Shown here: piece by piece, positions 1 to 64,000 of the stretch
Numbering within the stretch: position 1 is the first letter of the stretch
Layout: each line of letters opens with the position of its first letter
Source of the DNA: Streptomyces candidus
Lineage (GTDB): Bacteria; Actinomycetota; Actinomycetes; Streptomycetales; Streptomycetaceae
Direction of reading: 5' to 3'
Length of the DNA stretch: 64,000 nt
Assembly (NCBI RefSeq): GCF_014207445.1
Contig: NZ_JACHEM010000006.1
Location: forward strand, 1 to 64,000
Notes under the pieces: model-generated
What the model was told of the DNA's origin: nothing
Databases searched by the model: none
What the model saw: only the letters and a program-made list of their open reading frames with translations
Position numbers and translations under genes: made by a program

Positions 1-144
1 GAAGTGGCCGGGGTATCAACATATTTGGCGTTGACTTTTGGCACGCTGTTGAGTTCTCAAGGAACGGACGCTTCCTTCGTACTCACCCCTGCGGGTTTTC
101 CTCCGGACGTTTTCGTTCGGTATTTCTTTTATGTTGTTGCGTTT
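1..144 (-). other. 5' leader of an rRNA operon (upstream of 16S)
   Basis: Read on the minus strand, this end carries the actinobacterial pre-rRNA leader: CTTGAGAACTCAACAGCG (boxA-like antitermination and processing region, near 50-66), followed by AAAAGTCAACGCC and TGTTGATACCCC at the extreme left edge. From memory these blocks lie just before the 16S gene in Streptomyces rrn operons. The 16S gene itself would lie to the left, outside the window. No rRNA coding sequence is present here. Confidence 0.8.
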
Positions 145-242
145 CCGACTCTATCAGACCGTTTCCAGTGCCGATTTCCTCGGTGCTTTCCAGGTTTCCC
201 GCTCTCGCGTTCTCCTCTTTCCAGCGGTGCCGACTCTATCAG
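145..242 (-). promoter_or_regulatory. tandem rrn promoters (two GATAGAGTCGG boxes)
   Basis: The minus strand has CTGATAGAGTCGG twice, at 145-157 and 230-242, 85 bp apart. TAGAGT (148-153 and 233-238) is a -10 hexamer typical of Streptomyces rRNA promoters. No TTGACN -35 is visible 17-18 bp upstream of either, so they may be factor-dependent or rely on an extended -10. Both point left into the rRNA leader. The block between them is itself repetitive (variants of TTTCCAG and GGTGC). Confidence 0.6.
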
Positions 243-551
243 TGCTTTTCCGGCTCAGTGACCACTGTTTCCACGGCATACGGGAACAGCAATTCGAGTT
301 AGGATCAACATTAACGAGACGCTGCCGACGCACGGCCCACAAGAGAAGTGGGTACGTGCTGGGGTCAGGCAGGAGTACGACAGTACAGGGCGCCGCTAGT
401 CGAGGCAAATCGTTTCTGGTGCATCTCAAGGTCGTCCAAGTGGCACCTCTCGTGCGGAACCGGGACTTCTTATGACTTACCCTCTGAACCAGGTATGCCG
501 TCCAGGACAGGTAGTGACGGCGCCGCACATACTCCGCCCCTGGGAGGCCCC
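243..551. other. divergent intergenic region between rrn and crr
   Basis: About 310 bp with no convincing gene. It should hold any further upstream rrn promoters (leftward) and the crr-ptsI promoter (rightward). I see no clear HrdB-type hexamer pair and no confident DasR box. The Shine-Dalgarno GGGAGG (542-547) for crr closes the region. Confidence 0.5.
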
Positions 552-1001
552 ATGACCAGCGTGATGTCCCCTCTTGAAGGTCGTGCCATCGGACTCGCCG
601 CAGTCCCCGATCCCGTGTTCTCCGGCGCGATGGTCGGTCCCGGCACCGCCATCGACCCCGTGCGCGAGCCGTCCGTGGCCGTGGCACCGGTCGACGGCGT
701 TGTCGTCTCCCTGCACCCGCACGCGTTCGTCGTCGTCGACGGCGAAGGGCACGGCGTGCTGACGCATCTGGGAATCGACACCGTCCAGCTGAACGGCGAG
801 GGCTTCGAGCTGCTCGTCAACAAGGGGGACACCGTGACGCGCGGCCAGGAGGTCGTGCGCTGGAACCCGGCCGCGGTCGAGGCCGCCGGCAAGTCGCCCA
901 TCTGTCCCGTGGTGGCGCTGGAAGCCATCCCCGACGCACTCTCCGGCCTGGTCGAGGACGGCGACGTGAAGGCCGGCGACGCTCTCTTCACCTGGAAGTA
1001 G
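552..1001 (+). CDS. crr: PTS glucose-type enzyme IIA (EIIA-Glc)
   Basis: A 149-residue soluble phosphocarrier of the phosphoenolpyruvate:sugar phosphotransferase system. It accepts phosphate from HPr and passes it to membrane EIIB/C permeases. The fold runs from the SPLEGRAI start to the KAGDALFTW end, the usual full length of the family. The two active-site histidines are visible 15 residues apart: H57 (PHAFVVV) and H72 (THLGIDTV); the second is the phosphorylated residue by family analogy. The start is ATG at 552 with GGGAGG five bases upstream; longer upstream frames lack a ribosome site. ptsI follows 77 bp downstream on the same strand, so crr-ptsI probably form one transcription unit, as recalled for S. 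coelicolor. Confidence 0.93.
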   Translation: MTSVMSPLEGRAIGLAAVPDPVFSGAMVGPGTAIDPVREPSVAVAPVDGVVVSLHPHAFVVVDGEGHGVLTHLGIDTVQLNGEGFELLVNKGDTVTRGQEVVRWNPAAVEAAGKSPICPVVALEAIPDALSGLVEDGDVKAGDALFTWK

Positions 1002-1078
1002 AGCTCGGCGCCGTGACGACGGCGGGTAGCACATCCATCGCGGCGGCGGAGTCCGTCGCAACTAGCGGAGACGGTGAA

Positions 1079-2749
1079 ATGGAGACAACGCTGCGAGGCG
1101 TCGGTGTGAGCCACGGTGTGGCGATCGGCGAGGTCAGGCACATGGGCACAGCGGTACTGGAGCCGCCGGCCAAGCAGATTCCGGCGGAGGACGCCGAGCG
1201 CGAACAGGGGCGCGCCCGGCAGGCCGTGGAAGCCGTGGCGGCCGACCTCATCGCTCGGGGCAATCTTGCGGGCGGCGAGGCCCAGGACGTACTCGAGGCC
1301 CAGGCCCTCATGGCTCAGGACCCTGAGCTGATGGCTGACGTGGACCGTCGGATCGCCGTGGGGAGCACGGCCGAGCGCGGCGTGTACGACGCCTTCGCCG
1401 CGTACCGGGCGCTGCTGGCCGGTGCCGGCGAGTACCTGGCCGGGCGAGTGGCAGACCTCGATGACGTGCGGAATCGTATCGTCGCCCGCCTGCTGGGCGT
1501 TCCGATGCCGGGAGTACCGGACAGCGACGAGCCGTACGTACTCATCGCGCGGGATCTGGCGCCCGCCGATACCGCTCTGCTCGACCCGGCTCTGGTGCTC
1601 GGGTTCGTTACCGAAGAGGGCGGGCCGACCAGCCACAGCGCGATCCTGGCGCGGGCGCTGGGTGTTCCCGCCGTGGTCGCGCTGCCGGGCGCAGGTGAGC
1701 TGGCCGAGGGCACCGTGGTGGCCGTGGACGGCAGCACCGGCCAAGTCTTCATCGAGCCGAGTCTTGAGAAGCAGGCTGAGCTGGAGGCCGCGGCAGCTGC
1801 GCGCAAGGCGGCGCTGGCCGCGTCGACCGGTCCGGGTGCGACGTCGGACGGGCACAAGATGCCGCTGCTCGCCAACATCGGTGGGCCGGCGGACGTTCCG
1901 GCGGCGGTGGAGGCCGGTGCCGAGGGCGTCGGGCTGTTCCGTACCGAGTTCCTCTTCCTGGACGACAGCAAGCAGGCGCCGTCCGAGGAGTCGCAGGTCG
2001 AGGCCTACCGTCAGGTGCTGGAGGCCTTCCCGGAGAGCCGTGTGGTCGTCCGTGTGCTGGATGCCGGTGCGGACAAGCCGCTCGACTTCCTCACTCCGGC
2101 CGAGGAGCCGAACCCGGCGCTCGGCGTACGGGGACTGCGTTCGCTGCTGGACCACCCCGAGGTGCTGCGCACCCAGTTGACCTCGCTGGCGAGGGCTGCC
2201 GAGGGCCTGCCGGTGTATCTGGAGGTCATGGCGCCCATGGTCGCGGACCGTACGGACGCCAAGGCGTTCGCGGACGCGTGCCGTGAGGCCGGCCTGGAGG
2301 CGAAGTTCGGCGCGATGGTGGAGATTCCGTCCGCCGCACTGCGGGCCCGATCGATCCTCCAGGAGGTCGAGTTCCTCTCGCTGGGTACCAATGACCTGGC
2401 GCAGTACACCTTCGCGGCGGACCGTCAGGTGGGTGCGGTGTCGCGGCTGCAGGACCCGTGGCAGCCCGCGCTGCTCGACCTGGTGGCGGCCTCCGCCGAG
2501 GCGGCCAAGGCCGAGGGGAAGAGCTGTGGGGTGTGTGGCGAGGCCGCGGCCGATCCCCTGCTCGCCTGTGTGCTGACCGGTCTGGGTGTCACCTCCCTGT
2601 CGATGGGCGCCAAGGCGATCCCGTACGTGCGGGCGACGCTGGCGAAGTACACGCTGGCGCAGTGCGAGCGGGCGGCTGCCGCGGCGCGTGCCGTGGACAC
2701 GGCCGACGAGGCTCGCCTGGCAGCGCAGGCGGTGCTGTCCGGGGAGTGA
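1079..2749 (+). CDS. ptsI: PTS enzyme I (PEP-protein phosphotransferase)
   Basis: Enzyme I (556 aa) takes phosphate from phosphoenolpyruvate and transfers it to HPr, the first step of all PTS sugar uptake. The phospho-histidine lies in GGPTSHSAILAR (H186). The PEP-binding barrel is marked by GLFRTEFLF, ALGVRGLRSLLD, SLGTNDLAQYTFAADR and the active-site cysteine in GVCGEAAADP (about C486). The ATG at 1079 is chosen because GGAGACGG sits just upstream and the protein then begins METTLRGVGVSHGVAIG, as in homologues; a GTG at 1013 would add 22 unsupported residues. It follows crr and ends at a strong terminator. HPr is not in this window. Confidence 0.95.
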   Translation: METTLRGVGVSHGVAIGEVRHMGTAVLEPPAKQIPAEDAEREQGRARQAVEAVAADLIARGNLAGGEAQDVLEAQALMAQDPELMADVDRRIAVGSTAERGVYDAFAAYRALLAGAGEYLAGRVADLDDVRNRIVARLLGVPMPGVPDSDEPYVLIARDLAPADTALLDPALVLGFVTEEGGPTSHSAILARALGVPAVVALPGAGELAEGTVVAVDGSTGQVFIEPSLEKQAELEAAAAARKAALAASTGPGATSDGHKMPLLANIGGPADVPAAVEAGAEGVGLFRTEFLFLDDSKQAPSEESQVEAYRQVLEAFPESRVVVRVLDAGADKPLDFLTPAEEPNPALGVRGLRSLLDHPEVLRTQLTSLARAAEGLPVYLEVMAPMVADRTDAKAFADACREAGLEAKFGAMVEIPSAALRARSILQEVEFLSLGTNDLAQYTFAADRQVGAVSRLQDPWQPALLDLVAASAEAAKAEGKSCGVCGEAAADPLLACVLTGLGVTSLSMGAKAIPYVRATLAKYTLAQCERAAAAARAVDTADEARLAAQAVLSGE

Positions 2750-2774
2750 CCCGGCGGCGTTGAACGTACTTGCC

Positions 2775-2819
2775 GGTCCTGGGGGCCGCCGGATCCTTCG
2801 GCGGCCCCCAGGACCTTTT
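2775..2819. terminator. intrinsic terminator between ptsI and the convergent gene
   Basis: A perfect 16-bp stem (2775-2790 with 2800-2815, plus one further pair) encloses a loop of about 7 bases and is followed by TTTT. It sits between two convergent genes, so it probably serves both strands. Confidence 0.85.
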
Positions 2820-3748
2820 CAGTGTCCGGGGCCGCCAGAGATGTCGGTGATCGGGTAGCCCGCGCAGTAGTCGACGCCCGGTTCCGGGGCGACGGGTTCC
2901 CCGGTCTCGGCGTCGGTGCAGTAGGCGTTGAAGACTTCGGCCGCGGTCAGGGCGGCGAGGCCGCCGTGGTCGAGACGCCAGCCGTGCACACGGTCGGGTT
3001 CGCCTTCCCGGCTCGTGCGCAGCACCACTCCCCCGGGGCTTCCCAGGGCGATACCTGCGGCGAGGACCGTCACGAACTCCGCGCCCTCGTCGTCCTGCAG
3101 TTCGGGGGCAGCGTCATCGCCCGTTTCGGCGTGGAGTACGGCGAGCAGTTGTTCCTCGTCGGCGGGGACGCTGCACACGAGGTGGTGGATCCCGGTGCCC
3201 GCTCCCTTCAGCAGGCCCACCAGTAGGTGCGAGGACCGTTCGAAGGCTTCGCGGCCGATGTCCTCGCCGCATTCGGCGCAGTTGCCGAGGTCGGTGAGGA
3301 GGAGGGTCGCGCAGTCCCAGGTGGCCTGGCGGACCGCCTCGTTGATGAGAACGGGCACCAGGGCGTCGACGCGCTGGCCCGTGTAAGGGACGCAGACGCC
3401 GCGGGCCGCGGTGTGCGCGGTGAATCGGGCCCGGGTTTCCGGCCTGTCGGGGTCCAGGCCCGCCGCCGTGCAGAACTCTCCGAATTCTTCCGGGTCGAAG
3501 AGAGTGACGCTCGTGTGCAGGCCCTGGGCCGCCAGGGTCTTGAGCAGGTCGTCGATCTGCTGGAGGTAGGTCGGGTGGTCGTCGAAGGCGAAGGTGCGGT
3601 AGCCGGTCATGGCCGCGAAGTCCTGCTCGTCGGCCAAAAGGCCCACTGTGCTGGGGACTTCGCGACGCAGAGCGCGGCGCCTCGCCTTCGTGTGCTGACG
3701 GTTCTGGGTGTGGCTGGTCCGCTTCCGTTGGTTGTGCGCCTGCTCCAT
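2819..3748 (-). CDS. conserved hypothetical protein
   Basis: A 309-residue soluble protein I cannot assign to a named family. The N-terminus is basic and hydrophilic (many Gln, Arg, His and Lys). The rest is acidic, with no membrane segment and no signal peptide. A cysteine pair in NCAECGEDIG at mid-protein could bind metal, but only two cysteines cluster there. The start is ATG at 3748 with GGGGGAG four bases upstream; an earlier in-frame ATG at 3781 lacks a ribosome site. It is convergent with ptsI and downstream of the acetoacetyl-CoA synthetase gene but with a gap of about 80 bp, so it is probably monocistronic. From memory, a homologue occurs at the same place in other Streptomyces. Confidence 0.75.
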   Translation of the reverse strand: MEQAHNQRKRTSHTQNRQHTKARRRALRREVPSTVGLLADEQDFAAMTGYRTFAFDDHPTYLQQIDDLLKTLAAQGLHTSVTLFDPEEFGEFCTAAGLDPDRPETRARFTAHTAARGVCVPYTGQRVDALVPVLINEAVRQATWDCATLLLTDLGNCAECGEDIGREAFERSSHLLVGLLKGAGTGIHHLVCSVPADEEQLLAVLHAETGDDAAPELQDDEGAEFVTVLAAGIALGSPGGVVLRTSREGEPDRVHGWRLDHGGLAALTAAEVFNAYCTDAETGEPVAPEPGVDYCAGYPITDISGGPGH

Positions 3749-3826
3749 GGCTCCCCCTGAGCGCTGTCGATCATTGCTCACTCACAGTAACCGGGAGCAC
3801 TGACAATGGGGGTGGGACGGGCCGGG

Positions 3827-5833
3827 TCAGCGGCGGGTACGGGCCAGCTCCTCGTAGAAGTGGAGGAGGTCGATGTTGTCGACCGAGCCCGGGTTGACCG
3901 CCTTGGCCAGCGGGGTTCCCTGGAGGAGGCGCTTTACCGGAACTTCGATGCGCTTGCCGGTGAGGGTGTGGGGGACGGCGGGGATCTCGATGACCTCGTC
4001 GGGGACGTGGCGGGGTGACAGTGAGGTCCTGATGGTGTTCTTGATGCGGGCGCGCAGCGCGTCGTCGAGCACGGCGCCGTCGGCGAGGTGGACGAAGAGC
4101 GGCATCCAGTAGCCGCCGTTCGGCTCTTCGAGGCCGATGACGAGGGACTCGCGGATCTCGGGGAGGCGTTCGACCGCCTCGTAGATGTCGGCGGAGCCCA
4201 TGCGGACGCCCTGGCGGTTGAGGGTGGAGTCCGAGCGGCCGTGGATGATCACGGAGTTGCGTGCGGTGATCGTGATCCAGTCACCGTGCCGCCACACGTC
4301 GGGGTAGGTGTCGAAGTAGCTGTCGTGGTAGCGGGCACCGTCGGGGTCGTTCCAGAAGCGGGTGGGCATGGACGGCATCGGGTTGGTGACGACGAGTTCG
4401 CCGACTTCTCCGGTGAGGGGTCTGCCCTGGGGGTCCCATGCCTGGAGATCGGTGCCGAGGCAGGCTGCCTGGAGTTCGCCGATGTGGACCGGGAGGGTGG
4501 GGACGGCTCCTGCGAAGCAGCTGCACACGTCGGTGCCGCCGCTGACGGAGGCGATCCAGAGGTCGTGGCCGGCTTCGGCGAATTCGTCGTGCAGCCAGCG
4601 GAAGCCGTCGGGCGGGAGCGGGGAACCGGTCGTGGCGACGCACCTGACGCGGGAGAGGTCGTGTCCGGCCGCGGGGTGGACCCCTGCTTTGCGGCAGGCC
4701 ATGACGTAGGCGGCCGAGGTGCCGAAGAGGGTGGCGCCGGTACGCTCCGCGACGGCCCACTGGGCGCCCGTGTCGGGGAAGCCAGGACTGCCGTCGTACA
4801 GCACGACCGTGGTGCCCGTGAGGAGACCGGAGACGAGGAAGTTCCACATCATCCAGCCGGTGGAGGTGTACCAGAAGAAGCGGTCTTCGGGGCCGAGGTC
4901 GCAGTGCAGGCCGAGCTGCTTGAAGTGTTCGAGCAGGATGCCGCCCTGGGACTGGACGATTGCTTTCGGAAGGCCGGTGGTTCCCGACGAGTAGAGAACC
5001 CACAGGGGGTGGTCGAAGGGAACTTGCTCGAAGACCGGCTCGTTGTCACTCTCAGTGAGGGATGACCATTCGAGGGTGCCGGAGGGGGCGGGTGTGTTGA
5101 GCAGCGGGATGTGGATCACCGCGCGGAGGGTCGGGAGTTCGCGGCGGAGTTCGGCGACGGTGTCCGTGCGGTCGTGGGTCTTGCCGCCGTAGCGGTAGCC
5201 GTCGACGGCGAAGAGGACGACGGGATCGACCTGCTGGAAGCGGTCGAGGACGCTGCGGGCGCCGAAGTCGGGGGCGCAGGAGGTCCATACGGCGCCGACG
5301 GCGGCGGTGGCGAGGAGGGCGGTGACGGCTTGGGGGATGTTGGGGAGATAGCCGCTGACGCGGTCTCCTGGGCGTACACCGAGTGCGCGTAGTTCGGCGG
5401 CCAGGGAACCGACCTGACGGCGGAGCCCGGCCCAGGTGACGGACTCGGGCTGTTGGCTCTCGTCGACGTGCAGCAGGGCGGGCTCGTCGGCGCGGGAGGG
5501 GTCTTCCGCGGTGCGCAGGGCATGTTCGGCGTAGTTGAGCGTGGCCCCTGGGAACCACTGCGCACCGGGCATCGTGCGGTCGCCGAGTACCGTCTCGTAC
5601 GGGGTGGAGAAGCGGACGTCGAACCACTCGGCGACGGCCTTCCAGAACGTGTCGAGCTCGGTGACCGACCAGCGGTGGAGGGCATCGTAACCGCCGTCCG
5701 CGGGGGCGCCGTGGAGTTCTGCGGCCCAGGACTGGAAGCGGGTGACCGCCGCCTCGGCGATGCGGTCGGGGCCCGGCTGCCAGAGGGGCGGCTCGGGCTG
5801 GGACGCGGAGTTCGTCGCTGCGGTCGAGGTCAT
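3827..5833 (-). CDS. acetoacetyl-CoA synthetase
   Basis: An ANL-superfamily adenylate-forming enzyme of 668 aa, predicted to activate acetoacetate with ATP and CoA. The AMP-binding motif YSSGTTGLPKA lies near residue 276, STGWMMWN and SVSGGTDVCSCF follow, and the C-terminal catalytic lysine region is LTGKRIEVPVK (about residue 624). The length and the WYTSTGWMMWNF region fit acetoacetyl-CoA synthetase better than acetyl-CoA synthetase. The start is ATG at 5833 (MTSTAATNS) with GGGAG ten bases upstream. An in-frame extension to 6067 is Pro/Arg-rich and looks non-coding. It could feed acetoacetyl-CoA into polyketide or fatty-acid metabolism (inference). Some related enzymes accept other short acids. 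Confidence 0.88.
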   Translation of the reverse strand: MTSTAATNSASQPEPPLWQPGPDRIAEAAVTRFQSWAAELHGAPADGGYDALHRWSVTELDTFWKAVAEWFDVRFSTPYETVLGDRTMPGAQWFPGATLNYAEHALRTAEDPSRADEPALLHVDESQQPESVTWAGLRRQVGSLAAELRALGVRPGDRVSGYLPNIPQAVTALLATAAVGAVWTSCAPDFGARSVLDRFQQVDPVVLFAVDGYRYGGKTHDRTDTVAELRRELPTLRAVIHIPLLNTPAPSGTLEWSSLTESDNEPVFEQVPFDHPLWVLYSSGTTGLPKAIVQSQGGILLEHFKQLGLHCDLGPEDRFFWYTSTGWMMWNFLVSGLLTGTTVVLYDGSPGFPDTGAQWAVAERTGATLFGTSAAYVMACRKAGVHPAAGHDLSRVRCVATTGSPLPPDGFRWLHDEFAEAGHDLWIASVSGGTDVCSCFAGAVPTLPVHIGELQAACLGTDLQAWDPQGRPLTGEVGELVVTNPMPSMPTRFWNDPDGARYHDSYFDTYPDVWRHGDWITITARNSVIIHGRSDSTLNRQGVRMGSADIYEAVERLPEIRESLVIGLEEPNGGYWMPLFVHLADGAVLDDALRARIKNTIRTSLSPRHVPDEVIEIPAVPHTLTGKRIEVPVKRLLQGTPLAKAVNPGSVDNIDLLHFYEELARTRR

Positions 5834-6724
5834 GGGGGCTCCCGGGTTCTGCGGCTCTGCGGGTTCTGTGGTGCGGCTGCGTCGTTCGACGGTCCCGCGG
5901 GGAAGGCACTGGGCGGGCTGGTACGGGTCGTGCAGGTCCTCGTGGCTCCGGCTGGCGTCGGGCGTGGTTGGCAGGTCGGAATTCGGCTCGGTGTCCGGCC
6001 GACCCGTCGCGGCGCGCGGTGCCGCGAACAGGGCTGAGGGGGACGATGCCACGTGATCGACTTCCACACCAGGGTGACCGGCTGCCGGTCGGGTTCAGCG
6101 GTCGGTGTGCGGGGCTGGGCCTTCCGCTCCCCGGTCTGGGGGGTGTGCGGTCGGTCGCGGTGCCTGGAGGCGGTCGTGTACCGCGGGGTGCCGAGCGTTT
6201 GGCCTGCCGCACTGCCACGGATCCGGCGCTCGGCCTGTGGTGCGTGGGGTGGACGTGTGGGCGCGGACGCGGGGCGGCAGGGGACGGGAGAACAGGAGGC
6301 TCGCCGTGCTGCCGTCCGCGTTGCTCATGGGTACGGGCTACGGCCGCCGTCGTGTCTCAACGCCGAGAGCCCGTGCCCCTGACCCTGCCCGGCCCGGGGG
6401 CGGCGGGATGACGGGGACGACTCGTGGTGTGCGTGAGCCGCCCGGCCTCGCGGTGACCAACGCAAACGCGTGCCGCGTGTGGGCCGGGAGCGCACACATG
6501 GACGCGGAGCGGCGGGAGGGGCGTGGATGTGGCTCCGGGGACTCACAGGGGTGCCGGTGACAGGTACGCGTCCGGGGGTGAAGGGCGGCAGATGTACGTC
6601 GACGAGTGGCGGCGACTGTCCCCCGCCCGCCGACGAGTGAGTCGGGCACCGGCGTACGAGGGCGGCGAACGGGGCGGGCGTACGGGCGCCCCGGTGGGCC
6701 TGTGGTTCGGGTGGTCGGGGCGGG
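5834..6724. other. 891-bp region without a convincing gene
   Basis: Open frames exist on both strands but they are Arg/Pro/Gly-rich, lack ribosome sites and do not show the codon-position GC pattern of the neighbouring genes. No RNA gene or strong hairpin was recognised. It must contain the promoter of the acetoacetyl-CoA synthetase gene. Confidence 0.5.
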
Positions 6725-7225
6725 TCAGGTGTAGAAGCCGTTGAACCAGGCGCGTGCCGCTTCGGTGTGCAGGGGGAAGGCCAGTTCGGCCGGTGTGTGC
6801 AGGAGGTGCCAGCCCGTGGTTTCGGCGGTGGGCGCCGCGACGGGCAGGGACGTGGCGGCGACGGTGGGGAGCAGGCCGAAGAGGAGTAGGTGGTCGGCCG
6901 GGGAGCTCAGCGCGTCGGCCAGCCGGACGTCCCGGGCCGCGGCCACGATGCCGGTCTCCTCCCGGAGTTCGCGGACCGTCGCCTCCCGCCAGTCCTCACC
7001 GTGGTCGATGAAGCCGCCCGGCAGCGCGACGCCGCCGCATCGGGGCTCAATGGCACGGGTGATCACGAGCAGCCCGACGCCGTCGGCCGTCCTTACGGGC
7101 AACAGCGCGACGGCCACCGGCAGCGGATTGCGATAGACGCTCTCGTGGCAGGCGGCGCAGGTGCGGGGCCAGCCGTGGGCGTCGGCATACGGCGTGCCGC
7201 AGTGGGGACAGTGGGTGTACGTCAC
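6725..7225 (-). CDS. Nudix hydrolase with zinc ribbon
   Basis: A 166-residue protein with an N-terminal zinc ribbon (C6, C9, C23, C26) followed by a Nudix domain. The Nudix box (about residues 71-93) matches GX5EX7REUXEEXGU completely: GFIDHGE, seven residues, then RELREETGI. Such proteins hydrolyse nucleoside diphosphates linked to another group; the zinc ribbon recalls NudC-like NADH pyrophosphatases, but the substrate cannot be told. The GTG start at 7225 gives VTYTHCPHC. There is no Shine-Dalgarno; a TAGGCT -10-like box ends 13 bp upstream, so the transcript leader would be only a few bases. Confidence 0.85.
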   Translation of the reverse strand: MTYTHCPHCGTPYADAHGWPRTCAACHESVYRNPLPVAVALLPVRTADGVGLLVITRAIEPRCGGVALPGGFIDHGEDWREATVRELREETGIVAAARDVRLADALSSPADHLLLFGLLPTVAATSLPVAAPTAETTGWHLLHTPAELAFPLHTEAARAWFNGFYT

Positions 7226-7864
7226 GGCGCCGACTGTAAGCCTAGGTTCGGTGGGCGGGGAGGGAGCGGGGCGGAACCGGTGGGTGGCAGGAAGCCCGTC
7301 ACGGCGCGGGTGGACAGGAGCTGGACGCGGGGGCGTTTGGACGGAGTCCCGGCGTGGGGTCGGTGGCGAGGTGGGGGCCGGCATGGGGACGGTGGTTGGG
7401 AAGCGATGTGGGGAGGGTGGGTGGCAGCCAGTCCGACGCGGGCGGATGGGGAGGGGCCCGACGCGGGAACGGGGCGGCAAGACGCCTGACACGGGTCCGG
7501 CGGAGCGGGGATGCTCGACGCGCAGCCCGTAGGTGGCAAGGAGCCCGAGCGGCGCGCGGTTGGTCGGGGGCCCGGCGTGGGGACGGCCGAGCGGGCCCGG
7601 TCTCGGGACGTTCGGTCGGGCGACCGGCCCACCGGTGGTGGATCGTGGACCGGTTCGGGGCAAGCGCTGGGGCCGACGTCGGGGCGGTGGAGCGGGGGCC
7701 ACCCCGGCGTGCACCAGCGCTTCGTTTCCGACATGACCAGCAGCGGCACCGCCACCACCGCGGCTGCCGCGGCGGCCGGCCACCGGCCCGTTCTTGACAG
7801 AAGCCGGAGCCGGGGATGGGACGGTGGGGTTCCTTCTGGGGTGGGTGGGTGGTAGACGGGGCGC
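7226..7864. repeat. non-coding region with degenerate GC-rich repeats
   Basis: About 640 bp without a credible gene. It holds many loosely related copies of a unit of about 25-40 bp resembling GGGGCCCGRCGYGGGGACGG, with recurring cores such as GTGGCAGGAAGCCCG, GTGGCAAGGAGCCCG and GGCCCGGCGTGGGGACGG, and frequent GGTGGGTGG tracts. The copies are diverged rather than tandem-perfect. The promoters of the flanking divergent genes must lie at the two ends. Confidence 0.45.
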
Positions 7865-8686
7865 ATGAGACGACGTTTGGGTAGAGATCTTCGGTCGTAC
7901 GGCGCATGTGCGGCCGTTGTCCTCGCGCTTCTTTCCGTGGCCGCTGCCCCCTCCCCCGGCCCGGGCCGCCCTGAGGCGCCCCCGGCTCCGGACGCCTTCG
8001 TTCCGTTGCGGTCGGTCGCGCCGACGGTCCTTCAGGACATGCGGTACACCACGGCCCACAATTTCGTCGGCGAGCGCGTGGACGGCTATCGGGAGCCCGT
8101 CTGCCTGCTCACCCGGCCCGCGGCGCAGGCGCTGGCGAGGGCGCAGCGCGTGCTGCTCCGCTCGGGGTACACGCTCAAGGTGTACGACTGCTACCGGCCG
8201 CAGCGGGCGGTCGACCACTTCGTACGCTGGGCGAAGGACCTCGGCGACACGGCGATGAAGCCTGCGTTCTATCCGCGCGTCGACAAGTCGCGGCTGTTCA
8301 CGGACGGTTACATCGCCGAGAAGTCCGGGCACAGCAGGGGCAGCACCGTGGACCTGACGCTCGTGAAGCTCCCGGCGTGGCCGACCAGGCCGTACGTACC
8401 GGGTGAAAAGCTCGTACCGTGCTACGCCCCGCAGGATGAGCGGTTCAGGGACAATTCCGTGGACATGGGGACGGGTTACGACTGTTTCGACACCCTCTCG
8501 CACACCGACGACCCACGGATCCGGGGCGTGCAGCGGTCGAACCGGCAGCTGTTGAAGAACACGCTCGCCGCCCAGGGTTTCACGAATCTGCCCGAGGAAT
8601 GGTGGCACTTCACGTACAAGCCCGAGCTCTTCCCGGACACGTACTTCGATTTCCCCGTGGCGCGCCGGTCCGTCGCCGGTCGCTGA
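7865..8686 (+). CDS. VanX-like D-Ala-D-Ala dipeptidase, secreted
   Basis: A 273-aa M15D-family zinc dipeptidase. An N-terminal signal sequence (basic start, hydrophobic residues about 13-28) predicts export. Zinc ligands are visible as H156 and D163 in SGHSRGSTVD and H248 in EEWWHF; E245 is the general base by family analogy and the conserved arginine is in DCYRPQ (about R111). It probably cleaves D-Ala-D-Ala or related D,D-dipeptides from peptidoglycan turnover. Cytoplasmic VanX proteins that confer glycopeptide resistance lack a signal peptide, and no vanHA genes are nearby, so a housekeeping cell-wall role is more likely. The ATG start has only a weak GGGGCG ribosome site. Confidence 0.85.
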   Translation: MRRRLGRDLRSYGACAAVVLALLSVAAAPSPGPGRPEAPPAPDAFVPLRSVAPTVLQDMRYTTAHNFVGERVDGYREPVCLLTRPAAQALARAQRVLLRSGYTLKVYDCYRPQRAVDHFVRWAKDLGDTAMKPAFYPRVDKSRLFTDGYIAEKSGHSRGSTVDLTLVKLPAWPTRPYVPGEKLVPCYAPQDERFRDNSVDMGTGYDCFDTLSHTDDPRIRGVQRSNRQLLKNTLAAQGFTNLPEEWWHFTYKPELFPDTYFDFPVARRSVAGR

Positions 8687-8710
8687 GGGCCCTTCCCGGG
8701 GCGGGCAACC

Positions 8711-8755
8711 GAACGGGCTGCCAGGACCACCCCCGTCGGCCCCGGCAGCCCGTTC
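8711..8755. terminator. terminator after the VanX-like gene
   Basis: Twelve-base arms GAACGGGCTGCC and GGCAGCCCGTTC pair perfectly around a 21-base loop just downstream of the dipeptidase stop codon. The following bases are T/C-rich (TCTCC). Confidence 0.7.
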
Positions 8756-8869
8756 TCTCCTACCGGACGCCGAATCTCCGCGTACGGTTCTCCGTATCCC
8801 GTTCTTCGTGTGTGGTTTTTTGCGGTCGGCTCCGTGTTCCGTTCGCCGGCGAGCGCCTACCGTGCCCTC

Positions 8870-9214
8870 ATGGAGCAGACGTTTGATTCGTACGAGGAGT
8901 TCTGGCCCTACTACGTCGCGATGCACTCCCGCGCCGCCACCCGCTGGCTGCATCTGACCGGCACCCTCACCGGTCTCGCCGTCAGCGCGTACGGTCTGGC
9001 TCGTGGCCGCCGGCGCTACGCGGCGGCGCTGCCGCTCATCGGCTACGGGACGGCGTGGCCCGCCCACTTCCTGATCGAGAAGAACAATCCCGCCACCTTC
9101 GGCCACCCCGCCTGGTCGCTGCGCGGAGACGTCCAGATGATCCGGACGATGCTGGCGGGACGCGACCGTGAGCTCGCGGAGACCACCGAGAAGTGGCTCG
9201 CGGAGAACCGCTGA
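8870..9214 (+). CDS. DUF962 (Mpo1-like) membrane protein
   Basis: A 114-residue protein of the DUF962 family. It shows the conserved HSRAATRWLH segment and FLIEKNNPATFGHP with its Asn-Pro and His, and two hydrophobic segments. The yeast member Mpo1 is an iron-dependent dioxygenase in 2-hydroxy fatty acid breakdown; in bacteria the role is unproved. The ATG at 8870 is probably leaderless: TACCGT (8858-8863) lies exactly six bases upstream and there is no ribosome site. Longer upstream frames would place this promoter inside the gene. It is monocistronic, with hairpin terminators on both sides. Confidence 0.85.
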   Translation: MEQTFDSYEEFWPYYVAMHSRAATRWLHLTGTLTGLAVSAYGLARGRRRYAAALPLIGYGTAWPAHFLIEKNNPATFGHPAWSLRGDVQMIRTMLAGRDRELAETTEKWLAENR

Positions 9215-9220
9215 GGGGTC

Positions 9221-9244
9221 GGGCGCCCCGGTCCCGGGGCGCCC
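9221..9244. terminator. hairpin after the DUF962 gene
   Basis: An 11-base inverted repeat (GGGCGCCCCGG and CCGGGGCGCCC) with a very tight loop begins seven bases after the stop codon. No T-run follows, as is common in Streptomyces. Confidence 0.65.
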
Positions 9245-9334
9245 TGGCGGAGCCCCTGCCGCCGTTGCCGTCCAGCTCCTTGACGCCCGATCTCGGCCGG
9301 TGAACACTTCCCGGTGTCGGTCCGCGCCGCCATG

Positions 9335-9363
9335 TCAACTGGCCTGCAATGTACGGCCGTTGA
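9335..9363 (+). promoter_or_regulatory. candidate operator upstream of glpFK
   Basis: An imperfect inverted repeat, TCAACTGGCC - N10 - GGCCGTTGA, lies 67 bp before the glpF start. It could bind a GylR-type glycerol regulator, but no regulator gene is adjacent and the match is by symmetry only. Confidence 0.35.
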
Positions 9364-9430
9364 GGTCGCCCCGCCCTGCCCAGTCAAGGACCGGGACCCG
9401 CCCCGGCGAGGCCCTAGGAGCCGCCCTCTC

Positions 9431-10165
9431 ATGAGCACTTGGAGCAACTGGGAAGTCTTCCGCGGTGAGTTGATCGGTACCTCGATCCTCGTCCTCTTCG
9501 GGGTGGGCGTGTGCGCCGCCGTGACCCTGAGGTTCTCCAAGGCGAAGGCGGCCGGGTGGGTCGTCATCGCCTTCGGCTGGGGCTTCGGGGTGCTGGCCGG
9601 GGCGTACACCGCCGCGCCGCTCTCCAGCGGCCACCTCAATCCGGCGGTCACCCTCGGCATCGCGGTCGACACCGGCGTGTGGAGCCAGGTCTGGGTGTAC
9701 GTGCTCGGACAGCTGGTGGGGGCGATGGCCGGTGCCGTGCTCGCCTGGCTCGTCTACTACGCCCAGTTCGACGCCAACCGGGAGAAGGAGACCGCCGTCG
9801 CCACGCTGGGCGTCTTCTCCACGATCCCCGAGATCAGGAACCCGGTAGCCAACCTCCTCACCGAAGTGATCGCCACCTTCGCCCTGGTCCTGCCCATCCT
9901 GGCGTTCGGGCTGACGAAGGGCCTGGGGACCTCCGGTACCCAGACCCTCATCGTGGCGTTCCTGGTGGTCGGCATCGGTCTGTCCCTCGGCGGGCCCACC
10001 GGTTACGCCATCAACCCCGCCCGCGACCTCGGTCCGCGCCTGGTGCACGCCGTACTGCCCATCCCCCACAAGGGGACGTCCGACTGGGGTTACGCCTGGG
10101 TTCCGGTGGTCGGCCCGCTCGTCGGCGGTGCCCTCGGCGGCCTCGTCTACACCATGGCCTTCTAG
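9431..10165 (+). CDS. glpF: glycerol uptake facilitator (MIP family)
   Basis: A 244-aa aquaglyceroporin that lets glycerol diffuse across the membrane. Six hydrophobic helices alternate with two half-helices carrying the NPA signatures: HLNPAVT (N70) and [12 protein letters not shown] (N195). The Asp after the second NPA (NPARD) is the marker of glycerol facilitators rather than water channels. The start is ATG at 9431 with AGGAG at 9416-9420. glpK follows after 66 bp on the same strand, so uptake and trapping by phosphorylation are coupled. There is no glpD (glycerol-3-phosphate dehydrogenase) or regulator next to them, unlike the classical Streptomyces gylCABX cluster; this may be a second glycerol locus. 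Confidence 0.93.
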
Positions 10166-10231
10166 TCCCGGCCCTCCCGGGTCCCGCTTCCGGGCCCGTT
10201 CCGCCAGCAGCTCTCACAGCGAGGGGATTCC

Positions 10232-11752
10232 ATGAGCGACCACAGCGAGAAGTTCGTCGCGGCGATCGACCAGGGCACCACGTCCAGCCGCTGCATCATC
10301 TTCGACCACGGCGGTGCGATCGTGGCCGTAGATCAGCGGGAGCACCGGCAGATCTTCCCGAAGCCGGGCTGGGTGGAGCACGACGCCACGGAGATCTGGT
10401 CGAAGGTTCAGGCGGTCGTCGCGGGGGCGCTCGCCAAGGCGGGCATGCGCGCCGACCAGCTCAGCGCGCTCGGCATCACCAACCAGCGCGAGACGACCGT
10501 TCTGTGGGACCGGGCGACGGGCAAGCCGGTGCACAACGCGATCGTCTGGCAGGACACCCGCACCTCCGCCCTGTGCACGGAACTCGGCGGAACCGACGGG
10601 CAGGACCGTTTCCGCGACCGGACGGGACTGCCGCTGGCGAGCTACTTCTCCGGGCCCAAGGCGGCCTGGCTGCTCGACAACGTCCCCGGGTTGCGGACCC
10701 GGGCCGAACGCGGCGAGATCGCCTTCGGCACGATCGACTCCTGGCTGATCTGGAACCTCACCGGCGGCACCCAGGGCGGCGTGCACGTGACGGACGTGAC
10801 CAATGCCGGGCGGACCATGCTGATGAATCTGGAGACGCTGGAGTGGGATCCGGCGATCCTCTCCGCGATGCGGGTGCCGGAGGCCGTGCTGCCGGAGATC
10901 AAGTCGTCGGCGGAGGTGTACGGCACCGCTGTCGGGCAGCTCGCCGGGGTGCCGGTCGCGTCCGCGCTGGGCGACCAGCAGGCGGCCGTGTTCGGGCAGG
11001 CGTGCTACGAGACGGGTACGGCCAAGAACACGTACGGGACGGGCAGTTTCCTGCTGCTGAACACCGGCACCCGGCCGGTCCCGTCGAAGAACGGCCTGAT
11101 CACCACGGTGGGCTACAAGATCGGCGGCGAGGCCCCCGTCTACTGCCTGGAGGGGTCGATCGCGATCACGGGCGCGCTGGTGCAGTGGTTCCGCGACCAG
11201 CTGGGGATCATCCGCAGCGCGGACGAGATCGAACCGCTCGCGGCGAGCGTGGAGGACAACGGCGGCGCGTACATCGTGCCGGCCTTCTCCGGCCTGTACG
11301 CGCCCTACTGGCGTGCGGACGCGCGCGGCGTCATCACCGGGCTGACCCGCTACGTCACCAAGGCGCATCTGGCACGGGCGGTGCTGGAGGCGACGAGCTG
11401 GCAGACGCGTGAGGTCGTCGACGCCATGTACCAGGACTCCGGCGTGCGGATCAGCACCCTCAAGGTCGACGGCGGGATGACCGGCAACAACCTCCTGATG
11501 CAGCATCAGGCGGACGTGCTGGACGTGCCGGTGATCCGGCCGAGGGTCGCCGAGACGACGTGCCTGGGCGCGGCGTACGCGGCAGGGCTGGCGACGGGTG
11601 TGTGGTCGGACCTGGACGAGCTGAAGGCACACTGGCAGCGGGACGCGGAGTGGACGCCGCGGATGGGCGCGCCGGAGCGCGACCGCGAGTACCGGAACTG
11701 GCGCAAGGCCGTGGAACGCAGCTTCGGCTGGCAGGGGGACGGGGAGGAGTAA
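10232..11752 (+). CDS. glpK: glycerol kinase
   Basis: A 506-aa FGGY-family kinase that converts glycerol and ATP to sn-glycerol-3-phosphate. The N-terminal phosphate-binding motif [11 protein letters not shown] lies near residue 13. [19 protein letters not shown], the adenosine loop GSFLLLNTG and the C-terminal [10 protein letters not shown] complete the fold. Length is normal. The start is ATG at 10232 with GAGGGG seven bases upstream. It is co-transcribed with glpF and ends before a strong hairpin. Confidence 0.95.
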
Positions 11753-11856
11753 CGGCACTACGATCGTCAGGCGTCGCGTTGCCCGGTGCGCCCGCGTCGT
11801 CGGCTCACGCCGTCGGCAGGCCGTGCCGCACGCGTCGCGCGGGAGGGGCAACGGCC

Positions 11857-11892
11857 GCGGCCCGCACCCCAGTCGGCGGGGGTGCGGGCCGC
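11857..11892. terminator. terminator between glpK and the conservon
   Basis: A perfect 14-base stem (GCGGCCCGCACCCC with GGGGTGCGGGCCGC) and a loop of about 8 bases sit between two convergent transcription units, about 105 bp after glpK and 21 bp beyond the end of cvnD. Confidence 0.8.
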
Positions 11893-11912
11893 TTCGCCGG
11901 GGCGGGAGCCCG

Positions 11913-12527
11913 TCAGGTGGCGGCGGCGGTGGCTGCCCTGCGGCGGCTCTCGGAGAGCGCCAGCGCGTGTTCCACCACCGCGATCAGAACCTCCTTCACC
12001 GACTCCCGGCCCCGGGCGTCGCACAGCAGGACCGGCACGTCCGGGTCGAGATCGAGGGCGGCGGCGATCGTCTCGACGGGGTGCCGCGGAGCGCCGTCGA
12101 AGCAGTTGACGGCGACCGTGAAGGGAATGTTGCGGCGCTCGAAGTAGTCGACGGCGGCGAAGCAGTCCTCCAGGCGCCGGGTGTCGGCGAGGACGACCGC
12201 GCCGAGCGCGCCCTGCGCCAGCTCGTCCCAGAGGAACCAGAAGCGGTCCTGGCCGGGGGTGCCGAAGAGGTAGAGCACCAGGTCCTCTCTGAGGGTGATG
12301 CGGCCGAAGTCCATGGCGACGGTGGTGGTGGTCTTGGCCTCGACCCCGTGGGTGTCGTCGACCGGACGGCCCGCCTCGCTGAGGGTCTCCTCGGTGCGCA
12401 GCGGCCTGATCTCGCTGACCGCGCCGACCAGGGTCGTCTTGCCCACCCCGAATCCGCCGGCGACCAGAATCTTCAGCGTCACCGGCTCCACGGGCCGCTT
12501 CTTGCGGCTGGAACGCCCGAAGACCAT
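11913..12527 (-). CDS. cvnD: conservon GTP-binding protein CvnD
   Basis: A 204-aa small Ras-like GTPase, the last component of a Streptomyces conservon. The P-loop GGFGVGKTT (about residues 24-32) is followed by a switch-like T-rich stretch, a G3-type motif FGTPGQDRF (about 90) and a modified G4 VNCFDG. Conservon GTPases are thought to act with the membrane kinase-like CvnA, the roadblock protein CvnB and CvnC in a G-protein-coupled-receptor-like complex (family knowledge). The ATG at 12527 has GGGAG about ten bases upstream. It lies 119 bp after cvnC on the same strand. Confidence 0.9.
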   Translation of the reverse strand: MVFGRSSRKKRPVEPVTLKILVAGGFGVGKTTLVGAVSEIRPLRTEETLSEAGRPVDDTHGVEAKTTTTVAMDFGRITLREDLVLYLFGTPGQDRFWFLWDELAQGALGAVVLADTRRLEDCFAAVDYFERRNIPFTVAVNCFDGAPRHPVETIAAALDLDPDVPVLLCDARGRESVKEVLIAVVEHALALSESRRRAATAAAT

Positions 12528-12646
12528 CGTTTGGGTTCTCCCGATCTCGCTGCGCGGAGGGCTGTCTTCCGCTCGGTACTGGGCGGTGCTGGAGGGTGTG
12601 ATGCTCGTGGGGCGGGGGTGTGGGCGGGCGCCGGCGCGGGCGGGGA

Positions 12647-13201
12647 TCAGAGGGCTCTGAGGCCGTCGATCACTTCGCGCAGCAGGCTTTCGTCCGGCAG
12701 CTCGGCCGGCTCCACCGGGCGTGTGACGTGCACGAGTTGCTCGTCGACCAGGTCTCCGACCAGGACGCGGACGACGCCCACGGGGAGGTCGAGGGTCGCG
12801 GCCAGTTCGGCGATCGACTGCGGGCTCTCGTGGCAGAGCTCGACGATCTCGACATGCTCGGGCGCGAGCGTGTGGTCGCGGTCCGGCTCGTCCGCCGCCG
12901 GTTCCGGGATGACGATGGCGATCAGGTCGAGCCGGTGCCGGGTCGCGCTGCTCGTACGGCCCCTGGTCATCGCGTACGGGCGTACGACGGGGCCCGCGTC
13001 GTCGTCGAACCAGTGCGGGGGCGGCTGCGGCCGGGCGGCGGCCGCGTGCGGTGCGGCGGGCACGCGTGGACCGTCGTCCTGCCGCGGCGCGGCGGCGGTC
13101 CTCGGCCAGGTGTCCCGCGGCGTCCACGGGGTGGGCTGCGGTTCCCCGCCCGCGGCCCGGCCGGCGTCCGTGCCCGTGGCCTCCGTACCTGCGTCGCTCA
13201 T
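12647..13201 (-). CDS. cvnC: conservon protein CvnC (DUF742)
   Basis: A 184-aa DUF742 protein. The N-terminal third is Pro/Ala-rich and disordered-looking. The C-terminal domain has the family's VRPYAMTRGRT entry and a winged-helix-like region (SIAELAATLDLPVGVVRVLVGDL in two halves) ending in LLREVIDGLRAL. The ATG at 13201 has GGGGACGG before it. The gene begins 11 bp after the cvnB stop codon, so they are co-translated. The specific role is unknown; in conservons it interacts with CvnB and CvnD. Confidence 0.9.
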   Translation of the reverse strand: MSDAGTEATGTDAGRAAGGEPQPTPWTPRDTWPRTAAAPRQDDGPRVPAAPHAAAARPQPPPHWFDDDAGPVVRPYAMTRGRTSSATRHRLDLIAIVIPEPAADEPDRDHTLAPEHVEIVELCHESPQSIAELAATLDLPVGVVRVLVGDLVDEQLVHVTRPVEPAELPDESLLREVIDGLRAL

Positions 13202-13212
13202 GCCGTCCCCGT

Positions 13213-13653
13213 TCACCCTCCGGCGGTCAGGCCGGTCCGCGGCGCCGTCCTGAGGTGGGCGCCGACGCGCTTGACCATGAGCGTCATCTCGTACGCCACC
13301 TGCCCCACGTCGGAGTCGGCGTCGGACAGCACGGCCAGGCAGCTGCCGTCGCCCGCCGCGGTGACGAAGAGGAACGCCTCGTCGAGCTCGACGACGGTCT
13401 GCCGGACGTTGCCCGCCTCGAAGTGGCGCCCGACGCCCTTGGCAAGGCTGTGGAATCCGGAGGCGACGGCGGCGAGGTGCTCTCCGTCCTCCCGGGTGAG
13501 GCTGCGCGAGGCCCCGGTGGGGAGCCCGTCGCTGGAGAGCACCAGCGCCTTGCGGATACTGCCGACCCGCTCGACCAACTCGTCGAGAAGCCAGTTGAGT
13601 TCGCCGGACCCCCGGCCCGTGGCATTGTGTGATGCGGCGTTCGGTGCGGTCAT
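13213..13653 (-). CDS. cvnB: roadblock/LC7 protein CvnB
   Basis: A 146-aa roadblock/LC7-fold protein. It begins with a low-complexity stretch, then LNWLLDELVERVGSIRKAL and the LVLSSDGLPTGASRSLTRED strand-helix typical of the MglB-like fold. Such proteins regulate small GTPases, here presumably CvnD. The ATG at 13653 overlaps the cvnA stop codon (ATGA), and GAGGGGG lies just upstream, indicating translational coupling. Confidence 0.92.
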   Translation of the reverse strand: MTAPNAASHNATGRGSGELNWLLDELVERVGSIRKALVLSSDGLPTGASRSLTREDGEHLAAVASGFHSLAKGVGRHFEAGNVRQTVVELDEAFLFVTAAGDGSCLAVLSDADSDVGQVAYEMTLMVKRVGAHLRTAPRTGLTAGG

Positions 13654-16577
13654 CGACCGTCCCCCTCTGCTGTCGTTCCTGGTGCTGTCTCGGCCGTCGT
13701 GGCGTCGTTCCCCGGGCGTGGCCCGGTGGTGTCGGCAGCTGATTCGTCGGTGGTCGCGGTGCCGGATGCCCGGCCGGCGGTGGGGGCGGGCCGGGGGGCG
13801 CCGTCCTCGTTCTCGCGGCGTCCGCGTTGCCAGCCGCGCTGGAGGGAGGCCATCCGGCTGCGTACCTCGTCGGCGTCCCGGTCCGGCTCCGCCACGGGTG
13901 CCGGGCGCACGGTCTCGGCGGCACGGGCCGCCTCGGCTTCCTTCTTCAGCTGCGGGGCGAGGCTCGCCTGACGCACTCGGCGCGGGAGACCGCCGAGCGC
14001 GGGGATTCCGTCCCCGGCCGCGTCGCCGGGTCCCTGGCCGGAGGCGGTCGGTGCGTCCTGCGGCTCGTCCTGGCCGTGGGACGGGTCGAACCGGCGGGAC
14101 CGCTGGGGCTCCTGGGTCTGCCGGGGCTGCTGGCCGATGCGGCGACCGTGCTCGGCCACCAGGGCCGGCTTGCGCCGGGGCAGCGGCACGGGGCCGCCGG
14201 GGCGGGCGACGTCGGTGTCGTCCCGTGCGAGGTCGGCGGCCTGCTGGTGCTGTACGCGGGCGGCGTCGGAGACGCGGCCCCTGGCACTGCCCGCACGGCC
14301 TGCGCCCGCGCCGTCGTTCGGGCCGCGCCGCAGGTCGCCCGGGCCGCGCAGGGCGTCCCGGCCGCGGGGTTTGTCCACTCTGCGGGGCTTGTCCACCCCG
14401 CGAGCGCGGAAGATGGCGCCGCGCTCGCTCTCGGTCTCCTCCAGGTCGCCGACGAGGCCCCCCGGGGCGGTCCCCAGGGCGGGCGCGGGCTCCAGCCCGA
14501 GGGTGCCCAGCGGCGGTTCGAGCTCGACGGGGCCGTCCAGTACCGACCGTCCCGGCGTCGTACGGCCGAGGGCGGTGAGGTTGTGCCGGCGCCCGCCGGG
14601 GCCGGTGGGGGCGGGTTCGCCCGTGAGCCCCCGGCCCCGGGCGCTCTCGTGCTCCACGCGGAAGCCGCTGCCGTCGGTGTCGGGGGCCTCGGTGAGGAGG
14701 GCCGCCGGGATGAAGACGACGGCCGTGGTGCCGCCGTAGGGGGACTGCTGGAGGGAGACCCGCACGTTCTGCCGCTGGGCGAGCCGGCTCACCACGAAGA
14801 GGCCGAGACGGTCGGTGTCGGAGAGTTCGAACTCGGGGGTCTCCGCGAGCCGGAGGTTGGCGTCGAGGAGGACGTCGGGGGCCATGCCGAGGCCGCGGTC
14901 GTGGATCTCCAGGGTGAAGCCGTTGGCGACGCGTTCGCCGAGCACCTGCACCGCGGTGTGCGGGGGCGAGAACACCGTGGCGTTCTCCAGGAGTTCCGCG
15001 ATCAGGTGGGTGAGGTCGGCGACGGCGGGTCCGCCGACGCCGATGCGCGGCAGTCGGCGCACCTCGATGCGCTCGTAGTCCTCGACCTCGGCGACGGCAG
15101 CCCGCACGACGTCCATCAGCTGGACCGGCTTGCGCCACTGCCGGGAGGGGGCTGCTCCGGAAAGGATCACCAGGCCTTCGGCGTGCCGTCGCATGCGGGT
15201 GGTGAGGTGGTCGAGCCGGAAGAGGTCGGCGAGTTCGTCGGTGTCCTCGGTGCGGCGCTCCATGGCGTCCAGGAGCGTCAACTGGCGGTGCAGCAGCACC
15301 TGGTTGCGGCGGGCGAGGTTGACGAAGACCTCGGAGACGCCGCGCCGCATGTCGGCCTGGCGTACGGCGGACTCGACGGCGGCCCGTTGGAGGGTGTTGA
15401 GGGCCTGGCCCACCTGGCCCATCTCGTCCTTGGGGTATTCCAGGCGCGGGGCCTCGGTCTCCACGTCGAGGTTCTCGCCCGCGGCGAGGCGGCGCATCAC
15501 GCCGGGGAGGCGTACGCCGGAGGCCTCGTGCGCCTCTTTGCGGAGCCGGTTCAGGTCGCGGACGAGTTCACGCCCGATCCGTACGGAGACGACGACGGAC
15601 ACGATCAGGGCGAGGAAGCCGAGGACGCCGGCCGCTCCCGCTTCGAGGAGAACGCCGAAGGCGACGGGTTCGACGCGGGCCTGGTAGTTGTCGCCGGCCT
15701 CGGCGCCCTGCGTGGCGAGCCGGTCGAGGGCCGGGGGGGCGATCTCCTGCCAGGCTTCGGCGCTGACGGCGGTCGGGCGGCGCGTGGGTCCCTGGTCGAG
15801 GATCTTGTCCTCGGCGACGCGCAGGGCCGCGGCCTCGGGGCCGCTCAGGAGTTGCCCGTAGCGCTGCCGGTCGGCGGCCGGGAGCTGTTCCAGGCTGGTG
15901 TCGTAGAGGACCTTGCGGCTCGCGATCAGACCCGTGAGGGAGCGCAGTTCGTCGCCGGTGAACTGACGAGCGACCAGTGCGGAGGCAACCAACGCGTCCT
16001 CACGCGCCAGGAGTTCGCGGGCCCTGGTGACACCGACGAGGGCGCGGCCCTGCTTGTCCATCTCGACGTCGCGCAGCACGTGCAGGTTCGCCAGGAAGGT
16101 GTGGCAGGGGTCGACGAGCCGGCTGTAGTGGGCGAGGGCGTCGCTGCGGGTGATCGTGTTCTGGTCGACGGAACGGCGCAGCGCGGAGAGGCCGTCGAAC
16201 TCCTTGAGGAGTGAGGCCAGACGCTGGTTGGCCGCCGGTTTCAGCTCGTCCGTGACATCGGGGTCCTGGGAGTGCCTGCGGATCTTGGCCACTGCCGCGT
16301 CGGTGGCGCCGCGGTGTTTGCGAAGCTCGGGAAAGGCCTCGGAACTTCGCTGGTCCGCGAGGTAGACCAGGGTCTGGCGGCGCTCCTTCTGGACCACCTG
16401 CACGGCGTCCTCGACCGGCGAGCCGATCTTTTCGACGACGTGGGCGATGTCCAGGAGCTCGCTTGCCTCGCGGCCGGTCAGTACGGTCGCGAAACCCCAC
16501 AGTGCGGTGAGGGAGACGAGCGGCACCAGCAGCAACGCCACGATCTTCCGGCGGATGGACTTCCCGCGAAAGCGCAT
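13650..16577 (-). CDS. cvnA: conservon sensor-kinase-like protein CvnA
   Basis: A 975-aa membrane protein resembling nitrate/nitrite-sensing histidine kinases. A first membrane helix (about residues 13-34) and a second (about 310-335, VLGFLALIVSVVVSV) flank an extracytoplasmic all-helical NIT-type domain. Then come a HAMP-like segment, FRLDHLTTRMRRHAEG where a dimerisation box would be, and an HATPase domain (ELLENATVFSPPH; GLGMAPD; PYGGTTAVVFIP). About 330 residues of charged, Pro/Gly-rich sequence follow to the C-terminus. The ATG at 16577 is preferred because GGGGGAGG lies just upstream; an earlier ATG at 16637 has none. It overlaps cvnB by 4 bp. Confidence 0.88.
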   Translation of the reverse strand: MRFRGKSIRRKIVALLLVPLVSLTALWGFATVLTGREASELLDIAHVVEKIGSPVEDAVQVVQKERRQTLVYLADQRSSEAFPELRKHRGATDAAVAKIRRHSQDPDVTDELKPAANQRLASLLKEFDGLSALRRSVDQNTITRSDALAHYSRLVDPCHTFLANLHVLRDVEMDKQGRALVGVTRARELLAREDALVASALVARQFTGDELRSLTGLIASRKVLYDTSLEQLPAADRQRYGQLLSGPEAAALRVAEDKILDQGPTRRPTAVSAEAWQEIAPPALDRLATQGAEAGDNYQARVEPVAFGVLLEAGAAGVLGFLALIVSVVVSVRIGRELVRDLNRLRKEAHEASGVRLPGVMRRLAAGENLDVETEAPRLEYPKDEMGQVGQALNTLQRAAVESAVRQADMRRGVSEVFVNLARRNQVLLHRQLTLLDAMERRTEDTDELADLFRLDHLTTRMRRHAEGLVILSGAAPSRQWRKPVQLMDVVRAAVAEVEDYERIEVRRLPRIGVGGPAVADLTHLIAELLENATVFSPPHTAVQVLGERVANGFTLEIHDRGLGMAPDVLLDANLRLAETPEFELSDTDRLGLFVVSRLAQRQNVRVSLQQSPYGGTTAVVFIPAALLTEAPDTDGSGFRVEHESARGRGLTGEPAPTGPGGRRHNLTALGRTTPGRSVLDGPVELEPPLGTLGLEPAPALGTAPGGLVGDLEETESERGAIFRARGVDKPRRVDKPRGRDALRGPGDLRRGPNDGAGAGRAGSARGRVSDAARVQHQQAADLARDDTDVARPGGPVPLPRRKPALVAEHGRRIGQQPRQTQEPQRSRRFDPSHGQDEPQDAPTASGQGPGDAAGDGIPALGGLPRRVRQASLAPQLKKEAEAARAAETVRPAPVAEPDRDADEVRSRMASLQRGWQRGRRENEDGAPRPAPTAGRASGTATTDESAADTTGPRPGNDATTAETAPGTTAEGDGR

Positions 16578-17027
16578 GGCCTCCCCCAGCTCGCCCCCGC
16601 TCGGCGGCGGTGATGTTCCGTCTCGTTGAGCCGTCAACGCATTTCGTCGACAAGCGGCGTGAGCCTACTACTGCCCCACCGGCAACTCGAAGACACGTCC
16701 GGTCGATTTTCGGCCGACGGGCCGGGAGCCGATCATGACTTGTCCCGGAATCACGGGAGTTGATAATCGTACCCGCGGTACAGGAAACCCGCCCGGGGGC
16801 AAAGTACGGCACCCGGGGGGATGGCTGGAACTGTTCGCTCCCCCTCCGAGGCACGGGAATCTTTCGGATCCGCCGTTCGTCCTTTTGTACGGGGAGATCC
16901 GGGGGACACGCCGAGTGGACGAACGGCGAAGCGGTGTCTGCGTAGGGCGGCACAGGACGGGCAGGCACAGCTGAGAGGCCCCTCGCAACGGGCCTTGGCT
17001 GAGTGGTGGGGAGTGGGGAGTGGGAAC
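16578..17027. other. divergent promoter region, 450 bp
   Basis: No gene recognised. It must carry the conservon promoter (leftward) and the promoter of the small membrane protein gene (rightward). A small inverted repeat TCCCG-N6-CGGGA lies near 16743-16758. The AT content is locally higher around 16840-16900. Confidence 0.45.
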
Positions 17028-17453
17028 ATGACGACGGAGGAGTTTTCGGCGGACGCGGCACCGCCGAGGCAGCTGTGGGTGGAAGAGCCGGCCGTGCGAC
17101 GGCGGCTGCCGGATCCGGTGCGCACGTCCGCGGTACGGGCGGTGCTCATACTGGCGCTGACGCTGATTCAGGCGGTGGTGGCCTACCTGTGCACGCTGGC
17201 CGGGTCCTGGCTGGCCTTTCCGATGGTGCTCAGCAGCGTGGCGAGCACGGTCGCGGCGACCTGGGGCGTACTGGACGTGTGGATCACCCGGCAGGTATGG
17301 AACCAGCGCAACGGCGTGGTGTCCGTACCGAGCAGCACGGCACGGCAGTTGCGGCGCGAACGCCGTCAGGCGCGGCGCGAGGCGCACAAGGACGCGCGAA
17401 TACAGGGCCGGCGGCAGAGCCGCCCGGGGCCGGGCCGGCTCTCGCAGGCCTGA
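17028..17453 (+). CDS. small membrane protein, two helices
   Basis: A 141-residue protein I do not recognise as a named family. An acidic, Pro-rich N-terminus of about 35 residues is followed by two hydrophobic helices (about 42-62 and 66-88) and a very basic C-terminal tail (RRERRQARREAHKDARIQGR), which should lie in the cytoplasm and could contact nucleic acid or membrane. The start is ATG at 17028 with GGGGAG upstream. It is divergent from the conservon and convergent with the SMC-like operon; no partner is obvious. Confidence 0.75.
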   Translation: MTTEEFSADAAPPRQLWVEEPAVRRRLPDPVRTSAVRAVLILALTLIQAVVAYLCTLAGSWLAFPMVLSSVASTVAATWGVLDVWITRQVWNQRNGVVSVPSSTARQLRRERRQARREAHKDARIQGRRQSRPGPGRLSQA

Positions 17454-17478
17454 GAGCTTCCGTGCGAGCGGCGCGAGT

Positions 17479-17557
17479 GCTTCCGTACCCCTTCCGTACT
17501 GGGGGCCGCTGCACACGGGCTCCCCACGCGAGACCGCTGTACGGGAAGTACGGAAGC
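17479..17557. terminator. long two-tier inverted repeat between convergent genes
   Basis: Outer arms GCTTCCGTAC (17479-17488) and GTACGGAAGC (17548-17557) pair perfectly. Inner arms CTTCCGTAC (17491-17499) and GTACGGGAAG (17539-17548) pair with one bulge. The repeat lies between two genes that end facing each other, so it is likely a bidirectional terminator. Confidence 0.65.
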
Positions 17558-17581
17558 CCTCACACGCGCCGGTGCCGGCGG

Positions 17582-20500
17582 TTACCCGGTGGCCCCGGGC
17601 AAGCCGGTACGGGCCGGCCGGACCTCGGGTGCCGCATGCGCAGCCTGCGACGTATCCGTCGTCGGCGACTCTTCCGTCACGTCCGCCGCCGGGGCACCTG
17701 TGCTCCCGTCCGCCGCCGGGGATCCTGGCGCCTCGTCCGCCGCCCGGCGGAACATGCGGGTCGCGGTGATCTCGCCGTGGATCGTCTCGCCCCCGGTGCT
17801 CTGCTGCGGCAGTCCGGGGCGCAGGTGCTCCTCGACGCTGATGTACTTCAGGCCCGCCCTCAGGTCCGCGTCGTTGCGCAGCCGGATGACGAGCGGGAAC
17901 TCGGCGAGCGCGGTCGTGTCGAACAGACCGGTCGTGTAGAGAAGCTGGACGCCGAGCGCATCGGAGACCGCCCGCTGGAGTTCGAGCAGGTACGTCGCGT
18001 TGGCGCGACCGATCGGGTTGTCCAGGAACAGCGTGCCCGCGTGCCGGTGCTTGTCGCGGCCCCGGTCGTTGCTGCGCAGGGCGGCCATCGTGCAGTACAG
18101 GGCGATCGCAGCGGTGAGCAGTTGGCCGCCGGAGAAGACGTCGCCCATCTGCCCGACCGGCACCCGCTCGGCACGCAGCACCGCGTCCGGCTTGAGGATC
18201 TCCACCGCGATGCCCCTGGGTTCCAGTGCCGCCTGCACCCCGTGCAGCAGCAGGGACATTCCGTCGCGGCGCATGTCGGTGTTCTTCTTCACGGCGGCCC
18301 GGGTCGCCTCGTCGACGACTTCGCCGAGCCGTTCGACGAGGGTGGCCTGGTCGGGTTCCTCGAAACGGATCCGCAGGAACTCCTGCCCCGACCACTCCCC
18401 CAGCCCCTCCGGCAGCCGGGACAGGCGCTGCGCGGAACGCAGGGTGGCCAGCGCGGACTCCACGAGCCCGCGCAGCCGGTCGACGATGCTGTCGCGATTG
18501 CGCTCAAGCTGCGCCAACTCATCGGTGAGAACGCGCAGTCGGGGCGCGAAGGCCGCCGCCCAGGCCGCCGCGTGCTCGGGAAGCGAAGCGGCGGGCAGCT
18601 CCCGGATCTGCTGCCGGGCGGGGGTGCGTACCTGTTCGTACCGGGTGGAGTTGGCGTGGCGTACGAGCACATCGCTCGCCTCGCGCACCGCCGCTTCCGC
18701 CGACGACAGGTCGCCCGCGCAGCCGCGCAGTGAACGGCGGGCCTCCGCCGCCGAGTTGCGGGCCTCCATCAGCGTGCCGGGGTAGGGCTCGTGGACCTCC
18801 TGGTCCTCGTCCTGGTGGTCGCGCAGCAGGTCTCGCAGCAGCGCGGCCGTCTCATCGAAGCCTCCGGCCGCGTCCTCGGCGGCGCGGTGTGCGAGCAGCA
18901 GTTCGGCGTGCGCGGCGCGGGCCGTCTCCAGCGCCTCGGTGCGGGAGCCGAGTTCGGCGGTGGCGGTGCGCAGCAGGGTCTGGGCGTGCTCGGCGTCGGC
19001 GGGCACCAGGTCCTCGGCCAGGACGGTGTGCGCCTCGCCGTCCTCGGGTGCCAGGCGCTCCGCCTCGCCGCGCAGACGGCCCAGTTGCTCGCTCGCGGCC
19101 GACGCCCTGGTCTCCAGCGTCTGTACGAGCGACTCGGCGCGGGCGGCGGCTGCCTGGCGGGACGGGCCGTCGGCACCGTCGTTGCTCTCCAGGAGCTGGC
19201 CCGCCCGGTTGCGGACCTTGTTGCTGAGGCGGTTCAGCTCGGCGAGGGCAGCGCTCTCGTCGCTCTCGGCGCGGGCCTGTTCGGCACGCAGGTCCGCGCC
19301 GACGCCGACCTTCTCGTAGAGCTGGGAGGCGGCTCGGTAGGCCTCGCGCAGGGTGGGCAGCGCCTGGCGCGGCGCGCCTTCGGGGAGGTCGGGAACCGTC
19401 TCGGGCGCGCCCGCGATCTCGGCCCGCTCGGCACGCAGGGTGCGCGAGGTGCGGTGGGCGTCGTCGGCGGTGCGCTGGGCGGTGCGGCGGTCCTCGTCGG
19501 CGGCCTTGGCACGTTCCAGAAGGGTGGCGGCGCGGGCCTCCGACTCGGCCGCCTCGTCGGCGAGTTCGCGGAGCCGGGCCTGCCAGCCGGCGCGTTCGCG
19601 CAGCCGGTGGGCGAGTCCGGCGAGGACGTCGGCGGCCCGGCGGGCGCGCTGGGCGGCTTCCTGTCGTTCGTCGCGCACCCGGGCGGCGTCGGCCGCCGCC
19701 TCGTCGGCCTCGGCGCGTACCGTACGGGCCTCCGCGTGCACGGCTTCGGCCGCTTCGGCCGCCTCGCGTGCGATTGCGGCGGCCTCGGCCAGTTCGGCGA
19801 GCCTGCCGGGCGGGCAGTCCGCGCGCCAGGAGCCCAGCCTGGCGGCGAGGGTGCGGTCCCCGGTGAGCCGCGCGGAGAGGGCGCGGATCTCCTCGTCGCG
19901 GGCGGTGGCGCGGGCGCGCAGTGCCTGCCGTTCCTCGTCGGCGGCGTGCTCGTCGTGCATGGCGGGGTTCGGCGGTACGAGGAAGACGGCGCCCTGGCCG
20001 GTGCCGTCGCCGCCGCCCGGTCCGGGAACGGGCGCGAGGAGCGCGGCGGCGGTGCCGACCGCGACGGCGGAACGCGGCAGCAGTGCGGCGCCCGCGAGGA
20101 CGTCACGTGCGCGTGCGTGCGAGTCGGGGTCGGTGATGACGACGCCGTCGACGAGTTCGGGCCGGGCGGCGAGGACCGCGGCGTGGTCGGCGGGGTCGAC
20201 GGCCTGGGCGAGGTAGCGCCAGCCGGGGAGGGCCGGGATGCCGTGCTCGCCCAGGTACTCCACGGTGGTCAGGACGTCGGGGCTGGGCGGCAGGAGGCCG
20301 CCGTCGCCGAGGGCGCCGAGGATGCGCGAGTCGTCGGCGGCTGCGGTGCGCAGGTCGAAGAGCTGGCGCTCGGCGGAGGCGACGCCCTGTTCCAGGAGGG
20401 CGAGGAGGTCCTCGGCGTTGCGGTCCAGCTCCTCGACGCTGAGCGGGCCGTCGGTGCCGGAGCGGGGGCCGCGGCGGGCGTGGGCGACGGTGGCGGTGCT

Positions 20501-22618
20501 GCCCGTACGGCGGTGGCCGTCGGATGCCGCGGGGGTGTCAGAGTGGCGCGGGGGGCCGACGGTGCCGGGGGTACGGGCCTGCTCCGGACCCTGCGTGGTC
20601 TGCGCACCGCCGGTGTGCGGGGCGTCTCCGCTGCCTGTGCCGGCCGTGCCGTGCGCGCCGGGGATCGCGGTGCGCCGTGCGGACTGCTCGCCGTGTTCCG
20701 GGCCGCCGGCGTCGGTTCCGTACGCGGCCGGTCCTTCGCCGCTGCGGGGTTGCGGGAGGCCGGACGTGGCGGCCGTCGGCAGGCTCAGCAGCTCCGCGAG
20801 ACGTTCCTCGGCGGCGATCGAGGCCGCCGCGCGGTGCTCCGCCTCGTGGGCGGCGGTGGCGGCGCGTGCCGCGTCTGCCGCGCGGGCGGCGCCCAGTTCG
20901 GCGCGGGCGTCTGCCGCGGCCGCTTCGCGTGCTCTGTCCGCTGTCGTTCGGGCGGCTTCGCGGGCGGTGTCCCAGGCGGCGACGGCGGTCTTCTCGGCGT
21001 CGGAGGCCGCCAGCGCGGCGCGGGCCGGGTCGGCGTCGGGGGCGGTGTCGTCGAGCCAGCCCGCCCGTACCGCTTCGGCCGTTTCGGCTTCGACCTCGGC
21101 CAGGCGCTGGCGGAGGTGGCCGATCTCGCTGCGGGCGCGCTGTGCCTCGGTGGCGGCGACGGTGGCGTCACGGTGCGCGGCCTCGCCCGTCTCCTGAAGG
21201 GCGGCGGAACGCTCCTCCTGTTCGGCCGCGACGCGCTCGCCGTCCTCGGCGGCGCTGTGCAGGGCACGTACGAGGTCGGTGGCGGCCGTGGCGCGGGCGG
21301 CGAGCGCCGGGGCCGCGTCCCGTTCCGCCTCACGGATGGCGACGGCCACGCGCGCGGAGCGGTCGGCGGCGGCGCGGTGGCGCAGCACGACCTCGGCGGC
21401 CTGCCACGCCGAGTGCAGGGTGCGGGCGTCGGCCAGCTCGCGGCGCTGGGCGGCGGCGCTCTTCTCGGCGGCTGCGAGGGCCAGGGAGGCGTGCCGGTAG
21501 GCGAGTTCGGCGGAGATCAGGGCACTGTGGCCGCGGGCGGTCTCCGCCTCGGTGACGGTGTGCGCGGCGGTGGCGACCCGCTGGGCGAGTTCCGCGGTGC
21601 GGCCCCGCTCCTGGGCGGCGCGGGCGGAGAGCCGCCGGGAGAGGGTACGGGTGCGGCGCTCGGCGCCGGTGTGGATGTCGCGGGCGCGGGCGCGGGTGTC
21701 GGCGGCGTCGACGATCCGGCCGAGGAGGTCGACGGATCCGGCGGTGAACTCGCGTTCGGCCATCAGTTCGGCACGGCGGCCCAGTTTGCTGCCGAAGCCG
21801 TGCACCAGGTCGGCGAGGCCGTCGGTGTCCCGGGTGTCGGTGACGGCGCGCAGCAGCAGGTCGGTGAAGTCCGAGTCCTTCTTGACCGCGAAGAGGCCCG
21901 CCGCCTCGCCCTCGTCGGCGTTCATCTCACGCTGGTAGCGGAAGAGTTCCGGGTCGAGGCCGAGCTCGGTGAGGTGCTCGTTCCAGCGGTCGTGGATCTC
22001 TTCCCAGTGGATGTCGAGGTGGGGGTAGGACTTGCCCGCCTCGGTGAGTGCGTCGCGGAACCCCTTCATGGTGCGGCGGCGGCCGTGCGCGCCCGACGCG
22101 CCCTCAAGCGGGCGTCGTACCGCGGTGGACTCGGCGACCGGCAGGGAGTCCAGGCTCAGCCCGGGGCCCGGGCGGAAGGAGTACCAAGCCTCGGCGAACT
22201 TGCGGGGGTCGTGGGAGACCTGTCGGCCGCGCCACTCGCTGACCTTGCCGACGACGACGCACTCGCCGGTCAGGGTGTGCTGCCACTCCAGGGCGACGTG
22301 CCCGCAGTCGTCGGCGAGCAGGAACTTGCGGAGCACACCGGAGCTGGCGCCGCCCAGGGTGTTGCGGTGACCGGGCAGCATGACCGAGAAGATCAGCTTG
22401 AGGAGGACGGACTTGCCGCCGCCGTTCTCCAGGAAGAGCACGCCTGCGGGCGCCGGGCGGCGGGGCGGCCCGGCCGGCTCGTCCTCGAAGAACTCCGCCT
22501 GGGTGGGCGCCGGCCGGGGTACCGGTGCGCCCACTCCGCGCAGGTCGAGGACGGTGTCGGCGTAGCGCGCTCCGGCGGGCCCGATGGAGTAGAGGCGGAC
22601 CCGGGACAACTCGTACAT
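17582..22618 (-). CDS. SMC-like (MukB/JetC-type) ATPase
   Basis: A 1678-aa protein with the architecture of SMC/MukB ATPases. The N-terminal head has Walker A LENGGGKSVLL (K69). Long Ala/Glu/Arg-rich coiled coils (about 280-600 and 880-1370) flank a globular hinge-like region (about 730-870). The C-terminal head has the ABC signature FSGGQL (about 1500) and Walker B LFLDNPIG (D1533). The residue after the Walker B Asp is Asn, where SMC proteins normally have catalytic Glu. A Gly/Thr/Pro-rich insertion of about 100 residues precedes the hinge (about 613-720). The ATG at 22618 has only a weak GAGAG site. It lies 37 bp after the winged-helix gene in a three-gene operon. Expected role: DNA compaction, loop extrusion or plasmid restriction as in MukBEF/Mks/Wadjet (inference). 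Confidence 0.8.
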   Translation of the reverse strand: MYELSRVRLYSIGPAGARYADTVLDLRGVGAPVPRPAPTQAEFFEDEPAGPPRRPAPAGVLFLENGGGKSVLLKLIFSVMLPGHRNTLGGASSGVLRKFLLADDCGHVALEWQHTLTGECVVVGKVSEWRGRQVSHDPRKFAEAWYSFRPGPGLSLDSLPVAESTAVRRPLEGASGAHGRRRTMKGFRDALTEAGKSYPHLDIHWEEIHDRWNEHLTELGLDPELFRYQREMNADEGEAAGLFAVKKDSDFTDLLLRAVTDTRDTDGLADLVHGFGSKLGRRAELMAEREFTAGSVDLLGRIVDAADTRARARDIHTGAERRTRTLSRRLSARAAQERGRTAELAQRVATAAHTVTEAETARGHSALISAELAYRHASLALAAAEKSAAAQRRELADARTLHSAWQAAEVVLRHRAAADRSARVAVAIREAERDAAPALAARATAATDLVRALHSAAEDGERVAAEQEERSAALQETGEAAHRDATVAATEAQRARSEIGHLRQRLAEVEAETAEAVRAGWLDDTAPDADPARAALAASDAEKTAVAAWDTAREAARTTADRAREAAAADARAELGAARAADAARAATAAHEAEHRAAASIAAEERLAELLSLPTAATSGLPQPRSGEGPAAYGTDAGGPEHGEQSARRTAIPGAHGTAGTGSGDAPHTGGAQTTQGPEQARTPGTVGPPRHSDTPAASDGHRRTGSTATVAHARRGPRSGTDGPLSVEELDRNAEDLLALLEQGVASAERQLFDLRTAAADDSRILGALGDGGLLPPSPDVLTTVEYLGEHGIPALPGWRYLAQAVDPADHAAVLAARPELVDGVVITDPDSHARARDVLAGAALLPRSAVAVGTAAALLAPVPGPGGGDGTGQGAVFLVPPNPAMHDEHAADEERQALRARATARDEEIRALSARLTGDRTLAARLGSWRADCPPGRLAELAEAAAIAREAAEAAEAVHAEARTVRAEADEAAADAARVRDERQEAAQRARRAADVLAGLAHRLRERAGWQARLRELADEAAESEARAATLLERAKAADEDRRTAQRTADDAHRTSRTLRAERAEIAGAPETVPDLPEGAPRQALPTLREAYRAASQLYEKVGVGADLRAEQARAESDESAALAELNRLSNKVRNRAGQLLESNDGADGPSRQAAAARAESLVQTLETRASAASEQLGRLRGEAERLAPEDGEAHTVLAEDLVPADAEHAQTLLRTATAELGSRTEALETARAAHAELLLAHRAAEDAAGGFDETAALLRDLLRDHQDEDQEVHEPYPGTLMEARNSAAEARRSLRGCAGDLSSAEAAVREASDVLVRHANSTRYEQVRTPARQQIRELPAASLPEHAAAWAAAFAPRLRVLTDELAQLERNRDSIVDRLRGLVESALATLRSAQRLSRLPEGLGEWSGQEFLRIRFEEPDQATLVERLGEVVDEATRAAVKKNTDMRRDGMSLLLHGVQAALEPRGIAVEILKPDAVLRAERVPVGQMGDVFSGGQLLTAAIALYCTMAALRSNDRGRDKHRHAGTLFLDNPIGRANATYLLELQRAVSDALGVQLLYTTGLFDTTALAEFPLVIRLRNDADLRAGLKYISVEEHLRPGLPQQSTGGETIHGEITATRMFRRAADEAPGSPAADGSTGAPAADVTEESPTTDTSQAAHAAPEVRPARTGLPGATG

Positions 22619-22655
22619 GGCGGCGGACTCTCAGTCTTAAGTCGTCTCGGCGGAA

Positions 22656-23546
22656 TTACGCGTGAAAGGGCAGGCCGGCGTCGGCGGCCAGTTCGAGGTC
22701 GTCGGTCCCGGACGGCGGGACGAGAGTGGCCGTGCCGTCCGTGACGGGGACGACGCCCAGTTCCAGGAGTTCGGTCAGGGCGGCACTGCCCGCCATGTCG
22801 CGGACCTGCAACTGGTAGCGGGCGGTGGTGCGGTAGGAGCCGCCCGCGTCGTCCCCGGTGCGCTGGAGGAAACCGGAGTCGGTGAGGAAGGCGACGGCCT
22901 TGCCGACGATGCCGGTGGTGGAGCCGGCCAGGCGCCGGGCGTCCTTGGTGGCGCCGGTGGCGCTGCGCCGGGAGTAGATCCGCCAGGCGGACTCCAGGCC
23001 GGGGGCCTCGGTGGCGGGGTCGGTGTTCTCTCCCGCCTCCTCGGCTCGCTCCTCCAGCCGTCGGCAGGCCTGCCGCACGAAGGCGTCCACGCCGTTGACG
23101 GTGAGGCGGCCGATGTAGCCGTCGTCGGCGAGGTCCTCGGGGCGGGGAAAGGCCATGGCGGCGACGGCGAGATGGGCGAGTCCGTGCAGGAAGCGGTCGG
23201 CGGACTCGGCCGAGGCGCGGCGGGCGTAGTCCCCCATCCGTACGGCGAAGACCGAGTCCTCCCCCGCCGAGACGGCCATCCCGGCGCGCGTGGACACCTC
23301 CAGGACGACGAGCCCGAGGCCGGTGGCGACGGCGTCGGCGAGCCGTGCGAAAGCGCTCTCCTCGCGGTAGCGGCGCAGCAGTTCGGCGTACTCGGCGTCG
23401 CGGGCGGGCAGCAGCTTGGGCTGGAGGCCGAAGGAGACGAGGCGGGCGGCGTCGGCCGCGTCGGCGGGGGTGACCGCTGCGGGGGCGGCGGGCGCGTCGA
23501 CGGCGTCGCTGCTCCACGCGCTGTGCTCTGCGTGGGTCTCGCTCAC
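22656..23546 (-). CDS. MukE/JetB-like winged-helix partner of the SMC protein
   Basis: A 296-aa soluble protein, predicted as the KITE-type subunit. The middle is helical (LLRRYREESAFARLADAVATG). The C-terminal part ends in a winged-helix-like unit (GIVGKAVAFLTDSGFLQRTG, then YRTTARYQLQVRD), as in DUF4194/MukE-type proteins. The assignment rests on this fold, the size and the gene order, not on a sequence signature. The start is GTG at 23546 with GAGGAG about 9 bases upstream. It is placed between the kleisin-like gene (58-bp gap) and the SMC-like gene (37-bp gap). Confidence 0.65.
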   Translation of the reverse strand: MSETHAEHSAWSSDAVDAPAAPAAVTPADAADAARLVSFGLQPKLLPARDAEYAELLRRYREESAFARLADAVATGLGLVVLEVSTRAGMAVSAGEDSVFAVRMGDYARRASAESADRFLHGLAHLAVAAMAFPRPEDLADDGYIGRLTVNGVDAFVRQACRRLEERAEEAGENTDPATEAPGLESAWRIYSRRSATGATKDARRLAGSTTGIVGKAVAFLTDSGFLQRTGDDAGGSYRTTARYQLQVRDMAGSAALTELLELGVVPVTDGTATLVPPSGTDDLELAADAGLPFHA

Positions 23547-23604
23547 GGCTGCTGCTCCTCGGTGGGGGTGTCCAGGGGTACGCGGGTGGTGGGGCGGGCC
23601 TGGG

Positions 23605-25137
23605 TCACGAGGCCTCCGCCCGGCCGGTCGCCATGCCGGCGGCGTCGAGCAGGGCGGTGCCCACGACGAGGTCGGCGCCGCCGAACTCGGGGTCGTGCAG
23701 CGGCGTGCCGTCGTCGACGGCGAACAGCAGGCGTTCCTCGCCCTGGCGGTACGCCGTACCGACGGGCGGGCTGGCGGCGTGCACCGCGAGCAGGGCGACG
23801 AGGTAGGGCAGTTCGGTGCCGGGGGCCCGGCGGCGGGCCTCGGCGAGCAGCCCGGAGAGCCGGCGGGGGGCGTCGTGCGGGAGGTCGAGCAGGTCTTGGG
23901 CGTCGGCGAGCTGCTCCTCGCTGAAGCGGCTGTCGTCGGGGGTGGCGATCAGGTCGGGTTCGGGCATCTCGACGCCCAGGTGTTCGCGTTCCACCGGTGG
24001 GCTGAGCAGTATGTCGACCAGGTCGCCGACCCGTACGGAGGTGGGGGTGCGCAGCCCCGCGCCGTGGGCGAAGAAGGCGTCGGTGACACGGATCGCCTTC
24101 TCCAGGGGCAGCGGAAGCACGGGGGCGACCAGCTGCCCGTACAGGTCGAGCCCCGCATGGGCGCTGACGGGTGCGAAGGCCTGCCGGTCCTGCTCGGCGC
24201 GGAACAGCGGTCCGGCCTCCAGGAGGCGGGACTGGAGCTGGGTGTGGCGGCGGATGCAGTCCTTGACGATGTCCACGAGTTCGGCGGCGCGGCGCTTCTG
24301 CTCGGGTTCCTCGGACTCGTCGCGGGCCTTGCGGATGTTGGTGAGGATCGCGTTCTCGTGCCGGTAGCGGTCGGCGACGTGGTCGAGGGCCTCGGCGATC
24401 ATGTCGGGGACGGCGTTGAGCCAGTCGACCGCGCGGACGTTGCGCCGGGTGGCCTCCAGGGTGCGGCGCAGCGTCTCGGCGTACTGGACGGTCCGGTAGC
24501 GGGCCTGTTCGGCGGCGAGCTGGGCGTCGGCGAGGCGGCCGCGGTTGATCAGGACCTCGAGTTTGACCTCGGCGGCGATCTGGGCGCTGGTGACGTCGGT
24601 GTCGAGGGCGCCGACCAGGACGTTGACGGCCTCGTCGGTGGTGCGCAGGAAGACTCCGCCGCCGTATCCGGCGACTTCTTCGACGAGTTTGAAGTCGTAG
24701 TCGCGGCGGGTGTACACGCCGTCGGCGGAGAAGGTGCCGTAGACGGCGCGGAAGCCGCGGTCGACGCTGCCGACGTTGACCAGGTTCTCCAGCACCCAGC
24801 GGGCGACCCGTTCGTGCTCGGCGGCGGGGCGGCTCGGGGCCTGGGCGGCGACGCGCGGCAGCAGCCGGGAGACGATCTGCTCGTGGTCGGCGCCGGTGTC
24901 GAAGTCCATGTTGAGCGTGATGAGGTCGATCGCGGCGAGGGCGACCTCGGCCATCGCGTAGACCGTGTATTCGCCGGCCAGGTTGGCCTTGCGCACGTCG
25001 AGGTCGTGGAGCGGGGCGGTGCAGGCGAGCGCCCGAAGGCGCCGCGCGAGCCCTTCGTCGGCGGCCGGGCCCTGGGCGGGCCGCGGCCCCGCGCTGAGCT
25101 GGGGCGGAACGAATTCCGTCGAGGCAGGCGAAGTCAC
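23605..25137 (-). CDS. MukF/JetA-like (kleisin-type) subunit
   Basis: A 510-aa soluble helical protein, first gene of the SMC operon. It has a winged-helix-like N-terminal half and a segment beginning LRTTDEAVNVLVGALDTDV followed by a long helix (AAEVKLEVLINRGRLADAQL), reminiscent of the MukF/JetA neck helix. A further helical domain ends in a C-terminal region that would contact the SMC head. Assignment is by size, helix pattern and operon position; it could be a distinct family. The GTG at 25137 appears leaderless: TAATCT (25145-25150, minus strand) ends seven bases before it and there is no usable ribosome site. Confidence 0.6.
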   Translation of the reverse strand: MTSPASTEFVPPQLSAGPRPAQGPAADEGLARRLRALACTAPLHDLDVRKANLAGEYTVYAMAEVALAAIDLITLNMDFDTGADHEQIVSRLLPRVAAQAPSRPAAEHERVARWVLENLVNVGSVDRGFRAVYGTFSADGVYTRRDYDFKLVEEVAGYGGGVFLRTTDEAVNVLVGALDTDVTSAQIAAEVKLEVLINRGRLADAQLAAEQARYRTVQYAETLRRTLEATRRNVRAVDWLNAVPDMIAEALDHVADRYRHENAILTNIRKARDESEEPEQKRRAAELVDIVKDCIRRHTQLQSRLLEAGPLFRAEQDRQAFAPVSAHAGLDLYGQLVAPVLPLPLEKAIRVTDAFFAHGAGLRTPTSVRVGDLVDILLSPPVEREHLGVEMPEPDLIATPDDSRFSEEQLADAQDLLDLPHDAPRRLSGLLAEARRRAPGTELPYLVALLAVHAASPPVGTAYRQGEERLLFAVDDGTPLHDPEFGGADLVVGTALLDAAGMATGRAEAS

Positions 25138-25144
25138 GTGGCAC

Positions 25145-25150
25145 AGATTA
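25145..25150 (-). promoter_or_regulatory. -10 box of a leaderless promoter for the SMC operon
   Basis: TAATCT on the minus strand, seven bases before the GTG of the first gene. A -35 match is weak (TTCGAC with a 19-bp spacer). Confidence 0.45.
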
Positions 25151-25228
25151 GGTCCTCGCACTGACAACGGTCGAAACGGCCCAGATGGGAACGCTTGCCG
25201 CGGCGGACGCCGCCCGTGGAACCGCGGG

Positions 25229-25268
25229 CGGGCGGCGCGCCCCGGAGCGTTCCGGTGCGCGCCGCCCG
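25229..25268 (-). terminator. terminator of the HEAT-repeat gene
   Basis: Twelve-base arms CGGGCGGCGCGC and GCGCGCCGCCCG pair perfectly, with a further CCGGA/TCCGG pairing inside the loop. It separates the upstream HEAT-repeat gene from the SMC operon. Confidence 0.7.
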
Positions 25269-25274
25269 AGGGGT

Positions 25275-26693
25275 TCAGGCAGCGGTCGCGTCCGGCCCGA
25301 ACCTGCTGCGTACGGCGGTCTGCACCTCGGCCTCCTCGGCCGGGTCGGCGGCCAGTCGCCGCAGCCGGTCGGCGACCCGTGCGTCGGCGGTCTCGGCGTG
25401 CCGGGCGGCGACTTCCCGCGTCGTCTCCTCGCAGTCCCACAGGCACTCGACGGCGAAGCCGGAGGCGAAGGACGGATCGGTGGCGGCGAGGGCGCCTGCC
25501 GCGCGCTGCCGCAGGTGGGAGGAGGTGGTCTCGCGGTAGACGTGCCGCAGTACGGGTGCCGCCGCACAGATCCCGAGACGGCCCGCGCCGTCCACCAGCG
25601 TCCACAGCAGCGGGGCGTCGGGGCCTTCGGTGCGCACGGTCTCGCGCAGCGCTCCGAGGACCAGGGGCGCGTCCTGTGCCCCTCCGCGGCAGGCCAGCAC
25701 GCCCGCGGCGGAGGCCCCGAGGGCGTCGGGGCGGTGGACCCAGCCGCGGGCGGAGTCGACCGCTTCCGGGCCGCACATCCGCTCGAACGCGGCGACGGCG
25801 GCGTCCGCGACCGACCGCGACGGACTCGCCGCCGCTGCCTCTATCAGGCCGAGGACGGCGGGGTCGCGCGACTCGGCGAGGTAGTGCAGCGCCGTGCAGC
25901 GCGCCCCGTCGGAGCCCTCGTGGGCCGCCCGGAGGATGGTGGGGCGGTCTTCCGGTCCGGCGACCGCGGTCAGGCACCGGGCGGCGGGCACGTGCAGGGC
26001 GGCGCCCCGTTCCAGCCCGTCCTGCGCCCAGTCGAGGACGGCTTCCACGCTCCACCCGGGCCGGGGCCCGGCGGGTCGCATCTGGCGCTGCCAGCGGTCG
26101 AAGGATCCCTGTTCGCGGGCCGCGCGCACCCGGCCGCCGACCGTGTCGCGCGGATCCTCCGCCCACAGCCGCCAGGGCCTGGGCTCGAAGGCGTCGCGCA
26201 CGGCGGCGGCGAGTTCGGCGTCGCCCTCGGGTGTGTTCGCGAAGCGCGCGAGCACCGGGCCGGACAGCGCGCGCAGGCCGGCGTCGTCGTCGCGCAGGGC
26301 GAGTTCGTCGAGCGCCCAGGTCCAGTTGGTGCCGGTCCTGGCGTACCGGCGCAGCAGGATGAGGGCGTCGTCCCTGCCGTACGAGGCGAGGTGGCCGAGT
26401 ACGGCGAGCGCGAGCCCGGTCCGGTTCTCGTCCGTGTCGAGGACGTCCTCGACGTCGAAGAGGTGGTGTTCGATCGCGTCGAGGCCGCCGTCGAGGTCGA
26501 GGTAAAGGCGTGCGTAGTAGAGCGAGCGGTTCTCGACCTGCCAGTCGTGGCGGGGGTCGTGGAGCACGCAGTGGTCGAGGGCCGCAAGGGCTTCGGGGCG
26601 GGGTGCGGCGAGCGCGTGCAGCGTGCCGTCACCCCTGCCCCTTTGCAGGAGGCCGAGCAGGGTGCCGCTCGGCGCTATGACTGGTTCAAACAT
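25275..26693 (-). CDS. HEAT-repeat protein
   Basis: A 472-aa protein with repeated helical units typical of HEAT/PBS-lyase repeats in its second half, for example DRPTILRAAHEGSDGARC, DPAVLGLIEAAAASPSRSV and DAPLLWTLVDGAGRLG. There is no signal peptide or membrane helix. Such scaffolds bind proteins or nucleic acids; the partner is unknown. The ATG at 26693 is chosen with GAGG nine bases upstream; a slightly earlier ATG lacks a site. It is on the same strand as, and just upstream of, the SMC-like operon, but a strong hairpin and a separate promoter lie between them, so a functional link is only possible. Confidence 0.8.
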   Translation of the reverse strand: MFEPVIAPSGTLLGLLQRGRGDGTLHALAAPRPEALAALDHCVLHDPRHDWQVENRSLYYARLYLDLDGGLDAIEHHLFDVEDVLDTDENRTGLALAVLGHLASYGRDDALILLRRYARTGTNWTWALDELALRDDDAGLRALSGPVLARFANTPEGDAELAAAVRDAFEPRPWRLWAEDPRDTVGGRVRAAREQGSFDRWQRQMRPAGPRPGWSVEAVLDWAQDGLERGAALHVPAARCLTAVAGPEDRPTILRAAHEGSDGARCTALHYLAESRDPAVLGLIEAAAASPSRSVADAAVAAFERMCGPEAVDSARGWVHRPDALGASAAGVLACRGGAQDAPLVLGALRETVRTEGPDAPLLWTLVDGAGRLGICAAAPVLRHVYRETTSSHLRQRAAGALAATDPSFASGFAVECLWDCEETTREVAARHAETADARVADRLRRLAADPAEEAEVQTAVRSRFGPDATAA

Positions 26694-26973
26694 GGGGAAA
26701 AGCCTCACATCAAGCTGTCGACGCATCCGGGATTCATGCCGTGCCTACGCCGTGCGACAACTTGCTCGGCCGCCCGTCACAGTCTTCTGCTTGCTGTAGA
26801 CCATCTTCCTCTGCCTCTCATCGGTGGCCCGGAGTGGGCCCGTTCCACATATCCGTAATGCGGCGACTCCTGCCCGCACCTGGTGTTTGTGAATCCGACG
26901 TCATGATGGCCCAGGCATTTCGCCACCGCGACCACATTTACGACGTCCCCCCGGGACTCCCCGCTGCGGGCCC

Positions 26974-27366
26974 TCAGTGGGCGCCGAACAGCTCCAGCAG
27001 CTCCTTCTTGTCGAACATCCGGGCGGTGTCCACGGCGGAGGGCGTGCCCGCGGCGGGGTCCGCCCCGCCGGCGACCAGTACCCGGACCACCTCGTCCTCA
27101 CCCTTGAAGACGGCGCCGGCGAGCGGCGTCTGCCCGCGGTCGTTGGCCCGGTTCGCGTCCGCCCCGCGCTTCAGGAGGGCCTCCACCGCACCCGCGTGCC
27201 CGTGATAGGCGGCGAGCATCACCAGGGTCTGCCCCTGCTCGTTGGTGAGGTTCGGCGAGACGCCCGCGTCGACGTACGCGGCGAGCGCCTCGGCGTCACC
27301 CTGCCGGGCGAGGTCGAAGATCTTGGTCGCGAGTTCGACGACCTCGGGGTCGGGAGCTTCGCTCAT
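26974..27366 (-). CDS. ankyrin-repeat protein
   Basis: A 130-aa soluble protein made of about three ankyrin repeats, with the hallmark GQTLVMLAAYHGHAGAVEAL, GADANRANDRGQTPL and GEDEVVRVLVAGGADP segments. It is probably a small cytoplasmic protein-binding module; the partner is unknown. The ATG at 27366 (MSEAPDPEVV) is chosen over an upstream ATG whose added residues are not conserved in character. It is monocistronic, convergent with nothing close. Confidence 0.85.
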   Translation of the reverse strand: MSEAPDPEVVELATKIFDLARQGDAEALAAYVDAGVSPNLTNEQGQTLVMLAAYHGHAGAVEALLKRGADANRANDRGQTPLAGAVFKGEDEVVRVLVAGGADPAAGTPSAVDTARMFDKKELLELFGAH

Positions 27367-27626
27367 CGCGGGCAGCCTGCCTTTCACACACATGCCGTGA
27401 CCAGGAGCGCACGGCGCGGGGGCCGTACGAGTGAATCGTCAGGGTACTGCCCGCCGGGCGACATGACCCGGCCTCCCGGCGGCAAAGATCATCACGTGTG
27501 CGGCGGGATCGGCCAGTCCGGTGAAAAAGATGAAAAGTAACTCGATTGCACGATTTGCGGTATTGGTACTTTCTGTGAGCCTGGAAGAACTCATGGTGAC
27601 TGTCCCCATCGACCAGGAGAACCCAC

Positions 27627-27821
27627 ATGATCCTGTCCATCTCGGGTGTCGTGCTGCTCGGCATCATCGTCTTCCTGTTCTTCCGCAAGGACGGACTCAA
27701 GGCGTCCCACGCCCTGGTCTGCGCGCTCTTCGGCTTCTACCTCGCGGGCACCGCCATCGCCCCGAGCATCAAGGCCGGAGGCGCGAGCCTCGCCAGCCTT
27801 TTGGGCGGGATCAAGTTCTGA
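27627..27821 (+). CDS. smeA: small membrane protein SmeA
   Basis: A 64-residue protein with two hydrophobic segments (about 3-19 and 28-46) and a short Gly/Ser-rich C-terminus. Size, character and position directly before an FtsK/SpoIIIE-like gene match SmeA of S. coelicolor. As I recall, SmeA is made during sporulation and recruits SffA to division septa. The ATG at 27627 has AGGAG eight bases upstream. sffA begins 37 bp downstream. Confidence 0.8.
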   Translation: MILSISGVVLLGIIVFLFFRKDGLKASHALVCALFGFYLAGTAIAPSIKAGGASLASLLGGIKF

Positions 27822-27858
27822 CCCCGCGTCCATCCACTCTCACTTCAGGAGTCCCGAC

Positions 27859-29505
27859 GTGGCCCGGCGTCCCCTCCCCCGCATTCTGAGCAGCAGCAGT
27901 GTGTCGCTGGCCCGCAGCCGCGAACTGGCGCGCACTGCCGCCGACAGCGCCACGGACGTGCTCCATCCGCTCATCACGATCGGCCGCGGCCTGCGCAAGC
28001 TCGCCGCGGCCGGCCGGGACAGATGGTGCGCCACCCCCAAGGAGAGGCGCGGTCCCGCGCTGTTCCTGGTGGGTTCCGTCGTCCTGGTGGTCGCGCTCAT
28101 CCCGTACGGACCGCTGCTCGTCCTCGTCACGGTGATGGCCGCGGCCGCCTGGAAGGGTCATGAACGTGCCCCCGTTCAGACCGGTCCATCCCCGGCGGAG
28201 ACGGAGCGGCTCCAGTCCCTCTACGAGGCGCTGGTGCCGTACTTCTCCGTGCCCGACGACCCCGATCCGCTCTTCGCGCACGGCGGCGCGTGGGACAGGG
28301 CCTTCGGCGACCACGAGTTCGACGACACCGGCCGGCTGTCGCGGCTGCTGATCCACTACCCCGCCTACTTCCCCGACGGCGAGGCCTCCTCCCGGGCCCG
28401 CATCGAACAGTTGCTGCACGCCAAGTCGGGGCGTGGCCGGGAGTACCGCTTCGACTGGGACCAGGAGGGCAACGAGCTCGTCATGGCGGTGCTCGACGCG
28501 CTTCCGACGACGATCGCGGCCCAGCACTTCGTCACCGCGCCCGGCGAGACGGTCCTCGGCTTCACCGACGAGGACGCGGCGCCCCGCACGGTCCCCGTCC
28601 GGGCCGGCGACGAGTCCTACGACGCCACCCCGGTGATCTGGCGGACCGGACCGCGCTCCACCGAGCCTCACCTGCTGGTCGTGGGCCAGCCCGGCAGCGG
28701 GACGACGAGTCTGCTGCGCTCCGTCGCCCTCCAGGCGCTCCAGAACGGCGACGTACTGATCGCCGAGGGCAGCGGCACCGGCGAGTACGCCTGCCTCGCC
28801 GGCCGCAGCGGCGTGCTGGCCGTCGAGTGCGGCGTGACCGGCGCGCTGGCGAGTCTGGAGTGGGCCGCGGCGGAAACCGAGCGGCGGTTGCTCTCCGCCA
28901 ACCGGGCCAGGCAGGCGGGCCGCCCCGCGCCCGAGGACACCCGGCGTCCGCTGTGGATCCTGCTCGACCGGCCGAGCGTCCTCGGACACCTGGCGGCGGC
29001 CGACGGCCGCGTCGACCCCCAACAGCTGCTCCAGGTGCCGCTGCGGCACGGCAGGGCGGCCCACGTCACGGTGGTGGTGGCCGAACAGTTCGACGCCCTG
29101 GACACCCTCAGCGATTCGGTACGCGCGCACACCCGCGCGCGTGCCGTCCTCGGGCCCGCGTCCGCGCAGGAGGTGGCGTCCGTGCTGGGTGCCCCGCCGC
29201 ACACCACGCCCACGCCCGACGTCCCGCCGGGGCGGGGCTACGCGCGGCTCGGTGCGGGTCCGGTGATGCGCCTCCAGGTACCGGCCACCCCCGACCCGTA
29301 CGACGACGCCACGAGCGAGGCGCACCGGCAGGCCGTACTGGAACTGCTGCCGGAGCGCGCCGTTCCGCTGGAGGACACCGACCCCGATCCCGGCCCCGTC
29401 CTTCGCCCCGAGCCCGCCCCGGAGCCCGATCCCGCCCGCGACCCGGCACACGCCCCCCGCCGCGATGCCGACCGGGATGCCGATCCGGTGCGGACGCCCG
29501 GGTGA
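27859..29505 (+). CDS. sffA: FtsK/SpoIIIE-like protein SffA
   Basis: A 548-aa protein. Two close hydrophobic stretches near residues 72-100 anchor it in the membrane; the remainder is a RecA-like ATPase domain related to FtsK/SpoIIIE. The P-loop reads LLVVGQPGSGTTSLL: the lysine of the canonical GK[ST] is replaced by Thr. A Walker B-like LWILLDRP follows at about residue 370. The C-terminus is an acidic Pro/Asp/Arg repeat. It lacks the long linker and gamma domain of FtsK. The GTG at 27859 has AGGAG seven bases upstream. In S. coelicolor SffA localises to sporulation septa with SmeA (from memory). The stop codon abuts that of the convergent regulator. Confidence 0.8.
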   Translation: MARRPLPRILSSSSVSLARSRELARTAADSATDVLHPLITIGRGLRKLAAAGRDRWCATPKERRGPALFLVGSVVLVVALIPYGPLLVLVTVMAAAAWKGHERAPVQTGPSPAETERLQSLYEALVPYFSVPDDPDPLFAHGGAWDRAFGDHEFDDTGRLSRLLIHYPAYFPDGEASSRARIEQLLHAKSGRGREYRFDWDQEGNELVMAVLDALPTTIAAQHFVTAPGETVLGFTDEDAAPRTVPVRAGDESYDATPVIWRTGPRSTEPHLLVVGQPGSGTTSLLRSVALQALQNGDVLIAEGSGTGEYACLAGRSGVLAVECGVTGALASLEWAAAETERRLLSANRARQAGRPAPEDTRRPLWILLDRPSVLGHLAAADGRVDPQQLLQVPLRHGRAAHVTVVVAEQFDALDTLSDSVRAHTRARAVLGPASAQEVASVLGAPPHTTPTPDVPPGRGYARLGAGPVMRLQVPATPDPYDDATSEAHRQAVLELLPERAVPLEDTDPDPGPVLRPEPAPEPDPARDPAHAPRRDADRDADPVRTPG

Positions 29506-31005
29506 TCACGCCACGGACGTCCGCGGCCCTTCCGCCCCCGACCCCGCGCCGGTCTCGACGAGCCGTGCCGCCGCGGCCAGGCGCACCGCGGCCTCCTCCG
29601 CCACCGGCCCGCCCACGGTGAACGGCAGCCGCACGTAACCCTCGAAGGCCCCGTCGACCCCGAACCTCGGCCCGGACGGCACCCGTACGCCGACCCGCTC
29701 CCCCACCGCCGCGATCCGCGACCCGGAGAGACCGCCGGTGCGCACCCACAGGGTGAGCCCGCCGCCCGGTACGTCGAACTCCCAGTCCGGCAGCTCCCGG
29801 CGCACGGCGGCCACAAGCGCGTCCCGGTTCTCCCGCGCCTGGCCGCGCCGGACCTCCACCGCCTGCTCCCAGCCCCCCGTGCTCATCAGCCAGTTGATGG
29901 CGAGCTGCTCCAGTACGGGGGTGCCGAGGTCGGCGTACGCGCGTGCCGAGACCAGGCTGCGGACGACCTCCGGGGCGGCCCTGACCCAGCCGATGCGCAT
30001 GCCCGCCCAGAACGCCTTGCTGGCCGAGCCGACCGTCAGGACGGTGCTGCCCGACGGGTCGAAGGAGCAGACCTGGCGCGGCATCTCCAGCCCTTCGTCC
30101 AGAGGCAGTTCCGTCATGGTCTCGTCGACGACCAGGACGGTGCCCGCCGAGCGGGCCGCCTCGACCAGCGCGCGGCGCTGGTCCTCGCTCGCCAGGGCGC
30201 CGGTGGGGTTGTGGAAGTCCGCCACGACGTACGCGAGCCGCGGGGCCGCGTCACGCAGCACCTGGCGCCAGCGCGGCAGGTCCCAGCCGGTCAGCCCCTC
30301 CGCCATGGCGACGGGCACCAGACGGGCTCCGGCCTCGCGCATGAGCTGGAGGATGTTCGCGTACGAGGGGGACTCGACGGCGATGCGTTCGCCGCGTCCC
30401 GCGAAGAGGTGGCAGATGGCGTCCATGGCGCCCATCGCGCCGGTGGTGACCATGATCTGTTCGGGCATCGTGGGGATGCCCTGCGCGGTGTAGCGGTCGG
30501 CGAGCATCTGGCGCAGGGCGGGCAGCCCCGCCGGGTAGTCGCCGTGCGTGTGGGCGTACGGCGGCAGCTCTTCGAGTGCCCCCTGCACGGCCCGGGTGAG
30601 CCACGGTTCGGGGGCGGGCAGGGCGGCCGTGCCGAGGTCGATGACGGAGCCCAGGGCCTCGGGCGGCAGCGGCTCCAGACCGCGGGCGGGCAGCGGGTTC
30701 CCCGCCGGTACGGCGGTCCAGCTCCCCGCTCCCCTGCGGGACTCCAGGAAACCCTCCGCGCGCAGCGCTTCGTAGGCGGCGGCCACGGTGGTGCGGCTGA
30801 CGGAGAGCGCCATGGCGAGTTCCCGCTCGGCGGGCAGCCGGGCCGCGACCGGAACACGGCCTTCCAGGACGAGCAGCCGCACCCCGTCGGCGAGCGCGCG
30901 GTAGGCGGGCGGCTTGCGCGACTGGGGGCCCGCCGACCGGGACTGCTGGGAGCCGAGCTGTCGGGCGAGCTGCGCCGCACCCACCGCCGAAGTCCACTGC
31001 GCCAT
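29506..31005 (-). CDS. MocR-type GntR regulator with aminotransferase domain
   Basis: A 499-aa MocR-family regulator. An N-terminal GntR winged helix (about 30-105, RLPAERELAMALSVSRTTVAAAY) is fused to a fold-type I aminotransferase domain with VADFHNPTGA, an active-site lysine region VGSASKAFWAG and R-containing YVRLPF near the end. PLP binding usually makes these effector sensors. The gene is divergent from a YczE-like membrane protein, an arrangement I recall for YczR-type MocR proteins. The ATG at 31005 gives MAQWTSAVG. The 3' end meets the sffA stop codon with no spacer (TGATCA). Confidence 0.88.
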   Translation of the reverse strand: MAQWTSAVGAAQLARQLGSQQSRSAGPQSRKPPAYRALADGVRLLVLEGRVPVAARLPAERELAMALSVSRTTVAAAYEALRAEGFLESRRGAGSWTAVPAGNPLPARGLEPLPPEALGSVIDLGTAALPAPEPWLTRAVQGALEELPPYAHTHGDYPAGLPALRQMLADRYTAQGIPTMPEQIMVTTGAMGAMDAICHLFAGRGERIAVESPSYANILQLMREAGARLVPVAMAEGLTGWDLPRWRQVLRDAAPRLAYVVADFHNPTGALASEDQRRALVEAARSAGTVLVVDETMTELPLDEGLEMPRQVCSFDPSGSTVLTVGSASKAFWAGMRIGWVRAAPEVVRSLVSARAYADLGTPVLEQLAINWLMSTGGWEQAVEVRRGQARENRDALVAAVRRELPDWEFDVPGGGLTLWVRTGGLSGSRIAAVGERVGVRVPSGPRFGVDGAFEGYVRLPFTVGGPVAEEAAVRLAAAARLVETGAGSGAEGPRTSVA

Positions 31006-31010
31006 GATTT

Positions 31011-31083
31011 CAGTCCACCTTCCCCGGATTGGCCATGGATGGCTCATCCTTTCGGGCCACAGAGTGTCATGCATCAGTCCACC
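31011..31083. promoter_or_regulatory. direct repeats CAGTCCACC, candidate MocR operator
   Basis: CAGTCCACC occurs at 31011-31019 and 31075-31083, 64 bp apart, and AGTCCACTG occurs just inside the regulator gene (near 30991). MocR proteins bind direct repeats in such divergent regions. Placement suits control of both the regulator and the YczE-like gene. Confidence 0.5.
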
Positions 31084-31107
31084 ATCACCACCCCAGGGGG
31101 GCACCAC

Positions 31108-31782
31108 TTGTCCGGGTCATCACGGTCCACGGATCTCTACCGGCGGCTGGCACAGCTGTACGTCGGCCTCGCCCTGTACGGGGCGAGTTCGGCGGCGCTG
31201 GTACGCGCGGGGCTGGGCCTCGAACCCTGGGGGGTGCTGCATCAGGGGCTTGCGGAACGCACCGGGCTCACCATTGGGGTCGTCTCGATCATCGTCGGGG
31301 CGGTGGTGCTGCTGCTCTGGATACCGCTGCGGCAGCGGCCCGGCCTGGGCACGGTCTCCAACGTCGTCGTCGTCGGCCTCGCGATGGACGGCACACTGGC
31401 CCTCGTGCCGGAGGTGCACGGGCCGGCCGGAAGGATCGCACTGCTGGTCGGCGGGATCGTGGTCAACGGGGCGGCGACCGGGCTCTACATCGCTGCCCGG
31501 TTCGGTCCCGGGCCGCGCGACGGCCTGATGACCGGCCTGCACGCGGCGACCGGGCGATCGGTGCGGCTCTCCCGTACCTGCGTCGAGGTCGCGGTCGTCG
31601 TCACCGGGTTCGTGCTCGGCGGGACCGTGGGCGCGGGCACGGTGCTGTACGCCCTGGCCATCGGTCCGCTCGCACAGTTCTTCCTCCGCGTGTTCGCCAC
31701 GCCCGCGCCCGCCCCGGCCGGGTCCGCCGCCCGGGACGTCCCGCGCGATCCGGAGCAGGGGCGGGCGATACTGCCCGGGTGA
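31108..31782 (+). CDS. YczE-like integral membrane protein
   Basis: A 224-aa protein with about five membrane helices and the family motif GLGLEPWGVLHQGLAERTG near its start, then GPRDGLMTGLHAATGRSVRLSR; this is the YczE/YitT-like family often paired with MocR regulators. Substrate unknown. I favour the TTG at 31108 because AGGGGGG lies six bases upstream. An in-frame ATG at 31069 has no ribosome site and would place the candidate operator inside the gene. The stop codon overlaps the next GTG (GTGA), so the following gene is translationally coupled. Confidence 0.75.
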   Translation: MSGSSRSTDLYRRLAQLYVGLALYGASSAALVRAGLGLEPWGVLHQGLAERTGLTIGVVSIIVGAVVLLLWIPLRQRPGLGTVSNVVVVGLAMDGTLALVPEVHGPAGRIALLVGGIVVNGAATGLYIAARFGPGPRDGLMTGLHAATGRSVRLSRTCVEVAVVVTGFVLGGTVGAGTVLYALAIGPLAQFFLRVFATPAPAPAGSAARDVPRDPEQGRAILPG

Positions 31783-32548
31783 ACCGCGCTCTTCAGCACA
31801 GCTATCTGGACATCCGGCACCGGTTGTTCCGTTCGCCCACCGCGGCGGGGCGGCCGACGGCCTGGAGAACACCGCGGCCGCCTTCCGCCGGGCCGCCGAT
31901 GAGGGCTACCGCTACTTCGAGACGGACATGCACGCCACGGCCGACGGCAGGCTGATCGCCTTCCACGACGCGACCCTGGACCGGGTGACGGACTCCGGCG
32001 GCCGGATCGCCGAACTGCCCTGGAGCCGGGTGCGCGAGGCCCGGGTGGCGGGTTCCGTGCCGCTCCCGCTCTTCGAGGAGCTGCTGGAGGAGTTTCCCGA
32101 GGCCCGCCGGAACGTGGACCTCAAGGCGGAGGCCGCCCTGCTGCCCCTGGTCGACCTGATCCGCCGCACCCGCTCCTGGGACCGCGTCTGTGTCGGATCG
32201 TTCAACGAGAGCCGCGTGGCCAGGGCGCAGCGTCTCGCCGGACCCCGCCTGGCGACGTCGTACGGAGTGCGGGGCGTACTGGCTCTGCGGCTGCGCTCCC
32301 TGGGCGTCTGGGCTCCGCTGCGCCGGGGCGCGGTGTGCGTCCAGGTGCCGGAGGCCCGGAACGGCGTACGGGTGGTCGACCGCCGCTTCGTCGCGGCGGC
32401 GCACGCACGGGGCCTCAAGGTGCACGTGTGGACGGTCAACGACGCCGACCGGATGGCCGCGCTCGTCGACCTGGGGGTGGATGGCATCATGACGGACCGG
32501 ATCGCGACGCTGCGGTCGGTGCTGACCGAACGGGGCGTTTGGGCCTGA
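31779..32548 (+). CDS. glycerophosphodiester phosphodiesterase, apparent frameshift
   Basis: A GDPD-family enzyme that would hydrolyse glycerophosphodiesters to glycerol-3-phosphate and an alcohol. The GTG at 31779 overlaps the upstream stop codon and encodes VNRALQHSYLD. At about 31810 the frame must shift: the catalytic start HRGGAADGLENT and the rest (ETDMHATADG, HDATLDRVTD, NVDLKAE, VHVWTVNDADRM) lie in the +2 frame from 31811. A single missing C after CTGGA would restore YLDHPAPVVPFAHRGG. Without it the GTG frame ends at 31955. Either the gene is inactivated, starts internally without a ribosome site, or the sequence has an indel error. Complete length would be about 256 aa. Confidence 0.75.
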
Positions 32549-32878
32549 TTCCGCGCCTCCCCTTCGCGCCTCGCGCCGGGAACGGTCGGCACCCACGAGA
32601 AGGACGTGCCCCGGGCCGGTGTTCTCCGCGGGGGGATTCATTCCGGTCGCGCGGGTACCCGTGCGGAAGGCCGGTGAGGCGGCAGGAAACTCCGTACCGG
32701 AAAGAATTTAGACCTTGAAGTAAAAGGCCGGTAGTGTACGCCTTTGGCCTGCCGGGCGGACCGTTACTGCGTGCTTGCGCAGGAAAATGCTTGGGTGACA
32801 TCTACTGACAGATGTGACAAAGCGGTCACTGGTGGGTACAACAAGGGCGGCACGACGGGCGACGCACTGACCCGCAAC
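32549..32878 (+). other. upstream region of rbpA
   Basis: A non-coding region of about 330 bp before the sigma-R-type promoter. It is locally AT-richer (AATTTAGACCTTGAAG near 32705). A clear inverted repeat GTGACATCT - N6 - AGATGTGAC occupies 32795-32818 (one mismatch), a candidate regulator site. Additional rbpA promoters may start here. Confidence 0.45.
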
Positions 32879-32905
32879 GGGAATCTTTACCGCCGACCGG
32901 ACGTT
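32879..32905 (+). promoter_or_regulatory. sigma-R-type promoter of rbpA
   Basis: GGGAAT - N18 - GTT matches the sigma-R consensus exactly. It lies 66 bp before the rbpA start. rbpA is recalled as a sigma-R target in S. coelicolor, induced by thiol-oxidative stress. Confidence 0.75.
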
Positions 32906-32970
32906 GACCGGATGACGACGACAGCGACAAATACCTGTCCTGTGGGCGACAAGCCCGGGAGGCACGATTC

Positions 32971-33345
32971 ATGAGTGAGCGAGCTCTCCGCGGTACGCGG
33001 CTCGTGGTGACCAGCTACGAGACGGACCGCGGCATCGATCTGGCCCCGCGCCAGGCGGTGGAGTACGCATGCGAGAAGGGACATCGCTTTGAGATGCCCT
33101 TCTCCGTGGAAGCGGAAATTCCGCCGGAGTGGGAGTGCAAGGTCTGTGGGACCCAGGCACTTCTGGTGGACGGCGATGGGCCGGAGGAGAAGAAGGGCAA
33201 GCCCGCGCGCACGCACTGGGACATGCTCATGGAACGGCGCACCCGCGAGGAACTCGAAGAGGTCCTGGCCGAAAGGCTCGCGGTACTGCGTTCCGGCGCC
33301 ATGAACATCGCGGTGCATCCGCGGGACAGCCGCAAGTCCGCCTGA
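32971..33345 (+). CDS. rbpA: RNA polymerase-binding protein RbpA
   Basis: A 124-aa actinobacterial transcription factor that binds the principal sigma factor (HrdB) and stabilises the open promoter complex. The central zinc-type fold contains YACEKGHRF and WECKVCGTQA. The C-terminal sigma-interaction helix is THWDMLMERRTREELEEVL. The basic linker KKGKPART precedes it. The ATG at 32971 has GGGAGG nine bases upstream. It is monocistronic, behind a sigma-R-type promoter and before a very strong terminator. Losing RbpA is known to slow growth and raise rifampicin sensitivity (family knowledge). Confidence 0.96.
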   Translation: MSERALRGTRLVVTSYETDRGIDLAPRQAVEYACEKGHRFEMPFSVEAEIPPEWECKVCGTQALLVDGDGPEEKKGKPARTHWDMLMERRTREELEEVLAERLAVLRSGAMNIAVHPRDSRKSA

Positions 33346-33381
33346 CGCCCTCGGGCATCCAGGCACTGGAGAAGTACAGCG

Positions 33382-33436
33382 CAAGAGCCGCGGGGTTCCG
33401 GCACACCGAGTGTGTGCCGGAGCCCCGCGGCTCTTG
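33382..33436. terminator. very strong rbpA terminator
   Basis: Arms of 25 bases (33382-33406 and 33412-33436) pair with a single G-T wobble around a 5-base loop. It lies 36 bp after rbpA and before the convergent fxsA gene. Confidence 0.88.
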
Positions 33437-33470
33437 TCGTGCGCGGCTCTTGTGATCAGTGCCGGGGCGG

Positions 33471-34085
33471 TCAGGGCGTCAGTGGCGTCCGGGGTCCGTC
33501 TTCGCGGCGCGGCGGGTGGGCCGACGACGGGCCGTCGTCGCGGATGACCTCTCCCTGCACGACCTTGCCGTCCGGACGGTGCATGCGCGCCTGCTGGAAC
33601 GCGTCGCCGAGGCTGCCGGGCTGCTGCGCGGCGTTCATGCGCCGCTCCAGCGACGTCTCCGTGTACTTGCCGAGAGCCGCGCGCACCGGCGGCAGCAGGA
33701 CCAGCAGGCCGAGGGCGTCGGAGAGCAGACCGGGCAGGATCAGCAGGAGCCCGGCAAGCATCACGAAGCCGTTGCCGGAACCCTTGCGGCCCTGCCGTTC
33801 GGCGGCCGGGTCGTAGGCGCCGCCGCTCTGCTGCTGGCGCTGGATCGTCTCGCTGAGGTTCTTGAACGCGCGGCGGCCGGCCCGCTTGATCACGGCGCCG
33901 CCGAGCACCGCGCCGCCGACCAGCAGCAGGAAGACGGTGAGCCCTCCGGCCGCGTCGGCCACGAGGGTCAGCAGCCAGATCTCCAGCACCAGCCAGACGG
34001 CGAGGCCGAGAGGTACGAACGTGCGGGCACGGGAGCGCTTGCGGGCGCTCGTGGCAGCGGGCGGGGGCGGGGTGCCGGTCGTCAT
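33471..34085 (-). CDS. fxsA: FxsA family membrane protein
   Basis: A 204-aa membrane protein of the FxsA family. An N-terminal Pro/Ala stretch, then helices at about 25-47, 50-65 and 115-140 (MLAGLLLILPGLLSDALGLL, the family hallmark), and a Glu/Arg/Pro-rich C-terminal tail. In E. coli FxsA relieves phage T7 exclusion by the F plasmid; its normal role is unknown. The ATG at 34085 has CTGGGA just upstream. It is convergent with rbpA and follows the mannosyltransferase gene after about 115 bp. Confidence 0.88.
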   Translation of the reverse strand: MTTGTPPPPAATSARKRSRARTFVPLGLAVWLVLEIWLLTLVADAAGGLTVFLLLVGGAVLGGAVIKRAGRRAFKNLSETIQRQQQSGGAYDPAAERQGRKGSGNGFVMLAGLLLILPGLLSDALGLLVLLPPVRAALGKYTETSLERRMNAAQQPGSLGDAFQQARMHRPDGKVVQGEVIRDDGPSSAHPPRREDGPRTPLTP

Positions 34086-34200
34086 GTTCCCAGTGTGCCT
34101 GGCAGGGTGCCTGAACGGCGTAAAGAGGACGTGAGGAGGCCGGTGACCCTTCAAGCGCGGCAGGCGGGTTGTCAGGGCCGCAGAGGTCAGCGGGCCGAAG

Positions 34201-34968
34201 TCAGGAGGGCTTGCGGCCCAGGATCTTGCCGGTGCGTGAGCCGACACCCCACGCGGTGACCCGCCACAGGGCCTCGACGACGATGTCGTTGCTCATCTTC
34301 GACTCGCCGATCTCCCGCTCGACGAAGGTGATCGGGACCTCCACGACGCGGAAGCCGGCCTCGACCGCGCGCCGGGCCAGGTCGACCTGGAAGCAGTAGC
34401 CCTGCGAGGCGACCTCGTCCAGGCCCAGCCCCTGCAGCGTCTCGACGCGGAAGGCGCGGTAGCCGCCGGTGATGTCGCGGATCGGCACGCCCAGCAGCGT
34501 ACGGGAGTAGAGGCTGCCGCCGCGGGAGAGGAACTCGCGGGACTTCGGCCAGTTCACGACGCGGCCGCCGGGCACCCAGCGCGAGCCGAGGACGAGGTCG
34601 GCGCCCTTGAGGGCGGTCAGCAGGCGGGGCAGTTCCTCGGGCTGGTGGGAGCCGTCGGCGTCCATCTCGACGAGGACGCCGTACCCGTGGTCGATGCCCC
34701 AGCGGAAGCCCGCCATGTAGGCGGCGCCGAGGCCCTCCTTGCCCTTGCGGTGCAGGACGTGGACCTGGTCGTCGGCCGCCGCGAGCTCGTCGGCGAGCTT
34801 GCCGGTGCCGTCGGGGCTGTTGTCGTCGGCGACGAGAACGTGCGCCTCGGGAACGGATTCCCGGACTCGCGCGACGATCGGCTTGATGTTCTCGGCCTCG
34901 TTGTAGGTCGGGATGATCACCAAAGCACTGCCGAGCGGGCCATAACGCTTCTGTCCGCCGTCGTTCAC
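34201..34968 (-). CDS. ppm1: polyprenol-phosphate mannosyltransferase (GT2)
   Basis: A 255-aa cytoplasmic GT2 glycosyltransferase that should transfer mannose from GDP-mannose to polyprenyl phosphate. VIIPTYNEAENI and VADDNSPDGT bind the nucleotide sugar, VEMDADGSHQPEEL carries the metal-binding Asp triad, and WPKSREFLSRGG and DITGGYRAFR are typical of DPM1-like enzymes. There is no C-terminal membrane domain; in S. coelicolor the apolipoprotein N-acyltransferase is a separate gene. The product supplies protein O-mannosylation, which matters for phage receptors and cell envelope (family knowledge). The GTG at 34968 has AGGGGC upstream. Confidence 0.9.
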   Translation of the reverse strand: MNDGGQKRYGPLGSALVIIPTYNEAENIKPIVARVRESVPEAHVLVADDNSPDGTGKLADELAAADDQVHVLHRKGKEGLGAAYMAGFRWGIDHGYGVLVEMDADGSHQPEELPRLLTALKGADLVLGSRWVPGGRVVNWPKSREFLSRGGSLYSRTLLGVPIRDITGGYRAFRVETLQGLGLDEVASQGYCFQVDLARRAVEAGFRVVEVPITFVEREIGESKMSNDIVVEALWRVTAWGVGSRTGKILGRKPS

Positions 34969-35443
34969 TGCTGCCCCTTTTCATGCCCGAACACAGAGGA
35001 CCCACCATAGCGAGCGCGCGCGGGCGAGGGGTTGAGGGGCTACGGATGGGGGCCCGGCGTCCTTCGGGCCGACCAGGTGCCCGCCGGCTGCGGACATCCT
35101 CGCCGTTGTCTACTGAACGCCGGGGCCCTACCCGTGTCGCACCGGCGGCCGAAAAAACCTTCCCTCGCCCCCGAGGCGCGGGCGCTGAACCTGGTTCCCG
35201 GGGCGGCGGTGCCGGTGCGGCACTTCCGCCCCCATGACCCAGCGGCGTTCGACGACTGCGTGGAGGATTTCCGGCCGGACGTTTCGTGGTGGACCCGGCC
35301 GAACCTACCCGCCGGTGGCCGCTTTCTGTCAACACCTGTGCGACCTGCGGCGATTCGCCGAATCAGCAGGTCAGTGCCGACGGCGCGAAGAACCCGCCGG
35401 CCGCCAGGGGCTCACCGATCGGCGGTACGCGGCCCACCGGGCG
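34969..35443. other. 475-bp region without a recognised gene
   Basis: Nothing convincing on either strand. It contains the promoter of the mannosyltransferase gene and the 3' side of the amidohydrolase gene. No strong hairpin noted. Confidence 0.4.
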
Positions 35444-37102
35444 TCACGCGTTCGGCCGTACGTGGACGGTCTGCCCGGCCACCACGGTGCGCAGGCACAC
35501 CGGGAGCTGCGCGCCCGGCGCGAGGTCGGGGAGTCCGGGCGTGCCGGAGCGCGGGTCGGTGGACCAGCGGGCCACCCGGTCGTCGGGGGCCTGGACCACG
35601 AGGTCGCCGGTGCGCCAGATCGCGTAGTCGGCGGGCGCGCCGGGCACCAGGACGCCCGCGTCGTCGCGGCCGACCGCCCGCCAGCCGCCGCGGGTGTGGG
35701 CGGTGAAGGCGGCGCGTACGGAGACCCGGTGTGCGGGGGTGCGGTGGAAGGCGGCGGCCCGGACGGTGCCCCACGGGTCGAGCGGGGTGACGGGGCTGTC
35801 GGAGCCGAAGGCGAGCGGGACGCCGGCCTTGAGCATGGCGGCGTACGGGTTGAGGGTGCGGGCGCGCTCGGTGCCGAGACGCTGGGCGTACATGCCGTCG
35901 TCGCCGCCCCAGGCGGCGTCGAAGGCGGGCTGTACGGAGGCGGTGAGGCCGAGGTCCGCGAAGGCGGCGATGGTCTGCGGGGTGAGCATCTCGGCGTGCT
36001 CCACCCGGTGGCGGGCGGCGCGCACGCGGGCCAGGCCGACCTTCTCGGCGGCGGCCCGGACCCCGTCGACGACGGCGGTCAGGGCGGCGTCGCCGATGGC
36101 GTGGAACCCCGCCTGGAGGCCTTCCTCGGTGCACGCGGCGACGTGGGCGGCGATCGCCGCGGCGTCGAGGTGCGCGGTGCCGGTGTGCGGGGCGTCGGTG
36201 TACGGCTGGTGCAGGCAGGCGGTGTGCGAGCCGAGCGAGCCGTCGACGAAAAGGTCTCCCGCGGCGCCGATCGCGCCGAGTTCGCGGATGCGCCTGGCAT
36301 CCTTCGCATGCGCGACCTGTTGGGCCCAGTAGCCGAAGACCCGCGGGCCGGGCCGCTCGGCGGCCAGTTCCAGCAGACCGGTCAGGTCCTCCTCGTCGGA
36401 GATGTCGGGTCCGGCGCACTCGTGGACGGTGCCGATGCCGAGCGAGGCGGCCCGTGCGAGGGCGGCGCGCTGGGCGGCACGGCGCTGCGCGGGGCTGACG
36501 GCCCGGTGCGCGGCGGCGCGCACCGCGTGGTGGGCGGCCCCGGTGAGGGGGGCGTCCGGGGCGTAACCCTTCAGGCCCGTGACACCGGGCACGAGAGCGA
36601 GGAGGGCGGTGCTGACGACCGCCGAGTGCACGTCGACACGGGGCAGGTAGAGCGGGCGCCCGCCGGCCGCGGCGTCGAGTTCGGCGCGCGAGGGGTGGCG
36701 CTGCCCGGGCCAGCGGGAGCTGTCCCAGCCGCCGCCGAGGAGGACCTCGCCGGCCGGGCGGGCGGCGGCGTGCTCGCGTACGAGCACGAGCGCCTCGTCC
36801 AGGGTGCGGGCGGCGGCCAGGTCAAGACCGGTGAGGGCGAGACCGGTCGCGGTGGTGTGCACGTGTGCATCCGTGAACGCCGGGGTGACGAGCGCGCCGT
36901 CCAGGTCGAGCACCTCGTCGACGCCGCTCGCGAAGGCGTCGGCCGCTCCCTCCGAGCCCACCCAGGCGACGTGCCCGCGCTCGACGACCATCGCGGTGGC
37001 GAAGGGGTCGGCGGGACTGTGGACCTCACCGCCGCGCAGCAGCACGGTGCGGTCCGCGGAGGCGGGAGAAGAAGGGGAGGAGGGGGCGGTGCGCTCGGTC
37101 AT
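35444..37102 (-). CDS. amidohydrolase 3 family (YtcJ-like)
   Basis: A 552-aa metal-dependent amidohydrolase. The N-terminal beta-sandwich leads into FTDAHVHTTATGLAL with the first two metal His residues. GGGWDSSRWPG, DVHSAVVST, HAIGDAALTAVVDG, HRVEHAEML and LAFGSDSPVTPLDPWGT are in the usual order for YtcJ-like enzymes. It likely hydrolyses an amide, N-formyl group or cyclic ureide; the substrate cannot be predicted. It is cytoplasmic. The ATG at 37102 has only a modest GAGAC site. It follows the Lrp-type regulator gene on the same strand after about 90 bp, which may hint at control by it. Confidence 0.87.
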   Translation of the reverse strand: MTERTAPSSPSSPASADRTVLLRGGEVHSPADPFATAMVVERGHVAWVGSEGAADAFASGVDEVLDLDGALVTPAFTDAHVHTTATGLALTGLDLAAARTLDEALVLVREHAAARPAGEVLLGGGWDSSRWPGQRHPSRAELDAAAGGRPLYLPRVDVHSAVVSTALLALVPGVTGLKGYAPDAPLTGAAHHAVRAAAHRAVSPAQRRAAQRAALARAASLGIGTVHECAGPDISDEEDLTGLLELAAERPGPRVFGYWAQQVAHAKDARRIRELGAIGAAGDLFVDGSLGSHTACLHQPYTDAPHTGTAHLDAAAIAAHVAACTEEGLQAGFHAIGDAALTAVVDGVRAAAEKVGLARVRAARHRVEHAEMLTPQTIAAFADLGLTASVQPAFDAAWGGDDGMYAQRLGTERARTLNPYAAMLKAGVPLAFGSDSPVTPLDPWGTVRAAAFHRTPAHRVSVRAAFTAHTRGGWRAVGRDDAGVLVPGAPADYAIWRTGDLVVQAPDDRVARWSTDPRSGTPGLPDLAPGAQLPVCLRTVVAGQTVHVRPNA

Positions 37103-37191
37103 GGCAACAGTCTCGCGCAGCCCCCGGGACCCGGATGACCAGGGGGCCCGGTACCGGCTGCCGGACGGGGCCCGGACAGGGAGGGCGAGGC

Positions 37192-37632
37192 CTAGATGCG
37201 GGGCGGGCGGGCCTCGTACGGGGTGGACAGGACGACGGTCGTACGGGTGGAGACGCCGGCCAGGGTGCGGATCCTGGTGAGCAGGTGCTCGAGTTCCAGG
37301 GGGGTGGCCACCCGGACCTTGAGGATGTAGTTCTCGTCGCCGGCGACGCTGTGGCAGGCCTCGATCTCGTCGATGCCGGCCAGGCGTTCCGCGATGTCGT
37401 CCGGAGCACTGGGGTCGAAGGGCGCCACCGAGATGAACGCGGTGAGCGGCAGCCCGACCGCCTCGGGGTCCACGACCGCGGCGTACCCGCGGATCACTCC
37501 GCGCTGTTCCAGCCTGCGGACGCGCTGGTGCACCGCCGAGGTGGACAGGCCGGTGGCCTTTCCCAGGTCGGTGTAGCTCATCCGCCCGTCCTTGACGAGC
37601 AGGTCCACGATGTGACGATCCAACTCCTCCAT
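37192..37632 (-). CDS. Lrp/AsnC family regulator
   Basis: A 146-aa feast/famine regulator: an N-terminal helix-turn-helix (DLGKATGLSTSAVHQRVRRLEQRGV, in two parts) and a C-terminal RAM ligand domain (AFISVAPFDP, CHSVAGDENYILKV, STRTTVVLSTPYE). The GAGDENY-like effector loop suggests amino-acid sensing. The ATG at 37632 appears leaderless: TAGGTT (minus strand, 37641-37646) ends eight bases upstream and there is no ribosome site. The target may include the downstream amidohydrolase gene or the divergent Cys-containing protein gene. Confidence 0.9.
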   Translation of the reverse strand: MEELDRHIVDLLVKDGRMSYTDLGKATGLSTSAVHQRVRRLEQRGVIRGYAAVVDPEAVGLPLTAFISVAPFDPSAPDDIAERLAGIDEIEACHSVAGDENYILKVRVATPLELEHLLTRIRTLAGVSTRTTVVLSTPYEARPPRI

Positions 37633-37790
37633 GGACGGAGAACCTACAGGGCCGGGGGCTCGTGCGGCACCTGTGCGGCCTGCGTCTTGCCTGCTGGAAC
37701 GCAGGGGGCCGCGGAGGGCGCGCGCATCTTCACGAACCGCCCCCGGGAAACCGTTCCGGACGGGTGGACCGGACACACTGCGGCGACCAT

Positions 37791-37814
37791 GTGACGAAGG
37801 CCACACACCTGTGG
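37791..37814. promoter_or_regulatory. candidate Crp site with overlapping palindrome
   Basis: GTGACGAAGGCCAC matches the Streptomyces Crp pattern GTG-N6-GNCAC. It overlaps a second palindrome CCACA-N4-TGTGG. Located between the divergent Lrp gene and the DUF5999-like gene. Confidence 0.4.
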
Positions 37815-37920
37815 CCGTGTCCTTCCCCGTTGTGGGGTTATCGCGCAGGCGCAGAGGGAAGTGCTTGGTGTGGTCGAGGCCGCAGCGCCTTGTCGGCCCA
37901 CCTTTAGGGGGAGAGTCTCC

Positions 37921-38355
37921 ATGCAGAACCTGAAGCGCACCGGACGCACCGAGCCGGAGCTCCCTGACATCGCGGACGTCGCCGACGTCACCGATGTCGC
38001 TTCCTTCCCTTCCGCCGGGGACGCCGGCGACGACTCGTACGACACCTTCGAGATGTACCGGGTGGTCTGCCCGGACTGTGCGCAGCCGATCGCTCTGCTC
38101 GCGGACGAGGACGTCCTCCCGGAGCACGCGAAGTGCCCCACCCCGTGGAACCCCTTCGGGCTGACCGCCTGCGCCGGTACCGGGCGGCCGGCCGCCGACG
38201 CGAAGCCGGCCGACGAGAGCCTGGCGGTCCAGGAGCAGGACACCGCACTGCTGCTGACGCTCCCTCAGGGACTCGACTGGCGGACGCAGCCGTTCTCGCA
38301 CGTCGGGGGCCCGGGCTCGCGGCCGCTGAAGGTGCCGCGGCAGCGGGCCGCCTGA
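37921..38355 (+). CDS. DUF5999-like cysteine-containing protein
   Basis: A 144-aa acidic soluble protein that I tentatively place with a Streptomyces-type family. The N-terminus has a repeating IADVADVTDVAS stretch. A central region carries VCPDCAQPI and, further on, CPTPWNPFGLTACAG, four cysteines that could coordinate zinc. The C-terminus is basic (PLKVPRQRAA). The ATG at 37921 has GGGGAGAG five bases upstream. Function unknown. It is monocistronic and ends before a bidirectional terminator shared with the acyl-CoA dehydrogenase gene. Confidence 0.75.
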   Translation: MQNLKRTGRTEPELPDIADVADVTDVASFPSAGDAGDDSYDTFEMYRVVCPDCAQPIALLADEDVLPEHAKCPTPWNPFGLTACAGTGRPAADAKPADESLAVQEQDTALLLTLPQGLDWRTQPFSHVGGPGSRPLKVPRQRAA

Positions 38356-38369
38356 CAGGCCCCTGCGGC

Positions 38370-38398
38370 GGCCCCGTTCCCTGACGGGAAACGGGGCC
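38370..38398. terminator. bidirectional terminator
   Basis: GGCCCCGTTCCC pairs with GGGAAACGGGGCC (one bulged A) around a four-base loop, placed between two convergent genes. Confidence 0.8.
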
Positions 38399-38417
38399 GT
38401 GCGGGGTCCGGCACGGC

Positions 38418-39590
38418 TCAGCGGGACTCCGGGCCCACCAAGTGGCGGGCGATGACCATGCGTTGGATCTGATTCGTGCCTTCGACGATCTGCAGGACCT
38501 TCGCCTCGCGCATGAAGCGTTCGACCGGGAAGTCGGCCGTGTAGCCGTAGCCGCCGAGCACCTGTACGGCGTCCGTGGTGACCTTCATCGCGGCGTCGGT
38601 GCAGAAGAGCTTCGCCATGGCCGCCTGACGGGAGAAGGGACGGCCGGCGTCGCGCAGCCGGGCCGCCGAGAGGTAGAGCGCGCGGCCCGCCTCGATCTGG
38701 GTGGCCATGTCGGCGAGCATGAAGCGCAGACCCTGGAAGTCGGCGATGGGGCGGCCGAACTGCCGGCGCCCGGTGGCGTAGGCGAGCGCTTCGTCGAGGG
38801 CCGCCTGGGCGACGCCGATCGCGCACGCGGCGATGCCCAGCCGCCCGGAGTCGAGGGCGGAAAGGGCGATGGCGAAGCCCTGACCCTCCTCGCCGATGCG
38901 GCGCGTGTCGGGGACGCGTACGCCGTCGAAGTGGAGCTGGGCGGTGGGCGAACCCTTCATGCCCATCTTCCTCTCGGGTGCGGCGGCGCTCAGGCCGGGC
39001 GCGTCGCCGGGCACGAGGAACGCCGTGATGCCGCGGGCGCCTTCGCCTCCCGTCCGGGCGAGGACCGTGTAGAAGTCGGCGATGCCGCCGTGGGTGATCC
39101 ACGCCTTGGTGCCGGTGACGATCCAGTCATCGCCCTCGCGGACGGCCTTGGTGCGGAGCGAGGCCGCGTCGGAGCCGGAGGCCGGCTCGGAGAGGCAGTA
39201 CGCGCCGAGGAGACCGCCGCCGAGCATGGCCGGCAGGTGGGCGGCCTGCTGCTCCTTGGTGCCGTATCCGGCCAGTGCGTGGCAGGCGAGGCTGTGCACG
39301 CTCACGCCGAGGCCGACGGTCAGCCGGGCCGCCGCGAGTTCTTCGAGCACCTGGAGGTAGACCTCGTACGGCTGGTCACCGCCCCCGTGTTCCGAGTCGT
39401 AGGGCAGGCCGAGCAGGCCGGACTCGGAGAGGAGCGAGAAGACCTCGCGGGGGAAGCGCCCGCTGTCCTCCTCGGCTGCGGCCTGCGCAGCGATCTCCCG
39501 CTGGACCATGTCGCGCACGAGCGCGAGAAGGTCACGGGACTCCTCGGTGGGCAGCTGTCGTTCCACCGGCTGCGGAGCGCGGTCGGGCAT
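38418..39590 (-). CDS. acdH: acyl-CoA dehydrogenase
   Basis: A 390-aa FAD enzyme that oxidises acyl-CoA to 2-enoyl-CoA. It shows YCLSEPASGSDAASL (flavin and substrate contact), WITHGGIADFY, the VQVLGGYGY helix and the catalytic base region QIVEGTNQIQRM, in which the Glu is the base. Length is standard. By position and sequence character it corresponds to the AcdH type recalled from Streptomyces, which acts on short or branched acyl-CoAs in valine/isoleucine catabolism and feeds polyketide precursors; exact specificity is inferred. The ATG at 39590 has GGGAGGA upstream. Confidence 0.9.
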   Translation of the reverse strand: MPDRAPQPVERQLPTEESRDLLALVRDMVQREIAAQAAAEEDSGRFPREVFSLLSESGLLGLPYDSEHGGGDQPYEVYLQVLEELAAARLTVGLGVSVHSLACHALAGYGTKEQQAAHLPAMLGGGLLGAYCLSEPASGSDAASLRTKAVREGDDWIVTGTKAWITHGGIADFYTVLARTGGEGARGITAFLVPGDAPGLSAAAPERKMGMKGSPTAQLHFDGVRVPDTRRIGEEGQGFAIALSALDSGRLGIAACAIGVAQAALDEALAYATGRRQFGRPIADFQGLRFMLADMATQIEAGRALYLSAARLRDAGRPFSRQAAMAKLFCTDAAMKVTTDAVQVLGGYGYTADFPVERFMREAKVLQIVEGTNQIQRMVIARHLVGPESR

Positions 39591-39748
39591 TGCGGCGTCC
39601 TCCCTGTCGGGCGCGGCGGCAGGCGCACGCGCAGGGTGTGGCGGCGCCGCCGGGTCTCACTACTGCCAGCCTGAAGGACCCCTCCGGGTTACGGAAGTGG
39701 ACTGTCCGGGGCTGTGGCGGCTGAGTATGCCCGATCACCCCCGTTCCG

Positions 39749-40287
39749 TCACGCGTCGGAAATGCGCAGGCCGGGCCGGGCGGGGCGGTGTTGGGCGACT
39801 GCGTCGTCCAGCGGCGGGGCGGGGCACCGGGGAACGAGTCCGGCGATGGCTTCCGGAGTCCCGTGCGGCAGCGCCACGACGAGGTCCGCCACCTCCTCCC
39901 GGGACGGCACAGGGTGCTTGAGCCAGTCGGGGATGATGCCTTCGAAGCCCGCCGGCCGGCCGAGCAGGGCGGGTCCGGCCGCCGTGGGATGTCCGTACGG
40001 CCGTACGCGCTCTCGGCCGGGGTGGCGAGCAGTTGTGCGCGGACGCCGTCTCGGATCGTCTGCATCTGTCCGCCGCCGGTCACGACGGTGCGGTACACGG
40101 CCCGGTGCTGCTGCGCGCAGCGGAGGGCAGTCGCGGTGCGCAGGACCCGTTGGGCGCACGGGAGTTCGGGGCGGCCGGCGGCGCACGCGACGAGGTCCGC
40201 GAGGGAGCCCTCCACGGCGGCCGGGCGACAGCCCCGCTCGTTCGTGCAGTGGTAGTGGATCAGGCCCTCGGCGGTGCCGTGTGTCAC
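39749..40287 (-). pseudogene. hypothetical protein broken by a frameshift
   Basis: Two overlapping minus-strand frames both have strong Streptomyces codon bias and join into one protein. The first part starts at GTG 40287 (VTHGTAEGLIHYHC) and runs through RTVVTGGGQMQTIRDGVRAQ to about AYGRTDI. The second part (GPALLGRPAGFEGIIPDW ... GLRISDA) lies in another frame and ends at the TGA at 39749-39751. The switch falls between about 39985 and 40005. The intact product would be about 179 aa and I do not recognise its family. It has four cysteines and histidines in the first half. The break could be real decay or a sequencing indel. There is no clear ribosome site. Confidence 0.6.
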
Positions 40288-40385
40288 CGGAAGGTTGGCC
40301 GCAGTATGGCGCGGACCGCTCTCCGCGCTCCTGCGCTGCGCACCGCCCAGTCCCGGTGGGCGCGCGGAAGGCGCCGGGAGCCGGA

Positions 40386-40538
40386 CTACAGCAGGCCCGC
40401 GCCCGTCACGAACATGGCGACGACGATCACCAGGGTCCAGCCGAGCACGTGCTCGAAAAGCGTCGGCCCGTCGAGGTCGTCGGGGCCGCCCGTACGGGTG
40501 CGGAGGCGGGCGGAGAGGGCGGCGGAGGCTGCAGTCAT
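40386..40538 (-). CDS. small single-helix membrane protein
   Basis: A 50-residue protein: a basic, Ser/Ala-rich start (SARLRTRTGG), an acidic bridge (PDDLDGPTLF) and one C-terminal membrane helix (LGWTLVIVVAMFVTGAGLL). The ATG at 40538 is preferred to one 48 bases earlier. No function can be assigned. It lies upstream of the frameshifted gene on the same strand. Confidence 0.6.
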   Translation of the reverse strand: MTAASAALSARLRTRTGGPDDLDGPTLFEHVLGWTLVIVVAMFVTGAGLL

Positions 40539-40597
40539 CGGAAGCTCGCAGTACGTGGGGAACATGCGGAACGGTCGCTTCCACATTGCCAGCGGGT

Positions 40598-40640
40598 CCG
40601 GCTCCGGGACAGATGACGTTGGTCACTGTCCCGGAGCCGG
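40598..40640 (-). terminator. terminator of the C39-like peptidase gene
   Basis: A perfect 15-base stem (CCGGCTCCGGGACAG with its complement CTGTCCCGGAGCCGG) and a 13-base loop, beginning 10 bp past the stop codon. Confidence 0.82.
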
Positions 40641-40649
40641 CGGGCGGCC

Positions 40650-42230
40650 TCAGCGCACTCCGACCGCCGCGAGAGCCTTGCGCTGGGCGGGCGTGGCGTC
40701 CAGGGGCCAGTAGAGGTAGCAGATGCCCCCTGTGCCGGACGCCACGTTTCCGCGCGCGTCGTACCGCTTGGTGCGCAGCCAGACGTTCTCGAACTCCCGC
40801 CTGCGGTAGACGCGGCGGACGGCCTCGTTCGTGGGCGCGGCCGGGTCGTTCGCGATCACGTCGCCCGCGTCGGTGAAGCCGACGACCGTCAGCAGATGGC
40901 CCGAGGTGCCGTAGCCCGCGCCCGACAGCTCCTCCTTGCGAAAGGACTGCGAGGTCGTGACGGGGATGCCGGCACGGATGAGGACCGCCAGGTCCTCCAG
41001 CGACCCCAGGCGGGTGACCACCGCGTTCATGTCCGGGTACGAGGCGGCGTACGCGGCGTTGAACGGCCAGTTGCCGCAGCCCTTGTACTGGTGGTCGTAG
41101 GTGTGGCGGGCCGCGTGGCACACCTGGGGGTCGGCGTACGAAGGGTCCACCCAGGCCAGCTCCTGGGGGGCCGGCCCGCGCCCCCAGTACTCCAGGACCA
41201 TGGTCGTGGAGGTGGGGCTGCACCACGCCTCTCCCCCGTTGTCGTACTCCGGATACTGGCCCACGTGGATCTCCTGCGAGAGGCACGGCACCCGCAGCTC
41301 CCCCGTACGGCGCGGCGCGGACGCCGGGACGGTGAACCTGTCCGGCACGTCGGAGGCCATCGCCCCGAGCCGCCACAGCGTCGGTGTGTGCCCCGAGCCC
41401 GGCAGCCGGTGGAGGGTGACGCGCAGCCGGTGTCCGGTGAGGCGGATGCCGGACGCCGGGTCGGCGACGGCGAGGGTGTCGGTGGAGACGCTGCTGCGGC
41501 CGTCGGACTGGCCGTCGACGGAGCTGCGCCGGATGTCGGTGTCGGCGGCGGCCCAGCGGCCCATCACGTACCAGGGGCTGCGGGACCCGTCGGTGTACAG
41601 GGCGCACAGCTCGACGGCGAGCCAGGTGCCGGGCGGGGTGTCGGCGTTCCAGGAGGCGACGATCTCGGTGGCGGGGACGCCGGTGCGGTACAGGGGCGAG
41701 GTCCACACCGCGTACTCGTAGGTCCCGGTACGCCCGGTGTGCGGGTCGCGGTGGGCCGTCAGCCCGTCCGGTGCGCCGATGACCAGGCCGGGGCGGCCGC
41801 CACCGACGGCGCGGGTCCCGTCCCCGGTGCCGGAGCGCCAGTCGGCGTACGTGGTCCAGAAATGGTTGTCGACCGGGCGGGGCTGCCGGGGCGATGGAGA
41901 CATGCGGGGCTCCCGTTGTCCTGCGGCGGCGCGTGCCGCCGCCGCAGGGGCGGCGGGAAGCAACGGCACGGTGGCGGCGAGCGCGGCGGCCAGGACGGTT
42001 CTGCGCGCGGCGGACGGGAGGCCGGGGTCCGCCGGGGCGCGGGATGCCGGGTCCGCAGCCGTCGGGACGGAGCACGTGGGAGCGGGTCCTCCCGGGGCGG
42101 GACCTTCCGCGTCGCGGCGCGCCGGGGCGGAGGGTGCCGGTTCCGGACCCGTCTGGGCTGGGCCCGCCGGGTCGCCGTGCGTCGAAGCGGGTGCCGCCGG
42201 GTCCGGCGGGGTGTGGTCGGGGCTGGTCAA
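40650..42230 (-). CDS. secreted C39-like peptidase family protein
   Basis: A 526-aa exported protein with a C-terminal papain-like C39_2-type domain. The presumed catalytic Cys is in GGEAWCSPTSTTMV, His in GTSGHLLTVVGF and the supporting Asp/Asn in VIANDPAAP. The middle is a beta-rich domain (NHFWTTYADWRSG to SDVPDRFTVPAS). A twin-arginine-like signal (ARRTVLAAALAATVPLLPA) lies about 75 residues from the start, after an unusually long Pro/Ala/Thr stretch. The TTG at 42230 is chosen because AGGGGG lies nine bases upstream. If the real start is closer to the signal, the N-terminus is shorter. Substrate unknown. Confidence 0.75.
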   Translation of the reverse strand: MTSPDHTPPDPAAPASTHGDPAGPAQTGPEPAPSAPARRDAEGPAPGGPAPTCSVPTAADPASRAPADPGLPSAARRTVLAAALAATVPLLPAAPAAAARAAAGQREPRMSPSPRQPRPVDNHFWTTYADWRSGTGDGTRAVGGGRPGLVIGAPDGLTAHRDPHTGRTGTYEYAVWTSPLYRTGVPATEIVASWNADTPPGTWLAVELCALYTDGSRSPWYVMGRWAAADTDIRRSSVDGQSDGRSSVSTDTLAVADPASGIRLTGHRLRVTLHRLPGSGHTPTLWRLGAMASDVPDRFTVPASAPRRTGELRVPCLSQEIHVGQYPEYDNGGEAWCSPTSTTMVLEYWGRGPAPQELAWVDPSYADPQVCHAARHTYDHQYKGCGNWPFNAAYAASYPDMNAVVTRLGSLEDLAVLIRAGIPVTTSQSFRKEELSGAGYGTSGHLLTVVGFTDAGDVIANDPAAPTNEAVRRVYRRREFENVWLRTKRYDARGNVASGTGGICYLYWPLDATPAQRKALAAVGVR

Positions 42231-42452
42231 GGTCGGGGACCCCCTGTCGTTGCGGATCGGCACGGGCCGAGCGTGCGAGCCCGTGAAGGCGGTCCGGCGA
42301 GCGCGGTCCGGGCAGGCGCTGTGCCTGTCCCGGCGGAACTTCCCGGCACCCCGGACCGCCCATACTGCGACCGGCCCGCCCCCGCGCCCGCGACGGCACG
42401 CGGGAACCGTGCGCCGATCCGGCCGCGAGCCATCCCTCGTAGGGTGGCGCGG

Positions 42453-43037
42453 GTGAACAGCCTCGATCCCCTCGCCGCCCGGCTCCGCGCCCTGCCACCG
42501 TCCTGCGGTCCGGTGCGTCTGGTCGCCGTGGACGGGCACGCGGGTTCCGGCAAGAGCACCTTCGCCGCGCGCCTGTCCGACGCGCTGGGCGCGGCCCCCG
42601 TACTGCATCTGGACGACCTGGCCAGTCACGAGGAGCTGTTCGACTGGACCGGCCGGCTGCGCTCGGGGGTGACCGGCCCGCTGTCCCGCGGCGAGTGCGC
42701 GCGGTTCGCGCCGTACGACTGGACGCGCCGCCGGTTCGGGCCGGCCCTGTACGAGCTGCCGCCCGCCCCGGTCGTGCTCATGGAGGGCGTGGGTGCGGGC
42801 CGGCGCGCACTGCGCCCCTTCCTTGCCCACCTCTTCTGGATGGATCTGTCGGCCGCACGATCCTGGCGGCGCGGCCGGGAACGGGACGGAACGGAGCAGT
42901 CCGCTTTCTGGGACGGCTGGACTGCGGCGGAGGCCCGGCATTTCTCGTCGGATCCTTCCCGTCCGTTCGCCGACACTCTGGTACGGCAGGGACGGGAGGG
43001 GTACGAGTGGCGCCCGGGACTCCGCACGACCGCGTGA
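42453..43037 (+). CDS. small P-loop kinase (uridine kinase-like)
   Basis: A 194-aa cytoplasmic protein with Walker A AVDGHAGSGKSTFAAR near residue 30, an acidic LHLDDLASHEELFDW where uridine kinase-type enzymes bind substrate, and VVLMEGVGAG as Walker B-like strand. It resembles uridine kinase/nucleoside kinase-like proteins but is shorter; the substrate is uncertain. The GTG at 42453 looks leaderless: TAGGGT (42440-42445) ends seven bases before it. It is divergent from the C39-like gene. Confidence 0.82.
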   Translation: MNSLDPLAARLRALPPSCGPVRLVAVDGHAGSGKSTFAARLSDALGAAPVLHLDDLASHEELFDWTGRLRSGVTGPLSRGECARFAPYDWTRRRFGPALYELPPAPVVLMEGVGAGRRALRPFLAHLFWMDLSAARSWRRGRERDGTEQSAFWDGWTAAEARHFSSDPSRPFADTLVRQGREGYEWRPGLRTTA

Positions 43038-43123
43038 GCGAACCGATCCATCACCCTGTGTGACCGCCCGGCGAGTGTCGCGCAGGACGGCGAAAACCGC
43101 GCACGCGAGTGCCTCAACTGTGC

Positions 43124-43153
43124 TTGACCCAGGGGGCGTACAGGTCTTACGTT
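43124..43153 (+). promoter_or_regulatory. HrdB-type promoter TTGACC-N18-TACGTT
   Basis: TTGACC at 43124-43129 and TACGTT at 43148-43153 with an 18-bp spacer form one of the best vegetative promoter matches in the window. It is followed at once by two hairpins rather than by a conventional gene. Confidence 0.6.
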
Positions 43154-43157
43154 CTCA

Positions 43158-43230
43158 ATGTGCGGCTTTTCGAAGCCGCCCGCAGACACGAAGCCCCCGG
43201 TTGTTCCCCCGTGATCGGGGGCTTCGTTCT
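43158..43230 (+). ncRNA. candidate small RNA or attenuator with two hairpins
   Basis: Starting at the expected transcription start, GCGGCTT-TTCG-AAGCCGC (43162-43179) forms a UUCG-capped hairpin. It is followed by CGAAGCCCCCG / CGGGGGCTTCG (43189-43199 with 43216-43226), a terminator-like stem. The product would be about 70 nt. The same stretch also reads as an 18-codon frame from ATG 43158 (MCGFSKPPADTKPPVVPP, stop at 43212-43214), which could be leaderless. So it may be an independent sRNA, a leader peptide/attenuator for the ATPase gene 230 bp downstream, or just a promoter-proximal terminator. Confidence 0.4.
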
Positions 43231-43461
43231 GCCCTCAGCCACCTCCCCCGACCGCACGGCAACCCGGTTCGCTCACCCAGGGTCACCATCCGTGCGGGAC
43301 TCGTTGCACCCTTATTCACCTGCCACATGCCCAGGTACGATGCTCTTCGGTGCGGTCAATTCCCGTCCGGGACAGAGCGGTTCAGGCAAGTGCCAACGGC
43401 ATCAGGCCTTCGGTGCACGCCCGACAGCACATCGCGGGGGGCACGGTCTGTGGGGGACGTG

Positions 43462-45348
43462 ATGGACTTCGGCACGCAGGGCACGCACGCCCCGGCCGAC
43501 CTCGCCTGGCTGCGCGGCGTGGACGCCTACACGATGGGGGCGTACCCACAGGCCGAGGAGGAATTCCGGACGGCGGTACGGCTGGACCCCGGCATGGCGG
43601 ACGGCTGGCTCGGCCTGCACGCCCTGCGCATCGACACGACGACGGCTCTCCTGCGCATGCACCGTCACCGGGACCGGTTCGGCGAGCAGCGTGCCAGGCA
43701 CCGCAGGACGCTCAACTCCTGGTACTGGCTCGGCTGGTGGGTGCAGCCGGTGCTGGAGAGCCCCCGCGACCTGCTGCTCGCCCACGCCTCGCACTGGCTG
43801 GACGGGCGTCATGTCCCGGAGCTGGACCGGGCGTTGGCGGGACTGCCGCCGGTGGACACCGACAGCCACGTCAGGTTCCTCTACGCGTGCCGGGCGTATC
43901 TGGTCAAGGACTGGGAGCAGCTGGTCCGGCACACGGACCCCCTCGTCGACGACCCGCTCCTGGGCATCGAGTCCGGTCTCTTCGGCGGGATGGCACGGGT
44001 GAGGCTGGAGATGTTCGGGCAGGCCGAGCCGCTGCTCGCGGCCTCCCTGATGCGCTGCCGAAGTGAGCAGCCGCAGCGCAAGGAGCTGCGCTACTGGCTG
44101 GCGCGGGCGCACGAGGGCACGGGCCGCAGCGCCGCAGCACTCCCCCTGTACCGGTCGGTGCACCGGGTGGACCCGGCTTTCATGGACACCGCCGCGCGGC
44201 TGGCGGCGATCTCCGAGGGCGACGGTCTGGACGGCTACGACGAGACGGCGGCCGGACTCGCCGCGGTGTCGAGGGCGGGCGCCGGGAACAGTCAGGAGGC
44301 GGCCGAAGCCCAGGGCGACGCGGATCCGCCGGACGGCGGTGATCTGCGGCTGGGGGGAGACGGACAGCTCCCGTTCGGCGGGGCCGTACCGCCGGGGCCA
44401 CCCACCGGGGTACGGGAGAAGCCGGGACCGCCGCTGCCCGCCGGGCTGCCGCCCTTCCCGGCCGGGCCGTCCGATCCGGCGCTCCTGGAGCAGGCGCTCG
44501 GGGAACTGGACCGGATGGTCGGCATGGAACCGGTGAAGCGCCAGGTGCGCGCGCTGTCCGCGCAGTTGAACATGGCCCGGCTGCGGGCCGGCCAGGGACT
44601 GCCCGTCCAGCCGCCGAAACGTCACTTTGTCTTCTCGGGCCCCTCCGGGACGGGGAAGACCACGGTCGCCCGGATCCTGGGGCGGGTCTTCTACGCCCTG
44701 GGGCTGCTGGGCGGGGACCACCTGGTGGAGGCGCAACGGGCGGATCTGGTCGGTGAGTTCCTCGGCCAGACCGCCGTGAAGGCGAACGAGCTGATCGACT
44801 CGGCGATGGGCGGTGTCCTCTTCGTCGACGAGGCCTACAGTCTCGCCAACTCCGGCTACAGCAAGGGCGACGCGTACGGCGACGAGGCCCTTCAGGTCCT
44901 GCTGAAACGGGCCGAGGACAACCGGGACCACCTGGTGGTGATCCTCGCAGGGTACCCGGAGGGGATGGACCGGCTGCTGGCCGTCAACCCGGGGCTCTCG
45001 TCGAGGTTCACCACCCGGGTCGACTTCCCGAGCTACCGCCCGCTCGAACTGACGAGCATCGGCGAGGTACTGGCCGGGGACAACGGGGACGCCTGGGACG
45101 AGGAGGCGCTGGAGGAGCTGCGGAGCATCAGCGCGCACGTCGTCGAGCAGGGATGGATCGACGAGCTGGGCAACGGGCGGTTCCTGCGGACGCTGTACGA
45201 GAAGAGCTGCGCGTACCGCGATCTGCGGCTGTCGGGGTACGCGTCGACGCCGACGCGGGACGAGTTGGCGACGTTGCGGTTGCCGGATCTGATGCAGGCG
45301 TACGGGGAGGTGCTGTCGGGGCGGGGGCCGGTGGGGGGAGGGATGTAG
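43462..45348 (+). CDS. EccA/CbbX-like AAA ATPase with TPR domain
   Basis: A 628-aa cytoplasmic protein. The N-terminal half (about 10-270) is helical and TPR-like (GAYPQAEEEFRTAVRLDPGM). A Pro/Gly-rich linker (about 285-345) follows, then a CbxX/CfqX-type AAA domain with SGPSGTGKTTVAR (about 392-404), GVLFVDEAYSL (about 451), a pore/sensor region and SRFTTRVDF. Order and size match EccA of type VII secretion, but no other ESX gene is present here, so the true client is unknown. The ATG at 43462 has GGGGGA four bases upstream. Expression may be affected by the hairpin unit upstream. Confidence 0.85.
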   Translation: MDFGTQGTHAPADLAWLRGVDAYTMGAYPQAEEEFRTAVRLDPGMADGWLGLHALRIDTTTALLRMHRHRDRFGEQRARHRRTLNSWYWLGWWVQPVLESPRDLLLAHASHWLDGRHVPELDRALAGLPPVDTDSHVRFLYACRAYLVKDWEQLVRHTDPLVDDPLLGIESGLFGGMARVRLEMFGQAEPLLAASLMRCRSEQPQRKELRYWLARAHEGTGRSAAALPLYRSVHRVDPAFMDTAARLAAISEGDGLDGYDETAAGLAAVSRAGAGNSQEAAEAQGDADPPDGGDLRLGGDGQLPFGGAVPPGPPTGVREKPGPPLPAGLPPFPAGPSDPALLEQALGELDRMVGMEPVKRQVRALSAQLNMARLRAGQGLPVQPPKRHFVFSGPSGTGKTTVARILGRVFYALGLLGGDHLVEAQRADLVGEFLGQTAVKANELIDSAMGGVLFVDEAYSLANSGYSKGDAYGDEALQVLLKRAEDNRDHLVVILAGYPEGMDRLLAVNPGLSSRFTTRVDFPSYRPLELTSIGEVLAGDNGDAWDEEALEELRSISAHVVEQGWIDELGNGRFLRTLYEKSCAYRDLRLSGYASTPTRDELATLRLPDLMQAYGEVLSGRGPVGGGM

Positions 45349-45548
45349 GAGGCGGCGTCCGGTGGGGGCCGCGTTCGCTCGGGCGGCAGGGCCGCCCCTA
45401 CGTCAGCCCTTGGGGCGGCGGGACGTCCCCACGTCAACCTTCCTGGGCGGCGGGGCCCCCGGGGGCGGAACGGGCGGGCAAGGGGGCGGCCCCCGCCGGA
45501 CGTGCACCGCGCCCTTCCGCCCCGTCCCGCCCCGGTGGCCGACGGGGG

Positions 45549-46658
45549 TCAGCCGGTGAGGGCCTGGGGGTGGGTTTCGGGGCGGGGGCGGGTCGGGCGG
45601 GTTCGTACCGCGACGAGCGGGACGACCCGGTGCGCGGGGTCGCGCACCTCGCCCACCAGCATCTCCAGCACGTCCTCCAGCGCGACCAGCCCCAGCACCC
45701 GCCCCGATCCGTCCGCCACCTGCGCCAGGTGCGTTCCCGCCCGCCGCATCACCGACAGGGCGTCGTCGAGGGCCAGTTCGGCCCGCAGCGTCGTCATCGG
45801 GCGCCACACCTGATGCGGCACCGCCCCCTCGGCGTCGTCCAGGTCCAGCACGTCCTTGACGTGGATGTATCCCATGAAGGCCCCAGCGGGGCCGGGGGCG
45901 CAGACCGGGAAGCGCGAGAAGCCGGTGCGTACCGTCAGCTCCTCGATCCGGCGGGGGGTGACCGACGGGTCGACGGTCACCAGTGCCGACCTGCCGAGCA
46001 GGACGTCGGTGAGGGGACGGCTGCCCAGCCCCAGTGCGTCTTCGAGCCGTTCCTGCTCGCCGGGTTCCAGCAGACCCGCCTGGCCGGAGTCCCCGACCAG
46101 CCGGTTGAGCTGTTCGCTCGTGAAGACGGACGCGACCTCCTCACGGGACTCGACCCGGAAGAGTCCCAGCACGAGACGTGCGCACCAGCCCAGCGCCGCC
46201 GTGACGGGCCGGGACAGCCGTGCGAAGGCCACGAGGCCGGGGCCGAACCACAGGGCAGTCTTCTCCGGGGCGGCCATCGCCAGGTTCTTGGGCACCATCT
46301 CGCCGACGACGAGGTGCAGGAAGACCACGACGGCGAGGGCGATCGCATAGCCGAGGGGATGGATCAGGCCGTCGGGAACGCGCGCCGCCTGGAAGACGGG
46401 CTCCAGGAGGCGTGCGACGGTCGGTTCCGCGACCGCGCCCAGCGTCAACGAGCAGACAGTGATGCCGAGCTGGGCCGCCGCCATCATCTGCGGGAGGTGT
46501 TCGAGCCCGTGCACGACCTGCCCGGCGCGGGCCGAACCGGCTGCCGCGAGGGGCTCGATCTGGCTGCGCCGTACGGACACCAGGGCGAACTCGGCACCGA
46601 CGAAGAAGCCGTTGGCCAGAACCAGCAGGAGGGCGACGAGGAGTTGCAGGGCGCTCAT
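45549..46658 (-). CDS. CNNM/CorC family membrane protein (hemolysin-like)
   Basis: A 369-aa integral membrane protein. The DUF21/CNNM domain (three to four helices, LLVLANGFFVGAEFALVSVRRS at the start and HLVVGEMVPKNLA) is followed by a CBS pair (VDPSVTPRRIEELTVRTGFSRFPV; LGLVALEDVLEMLVGEV). It has no clear C-terminal CorC-HlyC domain. The family is linked to magnesium/cobalt homeostasis. The start ATG overlaps the stop codon of the upstream paralogue (ATGA), so the two are translationally coupled and may heterodimerise. Confidence 0.9.
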   Translation of the reverse strand: MSALQLLVALLLVLANGFFVGAEFALVSVRRSQIEPLAAAGSARAGQVVHGLEHLPQMMAAAQLGITVCSLTLGAVAEPTVARLLEPVFQAARVPDGLIHPLGYAIALAVVVFLHLVVGEMVPKNLAMAAPEKTALWFGPGLVAFARLSRPVTAALGWCARLVLGLFRVESREEVASVFTSEQLNRLVGDSGQAGLLEPGEQERLEDALGLGSRPLTDVLLGRSALVTVDPSVTPRRIEELTVRTGFSRFPVCAPGPAGAFMGYIHVKDVLDLDDAEGAVPHQVWRPMTTLRAELALDDALSVMRRAGTHLAQVADGSGRVLGLVALEDVLEMLVGEVRDPAHRVVPLVAVRTRPTRPRPETHPQALTG

Positions 46659-48052
46659 CGGGCCGCCTCCACGAGCTGCTGGGTGCGGTGCACGTCCCTT
46701 GTGCGCCGGGCGTCCTCGACGGGCCGGCCGACGGTTCCCGCACCGGCTACGTGCACCAGCCGCACGCGCTCCGCGCGGTAGTGGTCGACCTGCCGTACGG
46801 TCAGCTTCCAGCCGGGCAGTTCGGCTCGGTCACCGGGGGCGGGGATGCGGCCCAGCAGATCGGCCACCAGGCCCGCCACCGTCTCGTACGGGCCGTCCGG
46901 GACGTCGAGTCCTATCCGGTGCAGGGTGAGTACCCGGCAGCTGCCGTCGGCCTCCCAGGCGGGGCTGCCGTCCTCGGGGGCGAGCGGGAGCAGTTCGGGC
47001 CGGTCGGCGCCGACGGCGTCGTGCTCGTCGCGGACCTCGCCGACGAGCTCCTCGACGATGTCCTCCAGAGTGACGACGCCCGCGGTGCCCCCGTACTCGT
47101 CGACCACGACGGCCATCGGCTGTTCGCCGCGCAGCCGCTCCAGCAGCGGCTGTACCGGCAGCGTCCCGGGCACCAGGAGCGGCGGAACGGCGATCCGGCC
47201 CACGGGCACCCGGATGCGTTCGTGCGCGGGCACCGCCAGCGCGGCCTTGAGGTGCACCACGCCGACGATCTCGTCGATGCGCTCCCGGTGGACGGGGAAG
47301 CGCGAGAACCCGGTCGCCCGGGTCAGGTTGATCACGTCGGCGGCGGTCGCCGACGACTGGAGGGAGATGACCTTCACGCGCGGCGTCATCACGTGCTGGG
47401 CCGTGAGGTGGCCCAGCGACAGCGTCCGTACGAACAGGTCGGCGGTGTCCTGTTCCAGTGTCCCCGCCCGCGCCGAGTGCCGGGCCAGTGAGACGAGTTC
47501 GACGGGGGTGCGGGCGGAGGCGAGTTCGTCCGTCGGTTCCACGCCCAGGGCCCGCACGAGACGGTTGGCCACCCGGTTGAGAAAGATGATCACCGGGCGC
47601 AGGGCGGTCGCGAAGAGGTGCTGCGGGCCCGCCACGAAGCGGGCGACCTGGAGCGGCCTGGACACCGCCCAGTTCTTGGGCACCAGTTCGCCGATCACCA
47701 TCTGCACGGCGGAGGCGAGCAGCATGCCGGTGACGACGCCGACGCCCGGGACGGCGCCCGCCGGTATGCCCGTCGCGGTCAGCGGCCCGTGCAGGAGCTG
47801 TGCGAGCGCGGGCTGGGCGAGCATGCCGACGACGAGCGAGGTGACAGTGATGCCGAGCTGGGTGCCGGAGAGCTGGAAGGACAGCTCGCGCAGGGACTGC
47901 ACGACCCGGCCGGCGCGCTTGTCGCCGGTGGCGGCGGCTCGTTCGGCGTCGGGGCGCTCCACGGTGACGAGGCCGAACTCGGCCGCCACGAAGAAGCCGT
48001 TGGCGAGGATGAGGAGGAACGCTGCGGCGAGCAGCAGAAGCGGAACGGTCAT
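46655..48052 (-). CDS. CNNM/CorC family membrane protein with transporter-associated domain
   Basis: A 465-aa paralogue of the downstream gene: LLILANGFFVAAEFGLVTVERP, IGELVPKNWAVSRPLQVAR, a CBS pair (HVMTPRVKVISL; VVVDEYGGTAGVVTLEDIVEE) and a C-terminal CorC-HlyC domain (GSCRVLTLHRIGLDVPDGPYETVAGLV in outline). It is predicted to export Mg2+ or Co2+ or regulate their transport. The ATG at 48052 gives the usual hydrophobic start; GAGGCGG lies upstream. The longer frame upstream is Arg-rich and unlikely to be coding. Confidence 0.9.
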   Translation of the reverse strand: MTVPLLLLAAAFLLILANGFFVAAEFGLVTVERPDAERAAATGDKRAGRVVQSLRELSFQLSGTQLGITVTSLVVGMLAQPALAQLLHGPLTATGIPAGAVPGVGVVTGMLLASAVQMVIGELVPKNWAVSRPLQVARFVAGPQHLFATALRPVIIFLNRVANRLVRALGVEPTDELASARTPVELVSLARHSARAGTLEQDTADLFVRTLSLGHLTAQHVMTPRVKVISLQSSATAADVINLTRATGFSRFPVHRERIDEIVGVVHLKAALAVPAHERIRVPVGRIAVPPLLVPGTLPVQPLLERLRGEQPMAVVVDEYGGTAGVVTLEDIVEELVGEVRDEHDAVGADRPELLPLAPEDGSPAWEADGSCRVLTLHRIGLDVPDGPYETVAGLVADLLGRIPAPGDRAELPGWKLTVRQVDHYRAERVRLVHVAGAGTVGRPVEDARRTRDVHRTQQLVEAAR

Positions 48053-48266
48053 GCCGCCGCCTCGTGGAGGAAGAGGGCGGCGCGGGTACTGCCGGACGAT
48101 CCGTCCATTGCTGGAGGGAGTCACTCCTTGGGTCGAAGGTGCGACCCCGCGGGCCACGAGGGCTGTACGTGCGGGGCGGAGGGCACGGGCCCTCCGCCCC
48201 ACAGAGTAGACAGGACGGCCCGTCGGCGGGCCGGGGCCCGGCCCCCCGGCGCGGGCGGGGCAGGCG

Positions 48267-48725
48267 TCAGTCGGCGTGCGTGCCGTGGGCCTCGACGAGG
48301 GCGCGCAGGGCGCGGGCGTCGCGGATGGCCTTCTCCTTGGCGATGCCGGGCTGGATGCCGAGGGCGGGCAGGCTGGTGCCGTCGCTGAGGTCCAGGAAGA
48401 CCCAGGCGTCGCCGGGTCGCAGGTTCACCTGGAGGATCTCCGCCCAGGCGAGCCGGCGCCTGGTGGTGAGGTTCACCACCGTGACACCGGACTCCTCGGC
48501 GACCACCTTGGGCCGGCTGAGCAGCAGCAGCACACCGAACATGAGCGCGCCGGTGAAGACGAAGCTGGCGCGCTCCCCCGGGCTGAGCGTCTCCAGCAGG
48601 AGGCCGACCGCCGAGATCACGGCGAACATCAGCACCCCTATGGTCAGCAGGACCGCACGGGTGCGGTTGGGCCTGAAGGTGACCGGCAGGGCGGGGAGTT
48701 CGGGCTGCGACACGGCGGACTGCAT
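48267..48725 (-). CDS. membrane protein with PH-like domain
   Basis: A 152-aa protein. Two hydrophobic helices (about 25-45 and 53-69) are followed by a PH-like domain (VVAEESGVTVVNLTTRRRLAWAEI, LRPGDAWVFLDLSDG). Function unknown; such proteins sit at the membrane. It is the last gene of the rib-his run, 51 bp after hisG. The ATG at 48725 is directly preceded by AGAAGG with no spacing, so the GTG at 48713 (12 bases from the GAAGG) may be the real start, giving 148 aa. Confidence 0.8.
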   Translation of the reverse strand: MQSAVSQPELPALPVTFRPNRTRAVLLTIGVLMFAVISAVGLLLETLSPGERASFVFTGALMFGVLLLLSRPKVVAEESGVTVVNLTTRRRLAWAEILQVNLRPGDAWVFLDLSDGTSLPALGIQPGIAKEKAIRDARALRALVEAHGTHAD

Positions 48726-48776
48726 CCTTCTGCGTACGTACGGGGAACTGAACGGACCGGACGGGTCCGGACGGAG

Positions 48777-49625
48777 TCAGAGACGGCAGGCGTGGATGGC
48801 CGTGGTGAGGATGGCCCGGGCGCCCAGCGCGTACAGGTCGTCCATGATCCGCTGGGCCTCCTTGGCGGCGACCATGGAGCGGACCGCGACCCAGCCCTCG
48901 TGGTGCAGCGGGGAGATCGTCGGGGACTCCAGGCCGGGGGTCAGCGCGACGGCCTTCTCCAGGTGCTCGACCCGGCAGTCGTAGTCCATCATCACGTACG
49001 AGCGGGCCACCAGGACGCCCTGCAGGCGGCGCAGGAACTGCTGCACCTTGGGGTCGTCCGCGGGGGCGCCGGTGCGGCGGATGACGACGGCCTCGGACTT
49101 CATGATGGGTTCGCCGATGACTTCCAGGCCCGCGTTGCGCAGCGAGGTCCCGGTCTCGACGACGTCCGCGATGATCTGGGCGACGCCCAGCTCGATGGCG
49201 GTCTCCACCGCGCCGTCGAGGTGGACGACGGAGGCGTCGATGCCCTCGTCGGCGAGGTGCTTGGCGACGATGCCCTCGTACGAGGTGGCCACCGTCATCC
49301 CGCCGAAGTCCTGGACGCCGGTCGCGGTGCCCGGGCGCGTCGCGTAGCGGAAGGTGGAGCGGGCGAAGCCGAGCTGGAGGATCTCCTCGGCGCTGGCCCC
49401 GGAGTCGAGCAGCAGGTCGCGCCCGGTGATGCCGATGTCGAGCTTGCCGGAGCTGACGTAGATGGCGATGTCGCGGGGGCGGAGGTAGAAGAACTCGACC
49501 TCGTTCTCCGGGTCGACCAGGACGAGTTCCTTGGACTCCTTGCGCTGCTGGTAGCCGGCCTCATGGAGCATCGCCGACGCAGGTCCGGAGAGGGAGCCCT
49601 TGTTCGGGATGGCGATGCGCAGCAT
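48777..49625 (-). CDS. hisG: ATP phosphoribosyltransferase (long form)
   Basis: The 282-aa first enzyme of histidine synthesis, joining ATP and PRPP to phosphoribosyl-ATP. It shows LRIAIPNKGSLS, DIGITGRDLL, FARSTFRYATRPG and the PRPP loop ADVVETGTSLRNAGL. The C-terminal ACT-like regulatory domain (MMDYDCRVEHLEKAVAL ... WVAVRSMVAAKE) makes it the HisZ-independent, histidine-feedback-inhibited form. The ATG is at 49625. It follows hisE with 56 bp between, at the end of the riboflavin run. Confidence 0.96.
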   Translation of the reverse strand: MLRIAIPNKGSLSGPASAMLHEAGYQQRKESKELVLVDPENEVEFFYLRPRDIAIYVSSGKLDIGITGRDLLLDSGASAEEILQLGFARSTFRYATRPGTATGVQDFGGMTVATSYEGIVAKHLADEGIDASVVHLDGAVETAIELGVAQIIADVVETGTSLRNAGLEVIGEPIMKSEAVVIRRTGAPADDPKVQQFLRRLQGVLVARSYVMMDYDCRVEHLEKAVALTPGLESPTISPLHHEGWVAVRSMVAAKEAQRIMDDLYALGARAILTTAIHACRL

Positions 49626-49681
49626 GAGGTCAGCTTCCTTTGGTGCGAAGGGAACAGCGGAGGGTGGGGTGGGGCGTGGGC

Positions 49682-49954
49682 TCAGAGGTGTGCGTAGACG
49701 TCGTCGAGCGAGATCCCGCGCGCGACCATCATCACCTGGACGTGGTACAGCAGCTGCGAGATCTCCTCGGCGGCGGCTTCCTTGCCCTCGTACTCGGCGG
49801 CCATCCAGACTTCGGCGGCCTCCTCGACGACCTTCTTGCCGATGGCATGGACGCCCTTTTCCACCAGCTCGGCGGTGCGGGAGGTGGTGGGGTCGCCGTT
49901 GGCGGCCTTGAGCTGGAGCTCGGTGAAGAGCTCTTCGAAAGTCTTGTTGGCCAT
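49682..49954 (-). CDS. hisE: phosphoribosyl-ATP pyrophosphatase
   Basis: A 90-aa all-helical enzyme that hydrolyses PR-ATP to PR-AMP, the second step of histidine synthesis. [39 protein letters not shown] with the metal-binding Glu cluster, and [16 protein letters not shown] are typical. It is not fused to HisI. The ATG at 49954 has AAGGA six bases upstream. It lies 35 bp after ribH and before hisG. Confidence 0.95.
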
Positions 49955-49989
49955 GATGGTCCTTAGAGTACGGGGTGCCGCTCCGGCAC

Positions 49990-50475
49990 TCAGCGCCAGG
50001 GTTCGGCGACCGTGCGCAGCGTCGTGGCGGTGGCGACGGCGGCGGTGACGGCCTCGTGCCCCTTGTCCTCGGTGGAGCCGTCCAGCCCGGCCCGGTCCAG
50101 GGCCTGCTCCTCGGTGTCGCAGGTCAGTACGCCGAAGCCGATGGGGACGCCGGTGTCGACGGAGACCTGGGTGAGGCCGTGGGTGACGCCCTGGCACACG
50201 TACTCGAAGTGGGGGGTGCCGCCGCGGATGACGACCCCGAGGGCGACGATCGCGTCGTAGCCGCGGCCCGCGAGGACCTTGGCGACGACGGGCAGCTCGT
50301 AGCTGCCGGGGACCCTGAGCAGCGTCGGCTCGTCGATGCCGAGCTCGTGCAGGGCGCGCAGGGCGCCGTCGACGAGGCCGTCCATGATCTTCTCGTGCCA
50401 CTGGGCCGCGATGACCGCCACCCGCAGGTCGTTGCAGTTCTTCACGCTCAGTTCGGGTGCACCCTTGCCGCTCAC
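49990..50475 (-). CDS. ribH: 6,7-dimethyl-8-ribityllumazine synthase
   Basis: A 161-aa lumazine synthase: condenses the ribityl-pyrimidine with dihydroxybutanone phosphate. [56 protein letters not shown] (the proton-donor His) and [18 protein letters not shown] are in order. It forms icosahedral or pentameric shells. The GTG at 50475 has AGGAGAG six bases upstream. It lies 51 bp downstream of ribBA. Confidence 0.96.
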
Positions 50476-50526
50476 GCGCTCTCTCCTCTGTGTGGTGGTG
50501 TACGTCTGTGTGGTGGTCCGGAGGTG

Positions 50527-51903
50527 TTACTGGTTGCCGCAGGTGGGGGCGGCGGCGCCGTCCAGCCAGGGCAGGTCGTGGCCCATCCGGTCCCGCTTGG
50601 TGCGCAGGTACCGGAGGTTGTGCTCGCCGGCCTGTACGGGCATGGCCTCGCGTCCGCCGACGACGAGTCCGTGCCGGACGAGCGCGGTGATCTTGTCCGG
50701 GTTGTTCGTCATCAGACGCAGACTGCGCACGCCGAGGTCGGCGAGGATCCGCGCACCGGCCGCGTAGTCCCGGGCGTCGGCGGGCAGGCCCAGTTCGAGG
50801 TTGGCGTCGAGGGTGTCGACGCCGCGCTCCTGGAGTTCGTAGGCCCTGAGCTTGGACAGCAGGCCGATGCCGCGCCCCTCGTGTCCGCGCAGGTAGACGA
50901 CGACGCCGCGGCCCTCCTCGGTGACGCGGCGCATGGAGGCGTCCAGCTGGGGGCCGCAGTCGCAGCGCTGGGAGTGGAAGATGTCGCCGGTGAGGCACTC
51001 GGAGTGGACGCGGACCAGGACGTCCTCGCCGTCGCCGAGGTCGCCGTGGACGAGCGCGACGTGCTCGACGCCGTCGGCGAGCGCGCGGTAGCCGTACGCG
51101 GTGAACTCGCCGAACGTGGTGGGCAGGTGCACTTCGGCCTCGCGGCGGACGACGGGTGCGTCCGTCTCCTCGGCGACCGTCGGGGCCGGAGCGAACTCGG
51201 TGGCGCGGCGGTGGGCGGCCAGGTCCTCGATGGAGATGATCGTCAGGCCGTGCTTGCGGGCGAACGGGACCAGTTCGGGCAGCCGCAGCATGACGCCGTC
51301 CTCGTCCGCGATCTCCACGATGGCCCCGGCCGGCCGCAGTCCCGCGAGGCGTGCCAGGTCGACGGCGGCCTCGGTGTGGCCGTTGCGGACCAGGACGCCG
51401 CCGGGACGGGCGCGCAGCGGGAAGATGTGGCCGGGCCGGACGAAGTCGACCGGGGTGCTGTCGCCGGAGGCCAGCAGCCGCAGCGTGGTGGCGCGGTCGG
51501 AGGCGGAGATTCCGGTGGTGACGCCGTGTGCGCCGGAGGCGTCGACGGAGACGGTGAAGGCGGTGCGCATCAACTCGGTGTTGTGCTCGACCATCTGCGG
51601 CAGGGCGAGCCGGTCCAGCTCCGGGCCCTCCATGGGGGCGCAGATCAGGCCGCGGCACTCGCTCATCATGAACGCGACGATCTCGGGTGTGATCTTCTCG
51701 GCGGCGACGATCAGATCGCCCTCGTTCTCGCGGTCCTCGTCGTCGACGACGACGATCGGGCGGCCGGCCGCGATGTCGCGGATCGCCTGCTCGACCGGGT
51801 CGAGGCGCAGGTCTTCGTGGCTGTCGTGGCTCACGAGTGCCTCCCGGCTGTCGTAGGGGGCGGGGGTCGGGACGGTGTCGACGGGGGTCAGAGCGGTGGT
51901 CAT
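50527..51903 (-). CDS. ribBA: bifunctional DHBP synthase / GTP cyclohydrolase II
   Basis: A 458-aa fusion supplying both riboflavin precursors. The N-terminal half is 3,4-dihydroxy-2-butanone 4-phosphate synthase ([23 protein letters not shown]-like [14 protein letters not shown]). The C-terminal half is GTP cyclohydrolase II with zinc Cys in [15 protein letters not shown] and [12 protein letters not shown]. Both active centres look intact. The ATG at 51903 has AAGGAG seven bases upstream and overlaps the ribM stop codon by 4 bp. An N-terminal stretch of about 30 residues before the catalytic part is extra. Confidence 0.95.
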
Positions 51904-52556
51904 GCCGAGGCTCCTTCGAGTGCGGGCGGGGCGACGGCGGCGCGGGAGCGCAGCCACCAGTCCCGCATCCCCCACAGGACGAGGACGAGGTAGATGACGT
52001 ACACGAATCCGGAGAAGGCGAGTCCGCTGCTGAAGGCGAGCGGGACACCGACGAGGTCGACCAGCAGCCAGGCGAACCAGAACTCGACCAGACCGCGTGC
52101 CTGGGCCACCATCGCGGCGAGCGTGCCGACGAAGATGTACGCGTCGGCCCACGGGCTCCAGGACAGGTTCGGGTAGAGGGTGAAGAGGCCGCCGACGGCG
52201 AGGGTGCCGAGCACCGCGCCGCCGATCAGCAGGCCGCGTTCGCGCCAGGTGGCGAAGCGGACGGCGATCGTCCCGTCCTGGGCCTGCTGCTTGCCGCGCT
52301 GCCACTGCCGCCAGCCCCACAGGGCGACGCCGATGACCAGCAGCTGCTTCCCGACCCCGCCGCTGAGCTGCACGGACGCGTAGGCGGCGACCAGGATGAC
52401 ACCGGAGGCGAGCTGGGCGGGCCAGGTCCATATGGAGCGCCGCCAGCCGAGGGCGAGGGCCAGCAGACCGACGGTGTTGCCGATCATGTCGGACCACAGG
52501 ATGTGCTGCCCGAAGGCCGTGAAGGCTTCGGCGTTGAGCCAGGCGAAGGCGCTCAC
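51900..52556 (-). CDS. ribM: PnuC-like riboflavin transporter RibM
   Basis: A 218-aa membrane protein of the PnuC family with about seven helices (for example [39 protein letters not shown]). In a riboswitch-controlled riboflavin operon, members of this family (RibM of S. davawensis, PnuX of Corynebacterium) import riboflavin by facilitated diffusion, so RibM is more likely than a nicotinamide riboside carrier. The GTG at 52556 overlaps the ribE stop codon (GTGA) and the ribBA start overlaps its own stop, so ribE-ribM-ribBA are translationally coupled. Confidence 0.9.
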
Positions 52557-53170
52557 TTCACGGTCTCCTCGGGGGTGGCGGCGCGGGTGCCGAGCAGGCG
52601 CTCGACGTACTTGGCGAGGACGTCGACTTCGAGGTTGACCGGGTCTCCGGCCTGCTTGATGCCGAGCGTGGTCAGCGCGAGGGTGGTGGGGATGAGGCTG
52701 ATGGTGAAGTGGTCGTCGCCCGCGTCGACGACGGTGAGGCTCACGCCGTCGACCGTGATCGAGCCCTTCTCTACGACGTACCGGGACAGCCCCTCGGGGA
52801 GGGCGACCTTGACGATCTCCCAGTGCTCGGAGGGCTTGCGGTCGACGATGGTGCCGGTGCCGTCGACGTGGCCCTGGACGAGGTGGCCGCCGAGGCGTCC
52901 GCCGAGCGCCATGGGGCGCTCCAGGTTGACGCGCGAGCCGACGACGAGGGCGCCGAGGCTGGAGCGGTTGAGGGTCTCGGCCATCACGTCGGCGGTGAAC
53001 TCGCCGTCCGCGGTGTCGACGACGGTCAGGCAGACGCCGTTGACGGCGATCGAGTCGCCGTGCTTGGCGTCCTCGGTGACGAGGGGGCCGCGCAGACGGA
53101 AGCGGGAGGAGTCGCCGAGGTTCTCGACGGCGGTGACCTCACCCAGTTCTTCGACGATTCCGGTGAACAC
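52553..53170 (-). CDS. ribE: riboflavin synthase alpha subunit
   Basis: A 205-aa enzyme that dismutates two lumazines to riboflavin. It consists of two homologous barrels: [11 protein letters not shown] ... NGVCLTVVD ... [10 protein letters not shown] and GHVDGTG ... [10 protein letters not shown] ... [10 protein letters not shown]. The GTG at 53170 has AAGGAG eight bases upstream. It begins two bases after the ribD stop and overlaps the next gene by 4 bp. Confidence 0.95.
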
Positions 53171-53172
53171 GC

Positions 53173-54270
53173 TCAGCGCTCCTTCGTTGCGGCGGGGGTG
53201 ACGGTGGGGACGGCGGTGATGCGGAGGTCGGAACCGATGCGGACCGTCTCGGTCACATCGAGGCGCAACGCGTCGGAGAGGGTGCTGATTCCGGCGTCGC
53301 CGAGGGCGGCGGGGCCGGCGCCCAGCAGGACGGGGGCGAGGTAGCCGACCACCTTGTCGACGGCTCCGGCAGCGACGAACGCGCCCGCGAGGGTCGGTCC
53401 GCCCTCCAGCAGTACGGAGCGCACGCCGCGCGCGTACAGCTCGGCGAGCAGGGCGCGGACGTCGAGTCCGCCGTCGGCGCGGGGCACGCGTACGACGTCG
53501 GCGAGGTCGGTCCGCGCGTCCTCGGCGACCGCGACGAGGGTCGGTGCGGCGTCGTCCAGGACCCGCGCACCGGGCCCGACCGCCCGCGCGTCCGTGTCGA
53601 GGACCACGCGCAACGGCTGAACGGCGCCGTCGACGCCGCGTACGGCGAGGTGCGGATCGTCCGCACGCATCGTCCCGGAACCGACCACCACGGCGTCGGC
53701 CTCGGCGCGCAGCCGGTGGACATCGGCGCGGGACTCGGCGCAGGAGATCCAGCGGCTGGTGCCGTCGGCGGCGGCGATCCGGCCGTCGAGCGTGGCCGCG
53801 TACTTCCACAGGACGTACGGGCGGCCCCGGTGCACCGAGGTGAGCCAGGCGGCGTTCCCTTCGGCGGCCTCCGCTTCGAGGAGTCCCTGCTCGACCTGGA
53901 TCCCGGCGGCGCGGAGGGTGTCCGCTCCGCCGGTGGCCTGCGGGTTCGGGTCGGCGACGGCGTAGACGACGCGGGCGACTCCGGCGTCCAGGAGGGCCTG
54001 CGCGCAGGGGCCGGTGCGGCCGGTGTGGTTGCAGGGCTCCAGGGTGACGAAGGCGGTGGCGCCCCGTGCCCTGTCCCCCGCGTCCCGCAGGGCGTGGACC
54101 TCGGCGTGCGGGCCGCCGGCCCGCTGGTGAAAGCCTTCGCCGACGATCCGGCCCGAGGCGTCCGTGAGAACGCATCCGACGACCGGGTTGGGGCTGGTGG
54201 CGCCGAGGCCGCGCGCTGCGAGCGTGATCGCTCGGCGCATCGCGGTCCGGTCTGCTGCGGCGGTTGCCAC
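53173..54270 (-). CDS. ribD: bifunctional riboflavin deaminase/reductase
   Basis: A 365-aa two-domain enzyme. The N-terminal zinc deaminase has HAEVHAL and PCNHTGRTGPC. The C-terminal reductase has KYAATLDGRIAAADGTSRWIS, VVVGSGTMRADDPHL and VLLEGGPTLAGAF. Together they turn the GTP-derived pyrimidine into 5-amino-6-ribitylaminouracil phosphate. The GTG at 54270 (VATAAADRTAMRRAI) has GGAGA about seven bases upstream. It is the first gene after the FMN riboswitch. Confidence 0.94.
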   Translation of the reverse strand: MATAAADRTAMRRAITLAARGLGATSPNPVVGCVLTDASGRIVGEGFHQRAGGPHAEVHALRDAGDRARGATAFVTLEPCNHTGRTGPCAQALLDAGVARVVYAVADPNPQATGGADTLRAAGIQVEQGLLEAEAAEGNAAWLTSVHRGRPYVLWKYAATLDGRIAAADGTSRWISCAESRADVHRLRAEADAVVVGSGTMRADDPHLAVRGVDGAVQPLRVVLDTDARAVGPGARVLDDAAPTLVAVAEDARTDLADVVRVPRADGGLDVRALLAELYARGVRSVLLEGGPTLAGAFVAAGAVDKVVGYLAPVLLGAGPAALGDAGISTLSDALRLDVTETVRIGSDLRITAVPTVTPAATKER

Positions 54271-54462
54271 CGGGTCTCCTGCCTCTTCGGGCACGGACTC
54301 CGGGGCCTGTCGATGACGACAGAGGAAGCGGGCACACGTCACGGGATGCGGAAGCACGGCCACGCCGGGCCGGAACAGAGGGTCGTTCCGCGCGCGCACG
54401 TCATGTGCCTGCACGGACCACCCGCCGACGGCGGCGTACCAAACGACCTGTGACGGCCCGCC

Positions 54463-54586
54463 GCGCACTGCCTCCCATCCGGACTTTCACCGTCGGTCCA
54501 GGAATTACACCTGGTCAACCGGTCACTGGAGGTGACCGGGTCGCGGACTATAACCGCCGGTTCGGAATTACACCGACCCCGGAGTG
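54463..54586 (-). promoter_or_regulatory. FMN riboswitch (RFN element)
   Basis: Read on the minus strand: GGGTCGGTGTAATTCCGAAC, ACCGGCGGTTATAGTCCGCG, a variable hairpin (GGTCACC / GGTGACC), then CCAGGTGTAATTCCTGGACC, GACGGTGAAAGTCCGGATGG and GAGGCAGTGCGCGG. These are the conserved blocks of the RFN element in the right order. FMN binding would lower expression of the rib operon. About 190 bp lie between it and ribD. I could not identify a clear terminator/antiterminator there, so control may act on termination or on translation. Confidence 0.93.
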
Positions 54587-54688
54587 CGCTGCTGCTGGTA
54601 CACGGCAAGTGTGCCACGCCCGGCCGCGGCGTGGGCCGGAGGGACCTGTGGATTGACTCACAGCACCTGTGGGCCGGATCACATTTAA

Positions 54689-54730
54689 AGGTCCAGACCT
54701 ATTGACGCGCTGGTCTAGTCCTCTTAACGT
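54689..54730 (+). promoter_or_regulatory. chitinase promoter with DasR-like repeats
   Basis: AGGTCCAGACCT (54689-54700) and TGGTCTAGTCCT (54711-54722) are copies of the chitinase direct repeat, close to the DasR box core TGGTCTAGACCA. A promoter TTGACG (54702-54707), 17-bp spacer, TAACGT (54725-54730) lies among them; the second repeat fills the spacer. DasR would block it until glucosamine-6-phosphate accumulates (family knowledge). Confidence 0.75.
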
Positions 54731-54840
54731 CTGCGTCACCTCCCGGAGACAGCCCGCCGGTGTGCGCACACCCCGGGCACGCAACACGGACCATCCCCCG
54801 TCCCCTCGTGTGACGCCGAGCCTCCCCAGGAGGACCTGAC

Positions 54841-57225
54841 GTGCTGTCCCCCACAAGACCCACCCGCCGCTCCCGCGCCCCGCGCGCCCGGGGCTCCCTG
54901 ATCGCCGCGGGCACCGCGACCGCGGCCGTCGCCGCGCTGCTCGCCGGCACCCTCGCCGCGCACGCCGCACCGGCCGCCCCCGCCGCCGTGGACCACGAGA
55001 CCTGCAGGCCCGACGGGCTCCACAGGACACCGGGCGTGGACGTCCCGTACTGCTCGGTCTACGACACCGAGGGCCGCGAGAAGATGGGCGCCGACCACCA
55101 GCGCCGCATCATCGGCTACTTCACCGGCTGGCGCACCGGCAAGGACGGCCTGCCGTCCTACCTGGCGTCCGACATCCCCTGGGACAAGGTCACCCACCTC
55201 AACTACGCGTTCGCGCACATCGGCGGCGACAACAGGATCTCGGTCGGCGCGGACGGCGAGAAGAACGCCGCCACCGGCATGACCTGGCCCGGCGTGGCGG
55301 GCTCCGAGATGGACCCCGCGCTTCCGTACAAGGGCCACTTCAACCAGCTGAACAAGTTCAAGAAGAAGCACCCGGACGTCAAGACCCTCGTCTCGGTGGG
55401 CGGCTGGGCGGAGTCCGGGGGCTACTTCGGCGAGGACGGCAAGCGCGTCGGCTCCGGCGGCTTCTACACGATGGCCACCAACGCCGACGGATCGGTGAAC
55501 CAGGCCGGCATCAACACCTTCGCCGACTCCGCCGTCGCCTTCATCAAGAAGTACGGCTTCAACGGCCTCGACATCGACTACGAATACCCCACGTCGATGA
55601 AGGACGCGGGACACCCGGCGGACTTCCCGATCTCCAACGCGCGGCGCGGCGGTCTGGTCAAGGGCTACGCGGTGCTGATGAAGTCGCTGCGCGAGAAGCT
55701 CGACCGGGCGGGCGCCGCCGACGGCAAGCACTACCTGCTCACCGTCGCCGCCCCCTCCTCCGGCTACCTGCTGCGCGGCATGGAGACCTTCCAGGTCCAG
55801 AAGTACCTGGACTACGTCAACATCATGTCGTACGACCTGCACGGCGCCTGGAACGAGCACGTCGGCCCGAACGCCGCGCTCTTCGACAACGGCAAGGACG
55901 GCGAACTGGCCGCCGCCAACGTCTACGGCAGCGCGCAGTACGGCGGGATCGGTTACCTGAACACCGACTGGGCGTACCACTACTTCCGCGGCTCGATGCC
56001 CGCGGGACGCATCAACGTGGGCCTGCCGTACTACACCCGGGGACACAAGAACGTGCAGGGCGGTACGGACGGGCTGTGGGGCAAGGCCGCCGCCACCTCC
56101 TGTCCGGCCGGGTCGGGCCTCACCAAGTGCGGCGACGGCGCGGTCGGCATCGACAACCTGTGGCACGACAAGGACGACAACGGCCAGGAGTCCCCGGCGG
56201 GCTCCAACCCGATGTGGCACGCGAAGAACCTGGAGAAGGGGATCGTCGGCGACTACGTCACCACCTACGGCTTCCCGACCGGCACCAGGCTGACGGGCGC
56301 CTACGTCCGCAAGTACGACTCGACGCTGGTCGCGCCGTGGCTGTGGAACGCGGAGAAGAAGGTCTTCCTGTCGACGGAGGACGAGCAGTCGGTGGGCGCC
56401 AAGGCCGACTACGTGGTGGACCGGGGCATCGGCGGCACCATGATCTGGGAGCTGGCGGGCGACTACGGCTGGAACGCGGCCAAGGGCCAGTACGACCCCG
56501 GTTCCACGCTGACCTCGCTGATGTACGACAAGTTCAAGGCGGCGAAGCCGTACGGCGCGGCCGTGTCGAACAAGCCGCTGCCGAAGAAGACCGTCGACAT
56601 CGGTGTGGAGTTCGGCGACTTCAAGCTGGGCGACTCCAACTACCCGATCACTCCGAAGCTGAAGATCACCAACCGTACGAAGACGGCCCTCCCGGGCGGC
56701 ACGGAGTTCCAGTTCGACTACTCGACGTCGGCCCCGGCCAACGCGTCCGACCAGTCGGGCTTCGGCACCAAGGTGATCAGCAGCGATCACACCGGCAGCA
56801 ACATCGGCGGTCTGAAGGGTGACTTCCACCGGGCCTCGTTGAAGCTCCCGGCCTGGCAGTCGCTGGCGCCCGGCGCATCCGTCGAGCTGTCCTTCAACTA
56901 CTACCTGCCGGTGTCCACGCCGTGGAACTGGACGGTGAACATCGGCGGCACGTCGTACGCCCTCGCCGGTGACCTGGCGCGCGGCACGGAGCAGGTGGAG
57001 CCGGGCCCGGGCCCGGGTCCGGGCCCCGACCCGACGCCCACTCCCACCCCCACGCCCACCCCGGGTGCGTGCGCCGCGCCCGCCTACGTCGCGGCCACCG
57101 CGTACGGCGGCGGGGCGACCGTGTCGCACAAGGGCCGCCAGTGGAAGGCCAAGTGGTGGACGCAAGGCGCGGAACCCGGCACCACCGGTGAATGGGGGGT
57201 GTGGCAGGACCTCGGCGCCTGCTGA
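54841..57225 (+). CDS. secreted GH18 chitinase with chitin-binding module
   Basis: A 794-aa exported chitinase. A signal peptide (twin-basic start, hydrophobic to about residue 42) is followed by a GH18 barrel (about 88-565) with [10 protein letters not shown] and the catalytic strand [12 protein letters not shown]244, D246 and the acid E248 are present, but the first Asp of DxxDxDxE is Asn (N241). A beta-sandwich (about 580-715), a Gly-Pro then Thr-Pro linker, and a C-terminal CBM5/12-like module ([13 protein letters not shown]) complete it. The GTG at 54841 has AGGAGG about six bases upstream. The promoter carries DasR-like repeats. Confidence 0.92.
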
Positions 57226-57242
57226 CGCACCGCGCCCACCCG

Positions 57243-57286
57243 CTCCGCCCCGGTTCCCCCCTCTCGCGGAGGGAGCCGGGGCGGAG
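57243..57286. terminator. chitinase terminator
   Basis: Sixteen-base arms (57243-57258 and 57271-57286) pair with one G-T wobble around a 12-base loop, 18 bp after the chitinase stop codon. Confidence 0.8.
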
Positions 57287-57376
57287 GTGTTTCCCGTGCC
57301 CCCGCCGGGGGTGGGGAGTCGGGAAGGAAGTCTTTCGCGCCCCGGCCGGCCGGGCCCGGGAGCCTTTCGCGCCCGG

Positions 57377-58540
57377 CTAGCGTGCGGGGGCGAACAGTTC
57401 GTCCTGGGCCGCCTCGCGGGCGACGAGCAGCGCGCCGCCCAGCACGGCGCCGCCGCCCAGTTCCCCGGCCCGCACCTCGGTGCGCAGCGGGGAGAGCTGC
57501 GCGAGACGCGCCTCGACCCGCGCCGCGAGGACCTTGCCGCCCGCCAGCCCCAGCTCGCCGCCCAGCACCACGCATCCCGGGTCGAGGACGGCGGCCACCG
57601 ACGCGGCGCCCAGCGCCAGCCGTTCGGTGAGGGCGTCCAGGAACGGCTCCGCACGTTCGCCCGCCCCCAGGGCCGCGGCGAGCGTGGCGGGTGCGTCCGG
57701 ACCGGTCGTCACGCCGTGTGCGGCGGCCAGTTCCTGGACCGCCGCACCGCCGGCCAGTGAGTGGAAGCCGCCGTCGCAGTGGATGGCCGACGGCAGCCCG
57801 CGGGTGCCCGGCATCGGCAGGAAGCCGATCTCGCCGGCGCCGCCGGACGCCCCTCTGCGGAGTTTCCCGTCCAGCACCAAGGCCGCCCCGACGCCCGCCC
57901 CCAGCCACAGCAGGACGAAGGTGCCGTGGGCACGCGCCCCGCCCCGACGCTGTTCGGCGACGGCGGCGAGATTGGTCTCGTTCTCGACGAGCACGGTCGC
58001 GGGCAGCCGCTCCTGGAGCACCCGGACCAGGCCGCGGTGCCAGGCGGGCAGTCCCGTGGAGTCGCGCAGTTCTCCGGTGGCCGGATCGACGAGCCCGGGG
58101 GCGCCGATGCCGACGGTGTGCAGGGGGGCGGCTCCCGCTTCGCGGGCGGTGCGCTCCAGCAGCGCGACGGCCGCTTCCACCGCCTGTTCGGTGGGTACGT
58201 CCTCCTCCACGGAGAGGGTCGCTTCGGCGAGGGTACGGCCGAGCAGGTCGGCGACGCCGACGCCGACGCTGTCGGTCCGTACGTCCAGGGCCGCGAGGTA
58301 GGCGCGGTCGGCGACGATTCCGTACACCCGGGCGTTGGGGCCCCGCCGTTGGGCTCCGCTCTCCCCCACGACGGTGATCAGGCCGCCGTCCTGAAGGCGT
58401 TCGACGAGATCGGCGACCGAGGGACGGGAGAGGCCGGTGAGGTTCTTGAGCTGTCCTGCCGTCAACGGACCCTCCTCCTGGAGCAGTTGCAGGGCGCGCC
58501 GGTCGTTCAGGGCGCGGGCGGTGCTCGGAGAGGCGGGCAT
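57377..58540 (-). CDS. ROK-family transcriptional regulator
   Basis: A 387-aa NagC/XylR-type regulator: an N-terminal winged helix (GPLTAGQLKNLTGLSRPSVADLVERL, in two parts) and a ROK sugar-kinase-like domain (VGIGAPGLVDPATGEL; VENETNLAAVAEQRRG; LLWLGAGVGAALVLDG). The zinc-binding CxCGxxGC motif of the family is degenerate here (HCDGGFHS). The ligand is likely a sugar or amino sugar. The ATG at 58540 has AAAGGATCC upstream. It is divergent from an MFS gene around a palindrome it probably binds. Confidence 0.88.
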   Translation of the reverse strand: MPASPSTARALNDRRALQLLQEEGPLTAGQLKNLTGLSRPSVADLVERLQDGGLITVVGESGAQRRGPNARVYGIVADRAYLAALDVRTDSVGVGVADLLGRTLAEATLSVEEDVPTEQAVEAAVALLERTAREAGAAPLHTVGIGAPGLVDPATGELRDSTGLPAWHRGLVRVLQERLPATVLVENETNLAAVAEQRRGGARAHGTFVLLWLGAGVGAALVLDGKLRRGASGGAGEIGFLPMPGTRGLPSAIHCDGGFHSLAGGAAVQELAAAHGVTTGPDAPATLAAALGAGERAEPFLDALTERLALGAASVAAVLDPGCVVLGGELGLAGGKVLAARVEARLAQLSPLRTEVRAGELGGGAVLGGALLVAREAAQDELFAPAR

Positions 58541-58564
58541 GGGCCGGATCCTTTCAGATCTATT

Positions 58565-58585
58565 TATCAGGCAGGCTTCCTGATA
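58565..58585. promoter_or_regulatory. palindromic operator TATCAGG-N7-CCTGATA
   Basis: A perfect 7-base palindrome with 7-base centre in an AT-rich context, 25 bp from the ROK start and 44 bp from the MFS start. Likely the ROK protein's operator controlling both genes. Confidence 0.7.
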
Positions 58586-58628
58586 GTTTACGGCGCGACA
58601 CGGGACCGAAGCGGGCGTGAGGGGAAGC

Positions 58629-59822
58629 ATGGAACTCGGTACAGAGCGGTTGAAGCGGGCGCGGTACGCCGTCGCGGCCGTGTTCTGCGTCCACGGGGCG
58701 GTGACCGGCAGCTTCGCCACCCGCATCCCGTGGATCCAGGACCACGCCTCGGTCGGCGCGGGGCAGCTCGGCCTGGCGCTGGCCTTCCCCGCGATCGGCG
58801 CGTCGCTGGCGATGCCGCTGGCAGGAGCGGTCTCGCACCGCTTCGGGGCCCGCAACGCGCTGCGCGGCCTGCTGACGCTGTGGACGCTCGCGCTGATCCT
58901 GCCCTCCCTCGCGCCGAACATCTGGACGCTGTGCGCGGCGCTCTTCGTGTACGGAGCCACCGCCGGGATGTCGGACGTGGCGATGAACGCACTCGGCGTG
59001 GACGTCGAGAACCGGCTCAACAGGTCGATCATGTCGGGGCTGCACGGCATGTGGAGCGTGGGCGCGCTGATCGGTTCGGCCGCCGGCACCCTCGCCGCGC
59101 ACCTGGGCAGCGACGCGCGGCTGCACCACCTGCTCGCCGCGCTCGTGCTGACCGCGCTGGGCCTGGCCGCCTGCCAGGGCGTACTGGACCTGCGCAGCGC
59201 TCCGGAAGCGGAGGCGCCGCCGCGCTTCGCCCTGCCGCCCAAGTCGGCGCTGGTCATCGGCGCGGTGGGATTCTGCGCGGTGTTCGCGGAGGGGGCCAGT
59301 CTGGACTGGTCGGCGGTGTACCTGCGGGACGTCCTGAACACCGACCCCGGCCTGGCGGCGGCGTCCACCACGGCGTTCGCGGCGACCATGGCGGCGGCCC
59401 GGCTGACCGGCGACCGGGTGGTGGACCGGTTCGGTCCGGTACCCACCGTGCGCGTCGGCGGTGTGGCGGCGACCCTGGGCGGCGCGCTGGTGGTCGTGGC
59501 ACCGAACGTGCCGCTGGCCCTGACGGGGTTCGCGCTCATCGGCCTCGGGATCGCGGTCGTCGTCCCGCTGGCCTTCGCCGCGGCCGGGCGCAGCGGGCCG
59601 AACCCCAGCCAGGCCATCGCCGGCGTGGCGACCATCACGTACACCTCGGGCCTGATCGCACCCTCCGCCATCGGCGCGGTCGCGGACGTGACATCACTGG
59701 TGGTGTCGTTCGGTCTGGTGACGGTGCTGGCGTTCGGTCTCGTGGTAGGGGCGCACGTGCTGCGGGGTGCGGGCCGGGAGGGCGCGGCGGCGGCAGCGGA
59801 AGCGGCGCCCACCGGGAAGTGA
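58629..59822 (+). CDS. MFS transporter
   Basis: A 397-aa major facilitator with twelve predicted helices. HRFGARNALRG after helix 2 is the family A-type loop, and GMSDVAMNALGVDVENRLNRSIMSGLHGMWSVGALIG matches (in pieces) the fucose-permease/YbjJ-like group. The C-terminal half repeats the loop (DRFGPVPTVRVGG). Substrate is unknown; divergence from a ROK regulator and proximity to a chitinase suggest a sugar or a derivative (inference). The ATG at 58629 has GAGGGG four bases upstream. Confidence 0.87.
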   Translation: MELGTERLKRARYAVAAVFCVHGAVTGSFATRIPWIQDHASVGAGQLGLALAFPAIGASLAMPLAGAVSHRFGARNALRGLLTLWTLALILPSLAPNIWTLCAALFVYGATAGMSDVAMNALGVDVENRLNRSIMSGLHGMWSVGALIGSAAGTLAAHLGSDARLHHLLAALVLTALGLAACQGVLDLRSAPEAEAPPRFALPPKSALVIGAVGFCAVFAEGASLDWSAVYLRDVLNTDPGLAAASTTAFAATMAAARLTGDRVVDRFGPVPTVRVGGVAATLGGALVVVAPNVPLALTGFALIGLGIAVVVPLAFAAAGRSGPNPSQAIAGVATITYTSGLIAPSAIGAVADVTSLVVSFGLVTVLAFGLVVGAHVLRGAGREGAAAAAEAAPTGK

Positions 59823-59851
59823 GCGTCCCTTTTCGGCTCTAGCATTTGCTT

Positions 59852-59881
59852 CGATCCATTCGGATCCGATCAATTCGGATC
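59852..59881 (+). promoter_or_regulatory. tandem 15-bp direct repeat upstream of the permease
   Basis: CGATCCATTCGGATC is followed immediately by CGATCAATTCGGATC. Each unit is itself nearly palindromic (GATCC-ATTC-GGATC). The array ends 35 bp before the permease start and is likely a regulator-binding site; the regulator is not adjacent. Confidence 0.6.
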
Positions 59882-59916
59882 AGAAGCAGACTGAACAGAG
59901 CTGAACGGGAGCACCC

Positions 59917-61320
59917 ATGGGCCTCGGTGTCCGCTGGACCTTGCACGGGGACGGGCGCACCCCCGCGCCCGGAGCCGTCGTCCGACCCGACGAGCGGCTG
60001 TCGTGGCCCCGGACGGCGGGGCTGGGTGCGCAGCACGTGGTGGCGATGTTCGGCGCGTCGTTCGTCGCGCCCGTCCTGATGGGTCTCGATCCGAACCTCG
60101 CCATCATGATGTCCGGTGTCGCGACCGCCATCTTCCTGCTCGCGACCAAGGGCCGCGTCCCCTCCTACCTGGGCTGTTCCCTGTCCTTCGTGGGCGTGGC
60201 CGCCGCGATCCGGGCGAGCGGCGGCGACAGCGCGACGGTCACCGGCGCGGTGTTCGTGGTGGGCGGGGCGCTGTTCCTGTCGGGGCTCGCGGTGCAGAGG
60301 TTCGGCGCGCGGATCATCCATGCGGCGATGCCCCCGGTGGTGACCGGCGCCGTGGTCATGCTGATCGGTTTCAACCTGGCGCCGGTGACGGCGTCCACGT
60401 ACTGGCCGCAGGACCAGTGGACGGCGCTGCTGGTCATGCTCTTCACCGGACTGGCCGTGGTGGCACTGCGCGGCTTCCTCTCACGCATCGCGATCTTCCT
60501 CGGGCTGCTCTTCGGGTACGGGATCTCGTGGGTCTTCGACCTGGTCTTCGGCAAAATTCACTCGCCGGTGGGCGGCGGTGCCCCGGCGGACCACTGGCGG
60601 CTGGACCTGTCCGGGGTCGCCGAGGCGGACTGGATCGGGCTGCCCTCGTTCCATGCGCCGAGCTTCCAGTGGTCGGCGATCCTGGTCGCCCTGCCGGTCG
60701 TCATCGCGCTCATCGCCGAGAACGCCGGGCACGTGAAGGCTGTCGGCGAGATGACCGGTGACGACCTCGACGACAAGCTGGGCACCGCGATCGCGGCGGA
60801 CGGTGCCGCGTCGATGCTGTCCACGGCGGTCGGTGGGCCGCCCAACACGACCTACTCCGAGAACATCGGAGTGATGGCGGCCACCCGGGTGTACTCCACC
60901 GCCGCCTATTGGGCCGCGGCGTTCTTCGCGCTGCTGTTCGGACTGTGCCCGAAGTTCGGCGCCGTGGTGGCGGCGATCCCGGGCGGGGTGCTCGGCGGCA
61001 TCACGGTCATCCTGTACGGCATGATCGGGCTGCTCGGCGCGCAGATCTGGATCAACGCGAAGGTCGATCTGCGCAATCCTCTGAATCTGGTGCCGGCGGC
61101 GGCGGGGATCATCATCGGAGTGGGCGGGGTGAGCCTGAAGTTCACCGACAGCTTCGAGCTGAGCGGGATCGCGCTGGGAACGATCGTGGTCATCACCGGG
61201 TACCACGTACTGCGGGCACTGGCGCCGGCGCACATGAAGGAGCGCGAGCCGCTGCTCGACGCGGGGACCTCCTCGTACGACGAGGAGCCGGCGGGCCAGG
61301 AGAGGCCGGGGAAGGACTGA
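59917..61320 (+). CDS. NCS2 family uracil/xanthine permease
   Basis: A 467-aa membrane protein of the nucleobase-cation symporter-2 family with about fourteen helices. QHVVAMFGASFVAPVLMGLDP is the usual entry; the substrate segment has IALIAENAGHVKAVGEM (Glu in helix 8) and GGPPNTTYSENIGVMAATRV (helix 10). The pattern is closest to UraA-type uracil permeases, so uracil import is likely. The ATG at 59917 has GGGAG six bases upstream. No pyrimidine gene is adjacent. The 265-bp convergent gap that follows (61321-61585) contains only weak hairpins. Confidence 0.9.
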   Translation: MGLGVRWTLHGDGRTPAPGAVVRPDERLSWPRTAGLGAQHVVAMFGASFVAPVLMGLDPNLAIMMSGVATAIFLLATKGRVPSYLGCSLSFVGVAAAIRASGGDSATVTGAVFVVGGALFLSGLAVQRFGARIIHAAMPPVVTGAVVMLIGFNLAPVTASTYWPQDQWTALLVMLFTGLAVVALRGFLSRIAIFLGLLFGYGISWVFDLVFGKIHSPVGGGAPADHWRLDLSGVAEADWIGLPSFHAPSFQWSAILVALPVVIALIAENAGHVKAVGEMTGDDLDDKLGTAIAADGAASMLSTAVGGPPNTTYSENIGVMAATRVYSTAAYWAAAFFALLFGLCPKFGAVVAAIPGGVLGGITVILYGMIGLLGAQIWINAKVDLRNPLNLVPAAAGIIIGVGGVSLKFTDSFELSGIALGTIVVITGYHVLRALAPAHMKEREPLLDAGTSSYDEEPAGQERPGKD

Positions 61321-61585
61321 GGGAGGCCACGCGGCCCGCCCCGCGGGACGGGCGGAACGGTCGGGGCGAGCCCTGCGCGGTGCGGCTGTACGAAGCGGAG
61401 ACGAGCGCTCCCGCTCCGCCGCCGGGCCCCTCGCCCCAGCGGTCGGCCCCGCACGCCGGCCCCGTGCCGTCCTGCCCGACGCCCCGGCCGTCGGCGTCCT
61501 CGTTCGCCGCATCCCGCGCGTCCCGCACCTGCCCCGTATCGGCGCGTCCCGCCCCTTCGCCGGACCGCCGGACCCGCTGCCTGCC

Positions 61586-62947
61586 CTACCCGTTCGCCAG
61601 GTCCACCGCGTAGTCCGGTGTGAAGCTGCCCGCCGCTCCCTTGCAGCCGTCCGACTCGCCCGGCAGCTTGACCCACAGGTACGCGTCGATGCGGGATGTG
61701 CCCGTCCGCGTCGTCGGGGGGCGGCCCAGGGCGCGTCCCGCGGGGTCGCACCACTGGCCTGCCGCCGGGGCGCCGTTCCCGTTGCGACTGGTGTCGATGA
61801 CCGCGCCCAGGGAGGACGGCCCGCCGAGGGCCGACAGGACCTGGCGGGCGTACGCCACCTCGTCCGCGGTCCGGTGGAAGTTCGAGACATTGGTGAAGAT
61901 GCCGTCGCTGTTGGTGGCCGCGCCTGCCTGGCGCAGATAGCCCGCCATCTTCGAGGCCGCGTGCCAGCCCGAGTGGCCGGCGTCGAAGTAGACGCGGGCG
62001 TTCGGGTTCGCCGCGCGCAGGGCCTTGCCCGCGCGGGAGAGCGCGGCGAAGCGGGTGGCGCGCTGCGCGTCGTTCAGGCAGTCGGTCTGGGCGATGGCGT
62101 CGGGCTCCAGGATGACGATGACGTCGCCCTTGCCGAGGCCCGCCCCGAAGCTGCGTATCCAGCTGTCGTAGGACCCGAAGTCCGGCGCGCCGCCCTGCGA
62201 GGCGCCGCCGCAGTCCCGTTCGGGGATCGCGTACGGCACGACGACCGGCACCCGGCCCGCGGCCGCCGCCCCGGCGGTGACCTTGCGGACCTCGTTGGTG
62301 ATGGTGGAGGGCTTGTACTCGGCGAACCAGACGGCGGCCGGCTGGGCGGCGATCTTCGCTTGGATCAGGGCGTGCCGCGGGTCGCCGCGGTGGGCACGCA
62401 CCCAGTCCAGTACCTGGGACTGCGGGTGCAGGTAGAGGTTCGCCGAGACCGGTGCGCTCTGCTGCCGGGCCGGCGGCTTCTTCGCCGCGGGCGGCGGCGT
62501 CTTCGTGGGTGCGGGCCGCTTCGTCGCAGTGGCGGACGCCGAAATGGAGGCGGAGGGAGACGCCGTGGTCGCCGACGGGGTCGGCGCCCCGGGCAGCGGC
62601 GGCATGTCGGGGGTCTTCGTGATCTCCGGGGCCGCCGTGGCGCGCTCCCGCTCACCGGAGGTGGCCGAGACCACGCCGGTGACCGTGCCGACGGCGACCA
62701 CGGCCGAGGCGACGACGGCCATCGCGCCGCGCAGGGCGCCGCCGTTCACCCGCTTGCGGCCGCGGCCGCGGCCCCGTCGCGCCGCGCGTCCCTCGCCCGC
62801 GAGGGGGCCGGTCAGCACCTGTTCGGCGGCCAGGGGGAAGGCTCCGCCGTCGTCGCGTCGGCCGTTGTCTCCGCCGTGGTCGCTCCGGCTGTCGCCGCGC
62901 CGGCCCTCGACGCGGTTCTTCCGGCGTTGGCCTCGTATGCCTGACAC
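61586..62947 (-). CDS. GH6 family glycoside hydrolase, membrane-anchored
   Basis: A 453-aa protein. About 70 basic, Arg/Gly-rich residues precede one hydrophobic helix (AVVASAVVAVGTVTGVVSA), then a Ser/Thr/Pro linker (about 110-160) and a GH6 domain. GH6 features: NLYLHPQSQVLDWVR, VPYAIPERDCGG with the catalytic Asp region, DVIVILEPDAIAQTDCL, YFDAGHSGWH, NVSNFHRTADEVAYA, RNGNGAP and YLWVKLPGESDGC. The N-terminus indicates a cell-surface type II protein rather than a freely secreted cellulase. The GTG at 62947 (VSGIRGQ) has GGGGGAG nearby. Substrate is probably a beta-1,4-glucan. Confidence 0.88.
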   Translation of the reverse strand: MSGIRGQRRKNRVEGRRGDSRSDHGGDNGRRDDGGAFPLAAEQVLTGPLAGEGRAARRGRGRGRKRVNGGALRGAMAVVASAVVAVGTVTGVVSATSGERERATAAPEITKTPDMPPLPGAPTPSATTASPSASISASATATKRPAPTKTPPPAAKKPPARQQSAPVSANLYLHPQSQVLDWVRAHRGDPRHALIQAKIAAQPAAVWFAEYKPSTITNEVRKVTAGAAAAGRVPVVVPYAIPERDCGGASQGGAPDFGSYDSWIRSFGAGLGKGDVIVILEPDAIAQTDCLNDAQRATRFAALSRAGKALRAANPNARVYFDAGHSGWHAASKMAGYLRQAGAATNSDGIFTNVSNFHRTADEVAYARQVLSALGGPSSLGAVIDTSRNGNGAPAAGQWCDPAGRALGRPPTTRTGTSRIDAYLWVKLPGESDGCKGAAGSFTPDYAVDLANG

Positions 62948-63057
62948 CCTGTCACTCCCCCCTTCCCCCCGGGTACCGGGGGCTCCGGATTCCCTCGTTC
63001 TGGGGAAGCCCCGGCCCGGCTGCGTCGCAGGAAGCCTATGACTGGGACGCTGCCCCC

Positions 63058-63822
63058 ATGGCACAGATCGAGCACTTCACAGTTGAGAGGGACCGTACAC
63101 GGCTCTCCGGACTGCTCACTCCTCGGCCGCCCGTGGACGGCACGGAACGCACCGGCGGTGCGGGCCCCGTGCACGGTGTGGTGCGGCGGATGCGTGCCTT
63201 CCGCGCCGGCTGGCACCCCAGCGACGGGGTCGCGGTCTTCAACCGCGTCTATCTGACGGTCACCGAGGAGATCGTCCGGCAGATCGACACCGGCCGCTTC
63301 GCCGACCCGCACGCCGCGGCCACGCTCGATGTGCTGTTCGCGGAAAGATATCTGGCCGCCGTCGACGCCGCCGCCGCGGGGCTCCGTACGCCCGCCTGCT
63401 GGCGGCCGCTGTTCCAGTACCGGCGCCATCCGGGCGTACGGCCGCTCCAGTTCGCGCTCGCGGGGATCAACGCGCACATCGGGCACGACCTGGCGCGGGC
63501 GGTCGTCGACACGTGCGAGGTGCTGGGGTGCGAACCGGCCGACGTGGAAGGGGACTTCGACCGGGTCGGGGACACGCTGGTCGCCCTGGAGGAACGGATC
63601 AGGGAGGACCTGATGCCGGGCCCCGACCTGCTGGAGATCGCGGACCCGCTGACGCATCTGCTGGGGACGTGGAGTCTGGAGCGGGCGCGCGAGGCGGCGT
63701 GGGCGGCGGCGCGGGTGATGTGGGGGCTGCGCGCGCTGCCCGACCTGGCGGAGGAGTTCGTGGAGCGGATGGACGCCGGGGCGGGCCTGGTGGGCAGGTG
63801 CCTGCTGACGCCGTTGCGCTAG
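63058..63822 (+). CDS. DUF5995 family protein
   Basis: A 254-aa soluble protein that I place in DUF5995. It shows GVAVFNRVYLTVTEEIVRQI near residue 60, CWRPLFQYRRHPGVRPLQFALAGINAHIGHDL in pieces (about 120-150) and a Trp/Arg-rich helix WSLERAREAAWAAARVMW. Its conserved His residues suggest metal binding, but the function is unknown. The ATG at 63058 has no ribosome site, and a short leader from TATGAC at about 63038 is possible. Monocistronic, ending before a hairpin. Confidence 0.8.
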   Translation: MAQIEHFTVERDRTRLSGLLTPRPPVDGTERTGGAGPVHGVVRRMRAFRAGWHPSDGVAVFNRVYLTVTEEIVRQIDTGRFADPHAAATLDVLFAERYLAAVDAAAAGLRTPACWRPLFQYRRHPGVRPLQFALAGINAHIGHDLARAVVDTCEVLGCEPADVEGDFDRVGDTLVALEERIREDLMPGPDLLEIADPLTHLLGTWSLERAREAAWAAARVMWGLRALPDLAEEFVERMDAGAGLVGRCLLTPLR

Positions 63823-63842
63823 GGGCGGGGCCGACGTGCTGC

Positions 63843-63873
63843 CGCCCCGCGGCCCGGAGGGGGCTGCGGGGCG
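63843..63873. terminator. bidirectional hairpin
   Basis: Thirteen-base arms CGCCCCGCGGCCC and GGGCTGCGGGGCG (one wobble) with a five-base loop, between two convergent genes. Confidence 0.7.
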
Positions 63874-63888
63874 ACGGAGGGCGGGCCC

Positions 63889-64000
63889 TCAGTCCTCCGG
63901 GAGCTCCAGAGGGGCGATCTCGTCGTAGACGTCGCCGGGGCCCGGGTTGGTGGTGTCCGTGGTGCCGCCGAAGTGGTGCATGACGCCCCAGACCGCGTTG
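63889..64000 (-). CDS. C-terminal fragment of an unidentified protein
   Basis: The last 36 codons of a gene that enters from the right. The readable end has AVWGVMHHFGGTTDTTNPG and an acidic tail DVYDEIAPLELPED before TGA (63889-63891). Codon usage is normal for the region. The family cannot be named from this piece. Confidence 0.6.
   Translation of the reverse strand, partial: NAVWGVMHHFGGTTDTTNPGPGDVYDEIAPLELPED

Follow-up and report, generated by a model that had tools for sequence, protein, structure and literature searches.

Between two protein-coding genes of Streptomyces candidus lies a short stretch of DNA in which a promoter-like sequence is followed closely by two potential RNA hairpins. 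The locus raises the question of whether this stretch is a small RNA (sRNA) gene in its own right, a leader of the EccA-like ATPase gene downstream, the terminator of the gene upstream, or the carrier of a short peptide. The evidence from the window (the whole stretch of DNA that was analysed, 64,000 nt) and from related genomes favours, with a probability of roughly 0.6, an independent sRNA gene that is the orthologue of the published scr1434, has its own promoter and two hairpins, and most likely acts in trans via a C-rich loop. Functionally characterised Streptomyces sRNAs are very few, according to the part of PMC8388888 consulted. The one considered here is near-universal in the genus, and the available part of PMC3765725 describes it as highly expressed at a developmental switch in three species. 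The transcript and its developmental timing were established by others, in three other species; added here are the covariation of the RNA across the family, its near-fixed loop, the rejection of an encoded peptide, and a list of candidate targets together with the counter-evidence.

Promoter and hairpins

The elements of the proposed gene are as follows.

43124–43129, + strand: -35 element TTGACC of the sRNA promoter
43148–43153, + strand: -10 element TACGTT, separated from the -35 element by an 18-nt spacer
43158–43230, + strand: sRNA of about 70–75 nt, with a predicted start at 43158–43160 and a predicted end at about 43227–43232
43162–43179, + strand: hairpin 1, 7 bp, GCGGCUU-UUCG-AAGCCGC, from the fold
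43188–43227, + strand: hairpin 2, 16 bp, with arms at 43188–43203 and 43212–43227; probable terminator and loop platform
43204–43211, + strand: apical loop UUCCCCCG of hairpin 2, near-invariant; proposed pairing site

The promoter, which the sequence-only reading had called strong, is present and conserved, but it matches the E. coli consensus at just 8 of 12 positions and was absent from the output of a promoter scan with a threshold of 9 of 12 against that consensus. The alignment comprised 90 loci, window included, of which 89 were usable and one was masked by N. In 86 of the 89, TTGACC and TACGTT are both identical, and the spacer is 18 nt in 86 of 89. The promoter pattern as such was matched by 88 loci, with TTGACC in all 88; the remaining usable locus (L081) combines TTGACC with a -10 element TGCGTT. 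A UUCG-capped hairpin 1 is likewise present in the window, whereas UUCG occurs in the hairpin-1 region of only 29 of 82 distinct homologues, so that the cap itself is not a general feature. Hairpin 2 had been called terminator-like. Two overlapping sites were returned for it by a terminator scan in which 2.5 sites were expected by chance over the 16 kb scanned, but no long U-run follows the stem on its 3' side; it probably ends transcription.

The 181-nt stretch containing these elements folds more stably than its dinucleotide shuffles (z = -2.75; equalled by 1 of 200). A chance origin is disfavoured mainly by conservation, since BLAST matched the sRNA in 142 of 150 genomes of the genus (the own genome counted), and the folding score provides lesser support. 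In the own genome (7.4 Mb) the sRNA is present in a single copy; a further 12 hits with E up to 10 all have E values of at least 0.4.

Conservation of the stems and the loop

The sRNA gene is conserved well beyond its own genus, across Streptomycetaceae. A covariance model built from alignment A1 (82 distinct RNA rows) matched, at E ≤ 0.01, 182 of 200 genomes of the family, representing 16 of 17 genera, with a few of the matches weak and off the locus. This tally is wrong in both directions: two genomes (G239 and G315) scored as hits and have no sRNA at the locus, and seven genomes that had given no hit contain a diverged sRNA. The loci that were read comprised 30 and a further 60, the latter chosen with a preference for weaker matches, which leaves 52 of the 142 BLAST-positive genomes unread. 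All named matches to hairpin 2 among those listed (80 of at least 120) belong to Streptomyces; S. coelicolor, S. avermitilis, and S. venezuelae are not among these named matches.

Within the genus, hairpin 1 shows changes on both sides in 3 of 5 counted pairs, with 89.4% of cells paired. In hairpin 2, only 1 of 16 pairs is doubly changed and 5 of 16 are changed on one side; as the stem is nearly invariant there, the genus alone says little about it. Across the family, where 34 distinct stems were selected by an exact match to the loop TTCCCCCG, 14 of 16 pairs are doubly changed and 97.4% of cells are paired. The 91 doubly changed cells compare with 18.1 in shuffled alignments, none of which (0/500) scored as high. 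In several other genera, the stem of hairpin 2 is wholly different in sequence and pairing is kept. Both stems, the conservation of which the sequence-only reading had made its touchstone, are therefore retained in related genomes with covariation. The invariance of the loop is not readable from the 34-stem set because its rows were chosen by the exact loop; it is apparent from alignment A1, in which 81 of 82 rows carry UUCCCCCG (the exception, L033, has one C fewer), and from the 20 other-genus loci found by the covariance model, all of which carry it. Altered loops occur in three diverged loci (L429–L431). A stem that is free to change as long as it pairs, topped by a near-fixed C-rich loop, indicates that the loop is the working part of the molecule, and such a loop offers a direct, mutable handle for target finding.

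A near-invariant loop on a stem with changeable sequence and maintained pairing would also fit an RNA that binds or titrates a protein via the stem and the UUCCCCCG loop instead of acting as an antisense molecule. We regard this alternative as unlikely, as pairing through a C-rich loop has a direct actinobacterial precedent in B11 (PMC10470900, in the part available).

A total of 28 genomes with no BLAST or model hit, or with weak hits only, were searched for the EccA-like protein; 27 gave some match, not all of them orthologues, and 20 loci were fetched. Seven of these contain a diverged sRNA (L429–L432, L434, L437, and L440), two are ambiguous (L435 and L436), and the remaining 11 have an EccA-like gene ahead of which no sRNA was found. 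When these 11 genomes and five others were searched whole with the model, nothing scored above 37 bits. Eight of the genomes with an EccA-like gene and no sRNA found upstream of it (L421, L423–L426, L428, L433, and L438) belong to the same genus and measure 5.6–8.0 Mb; in the six such loci that were checked (L421, L423–L426, and L433), the genes on either side are both in place. Lineage-specific losses are a possible explanation for these eight absences.

In a search of the class (296 genomes, stricter filters), the top match outside the genus reached 45.4 bits. The most diverged true members score 45.8–46.3 bits, and 33–39 bits among the diverged sRNAs just described; since 45.4 bits overlaps the scores of diverged true members, the class-search score alone is not decisive. 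Four out-of-genus loci were read (L258–L261), and in these neither a match to a neighbour gene, nor a TTGACC promoter of the right spacing, nor a UUCCCCCG-capped stem was found. In particular, UUCCCCCG is absent altogether from L258–L260 and occurs once in L261, away from the hairpin. The four loci were rejected as members of the family and are considered ordinary palindromes. Some class-search matches hit a single palindrome on both of its strands, a behaviour typical of ordinary terminators.

Relation to the neighbouring genes and to scr1434

The genomic context of the sRNA includes the following features.

42453–43037, + strand: AAA_33-like nucleotide-binding gene, the upstream syntenic neighbour (Pfam, 26.9 bits, just below the cut-off of 27)
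43158–43214, + strand: 18-codon frame MCGFSKPPADTKPPVVPP, with ATG at 43158 and TGA at 43212–43214; judged to be no gene
43334–43343, + strand: conserved GGTACGATGC, with TACGAT at 43336–43341, from the conservation profile of 90 sequences
43450–45348, + strand: EccA-like AAA ATPase gene (T7SS_EccA1_N and AAA by Pfam), starting at GTG 43450 or ATG 43462; not part of the sRNA
54461–54591, - strand: FMN riboswitch RF00050 (99.1 bits), followed by a ribD-like gene (by eye) and ribE; anchor for SCO numbering

The best NCBIfam match of the EccA-like protein is TIGR03922 (EccA), at 298 bits and under the cut-off of 466.65, and on its sequence the gene may encode either EccA or a CbxX-type protein. 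It lies on a different contig from the ESX-type locus (contig C2). The GGTACGATGC block is likely to be the -10 element of the EccA-like gene's own promoter.

A translation-sensing attenuator ahead of this gene had been one suggestion of the sequence-only reading. As a leader acting in cis, the RNA would be extended by read-through, hairpin 2 would be placed upstream of the gene, and the loop would cover the G-tract ribosome-binding site of the EccA-like gene, to which it is complementary. Moreover, the EccA-like gene lies downstream of the sRNA on the same strand in 20 of 20 loci from other genera (the AAA_33-like upstream neighbour was recognised in 16 of these 20). However, the conserved, separate -10-like block lies between the sRNA and the gene, the distance from the sRNA loop to the gene varies (179–371 nt in 186 of 187 loci and 565 nt in one), and the 11 genomes described above keep the gene with no sRNA found. 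In addition, PMC3765725, in the part available, treats the published RNA as an intergenic sRNA. Control in cis is therefore improbable, and action in trans is favoured by the gene's own promoter-like block, the varying spacing, and the persistence of the gene without the sRNA.

It is very improbable that the element merely terminates or stabilises the transcript of the upstream gene and plays no regulatory part. Hairpin 2 could well serve as a terminator for that gene, which shares its strand, but a terminator has no need of a near-unchanging loop, and the conserved promoter begins about 90 nt past the stop codon of that gene.

The RNA had also been proposed to encode an 18-residue peptide with its stop in the loop of the second hairpin. 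In the 16-bp model, the TGA at 43212–43214 instead opens the 3' arm. An ATG is found within 8 nt of the -10 element in 72 of 89 homologues; relative to the loop TGA, it is in frame in 33 and in the other two frames in 30 and 9, and of these frames 38 read on and one stops early. ATG, frame, and stop are thus kept together in only 33 of 89 homologues, and the peptide is judged not to be conserved. The frame shifts freely because the length between the hairpins changes, and in the alignment insertions and deletions fall there. Furthermore, the ATG at 43158 is located at or just before the expected +1 (43158–43160), so that it would be leaderless at best and may even be missing from the transcript. 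A conserved peptide with leader-peptide attenuation was rejected on the scatter of frames (33/30/9), and a translation-sensing leader peptide or a dual-function RNA encoding MCGFSKPPADTKPPVVPP is, despite the frequent ATG, extremely unlikely in view of that scatter, the position of the insertions and deletions, and the ATG at the expected +1. The peptide and attenuator idea can largely be dropped.

The independent sRNA very probably has a published counterpart. In the part of PMC3765725 available (Moody et al. 2013), scr1434/sar6912/svr1031 is described as highly expressed, with northern signals peaking at aerial hyphae formation and sporulation, and as forming a very stable stem-loop, the loop being rich in C; it is counted as non-protein-coding. 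In that paper, sRNAs are named after the right-hand gene, which places scr1434 just left of SCO1434. The legend of an RFN element figure states that SCO1443 is riboflavin synthase (PMC4681348, in part). In the window, eight genes separate ribE from the EccA-like gene: a PnuC-like gene (by eye), ribBA, ribH, hisE, hisG, an unnamed gene, and two CorC/PaeA-like genes (below cut-off). Counting nine genes back from ribE (SCO1443), the EccA-like gene corresponds to SCO1434, given the same gene content in S. coelicolor, and an offset of one gene is possible. By this count the sRNA lies just left of SCO1434, and, like scr1434, it has a very stable stem-loop and a C-rich loop. Hence, we infer from gene order that it is the orthologue of scr1434/sar6912/svr1031, and the element has very probably already been described as an sRNA. 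The sRNA proposed from the sequence thus stands, both because its two stems covary and because RNA-seq and northern blotting detected an RNA at the corresponding gene-order position in three species. Within the literature collection searched, no paper on scr1434, svr1031, or sar6912 was found beyond PMC3765725. Control by HrdB has been reported for 75 of 105 known S. coelicolor sRNAs (PMC6344877, in the part available).

Candidate targets and related RNAs

A mechanism in trans can be proposed as follows. The sRNA promoter would give rise to an RNA of about 70–75 nt with two hairpins; the long stem of hairpin 2 would end transcription and display the near-fixed loop GUUCCCCCGUG; and the C-rich loop would pair in trans with G-tracts at ribosome-binding sites and block translation, as mycobacterial 6C/B11 does. 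In the case of B11, eccB4 (ESX-4) is repressed by pairing of the loop with a G6 ribosome-binding site, as supported by compensatory mutants (PMC10470900, in part). Pairing with G-rich ribosome-binding sites is a reasonable mechanism for the sRNA as well; the EccA-like neighbour and ESX genes would be candidate targets, and the link to ESX is put forward as a hypothesis. The site in question in the EccA-like gene is the following.

43436–43456, + strand: G-tracts in the start region of the EccA-like gene, G6 at 43436–43441 and G5 at 43452–43456; possible loop pairing site

A G5 tract lies between -45 and +3 of the EccA-like gene in 186 of 187 loci (167/167 of the genus and 19/20 of the family), counted from 190 loci examined, three of which had no located start, and with species duplicates possible. 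The base rate was taken from 360 genes, which our own script called in the window and 400 kb of the own genome: 25 of the 360 have G5 no more than 25 nt from the start, the own EccA-like gene included, and 36 have it between -45 and +15. When these 360 genes were ranked by the energy of their duplex with the loop, an EsxA-like gene was second, the EccA-like gene fourth, and the adjacent EsxB-like gene eleventh, the ranking of the Esx genes being noticed after the fact; the first rank went to an ABC-type gene (by eye). The EsxA/EsxB-like pair lies near EccD- and EccC-like genes (by eye) and gave no match in a Pfam search. A paper of 2010 deals, by its title, with EsxA/EsxB in S. coelicolor sporulation. 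The pair carries the FNG and FQA motifs, which are described for EsxA and EsxB of S. scabies (PMC8401907, in the part available).

Conservation of the G-tracts was compared between these candidates and controls. The ribosome-binding region of the EsxA-like gene contains G5 in 17 of 20 leaders that are otherwise dissimilar by eye; for the EsxB-like gene, G5 occurs in 7 of 20 and G4 in 19 of 20, with several starts uncertain. The EsxA-like gene was found in just 18 of 61 genomes, far fewer than have the sRNA. Control counts were made on the best 30 loci of each search. Of two control genes, which we take to be GlsB-like and DUF4193-like, the former has G5 in 1 of 30 loci (the own genome) and the latter in 30 of 30, with the entire leader conserved. 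For the first-ranked ABC-type gene, a lenient criterion accepting any candidate start gave G5 in 23 of 30 loci. As control genes also keep G-tracts, no target is established. The G-tract as a target signature is suggestive and not diagnostic, since GGGGGAG includes the ordinary Shine-Dalgarno core. Moreover, G5 is retained in 10 of the 11 EccA-like loci that lack a detectable sRNA, which counts against co-evolution of the sRNA and the G-tract.

The perfect 11-mer complement of the loop, CACGGGGGAAC, occurs at nine sites in the own genome, the sRNA itself included. None was accepted as a target, as none falls where a convincing gene would clearly have its ribosome-binding site: the site at L302 directly adjoins the ATG of a frame of 94 codons with poor composition, and the site at L309 precedes a 400-codon frame of good composition at an uncertain distance from its start. 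In two of the 167 loci of the genus (L052 and L056), the EccA-like leader contains CACGGGGGAAC, the exact 11-nt complement of the loop; in the related L054, the leader is one base off CACGGGGGAAC.

On a broader reading, the scr1434 family would be a second kind of C-loop RNA, independent of 6C, that acts in Streptomyces at sporulation to control type VII secretion via the G-tract starts of the EccA-like and EsxA/EsxB genes. We consider this reading quite doubtful; if it were true, actinobacteria would have evolved C-loop control of ESX genes on at least two occasions.

Among known RNAs, scr1434/sar6912/svr1031 is the probable counterpart of the element: the genomic slot by gene order, the intergenic position, the very stable stem-loop, and the C-rich loop are shared, and no difference was seen. 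The published description, in the part of PMC3765725 available, includes neither a target nor family-wide covariation. The same source describes scr5583/sar2652/svr5279 as a conserved Streptomyces sRNA with a C-rich terminal loop; this RNA belongs to a different locus by its number and is likened to the element by description only. Of the Rfam families, only FMN reaches its gathering score within the window. The best weak hit over the element, sbcD RNA (RF01757), scores 19.2 bits where the gathering score is 40 and is treated as chance; membership of the element in an Rfam family was rejected, the weak hits being taken as chance, and 6C (RF01066) is not among the 10 Rfam matches at E ≤ 10 over the element. 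Like the element, 6C RNA, which includes the mycobacterial B11, is a small actinobacterial RNA with C-rich loops, and S. coelicolor 6C, too, reportedly increases at sporulation (PMC8388888, in part). In contrast to the element, which has one C5 loop, 6C has two hairpins each with six or more C; the loop of hairpin 1 in the window has no C run, and so the element lacks the two C loops that characterise 6C. A separate 6C RNA is encoded elsewhere in the own genome (G000:C12:112911–112988, - strand, L441; 56.2 bits). With this 6C RNA besides the element, at least two RNAs with C-rich loops coexist in the genome.
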